Below, piece by piece: positions 1 to 64,000 of a stretch of 64,000 nt of DNA. Within the stretch, counting starts at the first letter, position 1. Every line of letters begins with the position of its first letter. Position numbers and translations under genes: made by a program. Source of the stretch: Microthyrium microscopicum. Lineage: Eukaryota; Ascomycota; Dothideomycetes; Microthyriales; Microthyriaceae. The stretch covers positions 534,748-598,747 of the forward strand of contig MU004242.1 of assembly GCA_010405405.1 (NCBI GenBank), written 5' to 3'. The notes below the pieces were generated by a model. The model searched no databases and was not told where the DNA came from. It saw nothing but the letters and a program-made list of their open reading frames with translations.

Positions 1-194
1 TCCGCATATATCATTGGACCCAGTCAATGACCGAAATCCTCAAGAGACTCATAGCAGAAGGTCTTACGCCTGAGCAAATCAAACCGATTCTTGATACCGA
101 ACATCACTTGTCCTGGGTTACTGAGTCCATGGTATTACGAAAAATGCAGGAACTGTACTTTAAACAGGCCATCGGAATATGGTATGATGAATAG
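1..194 (+). CDS. Small HTH-like protein, C-terminal part (5' end outside or at window edge)
   Basis: An open frame runs from base 3 to a TAG at 192-194; the first in-frame ATG is at 27. The peptide has three short predicted helices (around MTEILKRLIAEG, TPEQIKPIL and TESMVLRKMQELY) and starts with a WT motif, resembling the small SANT/HTH-like peptides common in fungal genomes. It shares a pattern with the ORF at 830-1009: WT, then a hydrophobic helix, then W-[VI]-T-x3 followed by a charged helix. That suggests tandem paralogues of an unknown family. I cannot name a function, and the window edge hides any upstream exon. Confidence 0.4.
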   Translation, partial: RIYHWTQSMTEILKRLIAEGLTPEQIKPILDTEHHLSWVTESMVLRKMQELYFKQAIGIWYDE

Positions 195-705
195 CAAATG
201 GTGAATGAGAAAATCACACCAAAGTTTAAGAGTTACAAAAGCATATTTCCTAATTTTGATACGTTTACTGCTTCTTCTAAGCTTCGACTAGTAGTAGCTT
301 TGAAGAAGTAGAAAATATTAATGGCCTTCGACTAAAAGTTCTCTTGTGTTGCAGGCATTGCACTTCGCAAATGGTAAAAGCTGACTTCTGATATTTCATC
401 CTAAACTAAGACTCTCCTATGATCGCCGGTAGTGCTCATTATGTTACTTTATCCTGAGAAAGATGATGCATAAGTTCTCACTCACCTGCTATCCGGGCAT
501 AGGCTGGGCTGAGATACATGATTCTTCTCTAAGCATGTGTGAACAGGTCTCTCTCTTATACGATATACACAGGTATCATAACTCTAAGAGCATAATTGTC
601 ATTTTATGATTCAGTATGATCATCAGTAAACTCACAGACCATATTCATAAGAAGGTTCACTTTTGAGGTTCACTGAGGTATCTACAATATCGCTTAAAGA
701 TTTCA

Positions 706-713
706 TATAAAAG
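706..713 (+). promoter_or_regulatory. TATA box of the 59-aa gene
   Basis: TATAAAAG lies 117 bases upstream of the ATG at 830. The rest of 195-829 holds no coding signal that I can see. Confidence 0.45.
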
Positions 714-829
714 GCAATGTATTGATGAGCGCTTACACGCCAGAATAGCACCATCATCACGACATAGGGCAGCAAAACATACAAACTAGAATATTACAAT
801 AAGTCAATCACTGCCTACAACGAACGAAA

Positions 830-1009
830 ATGGACCCAAGATGGACACCACGATTGGAGCAAATGCTATTAACAGAATTGCAACGACCAGACCGGGACCT
901 GAATGCCCTTCTCTTCTATTTCGTGTTTGGTGAAAAGCAGGATTGGATCACACCGGATGAGGCCAGAGCTAAAGTTGAACAGATGAAAGCTAAATATGGC
1001 ATCTCGTAA
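830..1009 (+). CDS. Small hypothetical protein (59 aa)
   Basis: A 60-codon frame starts at an ATG in good context (cgaaaATGG), with a TATA box 117 bases upstream, and ends at TAA 1007-1009. The product begins MDPRWTPRLEQ and carries an acidic/basic amphipathic C-terminal helix after DWITPDEARAK. There is no signal peptide or membrane segment. It shares WT..., W[IV]T and a terminal charged helix with the partial ORF at 1-194, so I infer a tandem pair of small HTH-like proteins. Function unknown. The upstream TATA box is the main reason to treat it as a real gene. Confidence 0.45.
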   Translation: MDPRWTPRLEQMLLTELQRPDRDLNALLFYFVFGEKQDWITPDEARAKVEQMKAKYGIS

Positions 1010-1954
1010 GAATAGAAGGATCATAGGCAGAAGCGAAACCGAACGAATAGGATAGGTACAAGGGTGACAATACAAGATAGTGGTCTAATACTAGTGGTGC
1101 TCTTGAAATTGACTCTTATAAAGTACATAAGTAAGAGGTAAAGCAATGATACTACTTTCACCACTTCCTGGATGTGTAGGTATATAAAGCGGCCTTCCCC
1201 TTTCTTCCTAGACACATCAATCATGCAATGAAAACCTGTATCATCTATTCGTCACGCTATGGAGAGTTATTGTCTCGCAGTCACTACAGCATTTGCTGAC
1301 ATTGGGAGTCTTGTCGCAAAGAGCAGGTCACAATACATACACCGATATGCTACTACATCCCGTTCTCAACGAATTTTACTATTTCCGATGCCTGGAATCT
1401 ACTTAGGTACACTAAATTTTTATCGAAACTGATTGGGACCGATGTCTGATCAATACCAAATTACTGATTTCACCACACCAAACCACGTTATACTGAATGC
1501 TTGGAGTATCTGAACGTCCAACACAACTGCTAGAATATTAATCATATTACTGTGAGATCCGGATTTTGAAATAGCAAGTTACTATGTGCCTAAAATCATT
1601 GAAGACTACAGGAATGCGGTCAAACAAGGCATAGGATTAGAATTCTGTCCTCTACATTACCAAGGGACACAAGGAGCCCGAAATGCTAGCTCGTCCCTTG
1701 GAATCGTGAAATGAGCGTCTTCTAAACTCTGGTTGAAGAAAAGATAGGTGAAGGCCACCCATTATGTTGAGTAAAATATTTGGTCGACCATCCCACTATA
1801 GTCTGACGGTATAGTAGGCAGACAGACAAATATATGTTTAATCATCTCGACCGACTGAACTTACACCTGGTACTTTCTATTCACACTTGTTTACTTCTCC
1901 AAAGCTCGACAAGAAACTGCTCTAAACCGTCCATCTACTAAAGACTTATACAAC
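1010..1954. other. Intergenic, no gene seen
   Basis: Only short frames without recognisable protein features occur here. The final part is the presumed promoter and leader of the aspartic-peptidase-like gene. Confidence 0.6.
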
Positions 1955-3851
1955 ATGGACTTATTATGGCAAATCTTTACCACCATCCTTTTCCTTACGC
2001 CTACTTTAGCTTTACCGACAACAGTTACGGATGATGCTGCTATTGCTCTACGAGCCAAGGGCCTTTTGAAGCAAGGCATTATCCTGAAGGTCGAGAGACC
2101 AAAAAAACTCAGTAAACGTTCGGAATCCGCACCCTGGATTGGATATGCTGGACATTCAATAGCAGTAGAACCTGCGAAACATGGTGGTAAGTACTTCACT
2201 CATAATGAGAGCCGACTTTTGGGTAAAGCAAATATCATTCATCTGTTTGAAGGCCTAGAGGCCACTCTGTAAGAACAATATGCTTCTGTTCGAGTGGAAA
2301 TCGATGATTTGACCAAGATTTTTGTAATGTTTGGCAGATAAACTACTGGACGATATGTCGTGGCAGGTGGAAAACACTCCATATACTTTTTGATACGATC
2401 TACTCGTTCTCAGCTTCTACGTTGTAACATGGTACTAATGAAACCCAGGACTACTACCAAGTCAGGTTTACAAAACCATGATTCTTGACGACCCTACCGA
2501 GGATTGGAAGACACAATTCGGTGTAAGAAATATCAAAGATCATTCATGGGTTGCTTCTATTCGCACTGGTGTAATGGACGCATCAGGTTACGCCGGTCCA
2601 GAAGTCAAATTCAACTACCCATTAATCGATCTTGGAAGTAGCGATACATGGCTCGCAGGCCGGGACCCTTGGACGAAATGCGAACGGCGACCATGTAGCT
2701 TCGGAAGGCGTTATGAGAGGAGCAAGGCATACACAACAAGTAATAAGCCCTTTAACTTCACTTATGGCGACAACTGGGTGTCTGGCGTCTGGGCTGAGGA
2801 GAACATGTTCAACTTGAGAAGAACTTTCGTACGTCAACAATTCGGCCATGCAAGTCTCGTCAAATATTTCGACGGCAATGATCTGAGCGACGGTATGCTG
2901 GGTGTTGGCTTTGCATCCAGCAGTGCAGTCTACAATGCTACTCGGTACGAAAGGAACGAGGGACCCATTCCTCTATTTACCAACTTACTACGCCAGAAAA
3001 TTATCAAACAGCCGATATTCTCCCTGACGCTGAACAGAGCAATCAACAAAGCGCATGGTGAGGTTGGAGGTGGCGTACTTACCTTTGGCGGACTCCCAGT
3101 GCAGCGCGATTGGGCGCTCAAATGGGGAGAGTTTACCAGTACGCCAATGCAAATGCTTACGTTTGCCAAATCGTGGGGCAAGCACCACAAGAACGAGCAC
3201 AAGGATGACAAGCCTAAGAAAGATGAAGATGGCCTGGTGGATTACCGCATCTACCAGTTCAAAGCGGATTCCATCAACCGCGGAGGCTTCACACCTACAT
3301 TTCCCAAAAACGCAAAGAACATGACAGGGCCCATCACATTCAGCGTCGATCTTCAAACACCAGAGCTGGTGCTGCCCAAAGAAGTTGCGGAAGGTTGGAT
3401 CACGCATGGCGTATCCTCCTATCCTAAGCCACGATGGGATAAAACTCGTCGACGATACATCGTCGGCTGCCATAGCGAAACACCAGGCTTTGGAATCAAG
3501 ATTGAAGGCACATGGTTCTGGGTCTTTGGACAGGACCTGATTCTCAAGGAAGATGATGGGCAGTGTTCTCTTGCTATCAAGGTCTCTGAGGGCCCATTGA
3601 GTAATGTTCTTGGAGCACCGTTCTTCAAAAGCGTGATGGCAGTGTTTGACATTGGCGAAGGAGAGATGCGATTTGCACCGAGGATCAGAGATATAAATGT
3701 GAGGACAGGGTGGCCCTCCGGCAAGAATATGGTTGATCCAGTGTGGTTGGAGAAGCATGGAGAGCTCGATGCTTATCCACGTTGGACAACGGATGCTAAG
3801 GAGATTGCTGGCCATGATTATAAGTACGAAAACCACAACTACGGGAAGTAG
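1955..3851 (+). CDS. Pepsin-like aspartic peptidase (family A1), altered catalytic motifs
   Basis: Two exons, 1955-2186 and 2449-3851, give about 545 residues. The donor is GTAAGT at 2187; the acceptor is CCCAG at 2448 after a TACTAATG branch site. The 262-bp intron is long and might hide a small exon. The protein starts with a signal peptide (MDLLWQIFTTILFLTPTLAL) and has a KR Kex2-type site near residue 50. The A1 fold is marked by LIDLGSSDTWLAG, a flap-like YGDNW segment, DGMLGVGF, a second VDLQTPELVLP and a terminal GAPFFKSVMAVFDIG. Family members normally read D[TS]G[ST] at both sites. Here the aspartates remain but the contexts are DLGS and DLQT, so activity is doubtful. A Lys/Asp-rich insertion (around HKDDKPKKDED) sits mid-protein. 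Probably secreted or vacuolar. It converges on HEM14 with a 247-bp gap. Confidence 0.82.
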
Positions 3852-4098
3852 AATCATATCAAAACTGGCATTGTTAGGAAGTCGAATATACATTACGTTA
3901 TATTAAGCGATATCTCTTTCGGATTTCGTACTCTTGCTCAAGTTTTGTAGACGATATACAAGATTTCACTGTTATTGCGAGGTACGTAGCATATATAAAA
4001 ATTTAAAACCATATCTTCTCTATGAACTTCTCAAAAAGTCTGACGCCTGAGTAATCTCTAATTTATATACAAATATAGATACATCGTCCCCAGTCATA

Positions 4099-6196
4099 TC
4101 ACTCTTCGTTCTCCTTCCCTTTTCGTCCAAACTCGAACTTGACACCAACGGCCTGCATAGGAACATATCCAAGCGCTTCATCCCCTCGGACCCAGCAGTT
4201 GTCCGCCCAAGGATGATCATGAAGCGCCTGTGCCCAAGGCTCCTGCATCACCGGCTTGTTCTTAATCATTTCATGCGACTCGACAATGCGTATTCGCCTC
4301 ACTGCCCCGGCACCCGCGCTGATACCATCGTGAACACCAGGCCCAGAAATAGGTGGCGCGGCTAGCAACAGCCGTCTGTTCCAGCTTTTCTGCCATGTTA
4401 TTGATTCTTCGCTCCTTACTGAGTTCCAAAATGCGGTGGTGGGTTGTGGGATGCAAGAGTCTAAGATATCGGCCTGAGCAAAGGTTGGTTCGGGGATAAT
4501 TGTTTTAAGCTGAGTTGCTAGCGATTCTCGAGCATGCTTGATTAATTCGTCGCTGGTGGGAAGTGTTCTACCTTTTGCGACGCGGCTGATCCAATAAGGT
4601 CCGCCGAGGAGGACGGTGACCTTTTGTCCGGGTGCGGTGTCTTGCTCGGGTCGGGTAGAGCTGTCGAAGATCACGCCGAGAGCGCTGTGAGGATTTTGGG
4701 AGAAGTTGAGGCGTGGGATAATGTAGCCGAAGCCTTCAAGATTTATAGGATAGTCATTGGCCCAGAAAAGAGTGACCGTAGCAACTGTGTTTGTGCGCAT
4801 GTCAGTCCACGGAGGGCTTGGCTCGATTATTTTTTGCATCTGCTGTGGTGGAAGAGAACAGATAACATAGTCATGGCGATTGGTAGATGTTGCGCCTTGA
4901 GCATCAGTGGTGGTCACCTATTGATGTTAGAAAAACTGATAATGTTGCGAGCATCCACTGTTTGTTTACCTCTATGCCGTCTTGTACTTTGGAGATCTTT
5001 GTAACCTTGGTGCTCTTCTGGATGTCCGGATACTGCCCATCAACTTTTGGGTACATATTCAGCCACGATTCCATAGCGAGTGGGAGAACCTGCATTCCTT
5101 CCTTGAAGTAGAAAACAAACGATCCGCCACCCAGAGCGTCTTTATACCACGGTTTATCCCAATACATTGGAGCTTGTATGGAGTAAACATCTTCAGGCGC
5201 CTTCAAAAACATAAGAGCCGCCAGGACAGTTTTTATCGTTGACTGCTTGCCAACTGCATTGCCAGCTGCATATGTAAACTTTACCAGCCGCTCCCACGGT
5301 CCAGGACACAGCGCACTCAACTCATACACATCTCCAGCATATATGCCGTGGACAAAAGCGGAGGCAAAGTCGTTGACCACCTTTGGGCCAAAAAATTGCT
5401 CCAAATATGTCCCCAACGATTCCGCCTCGTCAGGCATGACCACCAGATTATTACGATTTGGCCATGCATAACTGAACACATCTCGGATCAAGCTCCTCCG
5501 CGTGCCACCATTTAGCACGTCGTTCAGCGCATCCATAATTCCGCCAGTCGGCACGCGATACACGCCCTCGCCATCCAGGTATACGTAACGATTCCGCGCA
5601 CCTGCATCTTCCTTTCGAACCCACCGCACACTGTTCAATACGCCCACACGGTCCGCTACATCCAGTGTGCGCGCAGCCTTGGGACCAACAGCCAGTGTCC
5701 GCGGCCCACGTTCGAGACGTATATGCCCACCCTCAACGGGCACACGCGTCGTATCGCACCAGCCGCCGAGACGATCGGAGGATTCGTAGAGCGTGACGTG
5801 TGGCGGGGTCAAATGGACGTTCTTGTCTAAGTCGGTGTACGCTTGAATGGCGGCGGAGAGACCGGTGATGCCGCCGCCGATAATGGCGATGCTGGCGGGT
5901 GGACGTTTGGGGAGATCTTTGAATGGGTTGACTGGTTCTCGCACCGGTCTTTGGAGAGCTGCAGGTATGGGCTGGGGTCTGAGATGCGGTGGTTTTGGTC
6001 TCAGGGCTGCGGGTTTAGGTGTGGGCTTGCGTGAGAATCTGGGTTTGGAAGGCGTATCGTGGGAAATGGGCGAGGAGGAGAGAGAGCGGCGCTGGCTGCG
6101 TTTGTGGTGGCCATTGATTCTGGGGCGGGCAGACTTAGCTGCACCCAGGGGGAGAGATGGTTGAGGAAGAAGAGAATTGGGCGTCTGGAGACGCAT
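4099..6196 (-). CDS. HEM14: Protoporphyrinogen oxidase
   Basis: Exons 6196-4970 and 4917-4099 (52-bp intron, 4918-4969, phase 0) encode 681 residues. The enzyme oxidises protoporphyrinogen IX to protoporphyrin IX, the penultimate haem step, at the mitochondrial inner membrane. A basic Ser/Pro/Arg-rich leader of about 100 residues looks like a mitochondrial presequence. The FAD dinucleotide motif IAIIGGGITGLSAA (residues 103-116) and the following RLGGWCDT are typical of this amine-oxidase-fold family. The C-terminal part keeps the conserved HDYVICSLPPQQ region. Fungal homologues are about 550-690 residues, so this looks full length. Splicing replaces the exon-2 ATG by a GTG valine codon. The start chosen is the first ATG of the long frame. 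Confidence 0.9.
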
Positions 6197-7639
6197 CGAA
6201 ATAGCTGGTGAGCGGTAGACAGCTCATTGAGTGCGGTTATGAAGTATACATCTAGAGTTTGTGAACTTGAACAGCTTGACGACTTGAAGCGATCATGGAT
6301 GAAGTTGAAGCAGGAATTATTTTGATGTTATTTAGTAGCAGGGCTATCCCTGCTGATCACCTTTCATTGGTTCCCCTATCTCTATCTCAGCCTTATACCT
6401 ACAATTGATGCCATGACTATGCCTCACCGCCGCCGAAATAATTGCGCAATAGATTGCTTCCCGGGATAACATTTGAAGTACAATAAATATGTCAAGCGCC
6501 TTGCACTGGTGGAAATTATAAAGCATTTTCGTCTTCGATTGTCTCTGGACTGAACCCGTTTGAAAGGAAGTAAAGTAGTCTTCGGTAGTGTATCATACAT
6601 TATAGTCAACGAAGACACCACTCCCGTGGCTCGCCTGTCTCAATTTTTGACCTCCGCCTTTTGCTCTGTTGCTTCCTCATCAATGTATTTGATGGATTCA
6701 AACCTGTCATATTCCAGAAGGTGATATAGCTGGCATCGCACGGGATATGCCGGCCATGGGTCGTTCCTGCCAACAGTTCAGAGTCGTTCCTTACATCAGT
6801 CGTTGCTGCCATCATTTGTTCCTGCCATCATACAATCATACAGAAAGCTCCTTCCTGGCCAGCTTTGCACTACAGTAAGGATTTAACTGAACATACTTCC
6901 CATCGCCCTTCGAATTAATCGGTCTGCAATGATCCTTAGCTTCTCCTCCAACCCATCCGCCATCGTTTGCTAGACACAGATCATTGTAGGTATCTAGTTC
7001 TACCTTGCTCCTTGCACAGTACTATACAAACCTACTATTTTGGTAGTAGTCTTCTTGGAAAATCCAGGTTGTCCAGCTGCCCGTACTTGATTTTAAATTA
7101 TTCCCTGTTCTCACGATGTCTGCACCACCGCGACCTCGACACCTGGTTCAACTCGGAGCTACAGGGCAACATAGAGTACAGAGTCTCGACCTCAAGCTCA
7201 GTTTATGTGGTCACAAGCACGCTCTTCGAGACGAGATACAAATCAAGGTGCACCCGCTGCAGCTGATCCAGTACATTTGAGGCCACCGCGGCAAGTACGT
7301 ATTACAGTGCAGCCTCCATCATCACATCAACCACGCTCTATGCAAGAAGGGGCGACGATACTTGGTAAGGCATTTCTGCGTCATTTCCGGAGCGCAACTG
7401 ATTTGTTTAGCTACGGATGAAATGGAGACCTGGGCTTTTGAAAATCGCTAGCCGCTCAGTTGTAACAAAGATCGGCCTGTGACCTTACAGAGTCTTCAGT
7501 CCCTAGTCTGCAGTAGATCGGTACAGATGTTGTGCATTGGTCCTAGGCCCGGAAACAAAGATCCAGACTACACTATTTGACAGTTCAGAACAACCTGTAT
7601 TGTTCGACATCCATGCAGAGCCTTAAAACTTGCACCTAA
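6197..7639. other. Intergenic; possible short exon pair near 7.2 kb
   Basis: No convincing gene. Around 7115-7440 (+) there are open frames rich in Pro, Arg and Gln. A plausible intron (GTAAGG near 7361 to TTTAG near 7411) would join one frame to the peptide ATDEMETWAFENR and a stop. This may be a 5' remnant of the decayed helicase downstream, but I cannot establish that. Confidence 0.3.
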
Positions 7640-9110
7640 GATAACAGGCCTGCGCTCATCCTTTGGTCAGCTCGCGGGACCATAAAGGTATGACAAAGTG
7701 TATGCAGCAGCGAATTGAGGTCATCTTTAGAGCTTATATCGACGAGATCCGCAATTAAATCGATCAGCGCGCCCAAATGTTGCAAACGAATACGGTCATG
7801 GCAAAACGCCAGAATTGGCACACGATGCTTACACGTTTTCGCAAGACATCATTGATGATTGCCTGCCAGAATGGTATCAAACTACCAAGAAAGACCTCCA
7901 TCATATTCGATTTCAATCAGAATCATATACAATGATTGACCACAGCTCAACTGACCCAGAATCTTCAGACTTTACATTGGGTACGTTGGCACGACACAAA
8001 GTGAACGATCTTGTCCGTGCCATTAAAGAAGAACAAAATAGATTGAGCTCGATTGTTGTGGCATGTGGCAATGGTATAGTCCACACCTTGAATCGCTTTC
8101 TCTCTGTTTCTCACAATCATCCATCATACTGGCCATGGATGAAAGAATTCAACACGAAGCTCGCTAATGAAAGAAGAGGTGCACTACCCGTCAAATTCGA
8201 AAATGGGCTATTTCAGCTGTATCCACAGTGGATTGAGCAAGCTTTCGTTTAAAGTAAGAACAAGGACTGGAGAACCCACGACATTTTGGAGATCATCCGG
8301 ACCGAAGATGCCAATTACAATCCCATCCACAGTCGGCCTTCCTCGACGCTCGGGAGTTTATCACTCTGGTTGTTGGTTGTCAAGCCCACGAGAAGCTGGC
8401 AAGTACAAGAAACGCTTTCTGGCACTGCAATGTTCAGAAAGCACAGGAAGAGACATGCAAGTTCTTCTTCTATCCACCTCAAACGCCTGACGCAGCTCTC
8501 TGGCGAGAGCTGTTGTTGGCTCATGACATCAAAGCTGTTTCGACGGCAAGGGCGTTAGGGGAAAGAACGGTTTTCGCAGTTGATAGACTTGAAGAGTTCG
8601 TCGCAACATGCAACCTTGACAAGAAGCAAGCCGAAGCGTTGAACAAGTTTATGAAAAACAGATTTTCCATGATTGTCGATACTGATGGAACCCACAAATA
8701 ATCGCTCATTGATGCCATTATCCAACTGGATGCTGACAACGATCGAATAACTTGGGTCGCAGGTCGTTACGATCCATCTATGAATGATCTCGAGGACGGG
8801 AACGTCATTTACATGACAGCCAAGCAAGCAATAGGGGATATGACTAACATCTTGAGACCTCATCAGATCTTGCTTTTAGACGGTTCGCAGAATCCTGAGG
8901 CTACCTCAATTGCGCCAGTTCTCAGAGCTTTGAATGCCGAGGACTGCAGATTAGATCGCGTCGTGCTTTTCGGCAATCCTGAGCTACCATCTTCAAACAA
9001 CAGGCGTTGAGAAACCCACTTGTACCTCAAGGCAAGCTTTCAATGATTGAGAGGTTCTTAAAGCTTGGGCATCCCATGACCACAGTGCTCAGCAATTAGC
9101 CTTGGCTTCC
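7640..9110 (+). pseudogene. Decayed superfamily 1 (UPF1-like) RNA/DNA helicase
   Basis: Several frames on the plus strand form one broken protein. An N-terminal part reads open from about 7780 to a TAA at 8250-8252. The same frame continues beyond it (SKNKDWRTHDILEIIRTED), then a frameshift near 8333 leads into a long frame to a TAA at 8699-8701. That frame continues to a TGA at 9008-9010, and a last frameshift gives KLSMIERFLKLGHP. The SF1 motif order is recognisable: the LDKKQAEALNKFMKNRFS approach to Walker A, a degenerate DGTHK in place of GTGK, a motif II remnant DGSQNPEATSIAPVL in place of DEA(S)Q, and VVLFGNPELPSS in place of GDxxQLPP. Both nucleotide-binding motifs are spoiled as well as the frame, so function is lost. 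Related fungal proteins are large and often carry NFX1-type zinc fingers. Confidence 0.7.
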
Positions 9111-9606
9111 TATCAGATGTTGAACCGACCAATGCATCATCGAAGTCGATGGGAGTCAAAGTATTTTTTTTCATTATAAAGTGCGATGCAGAAGTCTAAG
9201 TCACTGAAAATGGGTCAGGTATTTCGTCCAACAATTAGATGACCAGTAATTGCTGGCGGTCTGCTATTCTTTCTTACTATGTAAGATATCAATCAAGGCT
9301 CGTAGTATCATCAGCAGCCAATATGCTGCCAGACGCCATGAGATCACTTCCCTCTAAGATGACGGGTGACATTACATGCCGTGTGTATCGCCACACTTAC
9401 CAGCACCGTTTCGGTTTCGCTGTCATCGTGACATCTAGCTAGGGTGCACCAGGGGATCGCTGAAGGGGCATTATCGCTTGGAAATTTCGGGACTAGTTCC
9501 CTAGTAAAGAGTCTAATACTCGGCCACGGAATTCCTGCTCTTCCTTCTCTGCTTTCCTAAGGTGAGGTTAGCAGGCCAAATTTGAGTAAGAGAGGAGTAA
9601 TATCGC
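9111..9606. other. Intergenic, no gene seen
   Basis: Short frames only. This stretch separates the helicase relic from the convergent membrane-protein gene. Confidence 0.55.
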
Positions 9607-10293
9607 TTACTCTGCCAGAACCTCAGCTATGATCTCATCTATGGCGTGTATAGACTTCTCCAATCTGGCCCATGCAGATTTGATAGAACCTTCTTTCACT
9701 ATGAAGTATACTCTCGTCCTGAGTGGCAATGATGTATCATTAGGAGGAGGGGTAACGTGAGGAGGTGCATTGAGATTTGCATCTGAAGGAGCGGTAGCGT
9801 GAGGAGATGCATCGGGATTTGAACCTGGAGGTGTACGTTGTCCATCAAGTGATGTAGCATATTGCTCCTGATCTGGCGGAGAGTATCGTTCAATGTGCGG
9901 AGCAGAAGGGGATTGATGATCATTCGGACGAGGGCCTTGTCCGGTTACCCGACTCTTACCCAGCACGACAAGATAATGGCCAGCCTTAGTTCGCGAGTCT
10001 TCGCACTGAATGAAAGCATCGAGTAATCTGTTCTTCTGATCATCATTCATTTGTTCAATCTGAGTTTCTGTCTGCGTCTGAAGGCGTATGAGCTTTCGGA
10101 TTTGTGCTCGAAAGTCGGCAATCATCTCCAATGTATTTCTATTGGCGTTGATCATTGAATTATAGTAGACTTGAATGGAGATAACCAAAGCGCCAGCAAA
10201 TGTCAAGATGCCGATAATGTTGCCAGTTACCGACAGTGGACTATCACTACAGGATAGATTCTCCCGGCAAGATACACATACTGGTGTGCTCAT
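9607..10293 (-). CDS. Hypothetical membrane-anchored protein (228 aa)
   Basis: A single intact frame of 228 residues. A Cys-containing N-terminus (MSTPVCVSCRENLSC) is followed by one hydrophobic segment (SVTGNIIGILTFAGALVISI, residues about 21-40), then a coiled-coil-like stretch (about 50-90) with QIRKLIRLQTQTETQIEQM. A long Pro/Ser/Asn/Asp-rich linker with near repeats of SPHATAPSDANLNAPPHV spacing precedes a short C-terminal helix. The arrangement of SVTGNIIGILTF followed by a helical segment is familiar from uncharacterised Leotiomycete proteins. Function unknown. No intron is needed, and translation stops at TAA 9607-9609. Confidence 0.6.
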   Translation of the reverse strand: MSTPVCVSCRENLSCSDSPLSVTGNIIGILTFAGALVISIQVYYNSMINANRNTLEMIADFRAQIRKLIRLQTQTETQIEQMNDDQKNRLLDAFIQCEDSRTKAGHYLVVLGKSRVTGQGPRPNDHQSPSAPHIERYSPPDQEQYATSLDGQRTPPGSNPDASPHATAPSDANLNAPPHVTPPPNDTSLPLRTRVYFIVKEGSIKSAWARLEKSIHAIDEIIAEVLAE

Positions 10294-10525
10294 GACTTTG
10301 TTGATGGCGATAATAGATATAAAGAGGCTCTAAGATATTGTGAGAGAAGAAGTGCTAAGTGAGGAACGAACTACAGTAGACATCCAGTAAACTTCACCCA
10401 AACGATAGCGGGAATGACTTAAATAAATAGAACTCGTGTCAGAGTTGGCTCATTTATTTTTCAGCTAATAAATGCCATTGCATTGCAACACTGTTTGTTC
10501 ATGCAGCACCAGCTGTTGCTGGCAG

Positions 10526-10765
10526 CTACCATAGTTCAGCCTCAGCCTGATGACTACCGCTATAATCGTAGCTTGCTGCGGAGTTGAATCCGGCTCCAGA
10601 TTTAGGGGTACTGGTGCACAAAGTGCGGCTGAAAATCAACAATCGACCAATTCGCTTCTTCAGTTTGACGCCAACTTCGAGGAGGTGTAGAAGAAGGAGA
10701 TAGGCTGAGCAGGTGGTTGAGGCGCAGCACATGCAGGTTGACTGATAGTTTGCCGCATTTGGCAT
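10526..10765 (-). CDS. Small ORF containing a dispersed repeat (79 aa), doubtful gene
   Basis: The 79-residue frame ends with a Ser/Gly/Asn-rich tail (SGAGFNSAASYDYSGSH). Its 3' half, 10533-10672, is closely similar to 19152-19291 in the opposite orientation. The peptide is partly conserved between copies (FSRTLCT, then SG[AS]GFNSAAS[YH]D), which hints at coding origin. The other copy is frameshifted. No homologous family is recognised, and an upstream exon may be missing. Confidence 0.3.
   Translation of the reverse strand: MPNAANYQSTCMCCASTTCSAYLLLLHLLEVGVKLKKRIGRLLIFSRTLCTSTPKSGAGFNSAASYDYSGSHQAEAELW
10533..10672 (-). repeat. Dispersed inverted repeat, copy A
   Basis: About 140 bp on the minus strand match 19152-19291 on the plus strand. 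The match includes an identical 23-bp block around the GGATTCAACTCCGCAGCAAG core and a 16-bp block GATTTTCAGCCGCACT. Confidence 0.75.
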
Positions 10766-11127
10766 ACTGCGGATGAAATTATTAGCCTCGACAGTCGAAC
10801 CTGCATGTTAGGTACGTATTGGGTTTGTACAGAATTGACAATTCGAGGCTCTCGTTAAATTTAGAGTTGATCTAAGTTATCGGTGTTGGCAGAATGTGCG
10901 GTGCTTGAAGACAGATATCCTTCATTCCATCCTCTAAGAGTAAAGGCCGCTGTATTAAACTCCATTGGGCCTCGAAGACAATGTAGTTATTCCAGGGATT
11001 TGGCCATCGTAAAAGCTTTGTATATCAACATTGCCCACCTACGTCTTTCATAATCTCATAAGCCTCCTAGGCCATATCTCAATGAGACTATGGATACGGC
11101 TTCATATTACTTCACTATCCTCAGTTA
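10766..11127. other. Intergenic, nothing recognised
   Basis: About 360 bases between the repeat-bearing ORF and the 3' end of PEX7. No coding or structural signal was found. Confidence 0.5.
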
Positions 11128-12235
11128 TCACGACCTCATAAATGCCCTTACATCCCAAACTAATACCCTTTCATCCCAAGCACAGCTCGCACACCAGCCT
11201 TCTGACCCAAACAAACACCAATCCACCCCCGTGGCAAACTCAGTATGCGCACCCATCCTACCGACCTCCCGTCCTCCTCCAAACGCCATTGGATCTACCG
11301 GCCGTCCATCCACCCCTCCCCGTGTCCCATCTTCCCATATGCGACACGTCATATCATAACTCGCGCTCAGCAATACATCCGGCAAATGCGGACTCCACGT
11401 AACCTTCCTCACCGCAAACTCATGGCCAGGTAGTATCGCAAGCGGTCGCCCAGGCATCCGATAGTCCCAGGTCCGTATTACTCGATCCACACCGGCAGTA
11501 GCAAGTACACCAGGCCGATATTTATTCCAGTCCATACATAACACTTCCGCAGGCGCAACGTTCGTCCCCGGCGGCATACCCATCCCGCCTGCCGCACTAT
11601 GATTCCCCCACTTGACCACCGCCCTGCCGCCCCCCGGTGCGCGCACATCAAAAACGTGTACCATACTATCACTCGTCACGCCCGCCAGTAAACTCGGTTC
11701 ATGCGGACTCCACTGCGCCGCATACGTACAGCTATGCGTCGGCAAACTTAATAAGGATTGGTTATTAGAGGGGTCGTAGATTTTGATACAGCCGTCCCAG
11801 GAACAGCTGAGGAAGGTGGATTTGGCAACGAGATTCCAGTGGACGGAAAAGACTTCGCGCGCGTGCTCGGTCCAGGCGGCGATGGGGAAGGCGTCGTGGG
11901 CGAGATCGTAGAGACGGACGGAGCCGTCGCCGCAGGAGGCGAGGAGGTGGTTTTCGTGGGTTTCGGACCAGGTTGTGTCGTAGAGTGCGTCTTTGGTATC
12001 GTACCTTTAAAGTCTATTGTTAGTAATTGACCTCTGCAAAACGCTGGTCGGCGCAGGTGGGAGGTAGATACCATTTCTCAGCTATAATTCCTTGCGGCGT
12101 AAGGCTAAGTATGAAGAGTCGGCCATTGCCTACGAGGCCAAAGTTGGCGGATGCGGCGGTCGCGAGCCGATTGTCGAAGAAGGGAGAGTATTTGACACTA
12201 TAGCCTTGGTAACCTTTTGTCCGGAACTCCAACAT
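11128..12235 (-). CDS. PEX7: Peroxin 7, PTS2 import receptor (WD40)
   Basis: Exons 12235-12072 and 12004-11128 encode 346 residues; the 67-bp intron 12005-12071 joins in phase 2 to give AEKW-YDTKDALYD. The protein is a WD40 beta-propeller that binds PTS2-bearing cargo in the cytosol and delivers it to peroxisomes. The start MLEFRTKGYQGYSVKYSPFFDN is the characteristic PEX7 N-terminus. An upstream in-frame ATG at 12283 would add 16 residues and is less likely. WD-type repeats are seen at LLASCGDGSVRLYDL, FLSCSWDGCIKIYD, LLAGVTSDSMVHVFD, LATAGVDRVIRTWD, LLSASYDMTCRIWED and CASCAWDERVLVWDV. Length is normal for the family. The gene lies upstream of nothing related. Confidence 0.92.
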
Positions 12236-12993
12236 GATGATATAAGAAAAGCCGCTAACGGTGGAGGGGTAGAGTATGCACAATTAGTAGAGCAGGATTG
12301 AAGAGGATTTCATGATGAATTTGGTGGTGATTGTAAGTTGACGCGACGTCAAAAAAAGAGGGTCCAAAGCCGAGGCATCCTTGTCAAGTGTTTAGTCCGT
12401 GGGAAACACATGGCCAACCTACCACATGGGAATCGAGATATCTGCATTGGTAAGTTGTTCCAAAACACATGAGTCGCCTCGGAGAACACCACGATTATAA
12501 TATACATAAGTATTTCATTTCCCACATCTTCAAAGCACCAGATATATTACACACGAGCACAAGGCTCCAGTCCCACAAGAAGCACCTCTAAAATCGGTGT
12601 CGTTCCTCTGCCCAAGCATTGAAAGAGTAATATAAACAAAGGTTTTTTGAAACAAGAAAGCCGTTAAAAGAACGGTTGTAAAGTTCGGGAACCACCATTA
12701 CAGTTGTAAACCCGCCAATCGCAAGCCAGTCATCGTCAGAAATCACGAGTAATCACAACACATATAAAGAACAAGAGTTCTTGATACACAGCATAACAAT
12801 CACTCATCAATGACAATGCTTACCTGGAGATAATCCTGCACTTCCTTCCCAAAAGAATTGCCTTGCAAGTGCAAGCAGTGGTTGTTGTAAATCGTGCTGG
12901 CTCTGCCAGGGTTCTGTCGATATCCGTTCAAAACGCCAAAAAGTCGTAAGTTGAGCCCATCAAGGAGTCATGGCATCACAAGTTCCACATTGG
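12236..12993. other. Intergenic, no gene seen
   Basis: Contains the PEX7 5' region and the 3' flank of the SH3-domain gene. No open frame with protein-like composition was found. Confidence 0.55.
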
Positions 12994-14947
12994 CTACGAG
13001 CTTCCTGGAACAGGCTTGCGTGTAGGAACTGCGCCAACTGGAGCCGGAATCTTGGATGGTGGTGGACCCACGAGGTTGCTGGTTGACTGTGATCGTGGGC
13101 GCGACTGTTGTTGTCTTAGACGACTGGCGCCATTGGGGCCCATTGGACCGGGAGACTGCGAACGCATGTTTGCGTTATAGTTGGAGTATGGGGCGTTGCT
13201 GTTAGCACGCGGTCTAGCTCCTTGTCCGGTTGGTGTGAGTGGGCGTGGTGCCTGGGCGAATGGACCTGGAGACATGCGACCTGGGTTTGGAGAGTTTCGG
13301 CCACCGTTGGCAAATGGAGCTGGAGAGTTGCGACCATTGGGATAAGGCGATGGCGAAGCGCGACCACTAGCGGCACCACCAGGGCTATGAGGACGTGGAG
13401 GTTGAGCGAATGGTGGAGGGCCTCCAGGACCGCGCATGCCTGGTGGAGGAGCACGAGGAGATCCGCGACCAGGAGAAGCAGGGCGAGGCTTAATTGGATG
13501 TTTCGAGAGACATGTGCGTGGAACGACACCTTGCTTAGACTGATCCATTTGCATACAGAGAGCCTAGAAACGTTAGTGATTACGATAGACAGCTTTTACG
13601 ATAAATACTAACCCATCCATCATCATATTCATGGAGAACGCGTACGATTTGGCCAGCTTTGACTTCGAGTTCATCTTCCATGGATGGGATAAAGTCGATT
13701 TGAACACGATGAACATTTCCAGCAACTGCACCGGCGGGAGTGGCTACGGAACCTTGAGGCTTGTGAGAAGCGGCGGCAGCGGTGGCGGCCGCGATAGCAG
13801 CAGCGCCAATGGCAGCACCAGCTCCGACTTCAGCCTTGGAAAGAATTGGGCTTGAAGGCTTTGTACCAGTTGGAGTTGTTGGGCCAGATTCGGGGAGAGG
13901 GAAATCAGCGGCTTGGACAGCAGGACTTAGGCGACCAGAAGCATCAGCAGGGCCGGTTGACAGAGCGGATTCCTTGGGAGGCGACGAAGCAAGCTTCTCA
14001 GCATGATTACCAAATGGATTGTTAGGGTCGTTGGCAAGACTGCCACTGCTCTTATTTGGGGCAACCGCGCCAGCAGCTAGGATTGCGGCGTTAGCATTTG
14101 GTGGCAAGCTTGGAGCGTCACGAGCGGTGACAGGATTGCCAGCTTCTCCGGGTAGACTTGGTTCGAACTGAGAAACAGCACGCAGACTCAGTTGAGGTGC
14201 CTCTTCATAAGAGAAACGACGACTGTCTGCGGAACCAGCTCCAGAAGTTGGTGGAACAGGCATGGGTTTTTCGGATAGTGGGACAGAAGCACCGGCGGCT
14301 GCAGCTCCAAAGCCTCTTGCGTTGTTGTCATAAGAGGGTGGTGCATGGTTTGGTAGAGCATCTGGATTACGACCCATGGAAAGGAAATCCTTCTCATCAT
14401 CGATGCGATGGTGTTCTTCCTGCTTGTTCTTGCGCTTCTTCAAGAAAAAGAAGATGGCAGCGAAGATGAGACCAAAGAGAATGATAAGACCGAATGCCAG
14501 ACCAGCTTTCGCTCCACCTGACATGCCAGTAGCGGCTGGAACAGCGGAAGCAGATGGAGAACTGGAGGCAGCAGAGAGAGCCGAAGTGGGTGAAGCAGGA
14601 GCCGAGCTTAACGAAGCTGGAGAAGTCACCGATGAAGCCGCGGAAGATTTGGTGGCACTGCTTGCAGTGATCGGTCCGTCTCCAACATTACTAGCTTTGG
14701 TAGACGGACTCGAGGTCTCGCTGGCCTGGGTAGTTGGATCTATATTTGTGGCACCTCTAGTACCAGTGGATAGAGCGTTCGTTTGTGTTATATAGACCGC
14801 ATCTCCGCTGAAAGTCTTGGGAGCCGTTGAATAGACGACAGAAATGAGGGTGACTACAGCACGCGCCTCAACATGTCCAGGGTCAGCATTGCGCCGAAAG
14901 ATGTTCTCGACAAATCGACGGAGATTCATGATGCCAGGAGTAGCCAA
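12994..14947 (-). CDS. Single-pass membrane protein with cytoplasmic SH3 domain (Fus1-like)
   Basis: Exons 14947-13613 and 13563-12994 (49-bp intron 13564-13612, phase 0) give 634 residues. An N-terminal ectodomain rich in Ser/Thr/Ala (residues about 60-165) precedes one transmembrane helix (GGAKAGLAFGLIILFGLIFAAIFFFL, about 165-190) and a basic stop-transfer KKRKNK. The cytoplasmic part is low-complexity. A C-terminal SH3 domain spans the splice junction: VQIDFIPSMEDELEVKAG, HEYDDGW, then a Cys-containing segment and GVVPRTCL. A Pro/Gly/Ser/Arg-rich tail of about 150 residues follows. The layout resembles yeast Fus1 and related fungal cell-fusion or polarity sensors; identity with Fus1 is inference. 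The leader upstream is long and CT-rich. Confidence 0.82.
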
Positions 14948-17603
14948 GGTTGATTGAGTGAGTGTGCGCAGCGCGAGAAGGTGTATGGTGATTGAAAAGG
15001 GAAATTTGTTGGATTATCTAGACGCGCGACGCGTGAAAGAAGATTGAAGTGCTGTTGGAGCAGGTATTGGAATGTGCCGGACTGGTTTTGGTGTCGGAAT
15101 GTAGTGTTGTTAATGAGGAATAACGAAAGGATAGACTACGACAACCGGGCCGCGAGGGATTGGAGAAAAGAAAGTGGTTGAAAAGAAAAAACAGATTAAC
15201 GAGAGACTGTTGTGAAGAAGTTGAAGGAGAGAGTTGAGACGGGCTCAATAACAATTCATGGTTGGGTTGTTGTGTTGTTGTGGGGTGGAGGGCGAAAGAG
15301 AAGGGCAAGAGCGGAGGACGAAGAAGAGGAAGCGACGATAGAAACCCGCGAACTGCAGCTGCCAGAATGCTCAGGAGCCTCAGGTGCTTACGGGCAAGAA
15401 AGGCAAGAACAGACAAGGAAGAGGGAAGCAGCCAGCGACTCCACACACATGGAATCCAAGACTCTTTGGAAGGAGCAGCCTGTGCTGACCTTGTCATCTT
15501 GGAGAGGAAGGCAGGCACGGTCGTGATTTCCCAAGCACCCATGCCCAAAAAGGAAGCCATCTCTCTTGTCGTCCGCAATGGCTTAACTTAAAGAGGATAA
15601 GTGCCAGGTACCTAGCGAATCAGAATAGACAGGGTAAATTAGAAGAGATTGGGCGACTTGGTCTCGGCTGCAATGCTTGCTGGTGGAGGCGCCTTTTGCT
15701 TGGAATTTCCAGAAAGTGGAGAGTGCTTCTCCGTTTCTCGAATGACTCTCTGAGCTCTCCAGGCAAAACTTGGTTAATTTTTCATTTAGACCTTCAACGG
15801 TACATCGTGTCTTTGCGTCTTTTGACAGCCGTAGCCACCGTGAACCATTTTTACCCCGCTTCCACCTTCTAGAAGATAATGCGGTCAATATACCTTGGCC
15901 ATTGCTAATTCATGATGAATCAATTGTATGATCTGATGGTTCCAAACAATGTTTGAACTAATGTTGTCGTGCGTGTTTCTATCTGACCATCGAGCATGAC
16001 CCCTGAGAGAAACATATGTTTTGAAACACTGGGCGACAACCGCCCACATGGGCTTTCCCGCTGCAAAGTGTCGATCAGAGGCGCAGACAATGACCTCGTG
16101 TTCACTGTTTCCTAAATAACCTCTTCTTCCAATCATATTATCTCGGTTCTTTGCAAGGCGTCTTGACATTGGTCCATTTCACCATCAAAACCACCAGACT
16201 GTCACTTCTCTTGTCGCCCAACTCCAAAGATCATCAAGATCATCAACATAAAATCTACGCTCCAACCAATCTCTATACGCTATTGATGGAGAACGTATTC
16301 CATGAGATCAATCATATCTATATCCCATCAAACCATTCGCAAAAATAGGTACATGTCTGGCACAAAATCATTTTTCTCATCACTCGCCATTTGCGCCACT
16401 CTACTAGCTGGTCATCGTCATTTCCCGAAATATCCCTCCTTTCATATAACTTACCCTCCTCCTCAATTCGGTGTTCGCTTGTCTCAAGTAGACACCAATG
16501 CTTAAGCCCGCAACTGTCTGTCACTGTACCTTATTTTACGGTACTTATATGACTTATTTAATGCTTTTTGGACAAGTTCTCTTGTTGTGTTTTCGTGGCA
16601 GAAGACCTTGAATCCGTCGTCAGGGGTTTGCGGTACCTGGACGGGTACCTGCAGCAACTTCATGCAGTTATTATTAGCGACCTTGAATCGCTTTGCGGAT
16701 TGTTTTCTTCAAAAGCATATGGTTGAAACTTTAACTGTACGACCTTATGCTACTATCGATTGACAAGTTCCATTCCGAGTCGAAATGTATCAACATTAAC
16801 TCACAAGTGCTACTTCTCCTTCTCCAAGCAAACACCTCCAGTGTACTCTAGTACCTGCAGTGCCTGCCCTCAATTGATAAACAATTTCGAAAGGTAAAGA
16901 CTTCGATATCTCTGGACATGGTCTCGTGATTTCCAAATTTCTACAATAAGCCAGACATGTCCAGACCTGCTACGCGAGATTATCTTTAAGTTTACTTCAG
17001 AGTATCAGCTTCATATATATTTGTTCCAATCTAGACACCCACAAACTTTCATACCTATCCTACCTTTCTCGATCAACAACCCGTGTGCTCATGGCAGTCT
17101 AATCTTCTGATGCTTTTCGATTTCTCGGCTCCAGCAGCTTCGTCCAATTCTCCAAATAGAATACCCATGGACCTCATGACTAGTCTTCTCTCGGGGCTTT
17201 TCAAGCATTAGCATTCCTTGGTACGGCGGGCAGGACGATCTTCCAAGATTCCAGAACATCTAAGCGGCTCCACACTTTCTCCAACTTCATTTCTTGTTAC
17301 ACTAAGAGTCTGTGCAAAACTTCTTGAACATGCCAAATTCTTGGAATAGTTGGTCACACTCTCGCCCAGCTACGAGTTTATTTTCACGAGCAATACATCA
17401 TCAAGATGCAAGTACTGGGTATGTTGTTTTTGAACTCAAGCATGGATAAGGGAGATGGGAGATGTCATAACAACATGCTACTACGAAAGTGTAGGACAGA
17501 CATATTGATATATTCTGCAAGACATGAACATGCAATCGACTCCAAACAAACCCGCCCAAGATATCAATCCATATGCAGCCCATCATTAGCATTACAGTCC
17601 CTT
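14948..17603. other. 2.6-kb intergenic region
   Basis: This is upstream of the SH3 gene on the minus strand. The proximal 600 bases (about 15,000-15,600) are purine-rich on the plus strand, hence CT-rich in the gene sense, as in many fungal promoters and 5' leaders. Frames of about 100-186 codons there have biased, non-protein-like composition. Nothing is recognised in 15,600-17,600. Confidence 0.5.
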
Positions 17604-18707
17604 CTATAGCGAGAAGAACGGAATCCTCTTCGCCAAAAAATACGTCCAATAAATCGGCTTATTCGCCGCCGACGGCCGTCCGGCCAAATCACCCGCAATA
17701 GCACCAAGCACCCAATCACTATAAAACGCTGCCAACATGCCCGCCCAAATCACCAGTATCGTCACCGCAACTGTCGTATGCATCACACCTTCCGCAACTT
17801 TTGCCTTATCTACCTTCATCCCGCTCGCGTTTGGCTTTGGACGTTCTAAAAGCTTCCATAGCACTACGCCGAGCACGTAGAGCACAGTTGGTCCAACGCC
17901 GATACCGATGAATATGTTGGTGACTTCGCGAACTTGCGGCTTGTGTGCGTAGGAGGCGGATATTATAGGGAAGAGACCGACGAGGCCGACGATTGTGCCG
18001 AGGAAGTAGAGGAAGAGCCACCATAGGAGGGAGAGTTTTAGACCTGGGCCGGCGGTCTGCCAGGAGGTGTAGTCTGGTTCGGATGGTTTGTTGAGGATTG
18101 GGCTGTTTAGGAGTGGTGTTACAATGGGACTTGCGAAGCCGGGTTTTGGCTCGTTGAGGGTGGTGCCTAGGGAAACGTAGCTGGTGTCGCCAAAGGCTGT
18201 GTTGGGGATTTGTTGGTAGGCGCTGTTTGATGCGCCGGTGATGAGTGCGGTTGCTTTCTTGACACGCTGTGTCTGTATATCCTTTGGGATCGTCCAGGAT
18301 CTTTGGAATGATATGGCGCTCAGTGAGACGGCGAGGGTGGTTTTCCAGACTGCTAGGAGGACGAATTGCCAGGCGCTACGACAGCGGTAGATGGAGAGCA
18401 GGGCGAAGGGGATGGTTAGGAAAAGACTCAGTGCGTCAAGACATAGATCCAGTGATTTTCGTTCGAGAGATCGCCATGGCATGAAGGGTCGTCGGCCACC
18501 GATTAGGAGTGCGCATGTCCAGTATGTCAGAACGTGGCCTGCGAAGCCTATGCCGCCATACGGGAGACTGTAGCAGGAGAGTTCGTCGACGAGGGTCCCG
18601 TTGCCGCGGTGGGGGAGAAACACTTCCATTGTTTTGTTTACGACACTGCTCATGGGGTGTGGCGAGGCCATCGCTATTGACGGGAGGATAAAGTATATGA
18701 GAGTCAT
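17604..18707 (-). CDS. Multi-pass membrane protein, fungal-specific, unknown function
   Basis: A single intact 367-residue frame. Hydrophobic segments lie near residues 2-14, 50-70, 90-110, 115-135, 220-245, 265-290, 315-335 and the C-terminus, so about seven or eight membrane spans. A hydrophilic loop rich in Ser/Asn/Pro sits between (about 145-215). An N-glycosylation-type NGT follows the first segment. The tail (YWTYFLAKRIPFFSL) is well ordered, suggesting a complete protein. I do not recognise a transporter or enzyme signature. The intact 1.1-kb frame with membrane-protein composition supports a real gene; the function is open. Confidence 0.7.
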   Translation of the reverse strand: MTLIYFILPSIAMASPHPMSSVVNKTMEVFLPHRGNGTLVDELSCYSLPYGGIGFAGHVLTYWTCALLIGGRRPFMPWRSLERKSLDLCLDALSLFLTIPFALLSIYRCRSAWQFVLLAVWKTTLAVSLSAISFQRSWTIPKDIQTQRVKKATALITGASNSAYQQIPNTAFGDTSYVSLGTTLNEPKPGFASPIVTPLLNSPILNKPSEPDYTSWQTAGPGLKLSLLWWLFLYFLGTIVGLVGLFPIISASYAHKPQVREVTNIFIGIGVGPTVLYVLGVVLWKLLERPKPNASGMKVDKAKVAEGVMHTTVAVTILVIWAGMLAAFYSDWVLGAIAGDLAGRPSAANKPIYWTYFLAKRIPFFSL

Positions 18708-19692
18708 GTTGAAGTTATCGTGATCGAGTGATTATTATTGCTGAAAAGAAGGTATAGCCCCCAACTGTTTTACGTTTGCGACTATCCTGTGGTGAGGAGT
18801 ATGGAGGGCGTGATGATGATATGTCCAAAAAACTAAAAGAATGACTAGAGCGATGGCCGCCAACCGATGTGATCACCAGGTTTCCAAGAAGTTTTGTCTA
18901 ACTCATGAAAGAACGAACAGTCAGGGTCGAGGGGCATTTAATGTAGCGCGTTTTTCGAATCTGTCCAGACTCCACGATGCACAGCCAACGATTGCACAGC
19001 CATGTCGAAAAGGAATATAAAACGCGACCAACACCTATTTGTACGATGTGGCTCAAGTAATTTAAGCAAGTCTAGACTCCAAAAGGGTCACTCAAAGAAT
19101 AAGTTACCGAGCCAGCAATGTAGAGAACGCCAGAAGGAATAATTGAAAATGGGCGTCAAATGGAAGAAGCAGATTGGTCTATTGATGATTTTCAGCCGCA
19201 CTCTGTGCACCAAATCTCCTGAATCTGGCTCCGGATTCAACTCCGCAGCAAGCCACGATTTTTAGCGGTATTCATCAGGCTGAAGGTTTGAATAGTCTTC
19301 CGTTGTAGTGTTGAAGGGTAAGCATTGCGATCTCGTTCGATTCTACCAAGTTCTACTTACTTAGGAGGGAGGTAGCTATCACTACTGATAACACATCAGA
19401 GCTAGTGCTTCAGTCGGATTCAACATCTGACTCTTCTGAAATGCGTGCGAATTTCTTCAAATTCTATGAAAGAACACATACAAATTGTCTTGCAATCAGG
19501 AAGTATGATAAACTCTTCACTACCCTACCTAGCACAATGGTGGCTACTATTCAAATGTAGACGAAATCAACTAATACAATGCAACATGATGTTGTTACCA
19601 TCTTGAACAGGTATACTTGAGGATGAAAGACCAGGCTTATTGTCACGCAGCTTGCAAAACAGGAAGTTGAATTGCCATATATTGTACTATAT
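18708..19692. other. Intergenic, contains dispersed repeat copy B
   Basis: Apart from the repeat at 19152-19291, no gene is seen. A 38-codon frame starts at ATG 19149 and reads through the repeat until a frameshift stop. Confidence 0.55.
19152..19291 (+). repeat. Dispersed inverted repeat, copy B (frameshifted)
   Basis: Matches copy A at 10533-10672 in opposite orientation, 8.5 kb away. Translation from ATG 19149 gives MGVKWKKQIGLLMIFSRTLC and continues to SGFNSAASHDF. An extra T relative to copy A then shifts the frame into TAG. Confidence 0.75.
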
Positions 19693-20690
19693 TCAACCCC
19701 CAGCCGCATTAAACATACCAGTCACAATGCCCAACATTGTGAGCTCATGGGCCATCGTCTTGTTGTACTCTTCATCTTTGACCGGATCACCAGTTGCGCT
19801 GATAAAAGAGCGGGGATTTGGAGCCAAGGCTGGACCAGGAGATTTTTCCTTATACAAGGGCGGGCCAGGAATAGGATAAGTGGTCTTGTTTTTGAAGATA
19901 TCAAAGACCAGGCCTGGTGTATCCGGAGCATATGCTCCCGGGAAGGTGACGCCTTTGGGACTCTGTGTGCCTGTACCAGTGACGTTCAGATTAAAGCAGT
20001 GAATATAGAACTGGGGCGCTATTGCACCTCCAGGTATATACCACCAGTTGCTATTACTCGTAGCAAAGTGTAGTGCAAGTAGTTCGTGGCGAAGAACATA
20101 GAGGCCTGGTTTGATATCAGAGGGTATGGTCGTTGTCCAAAGTCCTTTGTTGTCAATCAGTCTATCTGTTGCCCACACTTTGCCGTCTTTGCTTAATCCT
20201 TCTTCCGCAGTCTTGAAGAATTCTAATTTGTTGAGGTTGGTTTTTGCGAGATCTCCTTCGTACGGAGCCATGTAGGTTGTCATAGGTCCTTTGTGGCTAG
20301 GAACCCACGGAGACCAGTTATAAGTAATGTTGCTGCCGGCTCTTGCAGTCGCGATTAATGCTGGTGCTTGTGCCCATGAGTTGCAAGCTAGGTCTGGTGA
20401 TGTTGCGTTCATGACTGCTACCGTTCCTCCTGCTGAGAACGCTATGCGTTTGTATCCCTTGAAATAATCTTGTTGTCTGTGTACTGATGAGAATAGGAGC
20501 TTCATAGCAGATGTGACTTTTCGAAAGCTTACGGATAGTATCCAGGATATCTGCAGTCATTGTTAGTTTCCAGATCAATTTGCATGAGAATTACTTACAG
20601 AGTACCATCAACATCGATCTGGTATACAAATCCATGCCCCATCACTGACACTGCGAATCCCAACAGCGCACCAGCCTGAGAACATTTCAT
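19693..20690 (-). CDS. Lytic polysaccharide monooxygenase, family AA9
   Basis: Three exons (20690-20599, 20550-20533, 20476-19693; introns 48 and 56 bp) encode 297 residues. The middle exon is only 18 bp and encodes the YPGYYP part of the joined peptide. AA9 enzymes are secreted copper monooxygenases that cleave cellulose or hemicellulose oxidatively. The signal peptide (residues 1-18) ends directly before HGFVYQIDVDG, giving the N-terminal His of the copper brace. The second His is in PSHKGPMTTYMAPYEGD (about residue 99). The region LYVLRHELLALH ... QFYIHCFNLNVTG carries the conserved His/Gln and axial Tyr. No CBM1 follows; the tail of about 75 residues is Pro-rich. A possible relic of a second copy lies at about 21.1 kb on the other strand. 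Confidence 0.9.
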
Positions 20691-21570
20691 CTTGACGAAG
20701 GAAGTACGTGATCAACTTTTGCGTGTTCCTATTGTCAAGTCGCTTCACTCGACTTCTATTGTAGCAGGTGCATGTCGAGAGGTGCAGATATTTGGACTTG
20801 AATTAGAGTTAGAAATGGATGCACGCGACGAAAGCACTAAATGAACCTGTCTATCTTATTTATCTGGGGCAAAGAATAAAGCCATATTCACGTCGTACTC
20901 CTAACGCTTTCTAGCGCTGTAGAAAGACAGTACTGGTTGCGACGACTCAATGTGGCCGTCTGTGTAGATGAAAATACGGGGTAAATTAATATAAGAAAGC
21001 TTGGACTAAGCAGATACTTGCCATCCACGACAGTCGTACATTTTCAGTCAATGGGGAGCTATTCCAGTAATATCAGAAATAATATCAGAACACGTTAAGA
21101 CCTAATATAAAGCCATTGGCGAAGTGTTGCGTGCTAGAACCTAGATTGTATGCGCTGAGACAGGAGTTGTTAGTGTTACTACAACTTCACATGCCCGTCA
21201 TTTTCAGACCGCCTGGTATATGTATGGTGCTCGGCACTTCCGGTCATCAAAATCAGTCATCTTCAGCTTACCGATCTTACAGCAATACTCTTTTGAGATG
21301 GTATTGCTGCAATTAGAGCACTTGTTTATATGGGTCCGAATAGCTATCAGTTGGACACTTGATTATTGCAACTCGAGTAGCCAAGGTCTGAAGACCCAGG
21401 ACAGAGGTAGTAGGATGGATAATTGTTGCATTATAGGTTATAGATTATGGCACGAAGTTGCTCTAGGGAGACAATAGGTAACGTCGCTCACGCTCTTCAC
21501 AGCCTTAGGAGAATCGTCTGAATTAGACATCGCTAGCAATTTGATCGCTCAAAGTGACATGGTGTCATCA
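20691..21570. other. Intergenic with a possible AA9 relic
   Basis: Between the LPMO and the secreted-protein gene. Only the fragment near 21,140-21,310 attracts attention. Confidence 0.4.
21140..21310 (+). pseudogene. Possible AA9 LPMO relic
   Basis: The plus-strand frame reads EPRLYALRQELLVLLQLHMP and then SAYRSYSNTL. The first piece resembles the AA9 core [PG]xLYVLRHELLALH. The second weakly resembles the downstream PGAYxxDTP. The copper-binding His of the motif would be Gln. The fragment is too short and broken to be sure. Confidence 0.25.
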
Positions 21571-22615
21571 TTACGCGAAAACCCGGAGCACATCTACCTT
21601 GCAGCAGGTAGGATTTTGAGGAGGATATTTTCCATAGACCCTGTTTCCATTAGTTGAAAGCCACCGTAGTAATGTTCGAGGTAGTGATTGAGGAAGGACG
21701 AGTGGACACCCTATGAGATTGTACCCGCCTGGATCTGTTCGGAATCGAGAAAAGGGAAAGACTCACCAAGATAGAACTGTGTATCTATAGCCTGTGTAGT
21801 ATACTTTACAGCTGTACCATCTGTATAGAGCAAATGGCCCCGCGGCTACTGCAGGATCCTACTTTTGTTAGTAAAAAACTCCCCGACAAAACGCGGCGTG
21901 CTTCATGCAGAATATACAGCAAGTAGGTTGATGACACCAAATTTGCGGAGAACCGGTGTGAGATGAGCCAGTGCAACCTCGACACCAAGCAAGGGGGCAA
22001 AGATGACAGGCAACTTACAACAGTATCATCGATGTAGTCCTGGATGTTCAGCAATTCTCGCGCGTCGAAAGCCACAGGTGTTTGACTGTAGCCTGGCTGG
22101 AACAACGGCAGCGCGACGTTTGAGGCTGTATAAGGGTATAAGCTCATTGCTTCACTCTCATTGAATCCCGATCCTCGTAGAGTAAAGGTCAGTAGACCCG
22201 TCTCTCCAATGTCAGGATTGGGCACGGTAATGCTTTCAGAAGTATTGAATTGGAAGGTCGAAAATCCTGTGGTCGTCCCGTTCAATGGTAGCTTGCTGCC
22301 TACACAGAGGCCTTCGATTGCAGCGCCTTCATGGCAAGCGTTCTAACATGTCAGTCATGATCATAAATGATAATTTCTGATCATTGAATTGAATGGAAAT
22401 GTTACGCAGCTGCTCAAATGACACGTGTGCCATCTCAGCAGTCTCAAAACCTTGGGCGTAAGTATTGTTTGACGGTAGATACTTACAAGCGTAGAGCCGT
22501 TCACCTGCAAATCCTCCGAAAGCAGCACCAGGTAGAAAGGATCGGACTGCGTGGTGTACTGCGCAGTGACAGAGGCAGTGAGGGCACAGATGCCGAGGAG
22601 AATCGTTGACAACAT
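21571..22615 (-). CDS. Small secreted protein (uncharacterised fungal family, DUF7907-like)
   Basis: Four exons (22615-22487, 22342-22019, 21858-21767, 21640-21571) join in phase to 204 residues. The introns are 144, 160 and 126 bp. The signal peptide MLSTILLGICALTASVTA is followed by QYTTQSDPFYLVLLSED. Conserved-looking blocks are NACHEGAAIEGLC, LYPYTASNVALPLF, AFDARELLNIQDYIDDTV, ALYRWYSCKVYYTGYRYTVLSW and the C-terminal NPTCCKVDVLRVF. I recognise this order from a widespread family of secreted ascomycete proteins of unknown role; the DUF number is from memory. Branch site TACTAAC is visible in intron 2. Cysteines suggest disulphides. Function unknown. Confidence 0.82.
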
Positions 22616-23666
22616 CGTTCTGAATTTGTTTGCTCGAGAAAGTTGATGCTGCTGTGTCGAGGCAGAGGATTGAGGTTGCTCTTCAATTAATACTATAGCA
22701 ATAAGCTGCCGATCTGCCGAATGATGCCGTGGTTGTAACAAAGAATGGTTGTCAACAGACACACGGCATGGAGGTGTACAAGTAGTACAGAGTACGACCC
22801 ATGCTACTTCCCCAAATGCAGACAACTTCCTACCTCTTGCCAATCGACGGTATCACGATGCAGGAAGACAATGGTCCGAGCAGAATTTGCCACTAATTCC
22901 CTTGATTTCACCACGTTTCGAATAATCTGTGAGCTCATACTTTTGAAAATCAATCGAATAAAAGCACGCAGGTAAAGAGGCAATTTCGGACATGGTTGTA
23001 TTGTACCTTGCATACGTGAGATGCACCCAAACGGTCATATCGCGGGGACATGAAGTACACAAACATGATAGACGTGAAACTAAGCACGTAGGTTTGTGCT
23101 ACGTAGAAGCATGTGAGGGTCGATTCTTGGAGTTGTGAGCTTGTGATGCGGCGGAATGTAAGGCACGTCGAAATCACACTTCTGAGATCAAGATTCAATG
23201 GTCGCATTTACGTAAAGGCTATGTGGGCAAGGTTAATCAACGTTGTGTTCTTTTTCGTGTAAGATAATTGAACAACATAATGATCTTGTATATCACTTAC
23301 AGCCGCCGGGTTCGCACTTTTTATGGTCTGCTGTCCGGTATCATTGTATGAGAGACCCGAAAACATATCTAGTGTGGGAGATACTAGTCAGCAGCTCGAT
23401 AAGTCAAAGAGCGGTAGAAAAGGCGGTTTGTTTGCGTCATCTATCACGACGACTACTAGGTGCTTTCCAGATTGAAAACTCACGAACTTCGTACTTCCCA
23501 TCAATCGCGTATGCTGTAATATTACCAATATTTGAAAGCAAAGGGAAAGATTCGAAAGCCAGAAGCATGCCAGAGTTGGACCATTTGCAATGTATGTCTT
23601 ATATTGTTCAATGATCTGGCAGGAACTTTTCGAAACAAAGTGGAATGCAATCTATGTCGTCATGCT
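22616..23666. other. 1.05-kb intergenic region with short fragments
   Basis: Minus-strand frames near 22,950-23,207 and 23,470-23,600 contain hydrophobic stretches (for example FYVAQTYVLSFTSIMFVYFM) that could be pieces of a decayed membrane protein. No consistent splice model joined them, so no gene is called. Confidence 0.35.
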
Positions 23667-26334
23667 TTAAATAACTGTGGTAGAAACCTCGGCGTATTTT
23701 GAACCAGATTGGTGCCAGACGGGTTTACTGTCAGCTGGAAACCCCTCTGATTCTTGGATTTTAGCATCGAACATCCGAAGCCTTGGATGGTTCATATCGG
23801 TGATATCCAGCATGGCTCCCAGTTCATGTTCGGTGACTGGGCAGGAACCACCAGCTGTTGTCCACTGCCCTGAACCGATTGTCCCATGGGCGATACGGTG
23901 CAGGTTTAGCGGATCATTCAAATTCCACTCAAGAGCTGCGAATTCACCGTTCTTTGACGCTCTGCCCACTACAGCAGGAACAACAAATGATACCAGAATT
24001 AACACGCCCCCAAGGACAAAGGTCAGAATCAATCCCACCAGATCAAAGTTCCTGAAGGATTCGCTTGTGATCTTCTGGCTTCCGCAGGCGCTCATTTCTT
24101 CGGTACCATTCGGTGACCAATACATGAAGCTCAAGGCCGGCACGGCAGATTTGATAGTAGCTGTCTGAACTCCATTTCCTTGGATCGTTGCCAGATATAG
24201 CTGGAACCAGTACTCCACCTCCGTTTGCCATTGATTTGTTGGCAGTGGATATATCAATCCTAACCAGCCATTGGCGAGTAGTTGCGATGGCTGGGATCCA
24301 ATTCCGGGCGGACTAAGTGAAGGCTAAATCTGTCAGTGTGCTATTCATTCATTGTATGGTCAGGGGTTAACTTTGCACAAATTGCAGCCACTCGCCAACA
24401 TAGCTTAACACAGCTGAGAGCCAAAACCTGAGAAGGTCATAGAATGATGCACTTACCTGAGTACCGAATGAGTTCAAGACTGATCGATTCATGTATACCC
24501 TGTCCTCGGTATCCCAGAGCTTCAGGTATGAGCTTAGAGTAGGGTAGATACCAGCCAGCGGTGTACACTTGGCAGATACAATGTTACATATCTGATGTTT
24601 GGTAACGCATCCCATTGCGCGGATAGGGTCGTCTCTGAAATAGTTCATGCCACCCCCCGGAATGACTTGTAAAGGTGTTTTCGCGGAAAACCACGTATCA
24701 TTTACAGGTTTGGAGAATCCAATATCGTTGAGCGAGAGGAATGAAATACTGTTATCGCCCAAAGAAGGGTCAAGTGCGTCGATCGGTCGCCATGCTCCAT
24801 TCTTGTTTGCACCAGTAGCACTAGTATTCTGATACGAAGAGAGTGAACTGGTAAGGTAACCCCAAATGTTAGTGGTAGACTTAAGAGAAAAGGAGTTGAG
24901 AAACTTACAATAGCGAGTACTCGAAACGTCTATAAAAGGAGCTAGACTTTTGTTAGTACAAGATTATGTTCAAATTGAACATGCATTAGAAAAGCCCTTC
25001 AGCGATTTCATTTCAGAACCATATAAGTTGTTATACGCGTCATCCTACTCAGTCGGTACCATGACGCTCACTGAGAGTTGCATTTCATGGAAATGGTGAA
25101 ACATTATGGCCCATTTGCCGGCATGACAGGTTTGAAATTCTTCAATAGCATCAAAGAATGCGGTTCAATATGGGAAACCCTTACCTGTTGTGAATCGGCG
25201 GGTCAGTAGGATACTGGTAAGTATAGTTCGCGCCCTGTGGGCCGAGCCCAGTGTAGTAATTTCCAAGGGTTGACCCGTAGTTGTAGTTTAGATACTCCCG
25301 GATTCGCCCTGTCTGGTTGATGCTAACAGTCGTGGTGTAATTCTGGGTCGAAACTGGAGAGCAAGTCATAACGACTCTCCTGGAAAATCGGCGAAAGGAT
25401 GGAGCTGGTATCTGTTAGTCACTGTGAGATAATACTCAGACTTGCACACGCTGAAAAGACCATGATGTCAACCCTGTGACAGGCTGACTTGCTTGTGGAA
25501 GTCATCGCAATGGGTGGACCTCATATCGCCCTGTCAAAAACAGTGCTGAGGAGCCGCTTTATGCGATGACAACCACGAAATGTCAAGAAGCTATTGAAAG
25601 TAGAAGTGTGACCTGCAGGGGGTATCGTACCATTAAGCCCCATGTCGAGGTTGCCGTCAATTACCCCAGAGTCGAAGGTTATTGGCTTGGAGTCACCATA
25701 ACAGATATTGTCGCCCCCTGGGTATGGACAGTCGTCGCTCGTGACTTGGTAGGGAAGACTTCGTCTGATATATGTTGGGCAGTCTTGATTGAATGAGCTG
25801 TTCCTGTAGCATGATGCAACACGAGTGGTGGGATCTTGAGATGCTTTAGAACCGGACTGGATAATGAGCTGCTGTGTTGAAGCATTGATCAGGTGTAATG
25901 TTGAGCCGAAACCACAACCATCACCTTTTAGCAGTACCTGGCCATCGGCGCTAGATATCAAGGAAGATAAAATTCCAGTACTTGTCAGTGCTATCTGGAA
26001 GATTATTCCGAACACCACAATAGGTAACAAGGTAACGATCACCGTGGCACTTTTATGCTCTCTCCACCAAGCCCAGAACACCGAAACAAGGTTCATGATG
26101 CCCGAAGATGCGTTATTTGAGTTTCTTAATATGATCTGTCGTTGTTGTTGCAGTGCATCTCGAGAGTTTTGGTGACTAAAGTGGCGATGGAGGAGGAAAC
26201 AGCAGATGGTCCATAGACAAGAACCTGCCGTAGCGGTGAACAAAGCGATAAATGCCACGAGAAACGATGCAGATCTCGTGTTCAGTGTGATGGTTTTCCC
26301 CCTAATCATGCCATTGGCATAATTGGTCCATAGC
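23667..26334 (-). CDS. Large multi-pass membrane protein, exons 2-6 (first exon displaced by a transposon)
   Basis: Exons 26334-25631, 25404-25185, 24941-24909 (33 bp), 24847-24457 and 24290-23667 join in consistent phase. Introns are 226, 243, 61 and 166 bp. With the displaced exon 1 at 36410-36447 the product would be 669 residues, counting its stop codon as a residue. The beginning GLWTNYANGMIRGKTITLN and a hydrophobic LVAFIALFTATAGSCLW match an uncharacterised Leotiomycete membrane family that usually starts with a short exon ending VYxG. Further membrane spans are at VIVTLLPIVVFGIIFQIAL (near residue 120) and LVGLILTFVLGGVLILVSFVV near the C-terminus. The large luminal part has many N-glycosylation sites and Cys. 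Function unknown. If exon 1 is lost or nonsense, translation could restart at ATG 26309. Confidence 0.75.
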
Positions 26335-26444
26335 CTGTATAATCTGTTAGTTATCTTGACACGAGTGTTAACTATCTCATCAATTGTCTGCAGCTAAATT
26401 AAGTATACTGAATGCCAAGTTATATCGCACTTGAGGCAGATATA

Positions 26445-26452
26445 CCTTAGAG
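26445..26452. repeat. Target-site duplication, left copy
   Basis: CCTTAGAG directly abuts the left terminal inverted repeat and recurs at 36350-36357. The direct repeat can be extended to 11 bp (ATACCTTAGAG, 26442-26452 and 36347-36357), because the element end also reads ATA. Confidence 0.88.
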
Positions 26453-26474
26453 TATGCTAGGGCATAGGTTAGGT
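26453..26474 (+). repeat. Left terminal inverted repeat
   Basis: 22 bp, identical to the reverse complement of 36328-36349. It keeps TpG and CpA dinucleotides, unlike the interior. Confidence 0.9.
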
Positions 26475-29400
26475 AACCTATTAGGGTTAACCTAATATAT
26501 ATAGGTTCTTAGCGTTAGGTTAGGTTTTAAAAATATTTTATAAAACCTATACCTAACCTAAGTAAAATAAAATTATTATAGGTTAGACCTAAGGAACCTA
26601 AAGGACCTAAATTAGAGACCTATTAAGTAAGGTTTATTTAGTACGTAACTTATTTAGGTTATAAAGGAAGAGTTACTATACCTAATATAGTTAGTAAAAG
26701 CTAAGTAGGTAAGAATAATTTAGTATATAAATTAAAGAGTTAGAAAAGTATTAATTAGAATATTTAGTATAGTATATAAATTAAACTATATATTAACTAG
26801 CTATTACTACTAAAACCTTAATAATTAGTTTAAATCTTCTTCTTTTTATTAATTTTACTAGAGACTATACTTATTAGTAGTTACTTTTACTTATTCTCTA
26901 ATTCTTATTAGAAAATAGACTTAAATATTAGTTTATAAACTCTTTTATTAGTAGCTACTATAAATAGAAGCCTACTAATATCTTTTAGTAATTATCTATA
27001 AAAAGAGTCTTAAGTATTACTATTCTTTACCTTATTACTATTCTTACTATTATCTAAATCTATATTATAAAATCTAAAAAAGGTCTTTAAGCTTATAAAT
27101 CTACTAGTACTAATATTCTTAAGGTTTTCTTCTTTTTTAGTAAACCTAAAACTAGTATCGTTTTTATTATTAAAACTATCTTTATTAGCTTTATCTACGT
27201 CCTTATTTAAAATATTATTATCTTTACTTAAATTATTTAAATTATCTTCTTTATTAGAAATAATAGGTAACCTATCTAAATCTTTATAATAAGTTATATA
27301 ATTAAATATTTAATAGTATATAGTATTAAGATTATTAAAATAAATATAATTAAGTAGAGTATTTATAGATTATTTTATAATTATATTAATATATTTTTTA
27401 TATATACTAACTTTTACTTTAATCTTATTAGAACTACCTTAATAGTCTAAAATATTAGCTATTAATTTAGTAAACTTATTATTATTATATTAGTAGAGTA
27501 TATTTTATAATAGTATAAGGTTATAAAATATCTAAGAAAAGTAGAAATAATTATATTTAGATTAGTTATAAGTAATAAAGAAAATACGTTCTACTTTAAC
27601 TTTAATAGCTAATATATAAAGATAATTACGTATTATATAAGCTATTATTAGGTAGAGGTCTAAATTATTATTTTCTTTTTATATAAAGAAGAGATTATTA
27701 TTCTTTATAGATACTATTATTATATTAGTAAATTATAAATAATATAATAATAAAGATATACTACTTTTAAAGTATTATATAAACTTATTAGATAAAGATA
27801 AGCTAGTTAGGCTATTATTTACTATAACATTATTATTATCTATAATTAGTTCTATATTATTAGATTAAGTATTTAAATTACTATACTTCTTAAGCTAAAC
27901 TTTATAAAGGTCTTTAATTATTACGTTATATTAAAATAAACTATTTAAACTAGGGTAGTTTTTCTACTAAGGATTAATAAAGATAAACTTAGTTATATAA
28001 AGAGATAATAACTAACTAAAAGTATAAATATACTATAGTTAAATATTAATTTATATTAAGTTAAAGTATACTTATAGTTTTCTTTAAGCCTCTTTTAGAC
28101 TAGACTAAAGTTTACTTTACTAATATAATTAAGTACTTACTAATATATATTTACCTAGAATAGCCTTCTTATTATTAATATATTAGAAAAGCTTTTAAAA
28201 GTATAAAAGGACCTTATAAATAAATAGAGCCTTAGATTTATTAAGAATTTAGGTTATAGCGTTAAATAGAGTAGTAAACTAAACTAGATACTTAATATTA
28301 GCTTATTTTATATTAAATAGTATAAGAATCCTTATTTATTATTAATTCTTTTTTTTTTTAGCTTTATAAGCTTTAATAATAAAGAAGTATATAAGGAGTA
28401 TCTTAATAATTTAAAGGTAAAATCTTATTATTATTATTAAGTCTTAGCGTATTTTAATATCTTAGATTAGCTAAAAGTTACTATAAAGATTAAGATTATT
28501 CTAGTATTTATTAATAAAGTATAAATTAAATATTTAGGATTTATTAAAATAAAAACTAGCTAAGTAAATAAAGAACTTAAGGAGATATAGTTTAAAGGAG
28601 CTAATATACTTAGTAATACTATAAGCCTAGACTATATTAGCTATTCTAATTAATACTTTTTTAACTTACTAAAAATAAAAACTAACTTACTTTATATAAA
28701 GTAAGAGTAACTAAGCTATATTTTATAATAAGTTTCTTCTCTTTTAAAATATCTTCTTTAATAAATACTTATTTAATTTCTTTATTTATAGATTTATAGC
28801 TAAAATAAAAAAGTAAAGCGCTTTATACTAATTAAATAATATAGAATATATAAGGAACTTAAATAATACTTATAGTATGCTTAAAGTATTAATATATATT
28901 TAATATAAATACTATTATTTTATTATTACTAACGTTATTAATTATAATAGAATAAACCTTCTTAGTAATACTATATTAATTAAATATATTACCTATAAGT
29001 TTAGTATAAGCCTTACTTATAAACTTTCTAATAGTAAAAAGAAAACTAAGAAGCCTTTTCTTCTATTCCTACTATAGAGTAATTTATTATCTAATAATAG
29101 CTAAGTATCCTTTATAAATAAAATTTAAAGACTACCTATTTAGCTAAACGCTAATATATATATTATTACCTAGCTAAATAAACTCTTTTCTTAACTTTAT
29201 AAAATTAATTATAACTTATTTTATAACTTCTAAAGTAATAGTTTTTTATAAAGCAAATTAAGGTTAAATACCTAGTAGTATATAATAATTAATAACTTAC
29301 TATATAAATTATAATTTAAATATATTAAAAGAAAGACCCTTAGTCATAATTAAATACACTTATAAAGTAAAAAAATCTTATAATATAATCTTACGCCTAT

Positions 29401-31959
29401 TAAAGCTATAAGTAGCCTTAAGCTTTACGTTATATATCTATAAATATTATAATTAATAATAGTATAGCATAGTAAGAATTAAATATACTAGAGTTATAAT
29501 TAATCTTATTTAATTAAGTATAATCTAATCTTTATTACCTTTAGCTATAATAATATTATTATAATCTTAGGAAGTAATATACTTATTAAGTAATCCTTAC
29601 CTAATAAAGAAAGTACTAGTATTATTTTTATAAAAGTAGTAGTATTTAAGAAACTTATAATAATAAATATAGTAATAATAAAGCTAGCTAGTAAACTTAA
29701 AAGCACTTATTTATATATTATCTTAAATAGGACTTTTTTTCTTACTATACTAATAAGAATCTATTTATATAGAAATTAGTCTTTTTTAGTTAGTAGTAAA
29801 CTAGGATATAATTTACTACTAAGTCTAAAAATAGTTATTAGTATTCTTACTTTATAAATATACTTTCTTTTCTTAATTACTAGATTCTTCTAATACCTTA
29901 AGTATTATATTAGAAATAAGAGAAGTAAGTACTAGTAGGCTAGAAGGTAATATACTAATAAGAAAGTTTAAGATAGTACTATTAGTAGTAATATCTCTAT
30001 CTTAGATAGTAGATTATAATAATAAGAAGGAAGTTATTAAGCTAGCTTTAGATATAAAGAAATTAAAGGTAGAAGTAAAGGAAGATATAATTTAAGGTAG
30101 TATTAACTTTATTAAAAAAACTTAAGGTTTTAAAGAAATAAAATTAGTAAGTTAAAAAAGTATTAATTAGAAATCTAGTACTATTTATATTATCTTATAA
30201 TACTATTTATAGAAACTTTTATTTATCCTTTCTCCTTTTTTAATATTAATTAATTATACTCTATATTCTAATTATCTACTTTCTAATTATACTAATTTAA
30301 TTAATTTAGTAATTTAGAAGGTAACTAATATAACGTATTTCTCTTCTTAACCTTTTATATTATTATACTATTAAACTCTTTCTTAATCTATTATATTTTT
30401 TAGCTCTCCTTAAAACTACTTAGCTTAGTTTCCTTTCTCTAAAAGTAATTCTATAAACTAGAAATCTATAAAGTTATTCCTTTATATAATCTATACTTAG
30501 TCTAGTTATTACTAGTAGTTAGCTATCTTATTTTTCTTAACTAATATATTTACTAAAAAGTAATACTAGTTCTACTTAGGTAGTTATAATATACTATATA
30601 AAACGTACTAAATTTAAAAATTATTTCTATAATTAACTTTATTATACTACTTAATATAATATTTAAACCTTAAAGTAAGAATATCTTAATAGCCTATTAA
30701 TCTCTATACTTAATTTAAAAAGATAATATATTAATTAACCTTTATTATATTTTTCTTATTATAATAATAAAAAATACTATCTAAATTAACTTACTTATAT
30801 TTTTATATTTAAATAATAATTAAATAGTAGAGAATATTTTAGTCTAAAAATAATTATAAGGCTAAGGATAGGTAACTAAGGTACTTTTTATTTTAATTAT
30901 CTTTAGTTATAAAGGTTATACTACTAGAAAAAATTATAACTATTATTAGTAGCTATTTAAGAAGTATTACTATTAAAGTACTTACTAAAAAATAATAATT
31001 AGCTACTTATAAATTATATAGCGCTTTTATATAGAAAGTTTTAGAATTATAGTCTTAAAGAGTAAATAAGTATAGATATTAATAGTAGAAAGTATAAGTA
31101 GTATTATTATTATTATAGTAATTTAAGTTTATACTATTTATACTAACTAAAAATATTTATAATAGATTCTTTAAAATTTATTATATAAAAGTATATAATT
31201 ATAATAGTAAAAGTTTGCTTAGTATAATAAGATAACTTTTATTATAATTTATTCCTAAAATTTACTACTTAGAAGAGTAGTAAGATAAATATAAATACTA
31301 CTAAAAATTTAGTAAAGAAAAGAAGATAAAAAAATAATAATAAATAAAATCTAAAGTAAAAAATAAAGTTAGTATTATAACTTAAATAAACTTATAAAAG
31401 TTAAAAAGTTATATAGACTTAAAGAGTTTAAAATTATAGTCTTAGAATATAGCTATATTTAATAATAATATATAAATAATTTATTATAAAGAGTTAGAAG
31501 TAATAAAACTTATTAAGACTAATATTTTATAATTAAGGCATACTAAACTTTATACTAATATTAAGCTACTATTAAGACTAAGTTTTAAGAAGTTATAAAA
31601 ATATTAATTAAAATCTAGGAAGTTTATTATAGCTTCTACTTTTTAAAATATTTATTTATTATAGTATCCTTTTCTTATTAGTTTAAACTAAGTTCTATTA
31701 AGTTAAAGGCTAATATTCTAAATATTCTTATTTACTATAAGCTATAAATTATTCTATAACTTACTCTATTAAGTTATTTACTCCTTTTAATTAGTTACTA
31801 TATAATCTATACTTTATTAACTTTTATTATATTACTCTAGCTTATTTTATTATTTTAATATAACTATATTCTTTTTAACTTTATTTACTTATTTCTTAGA
31901 ATTTCTTTCTTAACTTTAAATTCTTTATAATCTCTATACTTATCTTTATTACTTTTTTT

Positions 31960-32345
31960 TTATCTATTTATAACTTTATCTTTTTCTTTTAACCTATTTA
32001 TAATCTTATACTCTTCTTTATATACTATACTTTTCTTTATTACTCTCTTCTAATCTACTTATAATCTTATACTTCTCTTTATATACTATACTCTTCTTTA
32101 TTATCCTTTTTTAACTTACTTATAACCTTATACTTCTTTTTACTTATTATATTCTTTTTTATTCTTTTTTTTTAACTTACTTATAACCTTATACTCTTCT
32201 TTATATATTATACTCTTCTTTATTCTCTTCTTCTAACTTATTTATAACCTTATACTTTTCTTTATTTATTATACTTTACTTTATTACTTTCTTTATACTT
32301 ATTTATAACTTTACTTTTTTACTCTCTTCTTATCTATTTCTTCTC
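31960..32345. repeat. 61-bp tandem repeat inside the element
   Basis: The word TTATAA[TC]CTTA (or TTATAACTTTA) recurs at 31998, 32059, 32120, 32181, 32242 and 32303, exactly 61 bp apart. The intervening CT-rich sequence is similar between units. A half-period copy lies at 31968. Sixty-one is not a multiple of three, so this is probably non-coding. Confidence 0.8.
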
Positions 32346-35170
32346 TATTAATAAAAATAAACTATAAAACTCTTACTACCTATTTTATAACTTTTTATTC
32401 TTATTCTTTATATATCTTTAGTATTATTAAATAGGTATTATTATTTAAGTTATTTTTTTTACTAATATTTTTTATAAATAATAATATTAATAGTAAAGAA
32501 AAAAATATATAATTAATAAACTACTAATATTCTATATTTTAAAGAAATATTTATTTACATTATATTAGAAGTTTTTTAAGCTACTAAGTTAACTTTATTA
32601 ATACTAGCCTATTATTAATACTATATTTAAGTTATAATAAAGGTTTTATTATATTTATAAAATAATTTTTCTTAGGCTTAATTATTACTTACTACTAATA
32701 CTATTTATATATACTCTTTTTTTTAAATAACTAAGAACTTAGATTTAGACTAAGTTATTTATATTAATATATTCTTAAAGTAATTTCTTAATAAATAAAT
32801 ATTTAAAATATAAAAGAAGAGTCTATAAGATAGAAAGATAGCTTAAGAAGTTATAAAAGAAATTATTATATTTTTATCTTATTAATTTAACTATATAAAA
32901 GAAACTTATAGTAATAAGTTAAAGACTTATAGCTAATAAGAATAGTATAAATCTATAATATAGCTTATAAATTAAAAATCTTAGTTTTTAAAATAGAATT
33001 AGCGTCTTTAATTAAAGCTAATAATAAATAATTAGAAAATATAACTATTTATATTAGAGCCTAACTACTTATTATATTAAGATTATAAAGTTAAAAATAG
33101 TAAGTTAGATTTATATAAGTTAGAATAAATAGTTCTATTTTAGTATTCTAATATTTTAAATAGTACTATATTTATAATTTTATTTTTTAATTAATATTTA
33201 ATTATACTTTATTAAGAAAATATTATTTTTTAAAACTCTAATTAAAGCTAATACTAATTAATAAGTATTCTTATTCTATCTAAATTAAGTATTAGTTATA
33301 ATAAACTAACTTATATCTACTAAAGGAACTAGAAAGAATCTTACGCTTAAAGCTAAATATAAGTAAATCTTTACTACTAACTTCTTAAACTTTATTAATA
33401 TCTTTTATATTAACTTCTAAGCCTCCTTTTAAAGCTTTAGGGTAAATAAACTATTAATTTCTTAAACTTTTTAATTTTTTATCTTTTAAATTGCCTTATT
33501 AAATAGTATCTCTTCTTAAAAGTTAGGGTACTAAGTTATTAAATTTATAATTATTTTTTACTTTATTTTAGTAAAAATAAGACTAGTACTAAGAAGATAA
33601 CTACTATATTTATAATAAGTCTAGAAATTTATTAGTATTAATTTTAGTATTAGCTTTATTATATCTTATAATTACTTTATAGAATAATTTTAGAAGTTTC
33701 TTCTAGGTATAAATTAATAGCTAATATTTATAGTTAAAGTCTACTAACTCTTAATTCTTCTTTTAATTCTTTATAGTATATAATCTAGTAAAGTTTAGAA
33801 AGTATTTTTTATATAATATTAATTAAATTTATATATACTAAGTATAAAAAACTTATATTAAGAGTTTTTATAAGAATAAGAATCTAAAGATAGTAATAGT
33901 CCTTAATAAAGTTAGTTTCTTTATTAGCTAAATTTTTAATAGTATAACTAATAAGAAAAATATTATAAATAGCTTCTTACTATTTATAAGTAAGGTTAAC
34001 CTAAGAGAAAAATAAAATTTATAAATTACGCTTTTAGTAACTATACTTATAAAAGAGTTAATAAAATTTTAGATTAAAAGTAATTTAAGAAGCCTTCTTA
34101 AAAATAATATAGCTAGTAATAATATTATAATTATAAGTAATACCTTTATTAGCATTAATATATATATTACGCTACTTAGACTTTTTATATTTTATTTTTA
34201 TTAATTCTTAATAGTAAGCTAATAGAGTAATAATAATAGAATATAGTCTAGTTTAATAAGTAGTATACTTAGGTTTCTAGCTAAATAATTCTATAGATTT
34301 ACTAGTATTAATATTAAGAGAAATTAATAAAGAAAATCTAATAGTAAAAAAGTATATATTACTCTTATTTAGAGAGTTTTATATAAGTAAAAAGAATAAT
34401 AATACGTTAGTCTTTAGAAGCTTCTTAGTATTTTATAGTCTTATACTTTTTATTATTTTTATAATTAATATAAGCATTATTATTCTTCTTAAAATAATTA
34501 TATTCTATAGTATAGCTATTAAGATTAATATAATAAGTATAATTCTTAATTATATAAGAATTTTAAGATAATTAATTTATAAGCTTCTTAGTACCTATAC
34601 TAAGAGAATAAAGTTTTAGAGAGTTAAATAAGTATTAATTAAGCTAAGAAACTAAAACTAAGACTAATAGAGAAAATATAGAGATTATTATTACTAATTA
34701 AAAGAGAATATATAAAAGAAGTTAAAGTATATAAGTAATATAAAGTAGTATATATATATAGTCTTCTAAGTAATACTCTTTAGAATATATTAATTCTAGC
34801 GCTAAATTATAATATTCTTATTATTTTAAGTTAGCTTTATTATTACTTACTCTTTTTTATTACTTTACTTTTTTTAATTAGTTAAGCTTTTAAAGTTTTA
34901 AATTATATTAATTTAATACTCTAAATATTTTCTCTCTATAGAGAAATATTAAGAGATAGTTTTTAATAAGTAATAAGCTTACTTCTTATATCTTTAAAAA
35001 ATTTATTTATTCCTTCTTTTCTAACTCTTTCTACTTCTTTAAGATTTCTAAGTTCTTTTTACTTTTACTATCTAGACCTTTACTACTTTAAAGAGCTTTA
35101 TTACTATTATAGTATACTTAAATAACCTTAATTTTTTTCTCTTTATACTTCTTTAGACCTTAATAAACTT

Positions 35171-35410
35171 TATAATACTTTAAATCTTTTTATATAACCT
35201 TTATAAATTACTCTAGCCTAGTAATAACTTTTATAGCTTTTAAACTTTTTTATAAATTCTTTATAAACTACTCTAATCTAATAGTAACTTTTATAGCCTT
35301 TAAACCTTCTTATATTATCTTTATAAACTACTCTAACTTAGTTATAATCTTTATAAACTTTTATATATTAATAGTAATCTTAATAAACTACTTTATACTA
35401 ATAACTAACT
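35171..35410. repeat. 60-bp tandem repeat inside the element
   Basis: TTATAAA[TC]TACTCTA recurs at 35201, 35261 and 35321, with a diverged copy at 35381; units are 60 bp with a weaker 30-bp subperiod. The period is a multiple of three. In one minus-strand frame, if TAA/TAG are taken as former CAA/CAG, the unit reads as a Leu/Gln/Lys-rich 20-residue repeat. Confidence 0.75.
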
Positions 35411-36327
35411 CTTTAGCGCTAATAAAACCTAGCTATAGCTTATAAAAACTATTATAAAAAAGCTTTAACTTAGAGAAACTATTATAACTAGTAAAATACT
35501 TATTATTATATATTTTAATATATTAAACTTAGTAGTAAGTTTTATATACTCTATTTTTTCTATAAATATTAATTATAATATTAGTAAAAGCTTTATATAA
35601 AATTTACTAGATTTAGAAAGCTTATAATCTTTTAATTCTTAAAATATTATTTATAAGATTAGTTTATAAGATTTATATTATATTCTAAGGAACTTCTAAT
35701 AATAATAGTAGTTTAATAAATCTAAATATATATTAGTAAAGTAATATAATTTAATATCTATAAGAATTAATAGAGGCTTATCTTATTATATACTTTAAAA
35801 GTAAGTTATACTTCTATTTTCTAAATTATAAGTTATTAATTTTTATAAACGCTAACCTTTATATAATTTATATAAAGAGAGTAATAATCTAGTAAAAGAA
35901 TATAAACTTAGTAAAAGCTTTATATATTAGCTAGATTATAGACTATTAAATAAGTATTTAAAATTAACTAGTAACTTTATTATAAAAAGGTAATTAGAAT
36001 TAGTAAACTTTAGGAAATAGAAAGAGAATTATAGTTATATAATTATTTATAAATAATAGAACTAATAAACTAATTCTAAATCCTAATTAATACTTTTATA
36101 ACTTACTAAAAAATTAGTAATAAGATATAATTATTAAATACTATATTAAACTTTTTAGATTAATCTAAATTATATAGTATTAGTCCTTTATTTAGGTTAT
36201 CTATTAATAAATATAACTTATAGGCTAGACTTATAAAAACCTAACCTATTTAGATTAAGTTATAATATTTCTAAAACCTAACTTATATAGGTTATAAAAA
36301 TATTTAGAGAAACTTATACCCAACCCA

Positions 36328-36349
36328 ACCTAACCTATGCCCTAGCATA
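36328..36349 (-). repeat. Right terminal inverted repeat
   Basis: Perfect 22-bp inverted match to 26453-26474. Confidence 0.9.
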
Positions 36350-36357
36350 CCTTAGAG
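36350..36357. repeat. Target-site duplication, right copy
   Basis: CCTTAGAG, identical to 26445-26452. Confidence 0.88.
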
Positions 36358-36409
36358 AGGTAAACTTAAACGCGCTTTCTATATCGTTCGACAGGATCGG
36401 AGGTCTTAC

Positions 36410-36447
36410 CCTTAGTAGACTTCTGATACAAGGACCGACGTATTCAT
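36410..36447 (-). CDS. Displaced first exon of the membrane-protein gene, with in-frame stop
   Basis: On the minus strand an ATG at 36447 opens MNTSVLVSEVY, then TAA (36414-36412), then GG and a strong donor GTAAGA at 36409. The exon ends in phase 2, which fits the acceptor before 26334 and would give VY-stop-GLWTNYANG. Relatives of this family have VYxG followed by W[TV]N, so the frame and position fit well. A CAA-to-TAA change would be a C-to-T change at CpA, as RIP makes. Removing the element and one duplication copy leaves a native intron of about 170 bp, in line with the gene's other introns. Confidence 0.55.
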
Positions 36448-37641
36448 GCTGGGAGTCGTGGTTTGTCTAAATCACGATTGCAGATTTCGGATAATGTAAC
36501 AGTGAGCAATTAGATTGAGATGAATTCATGATTCAATTCTAAAAACATTTTTCGCGTCCCAGCAGGAGTCGTAAGCTTTCTTATCACAACCGCATCCAGA
36601 CTCACCACAAGAAAATGCAGCCTCCAACTGGGGGCCAAATGGGCGTTATGGCGGCGGCGTCTGACCATTTTCGTGTGTGAGTCGTGAACCGGTACCTCAA
36701 CACAAACGAGTATTGACACCGGAAAACCATCAAATAAAAAGCTATTCTAATGTAAACCAGGGGGAACTTTGTAACAACCAAACGTGCGGGGGAGTGGTGA
36801 TATCTTGGGCTTTATTTGCCAATACCATCTCGCGATGTTAAGCCTTATTACAACAGTCTGTGCCTTGAAGATAGGTTTAAGCGAGAAAGTTGGCCTGCAG
36901 TATCTGTGGCGTCGTAAACCCTGATACACATTAGAGTCAAAGTGTACTGTCCTGTGACTAATGTGATGGTGGCGTTGTATGTTGGTTTCTCCAGAGCAAA
37001 CATTGAATAAATATCTGCATGATAGGGGTAGGTTTGTTTCTTACTGAATTAAATGGCTTCGTTTTGTAAGGCGGGTAACATAATAAATTGGTCTCATAGT
37101 TGAAGCATTTGGATTATTACTGCTCTTCTTCCTTGATTTAGAATCTGAACAACTTAGAACACTGATGAAATAAGCATTTTTTGGGGCGACCTCGACAACG
37201 CCTTACAACTTCTGCGATATAGATCTCGAGAACTTAAAGTTGTGTGTAAAGAAAATTGAGATAATCTTCCCTATCAGAAAATTAAGATAACTTCTTTATA
37301 CACAATGAAACTCTATAATTTCAGTTTAGTTTAACAGACGCAAATGAGTGAGTTCTACCAATCTGGCATATGTGAATAGCGCGGGTAGATATATTAAGAT
37401 AAATTGATTCGCAGTAGCGTGGCCCTTCCTCTTGGATTGTCAATCCGTAAAGGGTATTTGTGACGAGAACATCTATATCTCGATACTTCTATATTACTTC
37501 CCCAATCTCAAAAACTGTTCAGATAAGGCTCAGGGTCGACCAGGATTAGAAATCATCATATATCCCAAGACCTTCGTTTCAATCTTCAAATGCTTGACTT
37601 GACGACATGCGGACAATCTTGAACACCACCGCCTTCCAAAC
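36448..37641. other. 1.2-kb intergenic region
   Basis: Base composition returns to normal here. No gene is seen. It holds a small imperfect inverted repeat (37240-37305) and the promoter of the S28 peptidase gene. Confidence 0.55.
37240..37305. repeat. Short inverted repeat / hairpin
   Basis: TTGTGTGTAAAGAA (37240-37253) pairs with TTCTTTATACACAA (37292-37305) at 13 of 14 positions. The loop contains a near-direct repeat AAAATT[GA]AGATAA. It may be a tiny MITE-like remnant or chance. Confidence 0.4.
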
Positions 37642-39908
37642 ATGATATTCCAGGCCTTGTTGAAGTGCGCCCTACTAGCCGGCACAGCATTTGCAGAATT
37701 GAAGTCTCTTCAGTCCGTCGCGTCGGGATTCAAGACCACTGAAGGTTATTATGTTGACCAAGTAGATGTTAGTATCTTGATTTCCCATTTATTTTAGAAG
37801 CTTCTTCCTCTTTTGATGTTGTAGTGATGAGGAATTTTCACTCATAATATGGCAGAAATACGCTCCTCCGCCTTCGAATGACTTGAAAGCGCGTTTCCCA
37901 ACTCATTACTTTGAAACGTCTATCGATCATTTCAAGAATGAATCAAGATATGAGCCACATACCACCGAAAAGTTCAAATTACGGTACTGGTTTAACAAGG
38001 ACTATTACAAGGTAACTCGCTTGACCTAGACTAATGTTCAATTACATGCTAAAATGTGATAGCCTGGAGGGCCAGTCTTCGCGATCATTGGAGGAGAAGT
38101 AAAACATCTAGCAACAGATACTCATTGCTTGATACACTGACATTTTTGCAAGGCGCCAGCTAATGGCAGATTGCTCTACTTGGATTCAGGAGTTGGAGGG
38201 CGTTTAGCGAAAGCGTTTTCTGGACTCACTGTGCTGATAGAGCACAGATACTACGGAGAATCCTTTCCAGTCAAGAATCTAACTGTGGAGAGTCTTCGCT
38301 TCCTGTCGACCCAACAAGCATTGGCTGATCTGACCGATTTTGCCAGCCAAATCAAGTTCCCAGGAATTGGCGAGACTGTCACAGCCCCAAATACGCCTTG
38401 GATTGCTTACGGAGGTTCCTACTCTGGTGCATTAGTCGTAAGTACAGATTTATGTATAACGGCAACAACTCCTGATCTTTTCTAGGCATTTTTACGAAAG
38501 CTATATCCAGATACCTGGTATGGAGCAATAAGCAGTTCAGGAGTACCAGAGGCCATCGTTGATTTCTGGCAATATCAGGAAGCTGCTCGACTCTATGCTC
38601 CTAAGGACTGCGTCAAGGCAGCACAAGATACCGTTCAACTTGTCGATGGCATCCTCATGGGCAAAGATAAAGCACTCAAAATAAAGTTAAAAGCACTAGC
38701 TGGTCTACCTGAACAAGCTGATGACAGAATCTTCGCTGAGCTGCTCGGCGGCAGCGGCTTGGAAGGCTGGTAGGAATTTCTCTGGTCCGCAATATGAAGC
38801 TTACCTGAGCTAATGATTTCACCAGGCAATCCAGACATTGGCATCCTAAGCAGAGCGAAGGTTATTCGGATAATTCGTGTCGACGTACTTTGGCCAAATC
38901 CACCATAAGCCAACCAGGCACGGAAGCAAAGCGAGATTCTATCGAAGAATTGATGAAAGCAGTGAATCTCGACATTGAAGATGTCACTGTAAATAGGCTG
39001 TTGAACAAGCTTGCGACTGTTCAGAGGACTGCTGGTGCATTGTGTGCACTATCGGGTAAAGCAAACTGTCTCTCGCCTCCAAAGGCTTCAGGTTCAGGAA
39101 TGCGAACGAGCACAGCAATTTCAGCATGGCGATCTTGGCCGTGGCAGTAAGTTTCATATTACCATGGTAAAGCTTTTGCTAACGATCTATAGGCTTTGCA
39201 CCGAGTATGTTCATAAAATGTAACTTCATTAAGTAAAACTGACATTGAAATAGATGGGGATATTTCATGACCGGCAACACACCGAAAGATATCAGACCGA
39301 TTATTTCACGCTTCAATGATGTAGAAAGCCAGAGTGCTTCATGCAGGGCGGCATTTAATACCACTTGGACTCAAGTCAACACCACCCGGATCAATCAATG
39401 GGGAGGTAGGAGAGCAAAAAGCTAAAGTATGCGAGAAAATGTACTAACGTGCGCCTTCAGGCATGAATATCTCTTACCCGAGATTGGCACAGCTATCAGG
39501 AGAATCTGGTAAACTAGCCTAAGAGATCAAAGATAAATCCTAAACTAACAACATGTAGATCCATGGAAGTGGGCAGGACCATCTTCTCCATATGCGATGA
39601 AACGTCAAGATACTATCGACGAGCCGTTCGTGGAGATCAAGGGCGCTGGACATCACTGTAAGCAATTTTCTATATTGGACGTCTTTGTTGGATTTAGCAC
39701 GGCAAGCTAAATTGATGCTAGGGGATACTATAGGCTTAGAAGAAGATGAGATCGAAGAAGGCAAGATCAAAATCCCTGAAGCTGTTGTACAAGTACAGGC
39801 GTACACAGAACGATTCGTGAAGAAGTGGTTAAATGGTAAAGTCAATTCGATGTTTCAAGAGATTGCAGCTAACAATTGTCAGACTTCAAAGAACAGAGGG
39901 CGAAGTAA
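37642..39908 (+). CDS. Serine carboxypeptidase-like protein, family S28
   Basis: Twelve exons: 37642-37767, 37856-38011, 38063-38098, 38153-38437, 38486-38769, 38826-39146, 39193-39204, 39254-39405, 39461-39508, 39559-39657, 39698-39835, 39883-39908. All joins keep phase and give 560 residues. S28 enzymes are secreted or vacuolar prolyl-specific peptidases. The signal peptide is MIFQALLKCALLAGTAFA. Landmarks are PGGPVFAIIGGE, HRYYGESFPV, the nucleophile motif YGGSYSGAL (Ser about 195), WRSWPWQLCTEWGYF, ISYPRLAQLSGESDPW (catalytic Asp) and EIKGAGHH (catalytic His). An apparent TAG at 38771 is inside a 56-bp intron. The residue after GAGHH is Ser, where relatives usually have Trp; the 40-bp intron there is the least certain join. 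The tail is short and acidic. Confidence 0.88.
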
Positions 39909-40116
39909 CTTGCCGTCTGAGACTTATATAGATGAACATTTCCTATAGAATAAAATATGAGCACAAACTTCTCAATCTTGGTTCTGATAGCCACCAGACT
40001 GTGATCAAAATCAATGGTACTTGCGTTAATGATCCTAGAGTAGAGCTATCAATCGATTAGAAACGATCCGAAAGCACCTTGCTATGATTTCTGATAGTCA
40101 TGCTTAATGCATCTCT

Positions 40117-40596
40117 TCAGCTAGATATCTTCCCACCACCCACACCACCGCTCTTCCCATGCTTCAATCTCGCCCACGGATCTTCCTCCACAAAGCTTTT
40201 CTGGAAATAGACTATTCGCCCCTCTCCATCCGGCACCCCTTTCTTCAGCGCAAACAGATCATTGTCCGTAAGTTCCTCCATCGATTTTGCTAGCACTGGA
40301 TGTGGACCTTGCGACGCAGTTAGACCAGTAGCATTGGAATCAGCGACTGCCACAGCATTGGGTAGATGACTCGACATTGGCGTACGAGCTGAGTCTGGGG
40401 GATGACTTGAAGCTGCTGGTAGACGTTCACGTGGTTGACCCAATGGGATGTTGTTTGATCCCGAACCCTGCTCTTCTTTGGAGGCGTCGTAGTGTGGATT
40501 ATCGGATTTGCGCTTTTTGCCGGTCTTGGGGGTTTCTGAGAAGGCAGAGAAACCCATTAGGGCGGCCATTTCGTCATTTTCTTCAAAGTCTTCCAT
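40117..40596 (-). CDS. Small conserved nuclear-type protein of unknown function (159 aa)
   Basis: A single exon of 159 residues. The N-terminus is acidic and contains MAALMGFSAFSETPKTGKKRK, ending in a basic cluster that could be a nuclear localisation signal. The middle is Ser/Pro/Ala-rich and probably disordered. The C-terminus has KKGVPDGEGRIVYFQKSFVEEDPWARL followed by a basic Gly-rich tail. The paired MGF[SG]xFG/KKRK and YFQxSF.EDPWARL blocks are familiar from conserved single-copy fungal proteins that I cannot name. Start context is good and no intron is needed. Confidence 0.7.
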   Translation of the reverse strand: MEDFEENDEMAALMGFSAFSETPKTGKKRKSDNPHYDASKEEQGSGSNNIPLGQPRERLPAASSHPPDSARTPMSSHLPNAVAVADSNATGLTASQGPHPVLAKSMEELTDNDLFALKKGVPDGEGRIVYFQKSFVEEDPWARLKHGKSGGVGGGKISS

Positions 40597-41019
40597 TTTG
40601 TAGATGATGGTTGATGAGAGGAAATTGTTGTTGGTGTTGAGAATGGAAAGAGTGAAGTTGGCAATTTGATGGTTCAGATCTCAGATCTTTGAGGTCTCAT
40701 CTCGTCACTTGCACCTGTGACCTCCATCTCTCATGTACTTTATCGGCATTGTATTCCTCATTTTTGGCAGCATAATACTTTAGATATACTTACATAACCC
40801 TCAATATTCATTTCGAAATTAGATAGTGATTTTTTGCGACTTTCTGTAATTTTCTGTAAAGTTCCAATGTCCAAACAGCATACCAATCCTGGTACAAAGT
40901 ACTTCGCCAATCTGATCCAACATTCACTCCAACCTCACAGTTCTACATCAATCCTGTCATTTCTTTATCATACAATGTAGAAAGTCACATACATTGTTAA
41001 AAGATTTTGCTACTCTGGC
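40597..41019. other. Intergenic, nothing recognised
   Basis: About 420 bases between the small conserved gene and the 3' end of the Ayg1-like gene. Confidence 0.5.
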
Positions 41020-42445
41020 CTATGAATATTTTGACGGATTCAAGTTGCAGCCCAGCTGTTGACCCGGGTTGGCTCCCTCGATACCAAAGATCTTGTATAT
41101 CCACTTGAATATAATGAAGAATGATTCTGGCTCACCCATGTGTTTGATACCCGGTACGAAGCTAGAACTGTTAGTGTTATTTCGTCGATGGATAGCACAA
41201 TAATTACCGAGCTAGCTTTGGGGCGCCATGCTGTAGTGCTACATAGCAGTCATCAATTGGGAAGATCTCGTCTTCCGTTCCCTGGAGGCTTGTTAGGAGA
41301 AGACTGTTGGAGGACGATGGAAGTCTTACGTTGACTAGTAGCAGTGGTGCACATATTGGTTTATCCAGAGTACCATCTTTCAGCAGAGAGAATTTGTCGC
41401 TCGCTTCCTTCTTGAAGAGCTCTGTATCGTCTCCATATCCCCATTTGTGGGCAAGAGTATCGGCCAAGCTAAGAACAGTCAGTCTATGATTCCTCGAGTC
41501 TCCAACTGTGACCTACCCAATTGGATACTCTAGATGATTGACCTCGTCCAACCAAGCAGGATCAAACGCATGATGAAATCCACCACCTAGGTTGATCACA
41601 CCCGCAAACTTATCCGGATGCGTATGCGCCAGGCGAGTAGTATAATACCCACCCGTTGAAAAGCCCCAAGCAACAATCTTCTTCTGATCAATCGCCTCCT
41701 GTTTTCCAAGCCATTCAGTCATGCTGTCGAACAACCGATCCGGACTGAGCGGATCTTTTGGATCAGCAGGAGAATCGCCAGTCCCTGGGATTTCAAGACA
41801 TGCAAATGCCACATTCTTCTGGCGCCAGCCTTCCGCCCAGACTACGAGCTCGGTTCTAAAGCCATCAAGGCCAGTGACAATCATAACGCATGGAACTGGG
41901 TTTTCCTTGGATGCGCCAGCTGGTAACTGATGGAATATAGGAATTTCTTTGCCTTCGTGTTCGAGGGCGTGGGGATGAGGCACGAGGACTTCGCGAACTG
42001 GCTCATACCCGCCAATCTCACCCTTCAACACAAGCGCCTTCTTAGCCGTCTCTTTACACTTCTCCCAAGCGTGCTTCTGACCCTCAGTCCTCACTATCGG
42101 AAACCTCGCAAATCGGTAAAGCACTGACGAGCGGAAATAGTATTCTGCGGCCTCCGCCTTATCCCCTTTTGATGCAGCGCTGGCCGCTTTTCCTTCGAGT
42201 TCCTCTGCCTTTGGAGTGAAGTAGGTTGGCCATTCATTCCAGTCATATGGCTCTTTGGCGCCCTTTTTGTCCAGCGTGTCCACGATACCTTCAAAGTCCT
42301 TGGCGGTTCCGAACATGAATGGGTAGACACCCATGGTTGCGGGCATCTTCCATTTGGTCTCCCATAGTTGTTTGAAGCTTTCGTGGTGGGCTGCGACGGG
42401 GGCGAATTTGTCTTGGATGTAGAATTTACCTCCTGGGGCGGCCAT
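41020..42445 (-). CDS. ayg1: Ayg1-type alpha/beta hydrolase (polyketide chain-shortening, DHN-melanin type)
   Basis: Four exons (42445-41517, 41468-41330, 41281-41208, 41161-41020; introns 46-48 bp) encode 427 residues. Ayg1/WdYG1/BcYGH1 enzymes shorten heptaketide naphthopyrone precursors to tetrahydroxynaphthalene for DHN-melanin. The start chosen is MAAPGGKFYIQDKF in good context (gccATGG); an ATG five codons upstream is possible. Family hallmarks seen are TKWKMPATMGVYPFMFG, the nucleophile elbow AWGFSTGGYY (Ser about 263), NHLEYPIGLADTLAHKWGYGDD, LLLVNGTEDEIFPIDD (acid) and GIKHMGEPESFF (His about 388). All triad residues are present. No polyketide synthase or reductase gene is adjacent, so a melanin role is inferred from homology only. 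A FrsA-like esterase of other specificity cannot be excluded. Confidence 0.87.
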
Positions 42446-43287
42446 GGCGACGAGTATCACAGATCAACGACGTTTCAACGAGGGGATATGCACAAAGATG
42501 TGGGAGAGATGAATGTCTGGCGGGCTGGGAATCAAGTCAACTATAAGTAATCTATTCTTATCCAGCAACAAATAAATGGAGAACCGGGCCGCAGTCGGAA
42601 GTATCGGATGTCAAGTCGGATGTTTAATCGTCTCAAGCTGTTGCTCTTTGGAGCTTGAGCAGTGTTGGAAACTGGTGTATCCAGCTTGCAGCTTCTGGAG
42701 CAACTTGTGGGGAGCCGCGTCACTTGGTTCCAGTTATTGGTATGACTATGACAACAGTTCCTGCAGCATCAGGCTGTGAGGCTTGAATGGCGTGGATCAG
42801 AAGTAAGCAGTAGGCGTAACGATGATGTCTGGCGCAATCTAGTAGATCAGGAATACGAGGAGACCTACATGGACTGCTATATAGATGTCTTGAGGTACTA
42901 CTACAGGTACAAAATGATGGCATTGATGATGGCACGATCCGCTGCTGCAGGGGAGAGCATCGCGTGAAGCATTACATAAGGAGACGACGCGCTATCAGTC
43001 TATTTTACTAGATCTCGAGCGCCATTATGTGGATCAGGATTGTTAGTTGGAGATAGCATCAAGAGTGAAGAGGTACTCAGTTGAAGGTGGTTGTAGCCCT
43101 CGGTCTGTCAATATTTAGAGCAAGGGAAAGGGTGCGACCAACAAACACGCAACCACACCTGCCACTCTCCGCATCCTTAGTCCTTCAAGTCAACCACCAC
43201 AATTAAAATATTCCCTTTACGACTACTCCATTGCTCACTTGAGCCGCTCCTCCTTCCATCGCGATACTATGACTTGCTCCTCTCCGA
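42446..43287. other. Divergent promoter region
   Basis: About 840 bases between the Ayg1-like gene and the ankyrin-DIL gene, transcribed away from each other. No further gene is seen. Confidence 0.5.
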
Positions 43288-45856
43288 ATGGACTCCTCTG
43301 AGGAAACCGAGCAGCCCCGCCCGCTGCCGCCTGACCTTCCCACCAGTCTCGATGACCGTCGCAGCGTGCCTGTATTTGGTGCCGAGACTGAAATATACGA
43401 TGCCTGGCAGGGTGTGTTGGTCTTATTGATCTCCATCCAAACAACTCGTCGCTAATTGTCTTTTCCTTTGTCCATATAGAGCAGTCGCAATTCCTGACAT
43501 CACCCGTTCCAAGTCAACCACTACGCTTTTCCCTTAGCCTCGCCGACGAACAACCCTACGAAGAACAAGATATTACATCAATTGCCGACGACAGCGATAG
43601 CAGACTCGTTCGAATGCTAGCTTCACAAGCTCGGCTGCGCGCCGGTGGTGGAGAAGCGGGCGAAGATGCTTTGCTCAGCGATCCAGATCTCTCCGATCCA
43701 CAGAAGCGAGAAACCCTTCAGAACCTCTTAGCGATGGCAGCATCCAACGGTGAAGTCGAACGCGTTGGTCGTTTGCTCACTGGGCCTGCAAAAGAGTTTG
43801 TAAACATCAATGCGCCAGACGCCGATGGCAACGTTCCGATTATATACGCAAGCTGCTTTGGCCACCTTGAAACCGTCAAGATTCTGATGGATAATGGAGC
43901 AGAAGTGGATAAGAAAGATACGGGATCATGGAATTCATTGATGTGGGCCATTACAAACAGACATAAAGAGATTGCCAAGTACTTGTTAGATCACGGCGCA
44001 AGTCAGGACAGCAAGACATCCAGTGGACGGACAGCTTTTGATTTTGTTTCACCGAATAGCGAGATGTCGGAATTTCTCAGTGAGAGCGGTTATCAAATTG
44101 GCAATGCTGGTGTTTCCGACGACTTCTATGATGCAGGATTCGCGCATGGTCGATTTGAAGAAGAGATGGCTGAAAATGAGATGAGGCAGAGGATGATGAT
44201 GGAAAGTGCAATGAATCTTGAGGTTGATCTTGGGAACTTGACACTCGACGAGCAATCTGAGGTGTGTAGCGCATATGCGACAGAACATCAGACCATGCTA
44301 ACATCGAATAGCCTCCTGCTGAAGAACTGGAGGAAGGCCAAGAATTCCTTTGGGATAAGTGCTTACACGATCAGATGTTTGTTTTCCAAGAAGCAGACTT
44401 GGATCGGATATTAGACGTTGTCATTACCAATATGACTCCATCTCGATCACCTTCTCAAAAACCCGTACCAGCGAACATACTATTCCTAGCCGCACGATAC
44501 GCACATTACCACGCTCACAAAGAATTATTGGAAGTTTTACTTTCCAAGGCATTTGCCAGGATCAACGACACCGTAGAGAGACACCAGTGGGACATGACGA
44601 TGTTGGCATTTTGGATATCCAACTCTACATTACTTCTGCATTACCTGAGAAAAGACGCCGGCTTAGTTGATGCGACACCCAAGTATCAATTGGCACTGTC
44701 CGAGGTCATCAACGAAATCTTCATTCTTGTTATCCGAGATGCAGAGAGGCGAATGGACAAGGTTTTGGATAAAGCCATGATGGAATACGAATCAATCCCA
44801 GGCTTTGAAGACGTCACATTTCAAAATGAATGGAAAATATTCAAACGAGCCAAGACAAAGGCAATCGAACCATTGGAAAAACGATTTCGACCTCCATCAC
44901 CGAAACGGAAAGCACAAATATCACCACGAAACATTACCTCCCTCCTATCATCTACCCTCTTTGTTCTCGAATTATACGATATACATTCCGTCATAATAGC
45001 ACAAGTACTCGCACAATTGTTTTATTGGCTTGGGTCTGAGATATTCAACCGGATACTGAATAGTAGAAAGTATTTGGCACGTACCAAGGCCATGCAAATA
45101 CGCATGAATGTGTCCACGCTCGAAGATTGGGCTAGAGCGAACAATCGACAAGCTGAGCACTATGAACATGGGTCTACTGAATCTACTGGCGAGAAAACCA
45201 TCGACTCGGCACGTAAACATCTGGAACCAATACATCAGCTCCTACAATGGCTACAAATCTCATCCTCCATTGGGGATGATTTTGAAGCACTAATCACAGC
45301 AGTGAAGCAATTCCCTCGTCTTACGCCCATACAACTCCATCATGCTGCCAAATATTATCGCAATGAAGTTGGAGAGAAGATGCTTCCTAAAAACGCGCTT
45401 AAATACCTGGAATCGCTTCAAGCTAGTATGGATGAACACCGAATCCAGCAAAAGGCCGCGCGACGAGCGTTAACTCCTGCCTTGGGTGGTGGAGAGATAC
45501 CAAGCATTCCAACTACACCTGTCAAAGAGCGAACGCAAAACGATACTTTGACTTCATCTCCAGCTCCAGGTCTTTCTCCAGCTCGACCTGGAACTGCGCG
45601 ATCAGGCGAAAGTGACTCGGACGACGCTCCTGACAATCTCTTCATGGATGCAGCATTCACACTGCCCTTTGAGTTACCGAGCTCCACGGACATGTTGGTT
45701 AGCTATGGAGCTGGCTTCGGAGGCCAGAACAAAGCACGAGAACGCAAATATACTCCCCAAGTCAGTCCGGAGTTTCTGGCAACCCTTGACTTTAGTAGTG
45801 GCAATGGGACACGAAGTAACGTTTATGGCGATGGGAATTGGGATGCTCAAGAATGA
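43288..45856 (+). CDS. Ankyrin-repeat and DIL-domain protein
   Basis: Exons 43288-43411, 43480-44261 and 44312-45856 (introns 68 and 50 bp) give 816 residues. The N-terminus is Pro/acidic and probably disordered. Ankyrin repeats occupy about residues 150-245 (DADGNVPIIYASCFGHLETVKILMDNG, WNSLMWAITNRHKEIAKYLLDHG). A linker with PPAEELEEGQEFLWDKCLHDQ spans intron 2. The DIL domain, as in the class V myosin tail, follows with HSVIIAQVLAQLFYWLGSEIFNRIL and KAMQIRMNVSTLEDWARANN, then HLEPIHQLLQWLQ. The tail is Ser/Pro-rich. Fungi have non-myosin ankyrin-DIL proteins of this layout, likely in membrane traffic or polarity; that role is inference. Confidence 0.87.
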
Positions 45857-46312
45857 AGAGGTAGCCTGATTGGAAAGTATTGGCTCAGAACAGACGAATC
45901 ACCTGCATAGCATAGAAATGTAACTTTTCAGCATCACGACATCTGCTAAGCCCTTGCTGCATGGATTGAAAATTCTCACGAAAACTTTCGCCATCATCCA
46001 TAAAAAGATTGTTCAGCATTTCATACTACTAATCACTTATCATGAACCTTGATTTTCGGTCGGTTCCGATAAGGCGCTATCTTTGGCCGACTTCGGATAT
46101 TTCCTAGATCGACTTCGAATGGACCCTGATATGCAACTTTTCAGAAGGTTAGAATACTTAAGTGAATAACTCTGCCGCTTCCTATCACTTGATTTGTTGC
46201 ATAAACTATTCTAGACTCACCAGCATACGAAACTTGGCCAACAACTTGCTGTCCAACATCAGACCTTTCCTGGATCAACAACATCTTCTGCCTTCATTCC
46301 ACCCAACCAACC
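45857..46312. other. Intergenic, nothing recognised
   Basis: 3' flank of the DIL gene and promoter of allantoicase. Confidence 0.5.
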
Positions 46313-47448
46313 ATGGCATCCATAAAGCAAATTGCTCCCGAAGAGATCGCAACGGCCTTCTCCTCCGAATACATCGGTGAGTACACCCCTCCAACATTCC
46401 AAATACACATCTAACAACCCCACCAGATCTCGCCTCCAACGCCCTCGGTTCGAAAATCCTCTCCTTCTCCGACGAATGGTTCGCAGACGCCTCAAACCTC
46501 CTCGTTCCTGCCGCTCCCATCCGCAGACCCGGTGTCTTTGTACACAGCGGCGCCTGGTACGATGGCTGGGAGACTCGGAGACATAACTCCAAACTACCAA
46601 CCTCAAACCCAACTCCCTCTCAGCTCGAGAGCGAGGCAGCGGATTGGGTTATTGTTAAGCTCGGCGTGAGCTCTGGACGTATCAGAGGTGTAGCGATTGA
46701 TACGGCGTTCTTCGATGGCAATCATGCGCCTGAGATTGCAGTACTAGGCACATTCAGCGACGACGATGATAAGATTAAGGCAGATGGGTATGAAGGGTGG
46801 GAGACCGTGTTGGGAAAATACGAATGTGGGCCGAATCGGAAACAGGCGTGGGATCTAGGCGAATTGACGAAAGCGTATACGCATATCAAGTTATTGATGT
46901 ATCCCGATGGCGGAATCGCACGTCTCCGCCTCTACGGGCTCGCAGTACCTGTCTTCCCAGAAGCTGTCGATACAGTCTTTGAGCTAAGCGCCATCGGCAA
47001 CGGTGGTCGTGCACTCAGCTGCTCAGATCAGCATTTCGGAACCAAAGACAAGATCTTGCTACCGGGACGTGGCAAGGATATGGGGGATGGATGGGAGACG
47101 AAGAGAACTAGAGGAGAGCATGTCGATTGGGTTGTGATTCAGTTGGGCACGCCGGGCGAGATTGAGAAGATCATGATTGATACGGCGAATTTCAGGGGTA
47201 ACTTTCCCAAGGAGGTGCAAGTCTTTGGGACGCTGAGAGCTGGCGATGCTCCGGCGCCTGGAGGAACTGAAGAGGGGGTGTGGACGGAGGTTTTGAGTCC
47301 TCAGCGTGCTGGGCCGGATAAGGAGCATGATTATACGAAGGACATTCTGAAGAATGTGGACGGAAAGTCGTACTCGCATGTTAAGTTGGTGATCATACCT
47401 GATGGAGGTATTTCTAGAATACGCGTATGGGGGAAAAGAACAGTGTAA
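46313..47448 (+). CDS. DAL2: Allantoicase
   Basis: Exons 46313-46376 and 46427-47448 (50-bp intron, phase 1) encode 361 residues. The enzyme hydrolyses allantoate to ureidoglycolate and urea in purine-nitrogen recycling. Two homologous allantoicase repeats are visible, about residues 25-185 and 200-360. They are marked by GVFVHSGAWYDGWETRRHN, VAIDTAFFDGNHAPEIAVLG and YPDGGIARLRLYG in the first, and DMGDGWETKRTR, IMIDTANFRGNFPKEVQVFG and PDGGISRIRVWG in the second. Length is normal for fungi. Expression in relatives is under nitrogen control; I saw no decisive site. The neighbours are not purine genes. Confidence 0.93.
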
Positions 47449-47851
47449 TTCAGCATTTAGCATTAAAATCGAACAGGTTCTTTCTCATGTTTATGACTCT
47501 GTCAAGAGTACCCCATGTCTCAACATACATTACACTTCTCCAAAAGAAACACCAGTAACTTCCAACGATGTTGGTATTTCAGGAATGGAAATCAGTGTGA
47601 TATTATCATACTTTTTAGTTGTCTAACACCAATGCCATGTAACAAATCTTTTCAAGTTTGCTTATTACCGACAACTTGACCGGTGTGAGTCAAACAATTC
47701 CCCAAACTCGTTGCCTGAAAGAACTTGATTAACCACTTCCTCTTCACTTCCACATCCTCGCCAATCTAGTTCAAAAATCTCACAAGGATCAGCATTTCGA
47801 CCTCCACAACAAATCCATATTGTATTAAGCAATCCCTCAAAGCTCCTCATC
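47449..47851. other. Intergenic, nothing recognised
   Basis: Short spacer between allantoicase and the Nudix gene. Confidence 0.5.
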
Positions 47852-48445
47852 ATGGCACCCGCAGGCCCCCCACCACCCTCAATATACAACTACAAAGCGA
47901 CCCCCGGGACCGAAGCCTTCGCAGCCTCCATGAAAGACTATCTCTCAACACAAACCTCCGAATTCAAAGCCAAACTTCTCTGCACCGGCGCCCTCCACTT
48001 CGACAACTCCACCCCACCACGCATCCTTCTAGTCCAGCGCGCCGCCACAGACAGCCTGCCAAACCTCTGGGAAGTCCCCGGCGGCGCATGCGACTTGGAA
48101 GATACCAGCGTCCTCAACGGAGTCGCTCGCGAGCTCTGGGAAGAGTCTGGGCTCATAGCCAAGAGTATTGGGCCACAGGTTGGGGACTCCCATACCTTTT
48201 TAACGAGGTCGGGGCATTTGGTGGCGAAGTTTAGCTTCATTGTGGAAAGTGAGCCTGGGGAAGGAGGTGTGTTTGATGTGAAGTTGGATCCGGAGGAGCA
48301 TCAAGCATATTTGTGGGCTATGGAGAAGGAGTGTAGGGAGGAGAAGGTAGGGGAGCTGGGGATTGAGTTCTCGATGAGGGATCAGAAGAAGTCTATTCTG
48401 GAGGCTTTTGAGGTGAAGAGGCAGATGGGAAGGGGAGGTTCGTGA
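47852..48445 (+). CDS. Nudix hydrolase (197 aa)
   Basis: A single exon of 197 residues. The Nudix signature lies at residues 77-101 as GGACDLEDTSVLNGVARELWEESGL, with REx2EE intact but spacing two residues longer than the textbook box, as in several fungal members. The beta strand LCTGALHF and the LVQRAATDSLPNLWEVPGG approach are typical. Nudix enzymes cleave nucleoside diphosphates linked to another moiety; the substrate here is unknown. No signal peptide or targeting sequence is seen, so it is probably cytosolic. The start is the only ATG giving a complete fold, with a Pro-rich leader (MAPAGPPPP). Confidence 0.87.
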   Translation: MAPAGPPPPSIYNYKATPGTEAFAASMKDYLSTQTSEFKAKLLCTGALHFDNSTPPRILLVQRAATDSLPNLWEVPGGACDLEDTSVLNGVARELWEESGLIAKSIGPQVGDSHTFLTRSGHLVAKFSFIVESEPGEGGVFDVKLDPEEHQAYLWAMEKECREEKVGELGIEFSMRDQKKSILEAFEVKRQMGRGGS

Positions 48446-49436
48446 TGTTGATAGCGGCACAAGCGGCACTTGAAGAACACATACTCAATACTACTTTGAG
48501 CGCGTTCAAATGACTCGAATTCAGAATCACCGGTTAGCTTTTTATATTGCCGTTATAGGCTTTGGTATAGAGTGTCAAAGCTATTCACCTTATTGAAAGA
48601 CAAAACTAGATTTAAACAGCGCAATATGAAATGCTTTAGCAGCCTGTGAAGGACCTGGTTGTGCCTGATACAAGTTATGTAATAAAGTCTCTCCCAGTTC
48701 TACGCCCAAAACTGCCAGCTTATCATTGACTTGCTAGACAACGCTTTGAAGGATAAGTATCACCCTATTAGCGTGGTAGCAAGAGCTGATCAATAGTTGA
48801 CTCGTAAAGATGACCGGTATGGGCTGATATTCACCGTAGTACAACAACGATTGACCGTAAAAGCACAGCGTCTGTCCTCCCAAGTCAGCAGCTCCATGAA
48901 AGAATCGCTGAAGTTCAATAATACTCCCGGTCTAGAGAATAAATATACCCAGACGAAGATCCGCTAACAACAAAAGTGTGCTAATTATGTCTCTTCTCCA
49001 AATTGCCGTCTGACTTGATCTGCTCACCAGACACTAGTTTATCCTAGGATATTCCAGGCAGGAGAGAAATAAGAATTCCCTTTTGACTCTTGTAGGATCA
49101 CAGACTTCGAAATTACTTCCACTCTTAAGAGAACCAGCTCGTGTCACAGCAGGTAGCCTGGAAGCTGCCCTGACTAGATTAATTTAAAGAGTCAACACTC
49201 GACCACAAATTCCCCCGACGCCTAGGCATATACGGCTAGTGGCAGATGCCTGCCGAGATTTGCTCAGGGATTGTACATATTGGTAGGTTAAGGTAAGATT
49301 TATCGGGTTATATTTGTGGTGAAGCTGTGGAAAGTGAAATATAAAAACGAAACAATCAGCACGATTTTGTGGTCGTTCGAAACTTGAAAGTCCTCATATT
49401 TGGCTCTTGTGATTTTCCAGACTGAATCTAGTCATA
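48446..49436. other. 1-kb intergenic region
   Basis: No gene was found. The distal end holds the promoter of the LysM gene. Confidence 0.55.
49340..49347 (+). promoter_or_regulatory. TATA box of the LysM gene
   Basis: TATAAAAA lies 90 bases upstream of the ATG at 49437. Confidence 0.45.
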
Positions 49437-50092
49437 ATGGTGTCTAACGTTCTTTCCTTGTTGGCAACGGCCATCACATTCGTCAATGCGGCCCCGTTGG
49501 AGCAAGATATAGCTTCAACAGAACAGTCAATGGCGCGTCGCCAAACAGACCCTTCATTCACTTGTCAGTCGAAATCTCACCGCAAATCAAAGCTATTGCT
49601 AACTGCGACATAGGCAAAGACTTCAGCTCAATCTGCGCCGGAACAGTCCCCAATCTCTGCAGACCAACAAACTGCTCAGCAACATACACCGTCCTATCCG
49701 GCGACACCTGCAGCTCACTCAAAATTGAGGCCCCAGGCGTAACAGCAACCCAACTCGCCAAATGGAATCCAGAGATCGGCCGCAGCTGTTTCGGACTTCA
49801 AGCATGCGTACCAATCTGCATCAATGTACCCGGCTACGTCTTCCCAGGCCAACCTACGGCGGGCAGTCTGGCGCCAGCGTCAGATTTGCCGGTGCCGTTA
49901 GAGCCGGGTACTATTGCTAGTTGCCAGACTTATGCGTATGTTGATGACAGTGGTGATCCTACGGGGGCCACTTTGTTGCAGCAGAATGGAATTACGAAGG
50001 AGCAGTTTTTGAGCTGGAATAACGGGAGTACGACGCAGGTTGATGGGAATATTGTGAACTGGGCGGGTTATTATGTTTGTGTTAAGGCATAG
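49437..50092 (+). CDS. Secreted LysM-domain protein
   Basis: Exons 49437-49563 and 49614-50092 (50-bp intron, phase 1) give 201 residues. A signal peptide (about 1-18, ending FVNA) is followed by a propeptide-like segment with an RR Kex2-type site (SMARRQ). The first LysM is around residues 60-115 (CSATYTVLSGDTCSSLKIEAPGV ... LAKWNPEIGRSCFGLQACVPICI). A second, weaker LysM-like unit is near 140-200 (CQTYAYVDDSGDPTG ... LLQQNGITKEQFLSWN ... YYVCVKA). LysM units bind chitin or related glycans, and fungal secreted forms can shield hyphae or damp plant recognition. An effector role is inference. No chitinase domain is attached. Confidence 0.87.
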
Positions 50093-50473
50093 ATATTTGC
50101 CGATGCGTCTTTGGAGAATATGAAGAGCCTCATGCTATTGCTATGTGATGAGGTCGTCTTGAACTCGTCACTTCGTAATTCCATGCAATTGAGCCCTTCA
50201 TTATATCAAGTCAATTGAACCCTTATACCTAATACATTCTTATTGAAGACAGTCAGCTGCTACATACCTTGGTAGTCCCTCGAGTCTTCCAGAAATATGA
50301 CGAGTGTCAAGAGACAGAAATTCAATGGCTGCCTACAGAAGAAAAGTACCCGAATAATCCTCTTGCTGCCTGTCCCTCTAGCAACCATATATGCACCGAG
50401 ATCACAACTTTGCACACCTTGGATTTAATGCTCCAAAGTCTCTCAGCGTAGATTTCAGGAGCCTTTCATTTCA
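50093..50473. other. Intergenic, nothing recognised
   Basis: About 380 bases between the LysM and sirtuin genes. Confidence 0.5.
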
Positions 50474-51491
50474 ATGGCATTCCCAAAAATCGATCCAATG
50501 GATTTTAAAGCCGAACTGCAAAAGCGAGCTACTTCTCACTCAAAACGCATTGCTATGCAAGCAGCCTCACAAGAAACTCCAGTACCTCCCATATCCCAAT
50601 CTAGCCTAGATTTATTTTCAGCTCATCTCCTTTCATCAAACAAGATATTAGCATTGCTTGGAGCCGGTCTATCTGTGCCTTCTAACATATCAGCATTTCG
50701 TGGATCAACTGATGTGTTCCGAGGATGCGATATGTCAATGCTGTCCTCAAACAGCATGTTCAGAGACGATCCAGTCTTGACATGGTGGTACCATGTCCAT
50801 AGACGCGAGCAAGTCTTGCGAGCCAAACCAAACATCGCTCACTACGCCCTTTCTAAGTTGGGTGATTGTAAAATAGAATATTTGGCTATTACGCAAAACA
50901 TCGATGGTAGGTAGAACTGTCAAAATCTCGAAATCTTCAGAAACTGATTATATATTAGGACTATCTGAGAAAGCAGGACATAAAGCATCTTGTCTCCAGC
51001 CGATCCATGGCTCCATACTCAACTTCAAATGCTCAGCTCCTAATTGCCCCTACACCCTTCTTCACAAGGACCAGTCAGAAATGCTAGGCCAAAGCATCGT
51101 AATCCCACCAAACATAGACCTAGCAAACGCCAACGTCCCATTACCAACCACCAACCTTCCCCATTGCCCAGACTGTAACTCCTTCCTTCGTCCAGACATT
51201 ACCTGGTTCGGCGAAGAACTCAACGCGGAATACTTACACCGCATCGATAAGTTTATTGCTCAGGGGCCAGTAGATCTTATGTTGGTGGTAGGTACACAAG
51301 CGTCTGTTCATCCGGCCGCTTCGTATATCCTCAAGGCGAGAAAAGCTGGTGCGCGGATTGCTTACGTGGATATCAAGCCTTGGTGCGAGGATAAGGCGCC
51401 TTTGGGGGATAGAGACTTTTTCTTCCAGGGGGATGCTGTTGATGTTGTACCAATGATACTTAGGGATGTTATTGGGGAGGTCAAGTGCTGA
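50474..51491 (+). CDS. Sirtuin, NAD-dependent protein deacylase (SIRT5-like class)
   Basis: Exons 50474-50906 and 50959-51491 (52-bp intron, phase 1) give 321 residues. The NAD-binding motif reads ALLGAGLSVPSNISAFRG (about 60-77), TQNIDG is at 140-145 and the catalytic His lies in PIHGS (about 161). Zinc ligands are CSAPNC (about 169-174) and CPDC (about 214-217). PDITWFGEEL and LMLVVGTQASVHPAA complete the Rossmann fold. The WYHVHRRE segment resembles the YHYRRE region that defines desuccinylase-type SIRT5 enzymes, but the exact Tyr/Arg pair is shifted, so acyl preference is uncertain. SNIS replaces the more usual SGIP or SGLP before FRG. Confidence 0.9.
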
Positions 51492-51676
51492 TGTTGGTGT
51501 CGAGGGTAGTCTAAGAGAAGGAAAGAGGCTATATGCGAGAATTTGTAACTAAGAATAGCCTAGTAGAAGTTCCGAAGAAATCTTTATTCGCGCAAGATGA
51601 TGTGAAAACGTTTCATGAGTTCATATGCAACTGTAATGCTCCTCATATCAACAGGTGTATCATCATATCATATCTA

Positions 51677-53051
51677 TCATGCAAGAATTTTCTCATTCAA
51701 AACGTTCAACCCAGGATTTTTAGGTTGCAAGACCGTCATAACCCATTCATATACGGCCCACTGCACTGCATTAACAATGAATGCTCTGACACTACATATG
51801 CCTAGTCCTCGAAAGAAAACTGACAGTCCCTCGGTCTTGTAAGTATCCATTGTGACGGCTAGAGTAGATTTTCGGACCGTTGGTGTTAAAGATTGAGATA
51901 TACTGCTGGAAGGGGATGTTTGGCCACTAGTTGTTCCGTATGATACTCCTTGTGGTGATCTGGGAAGGAGAGACCCAGCAGTAGGCGAGAGTGGAGATGC
52001 CGCTGTTGTAGTTTGAAGCTTAGCTGATAGCAGTGGTTGAGATTGTATTCTTGTTTTTATGACATCTGTTTCACGCAATTAGTGAAGCGACGAGTAATTA
52101 AATGTGAGATATGCTTACCCATGGGGAAAATTGAGGCCCAAGAAATGCAGCCAGCAATGCCACCACAGAGTAATATCTGCCAGGCTCTAAGATTCTGAGT
52201 ATTGGGATCAGAGGGTGACGCTAGAAGCTTTTTCGCAAAATCATATGAGCAGAAGCTGCCGAAAATGGTCAGTGTTGAGTGTGTATTGCGCCATCCAGAT
52301 ATACTCACTAGAAACCATAGCCCACTGAGTCTCTTATGGCAGTAATCCCCCCTCCAAGATATATCCCACGCAGACCCTCTCTCTTCCACGTTTGCTTTGC
52401 AATGCTCAGTGAAGACAATCGTGTGTTGGAAGAACCAGCGCCCGTGTTCTCAAGCTGGGCTCTGACTTTGATCAGCTCTGTGGGTGCAGAAACAACAAAT
52501 GTTGCTAATCCACCAACAACACCAGCAAGGTACATCTGAGGGTACGAAGGCGTGCCTGAATAAGAAGATAGGAACGATAGTGATCGATTGTATGTTACAA
52601 ACAAAAGGGCATTGAGCGCACCATAGCCTATAACTGGAGCAGTGGCTCCTACGCGCTGTTAGACGAACCGAGAGAAAGGCGAAAGCATTGAAACGAAACA
52701 AAAGGCAAACGCTGGGTGGATGTGAATTCGAAAGCACACAGAATTCTGGGATGCAATCCATTCAAATAATGATATTCACACCATTGCGCCATGCAAAAAA
52801 CCCCTCTACTCGACAAATTTTTCTCTCGTTGCCAACAACCTTACAACCACAGTCTTCACAATACCAAATGCAAGGCCAATCTTACCTCTTACAAGAGTAC
52901 TTGCATTTTCAAAAGTGCTCCTCAAAGATGCTGCCGAAGTCGGATGAAGCTCGTTTCCAGCTTGAAGTCGAGTTTTGATGAGATCAAGCGGATTGCCTAC
53001 TATGATTCCGGCAGCACCACTGATGCATCCAGCCCAGAAATCAGCAGACAT
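51677..53051 (-). CDS. Mitochondrial carrier family protein
   Basis: Exons 53051-52886, 52648-52309, 52255-52119 and 52065-51677 join in phase to 343 residues. The three carrier signatures are PLDLIKTRLQ, PTELIKVRAQ and PMDVIKTRIQ, one per repeat, followed in repeat 2 by EGLRGIYLGGG and in repeat 3 by EGLSVFFRGLG. The protein should sit in the mitochondrial inner membrane and exchange metabolites. The substrate is unknown; similarity is greatest to amino-acid/carnitine-type carriers. Repeat 3 has a Ser/Thr/Pro-rich loop insertion of about 50 residues. Intron 1 is 237 bp, against 53 bp for the others. The expected [DE]Gx4[FY][KR]G block of repeat 1 is missing from the joined protein, so a microexon in intron 1 may be overlooked. 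Confidence 0.83.
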
Positions 53052-53739
53052 GATGTGTAGATTTCATGTTGATATTGTGTAAACAGGAAGGCATAGTACG
53101 AATTCAGGGCCCAGAATGGCGGGAAGTGGCTTGAGTGCGACGGACGGGAACGCTTATCTCTCTTCGGTTAGCGCCTCGTGCTATAGGTGAGCCATGTGGG
53201 GTGCTTCACATCGAACATTCAATGTGTACCATGTCTACCATCCACCACGTATTGAGTCGAGTACTTTGATTTCCATAGCGGGCTTTGAGGATTGAACAAT
53301 CGATCGATTACGATGTGAAATACAACATTTTCTATACATTAGCGTTGGTGGGAGCTGGCATCGTCAATGGGAGCTTGGGACTTTTATTGGCTAGCGCTTC
53401 GGCGTTTACTTGATGCCCGGCGCCCGCCAGCAGACCTTCCCGCCTTGCCCGCTTAACTTCAGTTACTTCGCCACTTTCAGTGAATCATCCATCTTGAAAC
53501 CTTTCTGACCCTCTCACACTCTCAATCGCTCATATATTGCTTTCCTCTCTCTCTTTCTGTCAGTCTTTGCAACTTGTACCCATAATCACCACCCAATACC
53601 ACTACAGAATTCTTGCCTATCGCATTCTTGGCCTCGTTGATCATGAAAGGCATACCGTCGTCTCACTTTCTTCCGACTACCAACGAAACTCTTTGACCCC
53701 AGCTACACATATCGCGTCTCCAAGCTCCCATCAGTGACA
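53052..53739. other. Divergent promoter region with a uORF
   Basis: Between the carrier gene (minus) and the NYN gene (plus). CT-rich near 53,500-53,640. Confidence 0.5.
53643..53696 (+). promoter_or_regulatory. Upstream ORF (17 codons plus stop) in the NYN gene leader
   Basis: ATG 53643 to TGA 53694-53696 encodes MKGIPSSHFLPTTNETL and ends 43 bases before the main ATG. It would lower translation of the main frame if the leader includes it. Confidence 0.35.
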
Positions 53740-55397
53740 ATGGCTTGGAGCTTTCCGCCAACATCTGCTATGGTCGCAGGCGTCCTACCGACACCCGAAC
53801 TGATATCCGAAAGCTTCTCAACTGATGACGAGAAGGTGGCGCCAAAACCTGTATCAACGCCTGTACCAGTAGAGGAAAGAGTGCTTCCAAAGCCATCTTC
53901 GACGACATCGCAAACAAAATCAGCACAAACAATGTCTGCAAAACAGCCGCCGCCAGCGCGGCAACCAACTTCAGCGAAGCAACCAAAAACAGAAAAGCAG
54001 CCGTCCCCAACAAAGCAACCAACATCAGCCGCTATACCAATAGCAATACCGTCAAATTCAAGATTGCCGCCTTTTCTAATGCCCCAGCATTTACCAAGTC
54101 CACCTGTCACACCGAGTCCCCCAAAAACCTCAAAATTGCCTGTTTTCGAAGCCACAGTCCACGTCTCAGACACCAGTCATGAGATCTACAATCCTTCCAG
54201 ACTCGTTAAAGGCCCAGGCTCGTTCCTCCCGTTACAGAATCCTCGAGACCAACCGAGGAAGACTTACCGCCTTGAAGACATTGAAGCGTGGCGACGCAAG
54301 AGTCGAATTGATAGGAATGTCGAATTTCTGATGAAGTTAGCCATAGACTTTCCTGAAAACCAATTCGCAATAACACGGTAAGAAATCCCGAAATACAGAG
54401 CAAACGGTTGCTGCCAGCGCATCAAATGGCTCCCATTGATAGCGCTGTCAAGACGAGTTCTGGGTCCTATAGGAGGCGCTTCAAATCGAGGGCTTTTGGC
54501 TAGTACTAGAACATGCGATAGTCATTTTACTAACAGCTTGCAGGCTAGTGACATACGCTAAACTGCCTCCTGGCATACACCCGCCTCGACCTATTCACGT
54601 ATTTGTCGATTGGTCCAACATTTGGATCGGATTTCAAGCGAAGCTGAAATGCTTAGTTGGTAAATCCTTTCACTCATCACTTCCCGCTGTCCTCAAAGAC
54701 ATGTCATTCGAAAGCTTGGCACTCTTATTACAGCGGGAACGACCTGTGGAACGACGCGTTATTGCCGCATCAGACGATCTCCATGCCCTCAAATCTGCTG
54801 ATTTGATTGGATATGATGTCCACCTTCTGAAAAGAGTGGTTGGCAAGGATCCTCACAATCCTATGAGACAGTGCGAACAGGGCGTGGATGAGGTTTTACA
54901 ATTGGCCATTATGTGGAGTATCGCAGAATATGAGCCATCAACTCTTGTCTTGGCCACCGGAGACGGTGCCAATTCCGAGTTTTCCGAAGGTTTCGTGAAG
55001 TGTATACAGTTGGCCATGCGAAGAGGCTGGCGGGTTGAACTTATTGCCTGGGGCGAAAGTATAGCCGCTGCGTATACCAACGTTTCTTGGATAAACCGGT
55101 AAGTTTCCTCCCAGATTATAGCCTCCGATGACTTTTGAAACTCATCAAGTCAATGCTGGCTGCGAGCACAGTCGATGGCTTCCATAGCGCGCGTTTCTTA
55201 CTGTGTTGTGGTTCCCATCGAATACTATGGCTTCCATAACGTACGTTATGATTTCACCGCGGCAAGAACAATTGATGTCATTAAAGCATTTGAGCTTGTA
55301 TCTTAATCTCATACTAACAGTCTCCAGGTATCCAGTTGGACAATACAGAGTTATTCTCCTTGATGATTACGTTGAGTGGTTGATTGAGTCTGCATAG
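53740..55397 (+). CDS. NYN-domain (PIN-like) putative ribonuclease
   Basis: Exons 53740-54377, 54544-55098 and 55328-55397 join in phase to 420 residues. Introns are 166 and 229 bp. The N-terminal half is disordered, with a run of KQP-containing near-repeats (KQPPPARQP, KQPKTEKQP, KQPTS; residues about 68-95). The NYN domain starts at HVFVDWSNIWIGFQ (about 230) and continues with a QGVDEVLQLAIM acidic motif, STLVLATGDGANSEFSEGF and WRVELIAWG. The acidic residues expected for a PIN-like metal site are present (D in FVDWSN, D in QGVDE, D in TGDG). The last exon supplies RVILLDDYVEWL. Likely an RNA-processing nuclease, as for limkain/MARF1-type NYN proteins; targets unknown. ATG 53740 is the first ATG of the frame. 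Confidence 0.85.
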
Positions 55398-55438
55398 AGT
55401 GCTTACTCTTTCATCTCACTAGGCGATGTTATAGGTGC

Positions 55439-56068
55439 TTGAGTGCAATTGCATTTGCATTGAAACTAGCGTTTAGCATGTTCCGAACACTGCATGGTAT
55501 GGACTACCCTCTGGCATTATTATTGCGATATTATGAGACACTGTATAGTAATGCATTCATGAGCGATTTGTCACCCATCGACTTCGTTGGCTCTCATCTG
55601 CTAAGCTCTGTTATCGACTACTTCATTTCCCCTCAGGTGCATCAAGTGCTCAGAATAATTTCTCAAAAGGTGAAATTTGATACTGGGAATAGCCAGCGAA
55701 GGATATTGCACACCAACTCTTCAGCGGTGCCGAAAAATGAATCAAAACTTAGTCACCGGGTGGTATATGAGCTCCTTCACGCCCAACGTTTACGTTGCGA
55801 TCCGGTCTGTTTGGAGTAGCGCATATTAAGCATTCTTTTGGAGCATGTAAACGTCACTGTCAACACCAAACAACCAGCGCATCAGTCATTTGGTTTGGAA
55901 GGCTATGTGACTTGCAAGCATTGGCTTCGGCATTTATCGAAGTACCTACTCATTGACAGACTTGCGATATTCACTGACCCAAGTGCACTAGTGATGGCTC
56001 AAGCATGTCTCAGATATACTGGTTATCGTTCGAATTGGTTGAACCTTCATCTGGCTGAGATGCTCTAA
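55439..56068 (+). pseudogene. Long frame broken by one TAG, unknown origin
   Basis: One reading frame is open from about 55,439 to 56,068 except for TAG at 55817-55819, in CLE-stop-RILSILLEH. Without the stop it would be about 210 residues. Composition is protein-like, and the last part (ILSILLEHVNVTVN ... LRHLSKYLLID) has an ankyrin-like feel (LLEHGADVN-type), but I cannot assign it. There is no ATG at the beginning (first M at residue 14). It may be a decayed 3' exon of something lost. Confidence 0.4.
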
Positions 56069-56541
56069 AGCGCCTTGATTCACTCACGAGCGAAGTGATT
56101 GCATACCCAAGATATGTGTGTCCGTCAAAGTCTTGCACCATATCAACAGCGAACATGGCAGTCTGTCAGTAACGGTAAGTCAAACTAAAGTTATACGTCG
56201 AGGCAGTGAATCGACATCTCTGAGCAAAATAAAGCCAACGAGCCGCATCAAACGGTAGACAATGGATTATACTTCAAAATGAGTCGCCATATCGGTATTA
56301 TTTCTGTTTGCTAGTCGCATTACTATGACTTCTGTGACTAGTTTCTTGTAACCTCAATTACGGCGTTCGACCTTGTTGGTGACCTCTTGATAACTGCGTC
56401 CAACAGATAGACGATTGTCTTTTACCAGTGAGCAGAGATTCAAACGAGTTGATAGTGTATATAGCAAGATTGTATGGTCTGCCTGATGACGGCCATGAAA
56501 TCTTATACATCGCGAACATATAGTGCTGGTCACAATACACG
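56069..56541. other. Intergenic, nothing recognised
   Basis: About 470 bases, promoter side of the next gene. Confidence 0.5.
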
Positions 56542-57828
56542 ATGCCGAACAAGTACAAGACCAAGAGGGTGGGAAAGAATGACGACGACACGCCCGGCAA
56601 TCAAGTAGTCAAGTATCACAAAACTCCAGCTACAGGCAATGCTCGCCGTAGGGATAGTGACATACGACCTGAGGCACCTGAAGCCCCTAAGATACATAAA
56701 CAACCAGAGGAAGCCACACCAACCATACACAAACTTCAGAAACTTCAGATGATACCAGAATTTGCTGGAAGAATGGCGCACTACCTCCAAGCAAAATCAC
56801 AATTTCAGCATGCAATGCTTGTCCATGACCCCCCCATCTTTCACCATACACAGGCCCAAGCAGCCATCCGAATTGCTGAAGGAGAGAGCAGAGAAAGACC
56901 AGTATTGGTCACGCAGAACAGGCCTGACCGGCCAATCGACTCAAAGTTTCCTATGCTCTATGAGGCAAAGAAAGCAGAACTCAGAAGGATCCTGCAAGTT
57001 GAACTGTTGCTACTCACAGAAGGTCTCCGTGGCCTTCAAATTCCTGACGAGCTCTACCTCCTGACAGAGAGAAAATTGGGCCTCGAAATCCAATATGATG
57101 TGCTTTGTAAAGGAATATTGCGTCGTCTACAAAAAGGCAGCACCGCAGATCTTTTAATGGCGGAACTCTCAGACATGGACAAACCAGGAAAGATCATCAG
57201 TCCAGGGCGATTCATCATGGCTCTCGTCTTATTTGTCGACTACGCTATCGACAAACTGCGAAGACGACAAGAGACTGTCATAGATGATCAAGATCACCGC
57301 CAAAATCCGCTAGTTCAAATCTGGGGTCATTCGCTATGGAACAGTATCAATTGTCTGGACATATTCATTCTCATCATCGAGCGTATAACATTAACTGCTG
57401 AGCGTACGAGTGGAACTTTCGACAACGAACATGGAATTGACGTGCGATGGGACGGGAGCAGGGGAAGGTACAAAACACGCAAACCGGCGGCCACAATGAG
57501 CAGTGCAGAAGCCGTCAAGTGTTTGCTGGGGAAAGCACAAGAAGTGGCTGATGTGTTGGCCAATATGTCGCTTATACTGCACCAGGACCAGTTTAACTTG
57601 TTGTGCTGGCATGTAAGTCTTCCTTGCCATACTGTCTTGATACTATCACTCCCTACTGCGCAAACACTTGCTTGAAATGGTAAAGCTCATGCAAGCAGCC
57701 ATGGCAGACATAGCATCTGATATTATCATGATATACTAACGAATACGAAGGATGCTATTGATTGGAGGGCTGATGTTGAGGTAGCTTACAGAAACTGCGA
57801 GGATCTAGATAACTGGTTCAAGTGGTAG
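56542..57828 (+). CDS. Hypothetical protein (382 aa), mostly helical
   Basis: Exons 56542-57612 and 57751-57828, with a 138-bp intron showing an ATACTAAC branch site and phase 0 join, encode 382 residues. The N-terminus is basic and hydrophilic (MPNKYKTKRVGKNDDDTPG). The rest is rich in Leu, Arg, Lys and Glu with several predicted helices (LYEAKKAELRRILQVELLLL, FIMALVLFVDYAIDKLRRRQ, NCLDIFILIIERITL). No membrane segment or catalytic motif is recognised. The C-terminus is DLDNWFKW. The long intact frame and a good intron support a real lineage-restricted gene. Confidence 0.65.
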
Positions 57829-58121
57829 GAGAAGAAGACGGTATTGCAGTATTTGAGGAAGTTAGTATCGTATAGGTGCTGAATAAAGCAATCGAGATGG
57901 TGCTGGTACCGTTTCATTGATCGAATTGTTTTGTCCCTAGTCTACTCGCTTTATCAACCAGGTATACTTATGTGTAACCATAACTTGTCACTGGGTATAA
58001 ATTCTAACAAGTAACTAAGGACATTACAGCAGTTTCAACAAGCAATGTGGCTAGGCAAGTGTTCAAATATCTTAATTACTCCATTAAAACGTTTCATAAA
58101 CGTGACTATTTCGAACAATGC

Positions 58122-59547
58122 TTAATATGACCTCGGAACATTAATAGTAGGATACTGCCCACCCGCATAATATTCCGGTGCCGGGTCTTGATTCTGATGT
58201 TGCTGGTCGCGTGCCCGCATCGCTTGCAATTGATAGGCCTCAATAACCTCTTTTCGTTTATCATCATCCTCCAAGTCCTGTGCTGCATCCTTACGGCGCG
58301 TCTTGAGCATCCAGCGTAAACCAGAAGCGATTACCAGGACTGCAAACACTCCCACGGATAGTACTACCCAGTACATGTTATAGGCTGAAGTTAACGAAAG
58401 ATTGAAGCCCAGCGGTCCGTTCACCACAGCCAAGAGCACGATGAAAACGCCAATGAGCATGTGTGTGAGTTTGACTGGGTCTCGTTTTCTGGGACGAGCT
58501 GGTAGTTCAGGTTCAGATGAGACTATAGGTTGAGTATCCTGCTCGGCGATCCACTGAGCCTTGACGCGGCGGTATGAGAAATAGCCCATTGGTATTTGTG
58601 CGAAAAAAGCGAAGAAGATGATTATGCCGAGGACTTGATGAGCAGAGTTGTACTTCTTTGATCGGTTAAACTGGCTAGAGACGGCAAAGCCCAGTGCAGA
58701 TCCTACGATGAAGAGAATGGTGATGAGGATATACATGAAGATATGGAATTTGACGGTCTTGATACACATTCGCATCATTGAATCCAATGGAATCAACACA
58801 ATCAGTGCTACGATTGTTGCGATTGCGTGGCCGGGGCTGAGATAGTCGCGAGTCGTTTCGACATTGGAGTGTGAACTCGCTCCACTGACCTCAGAGCCTA
58901 AGGTAGGAATTGTATCGTTGCTGTTGGATGGTACGGTAGCTTGAGTCATATCGATTGTGAAAGTCGCATGCGCGGAATGTGATCTGAGATCCGCAGATGG
59001 GCTATCGTTTGCATTGGTTCCATTCTTGAACGTTGTTCTGCCTAGAGCCCACATAAAGGGGGCCTCTTTTGATGAAAGATCAAGGGAAGGACTTGAATAT
59101 TGGGCAGCATTTCGGCATATTATTGACATGTCGATGTTGTCTCCTGGAGAATTTGGGTTGGAATCACCGACGAGTTTGCAGTCAATGTTCTTATTGTATG
59201 TTGGCTCCGAATTGCCAGTCGCTTGACGTGGGGAAAGTGTCATGGCTATACCAGATTAGTCTTTCATCACTTCCAATAGATTCGATATATTTCTCACCAT
59301 TTCCCTTTTTGTTTGGATAGGCGATCAGCGTGAAAGCACCCTTCATGCTGGCCCCAACGCCCACTGAGACCCAATCATATGCACCTGGTGCTGATATCCG
59401 AAAGTAGAGATCGTTTGTGTCGGCCGCGGCGGTGAGTGAGACGGTAATATTCGCGCCATTTTGTGCGTAGATGTAAGTTGAAGAATTAATGGCTACCACC
59501 GGGGCAGCTAACGTGGCTAACGTTGAGAGAACTATAGATGCTTTCAT
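58122..59547 (-). CDS. DOMON and cytochrome b561 domain protein (putative transmembrane ferric/electron-transfer reductase)
   Basis: Exons 59547-59298 and 59245-58122 (52-bp intron, phase 1) give 457 residues. A signal peptide (1-19, ending PVVA) leads into a DOMON domain like the cellobiose-dehydrogenase cytochrome (residues about 25-200: YFRISAPGAYDWVSVGVGASMKGAFTLIAY, MWALG). A Ser/Asn-rich linker follows. The b561 part (about 240-390) has five hydrophobic spans with four His candidates for haem: PGHAIAT, VKFHIF, SAHQVLG and KLTHML. The C-terminal tail is charged and cytoplasmic (KTRRKDAAQDLEDDDKRKE) and ends in Gln/Pro/Tyr-rich sequence. Such proteins move electrons across the plasma membrane; the partner is unknown. 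Confidence 0.87.
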
Positions 59548-60362
59548 GGTGGTAAAGCACTCGGAGCGTTTGGTGTATGCTCAGGTGTGGGAAGGAGACT
59601 GAGGGAGGAGAACGCTGACAGTAGTAAGAGCGCCATAATGAGAAACCCGCGACTTGTGATTTAAAGAAAGTTCTCCCAAGAAATGTGTCGGGGTAATGTT
59701 GGTATGTTGGTGATAGGATTGCAGTGCATGATATCTCATTGGAGGAGCTTGGCGCTGAGCCCAGTTCAACCGCTGGGATTGGAGGTTTGTGACCCCTGAT
59801 TTGGTGTATTTATAGCACAAAAAGCCTCGTTTGATATTGCTCTCCGCAGATTGGATGAAGAAATAGCCTTGCATGCGCTTACCATGCGCTCCATATTCCC
59901 GTAAACTGCTTCTAGGATGTTGGATATTCCGGGAGAAGTTGAGTCGATTGATACCGTCTTGAACTGACTTTGACATAATACGAAAAGCACCGGTCGATTT
60001 TCCATTTCCTACAACAAATGAGATAATTGTTGATTTAATCTTCATGTATGAAAGGTAAGCGCTGGAAATTTACCCTGCATATGCAAGTCGCTCACCTAAG
60101 CCCTACCATTGGATAATATATATCATCACCATCGAATTAATTGTGCCATACCTTGAAGTCAAGCAGCTTCGAGGAAACTCATTATGTAGATCGACGTTCT
60201 AGAATGCAAAGAAAAGACTTGGTTTGTTGAAAGTTGCGATTCATTTTTGCCTTGAACATAGAAAGAAGTAAAGTAACGCTAGCTATGATAAAAGCTACCG
60301 ATTGCTCAAAGTCTACAACTTGCTGTGTTGTTGAAATATATATTTTTCGCGATTGAACTCCA
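59548..60362. other. Intergenic, no gene called
   Basis: A 154-codon minus-strand frame (59581-60045) exists but has no family resemblance and lies in the presumed promoter of the cytochrome gene. Confidence 0.45.
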
Positions 60363-61017
60363 TCAATATGCCCCTCCATCATAAGGCTTGCCATATTGAG
60401 GCCCGCCAGTCTCATCAAGCCAATTCACATGCTGAATCCAACCCTTTTCATGCCATTCCATCAAATTGAATCCTTCTTGCCGGGCTTCCAAGGTCATGGC
60501 ATTGACTCTCAGCCAGTTGGTCTTTTCTTCTTGCCAGCCCTCGGCCTTTGGCATCAGAACTTTGACTTTTCCTTCCTGTATCTTTGCCTTGACTGGATCA
60601 ACCCCTTCAGCAACCAAATCGCGTTCAACGATCTCGGTTTCGCCATCGATTTGAAAACAGCAATTTCCGCAATTTTTACAGAAAGGCCAGCTTTTTGTTG
60701 GCGAAGGTCCAGCTCTTCCAAGTTCCGAATCGTCGAGGGGGGACAGAATCTTGATTTTATTAGTGTCATGCTCTGCCAAATTGATGTGGGATCATTACTG
60801 CGAAATCTTTGAAGGAATCTGCCACTCGAACGTGGAGAAACCCTCTCTTATGGCATTGGGTACAGTTACATTTCCGAATCATTTGAGGCGGTGGTTTGCT
60901 TTTGTCAACCCAGTTGTATGGCGGACTCGCTGGTAAAGTCAACCAGCAAACATATCGAACCGCCTGGCAACTGCAGCTGCCATAATAAACTCGTCGTTTT
61001 GGTTCTTCTGTGCTCAT
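60363..61017 (-). CDS. GFA/CENP-V-type zinc protein (glutathione-dependent formaldehyde-activating-like)
   Basis: Probable exons are 61017-60826 and 60770-60363, with a 55-bp intron of weak donor (GTGGCA), giving 199 residues. A donor six bases earlier (GTTCGA) is an alternative. The zinc pattern of the GFA fold is present: YYGSCSCQAVRY near the N-terminus, KCNCTQCHKRGF, and WPFCKNCGNCCF after the splice. The central region carries LSPLDDSELG. GFA-family proteins bind zinc in a small all-beta fold, and some act on S-hydroxymethyl-glutathione. Most fungal members are uncharacterised, so the substrate is unknown. The C-terminus is FNLMEWHEKGW followed by a Gly/Tyr-rich end. Confidence 0.78.
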
Positions 61018-61824
61018 AGTGGATTGTGCTGGTTGTTTACGAAGGCGACTATGAACAGGCCGAAAAGCTCGATATTTGTGTCATCAGAAATTACCCCACC
61101 ACGCCCTTCGTGTACTCGCAGTCGTTGTACGCATAACTTCTCACTTTTCGTACCTGGTCTCGAACCTAGGCAACAATGGCATCTGTGTTGCTTACATGAA
61201 CGATCGCCATTTTCTTTCCCGTCTTGGTTCTGCAAAGCCGTTGGCAGGGACCCATCATCTGCGTTCAGCTTCGCTTACCGTGGTTCGAAGGAATTTAGAG
61301 TTGGTTTTTCTCACTCTGCAAGAGCTGCTCACCGCATTTAATCTAATTGAAGATAAGACGGCCAATGGTCTCCCACGCGTTACGGCCACGCGCTCGTAAC
61401 ACGTTATCAGCTGATAAGAAATACGATCAAGCCTGAGTTCTGCCAATAGCTGTTACAAAATTGCTGTCGAGTCACATGAAGTCGCGTCACTCACGACTTG
61501 AAGCGGGGAAATGCAATTGACCGACGCGGGTTGTAGCCAATGCCATGTGCATGCGCAGATAGACGGCTTTTCTGGACGTGTCTGGAAGATGTTGGCCAAG
61601 GAAAGTCGACATCATTGGCGACTCGCGAGGAGGTGTCTTTGGAACCTGGCGAGTTATGATCAGTCGTAGATGGTCGTCAAGTTGGAAGACTGGAATAGAG
61701 TTGAAATCCGTGAGTATAAAAGAGGTGATAATCGCCACTTGCAATTTGGTTCATTTCAGAATACCACTTCTTGAGCTGCACTTCCTTTCTTCCACATAAC
61801 CACTTCGTCATATCGCAAGACATC
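61018..61824. other. Divergent intergenic region
   Basis: No gene is seen; contains a TATA box for the VOC gene. Confidence 0.5.
61715..61722 (+). promoter_or_regulatory. TATA box of the VOC-family gene
   Basis: TATAAAAG lies 103 bases upstream of ATG 61825. Confidence 0.5.
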
Positions 61825-62536
61825 ATGGCTCCACAACAAGGCGTTCTTTGCTGGGTGGAAATTCCGGCAAAAGACATGGACAAAGTCTATGTATTTGTCC
61901 CAAAGAGACCAAGTCATGTAGCGCCTAATGAAGATCCAGGAGTTCTACAAGTCGGCGTTTCCAGAATGGAAATTCAAAGAAACCATGACAGAAACAGATG
62001 GCCAAGCCAAGAAAATGTATCAAATCACTTTCGATCCATCAAGCCAAAGTCAGTCAGGGCATCACAATGACATGTACAGTGTTAATCAACGCAGACATGC
62101 TGGGCGGTGGAATCATCCAGCTGCCTGAGCAGTACAAGGTGGAGGTTCAAGTAAGTGTCCGTTTTGGAAGATCTGGCGGGCGTACGTGCTTGCGAAATAA
62201 ACTAAGATCGATTTAGCCCATGGGAGCCGGGCTTGTGCCGTATTTCTGGTCGAACAACATTGAAGAGGTAAGTTGCGTAAGTTTTCAAGTATCATCACCA
62301 GTCTGACGAGGTTTCAGTCTGTTGCAAAAATGGAGAAACTGGGAGCAAAGTTAAGTCTCCCAAAGATGGACCAGAATGGAATGGGTAAGTCTTTCCATCC
62401 ATGTCTCAGTCGATGAGCCCAAGTCTCACCGAATACAGGCTGGTTCTGTAATTTGGATGACCCTGAAGGCAATCGCTTCGGACTGTATCAACTCTCTTCC
62501 AAGGGTCAGGCTGAAGGTACGAAGACCGAATCTTGA
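61825..62536 (+). CDS. VOC-superfamily (glyoxalase/bleomycin-resistance fold) protein
   Basis: Probable exons are 61825-61884, 61934-62048, 62080-62150, 62217-62267, 62318-62384 and 62439-62536. The product begins MAPQQGVLCWVEIPAKDMDK and continues IQEFYKSAFPEWKF, LGGGIIQLPEQY, GLVPYFWSNNIEE, KMEKLGAKLSLPKMDQNG and WFCNLDDPEGNRFGLYQL, the standard order of a single VOC domain of about 160 residues. Metal-ligand positions cannot be assigned safely. Exon 2 may start six bases later (61940). The join 62048/62080 implies a 31-bp intron, unusually short, so a frameshift or a different splice is possible. Function unknown; relatives include isomerases and resistance proteins. Confidence 0.7.
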
Positions 62537-62867
62537 GCTGTGAAAGCGGAGGCACTTAGACTTAGGTGACCTAGAGACTGTATCTAGAAAATAAAGGAGA
62601 GTTAATATACGTCTGGTGATACTGTATAAGGTATTACTGTCGTTGCTTCTGAGATGAGATGAAGTTTGAGTTGAAGAAGTTGAGAGGATGAAACGTAAAG
62701 ATCCCAAACCTCAAAGTCGATCCTTCTTAATTGGGAAAGTTGAATCACGTGGCGTCGCGAGAACGTGTCTTCGCGACCCAACGTGCTTGTCCTCTAACAT
62801 ACATCCAACTTCTTCTCATTCTCTTCTTCGATTCAAATCAGTTTCTCCAATTCAAATTATACAAGCC

Positions 62868-63336
62868 ATGCCTCGCGCGAAACGTGCTCATGAAGACGAC
62901 TCCTACGAAACATCCAAGAAGGTCAAAAGCGTTGCAAATATTGTTTCTATCGCTGTGCCCAAGCAAAAGAAGAACGACGATGGCAATGCTTACTGGGAAG
63001 TATGTTTTGTAATAATCTAATTGTATTCGCAGAGTACTGACGTTATAAAAGCTCTCAGCAAAACGTCGCGTCACTGTAGATGAATTCAAAGGCAAGACAC
63101 TTGTGGCGTTGCGCGAGTTCTACGAGAAGGATGGCAAGCTTTTGCCTGGCAAGAGTGGGCTTTCCATGACTCCAGAGCAATTTGGTGTTCTTGTGGCAGC
63201 TGTCGATCAAATCAAGGCCGTATTGAAGGACAAAGGCATCGATTTTGAGGAAGGAATTGGTGATCCAGAGGAAGATGAAGACGCAGAGGAGGAGGCTGAT
63301 GCCAAGTTTGTGGTTGATGATGAAGATGATGAATGA
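62868..63336 (+). CDS. SUB1: Transcriptional coactivator p15/PC4
   Basis: Exons 62868-62999 and 63052-63336 (52-bp intron, phase 0) give 138 residues. The basic N-terminus (MPRAKRAHEDDSYETSKKVK) suits a nuclear protein. The PC4 single-stranded-DNA-binding domain follows: YWELSAKRRVTVDEFKGKTLVALREFYEKDGKLLPGKSGLSM, with TPEQFGVLVAAVDQI forming the C-terminal helix. An acidic tail (DPEEDEDAEEEADAKFVVDDEDDE) ends the protein, as in fungal relatives. It assists RNA polymerase II initiation and re-initiation. The first ATG after the leader is used; an upstream open stretch in the same frame has no good start. Confidence 0.92.
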
Positions 63337-64000
63337 GATGCTCAATCGTTGCTGAGTCCAATTTGATGGGTACCAATTGGTATGTACCCAATTTGTCATG
63401 ATGTGGTTCTCCAATAACATGGCTAATGTCATAACTTCATAAGTACTGGCCGAAGCTTTCTCTGATGACTGATAATACTAAACTTCATTGTTGTTTGAGC
63501 ATCTCGACAAACAAGAGTCCATACGTAACATTTGACTTGCGGGCCAAATCCCTTCAAACCCGTCTCAAATTCACAAAAAACCTATGAGTTTCTATATTCA
63601 AATCTTTACCGCAAGACACAGGATTAAAAATGTATATAATTGCCATGCTGGTCATATCTAAAAACCCTCGTTGAGTCCTCGGTGATCAACTACCCAGACT
63701 TGGCTGTATTCTTTGAGACAGGTTCTTCTCATGATCAACAGGCCCATTGAAGACTTACAAATGGCAAACTTCCGGCATTCTGCTTGATGCGAACATAACA
63801 TCCATTCATATAATGCATACCTGGCGTGGCGCACTTGAAAGTATAAGAGTATCGCGGGGCAAGGGTGATTTGGCTGGGCTAGGATATATAGCAACAAGGA
63901 CTATGAGGAGCAGTAAGCGTACTGAATTTGAGCCGACCGTACTTTTCAAAGTTACCAGCAGCATTTATTGCGAGATCATCTGCTTTATATGATTTGAAAA
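63337..64000. other. Intergenic to window end
   Basis: About 660 bases with only short frames; nothing recognised. Confidence 0.5.

Follow-up and report, generated by a model that had tools for sequence, protein, structure and literature searches.

Insertions of hAT elements usually create 8-bp target-site duplications, according to passages of PMC12730594 that also assign a duplication of this length to Zisupton. Mutation by RIP may reach beyond the repeat that attracts it. The part of PMC2973834 that deals with the AvrLm6 region of Leptosphaeria maculans describes single-copy DNA next to a RIP-mutated repeat that carries a premature stop and a bias of RIP type, and both are also found at the locus described here. 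At this locus the affected DNA spans about 100 bp and holds one stop, it lies beside an insertion in an intron, and the changes are inferred from one assembly. In PMC3441728 the two passages that speak of a "leak" concern stop codons and not RIP.

The gene next to the insertion belongs to an unnamed transmembrane family of Pezizomycotina (P0002 of Apiospora marii, P0008 of Xylaria acuta and others), which it resembles over its full length and in its N-terminal motif. It differs in having an intron within the motif; no intron was found at this place in any of the six paralogues examined from the same genome. Three family members were scanned against Pfam, and none had a family above the cut-off. 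Judged by title, none of four papers found on Microthyrium microscopicum deals with this locus.

The gene and its interrupted first intron

In the window (the whole 64,000-nucleotide stretch analysed, which comes from Microthyrium microscopicum), we read a membrane-protein gene of six exons on the minus strand:

36410..36447, minus: exon 1 (MNTSVLVSEVY-stop-G), closing after two bases of a Gly codon; from sequence and family motif
36412..36414, minus: in-frame TAA at residue 12 (L, V, T, I or Q in relatives)
36404..36409, minus: 5' splice site GTAAGA, phase 2
36350..36409, minus: intron 1, 5' part, 60 bp; one genome match; RIP-type dinucleotide bias
26335..26444, minus: intron 1, 3' part, 110 bp; one genome match
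26346..26351, minus: branch site ACTAAC, starting 17 bases before exon 2
25631..26334, minus: exon 2, opening G CTA TGG (LWTNYANG..)
26307..26309, minus: internal ATG, start of NCBI model BT63DRAFT_443666 (MIRGK..)
25185..25404, minus: exon 3
24909..24941, minus: exon 4
24457..24847, minus: exon 5
23667..24323, minus: exon 6, including the stop codon

The NCBI model consists of exons 2-6 from ATG 26309 and lacks exon 1. We took the boundaries of exons 2-4 from it (introns of 226 and 243 bp); at the first of these a one-base shift gives the same protein, and the GT..AG version was used. Across exons 2-6 the frame stays open for 659 residues and the splice sites are GT..AG; introns 2-5 of the annotated model measure 226, 243, 61 and 133 bp, within the 61-243 bp that the preliminary description had given for them.

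That description had placed exon 1 at minus 36447-36410, where the bases read ATG..GTC TAC TAA GG and then GTAAGA. The acceptor of intron 1 (CAG; ..ACTAACAGATTATACAG and then GCTATGGACC from 26334) is in the phase of this donor, as had been claimed. With the inserted element the intron is 10,075 bp long; once the element and one 8-bp duplication are subtracted, 60 + 110 = 170 bp are left, in line with the earlier estimate of about 170 bp. A repeated introner was rejected as the identity of intron 1, as each half matches the genome once.

The proposed N-terminus fits the family. A comparison with relatives for a VYxG[VL]W start had been suggested, and the motif [VIA][YHQRFL]xGxW does occur in 70 of 76 family proteins and is joined to the start Met in all six paralogues examined. 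A search of both strands of the window for [VI][YHFQR]xG with an in-frame ATG and an in-phase GTRAG donor gave a single occurrence, at exon 1. The same pattern occurred three times in 3.6 Mb of random sequence from a Markov-1 model fitted to the window minus the element, or about 0.001 expected per 1.2 kb. The sequence supports the reading of exon 1 and intron 1 as real gene parts: the N-terminus is that of the family, the splice signals (donor, branch site, acceptor) are canonical, and the inserted element is flanked by an 8-bp duplication.

The inserted element and its copies

The preliminary description had put a transposon within intron 1, and the element found there is bounded by terminal inverted repeats and by an 8-bp duplication like those of other copies in the genome:

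26453..36349, minus (strand of the transposase block): hAT-like DNA transposon, 9,897 bp, 17% GC, RIP-mutated
36334..36349, minus: terminal inverted repeat TATGCTAGGGCATAGG
26453..26468, plus: terminal inverted repeat TATGCTAGGGCATAGG
36350..36357, no strand: target-site duplication copy, CCTTAGAG on the plus strand
26445..26452, no strand: target-site duplication copy, CCTTAGAG on the plus strand
28826..28990, minus: degenerate transposase core block, NNVSNN aligned to hAT DNASNN (RIP-tolerant profile)

At the left end, the matches of 7 of 13 other copies start exactly at 26453 and the rest extend some bases into the flank. Of the 12 other right ends, 6 have matches that begin at 36349 itself; those of the remaining 6 begin one base beyond. 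The 8-bp target-site duplications are consistent with these two ends. Thirteen genome copies, including that of the window, have both ends, and every one of them has an 8-bp duplication. Tandem arrays of 60-61 bp occur within the element.

Zisupton also makes a duplication of 8 bp, so this feature by itself does not fix the superfamily. We built a RIP-tolerant profile from 12 hAT proteins, with 40 column permutations as the null. The catalytic block (profile columns 200-330) scored 32.5 bits in the window element against a null maximum of 21.6, and 30.8 against 25.4 in the C8 copy (L065); the reversed element gave 17.3 against 20.2. Columns 330-520 reached 22.1 against 21.7, and only one of the three profile parts clearly exceeds the null. 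For the PF05699 dimerisation part the tolerant profile gave 20.1 against 21.8 in the window and 27.1 against 28.1 in C8, with 39.1 against 19.5 for the control L071. A stretch at minus 27660-27480 resembles the C-terminal dimerisation domain when judged by eye.

When all six frames of 26446-36347 were translated with Q or W in place of stop codons, ordinary Pfam searches of the element found no transposase, and searches of three shorter pieces of it found no transposase domain. A PF05699 search recovered 17 hAT copies that contain stop codons, and none of them lies at a site of this element. PF18758 (KDZ) had no match in the genome and matched none of the controls either.

The element shares with fungal hAT transposons the 8-bp duplications (13/13 two-ended copies), short terminal inverted repeats and a transposase catalytic block of the DNASNN type. 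It differs in its length of 9.9 kb, in a transposase reduced to one degenerate block and in a C-terminal dimerisation domain that was not recovered. Elements of the hAT superfamily are usually 3-5 kb long, smaller than that in the window. We call this dead element hAT-like on the RIP-tolerant match to one transposase block.

RIP beside the element and the stop in exon 1

The composition of the element (TA/AT 1.58, (CA+TG)/(AC+GT) 0.03) shows that this many-copied sequence is heavily RIP-mutated. A RIP-type signature that falls with distance is also present, in this one assembly, in the single-copy DNA beside it. On the exon-1 side the ratio is 0.38 at 36350-36449, a value reached in 1 of 5,370 overlapping ordinary windows of this stretch, and 1.78 in the adjoining 100 bp. 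Positions 36350-36409 match the genome once, so RIP would have acted there without a detectable repeat to target. The exon-2 side has no RIP signature (1.25 and 1.89).

The other copies allow the flanks to be compared. Left flanks are lower within 50 bp in 13 of 14 left ends, the window's included (p 0.0015), and within 100 bp in 10 of 14 (p 0.010). For right flanks leakage over copies is not significant (7/13 within 50 bp, p 0.21; 8/13 within 100 bp, p 0.15). Exon 1 adjoins the right side of the element. Seven of the 13 duplication pairs are identical, and the other six show solely transition-type differences, T or A in the left copy and C or G in the right, so that the left copy is the altered one in 6/6 informative pairs.

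The stop in exon 1 had been recorded correctly in the preliminary description and left without an explanation. Because the 100 bp that hold exon 1 carry the RIP-type signature, the stop is plausibly a product of RIP leakage. The main competitor, to which we give somewhat less weight, is that the stop predates the insertion or has nothing to do with it, either because the gene was already dying or because an ordinary mutation was free to settle once the insertion had ended selection. Leucine is the commonest residue at this position (47 of 70 family proteins; glutamine in 1 of 70, and in 1 of 6 paralogues) and a single RIP-type change yields TAA only from a glutamine codon, which leaves room for ordinary mutation of a leucine codon; the lack of significant right-side leakage over copies points the same way. 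Against this account stand the extreme RIP-type bias in the 100 bp that contain the stop and its disappearance in the next 100 bp.

We tentatively suggest, at a little under even chances, that the duplication pairs serve as before-and-after controls for a leakage that runs preferentially through one end of the element. Here the other end would have leaked and closed exon 1, and genome defence would have turned a perhaps tolerable insertion into the loss of a gene. A narrow open-access search found no literature that joins RIP leakage with target-site duplications.

Fate of the gene

Taken as a whole, we consider it highly probable that a hAT-like insertion in intron 1 and RIP leakage hit the gene twice and that the full-length protein was lost. 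The anatomy shows that the transposon jumped into the 170-bp intron 1 of a Pezizomycotina transmembrane-protein gene and duplicated 8 bp. RIP probably leaked about 100 bp beyond the end of the element that faces exon 1, and is the likelier source of the TAA at residue 12. Some 10 kb of AT-rich DNA now lies between exons 2-6 on one side and exon 1 with the promoter side on the other, and it contains many decoy signals of splice or poly(A)-like type; the minus strand of the element has 22 GTAAG, 31 branch-plus-acceptor patterns and 60 AATAAA (raw counts, not set against other AT-rich DNA). The gene is probably broken twice, by separation and by a closed exon 1, and even correct splicing would yield an 11-residue peptide. 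Judged from the sequence, production of the full-length protein has most likely ceased. That exons 2-6 are still open suggests either a recent loss or a residual product from ATG 26309.

Such a product is an unlikely candidate. The start at ATG 26309 proposed in the preliminary description is also that of the NCBI annotation, and transcription from in or beside the element end could give the annotated protein, which is shorter by some 20 N-terminal residues and keeps its first hydrophobic segment (by eye). The 659 open residues with GT..AG sites and the exon-2 flank free of a RIP signature would suit a working gene. The part lost, however, contains the GxW motif of 70/76 relatives, and any transcript from a putative promoter there would meet three further ATGs between 26334 and 26309, all out of frame.

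Removal of the whole 10,075-bp intron, with exon 1 read from some other start and the protein still made, is very improbable: all three splice signals (donor, branch site, acceptor) have been preserved, but exon 1 holds an in-frame stop, the decoys lie inside the intron, and one fungal gene predictor described in passages of PMC4363200 limits introns by default to 5,000 bp. Slightly weaker still is the idea that 36410-36447 is a chance look-alike and ATG 26309 the true start, which would agree with the NCBI model and the intronless paralogues but not with the low chance expectation, nor with an exon 2 that carries the rest of the motif (LWTNYANG) 5' of ATG 26309, where a MIRGK start has no need of it.

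The event is of a known kind and is well resolved at this locus. It is also an annotation trap: the first exon is missing from the database model, and the probable cause is an intron longer than gene callers allow. If our reading is true, target-site duplications, identical at birth, could be used to gauge RIP leakage from one genome, with no need for population sampling, and the locus would be a clear case of a neighbouring gene inactivated jointly by a transposon and by the genome defence directed at it.

A first exon separated from its gene by the element

Microthyrium microscopicum is a dothideomycete of leaf litter, and the window is part of a genome of 36.9 Mb in 20 contigs. The gene's database protein, BT63DRAFT_443666 (Microthyrium microscopicum), showed 97% identity over 99% of a preliminary splice model and is letter for letter equal to the adopted model of exons 2-6, which are separated by introns of 226, 243, 61 and 133 bp.

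Exons of the gene
36447-36410, minus strand, exon 1 (MNTSVLVSEVY-stop-G)
26334-25631, minus strand, exon 2
25404-25185, minus strand, exon 3
24941-24909, minus strand, exon 4
24847-24457, minus strand, exon 5
24323-23667, minus strand, exon 6

In the NCBI model translation begins at ATG 26309 (MIRGK..), within exon 2, so that exon 1 is left out; the conserved N-terminus is missing from this model (window 23667-26309). A late start is also seen in P0069, a family protein of Xylaria curta (MGSTLTLK).

The gene belongs to an unnamed transmembrane family of Pezizomycotina, for which a Pfam domain above cut-off was found in none of the three members scanned. Single-sequence search gave at least 3 family proteins and profile search at least 74; given that only the best ~8,000 candidates were scored in each, the family may be larger. 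In the 76 proteins pooled from both searches, the gene's own NCBI model included, an xxxGxW motif occurs within the first 120 residues of 70, always as [VIA][YHQRFL]xGxW, with the Gly at or before residue 22 in 64 of these 70. The residue preceding it is L in 47, V in 10, T in 10, I in 2 and Q in 1. The motif is absent from the NCBI model, P0010, P0049, P0064, P0069 and P0076. All six of the genome's own paralogues examined (L011, L013, L014, L016, L020 and L022) have it after the start Met with no intron, the residue before the Gly being L, I, T, V, Q and L, respectively.

Exon 1 closes with VY-stop-G and exon 2 opens with LWTNYANG, joining in phase 2. The preliminary description had read the junction in this way and expected a VYxG[VL]W-type start, which the N-termini of the relatives bear out. 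The combination of [VI][YHFQR]xG, an in-frame ATG and a GTRAG donor occurs once in the window with both strands counted, at exon 1, and three times in 3.6 Mb of random sequence. Intron 1 has a GTAAGA donor, ACTAAC at -17 and a CAG acceptor, and each of its halves has a single genome match. The insertion proposed earlier was also correct, with 170 bp of intron left once the element and one duplication are removed. The native upstream region of exon 1 seems to be preserved, because a divergently oriented neighbour, apparently an S28-like serine peptidase gene from its ORF translations, lies on the plus strand at about 37640-39900.

Identity of the element and its relatives

The element (26453-36349) has 9,897 bp, a GC content of 17%, a TA/AT ratio of 1.58 and a (CA+TG)/(AC+GT) ratio of 0.03. 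Terminal searches of the genome found 13 more left ends (89-95% identity) and 12 more right ends (89-93%). All 13 two-ended copies, the window's included, have an 8-bp duplication. Zisupton likewise produces 8-bp duplications (PMC12730594).

Pfam identified no transposase in the element. A likelihood profile of 12 hAT proteins, tolerating C-to-T and G-to-A change, found a block at minus 28990-28826 (NNVSNN against DNASNN) of 32.5 bits; the maximum in 40 column permutations was 21.6, and the reversed element gave 17.3. The same profile part scored 30.8 against a null of 25.4 in the C8 copy (L065). The middle and C-terminal parts gave nothing usable on the element (22.1 against 21.7 and 20.1 against 21.8). 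The C-terminal part scored 39.1 against 19.5 on L071, which is not an independent control because it is the query that fetched the 12 profile proteins. There is good, but not full, support for a hAT-like element.

Inside the element are tandem arrays of 61-bp units (31974-32313) and 60-bp units (35179-35415), the latter reading on the minus strand as a 20-residue repeat with stops. A 475-bp relative with the same ends (L039:1505-1979, G000:C5) is, unlike the others, not AT-rich; its flanking repeats are GCTCTAGA and GCTCCAGA, again with T on the left. Beside it, at about 860-1460 of L039, is by eye an apparent other element with inverted ends of the GCCGGGTAGGCCGCAATGCGCTTCCG type and an AT-rich interior. 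A further 17 matches to the hAT dimerisation domain are present in the genome; every one of them contains one or more stop codons, and none coincides with a place of the element family.

Proposed leakage of RIP and the stop in exon 1

Seven of the 13 duplication pairs are identical and six differ at one or two positions (L025-L037, L049-L061); all eight differences have T/A on the left and C/G on the right. Given that both copies were identical at insertion, we read these differences as leakage of repeat-induced point mutation (RIP) into adjacent DNA, with a side preference. CA+TG near the element was also compared with that at 200-1400 bp. Counting flanks AT-rich in themselves (e.g., C1a left), left flanks were, in line with the duplication pairs, poorer in 13/14 within 50 bp (p 0.0015) and 10/14 within 100 bp (p 0.010), and right flanks in 7/13 (p 0.21) and 8/13 (p 0.15). 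With the window's copy excluded, the values within 100 bp were 10/13 on the left (p 0.0067) and 7/12 on the right (p 0.26). In Leptosphaeria maculans, leakage of RIP into the neighbourhood of repeats is known to be accompanied by premature stop codons (PMC2973834, which also quotes leakage reaching at least 930 bp in Neurospora).

The window's copy reverses the side pattern of the duplication pairs and the left-flank trend. Its left flank has a normal ratio of 1.25; the right 100 bp, with exon 1 inside, has 0.38, and the next 100 bp 1.78. A ratio as low as 0.38 was found in one of 5,370 overlapping baseline windows. Because the exon 1 stop sits inside this stretch, we lean towards a leaked RIP change rather than an ordinary mutation. 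The latter is a serious, if somewhat less probable, alternative, as leucine is the usual residue at the stop position and the copies have no right-side leakage trend.

Consequences for the gene

Exon 1 is closed by a stop and lies 10,075 bp from exon 2. Given that the element carries 22 GTAAG, 31 branch-plus-acceptor patterns and 60 AATAAA on the gene's strand, transcripts from the native start would probably end or be misspliced within it; correct splicing would yield only 11 residues. This kind of event is already known; the present analysis adds that the element is probably hAT-like, that exon 1 carries a signature of leakage and that duplication pairs can serve as controls for such leakage. 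The frame of exons 2-6 is open, which points to either a recent loss or a putative product that may be translated from ATG 26309.
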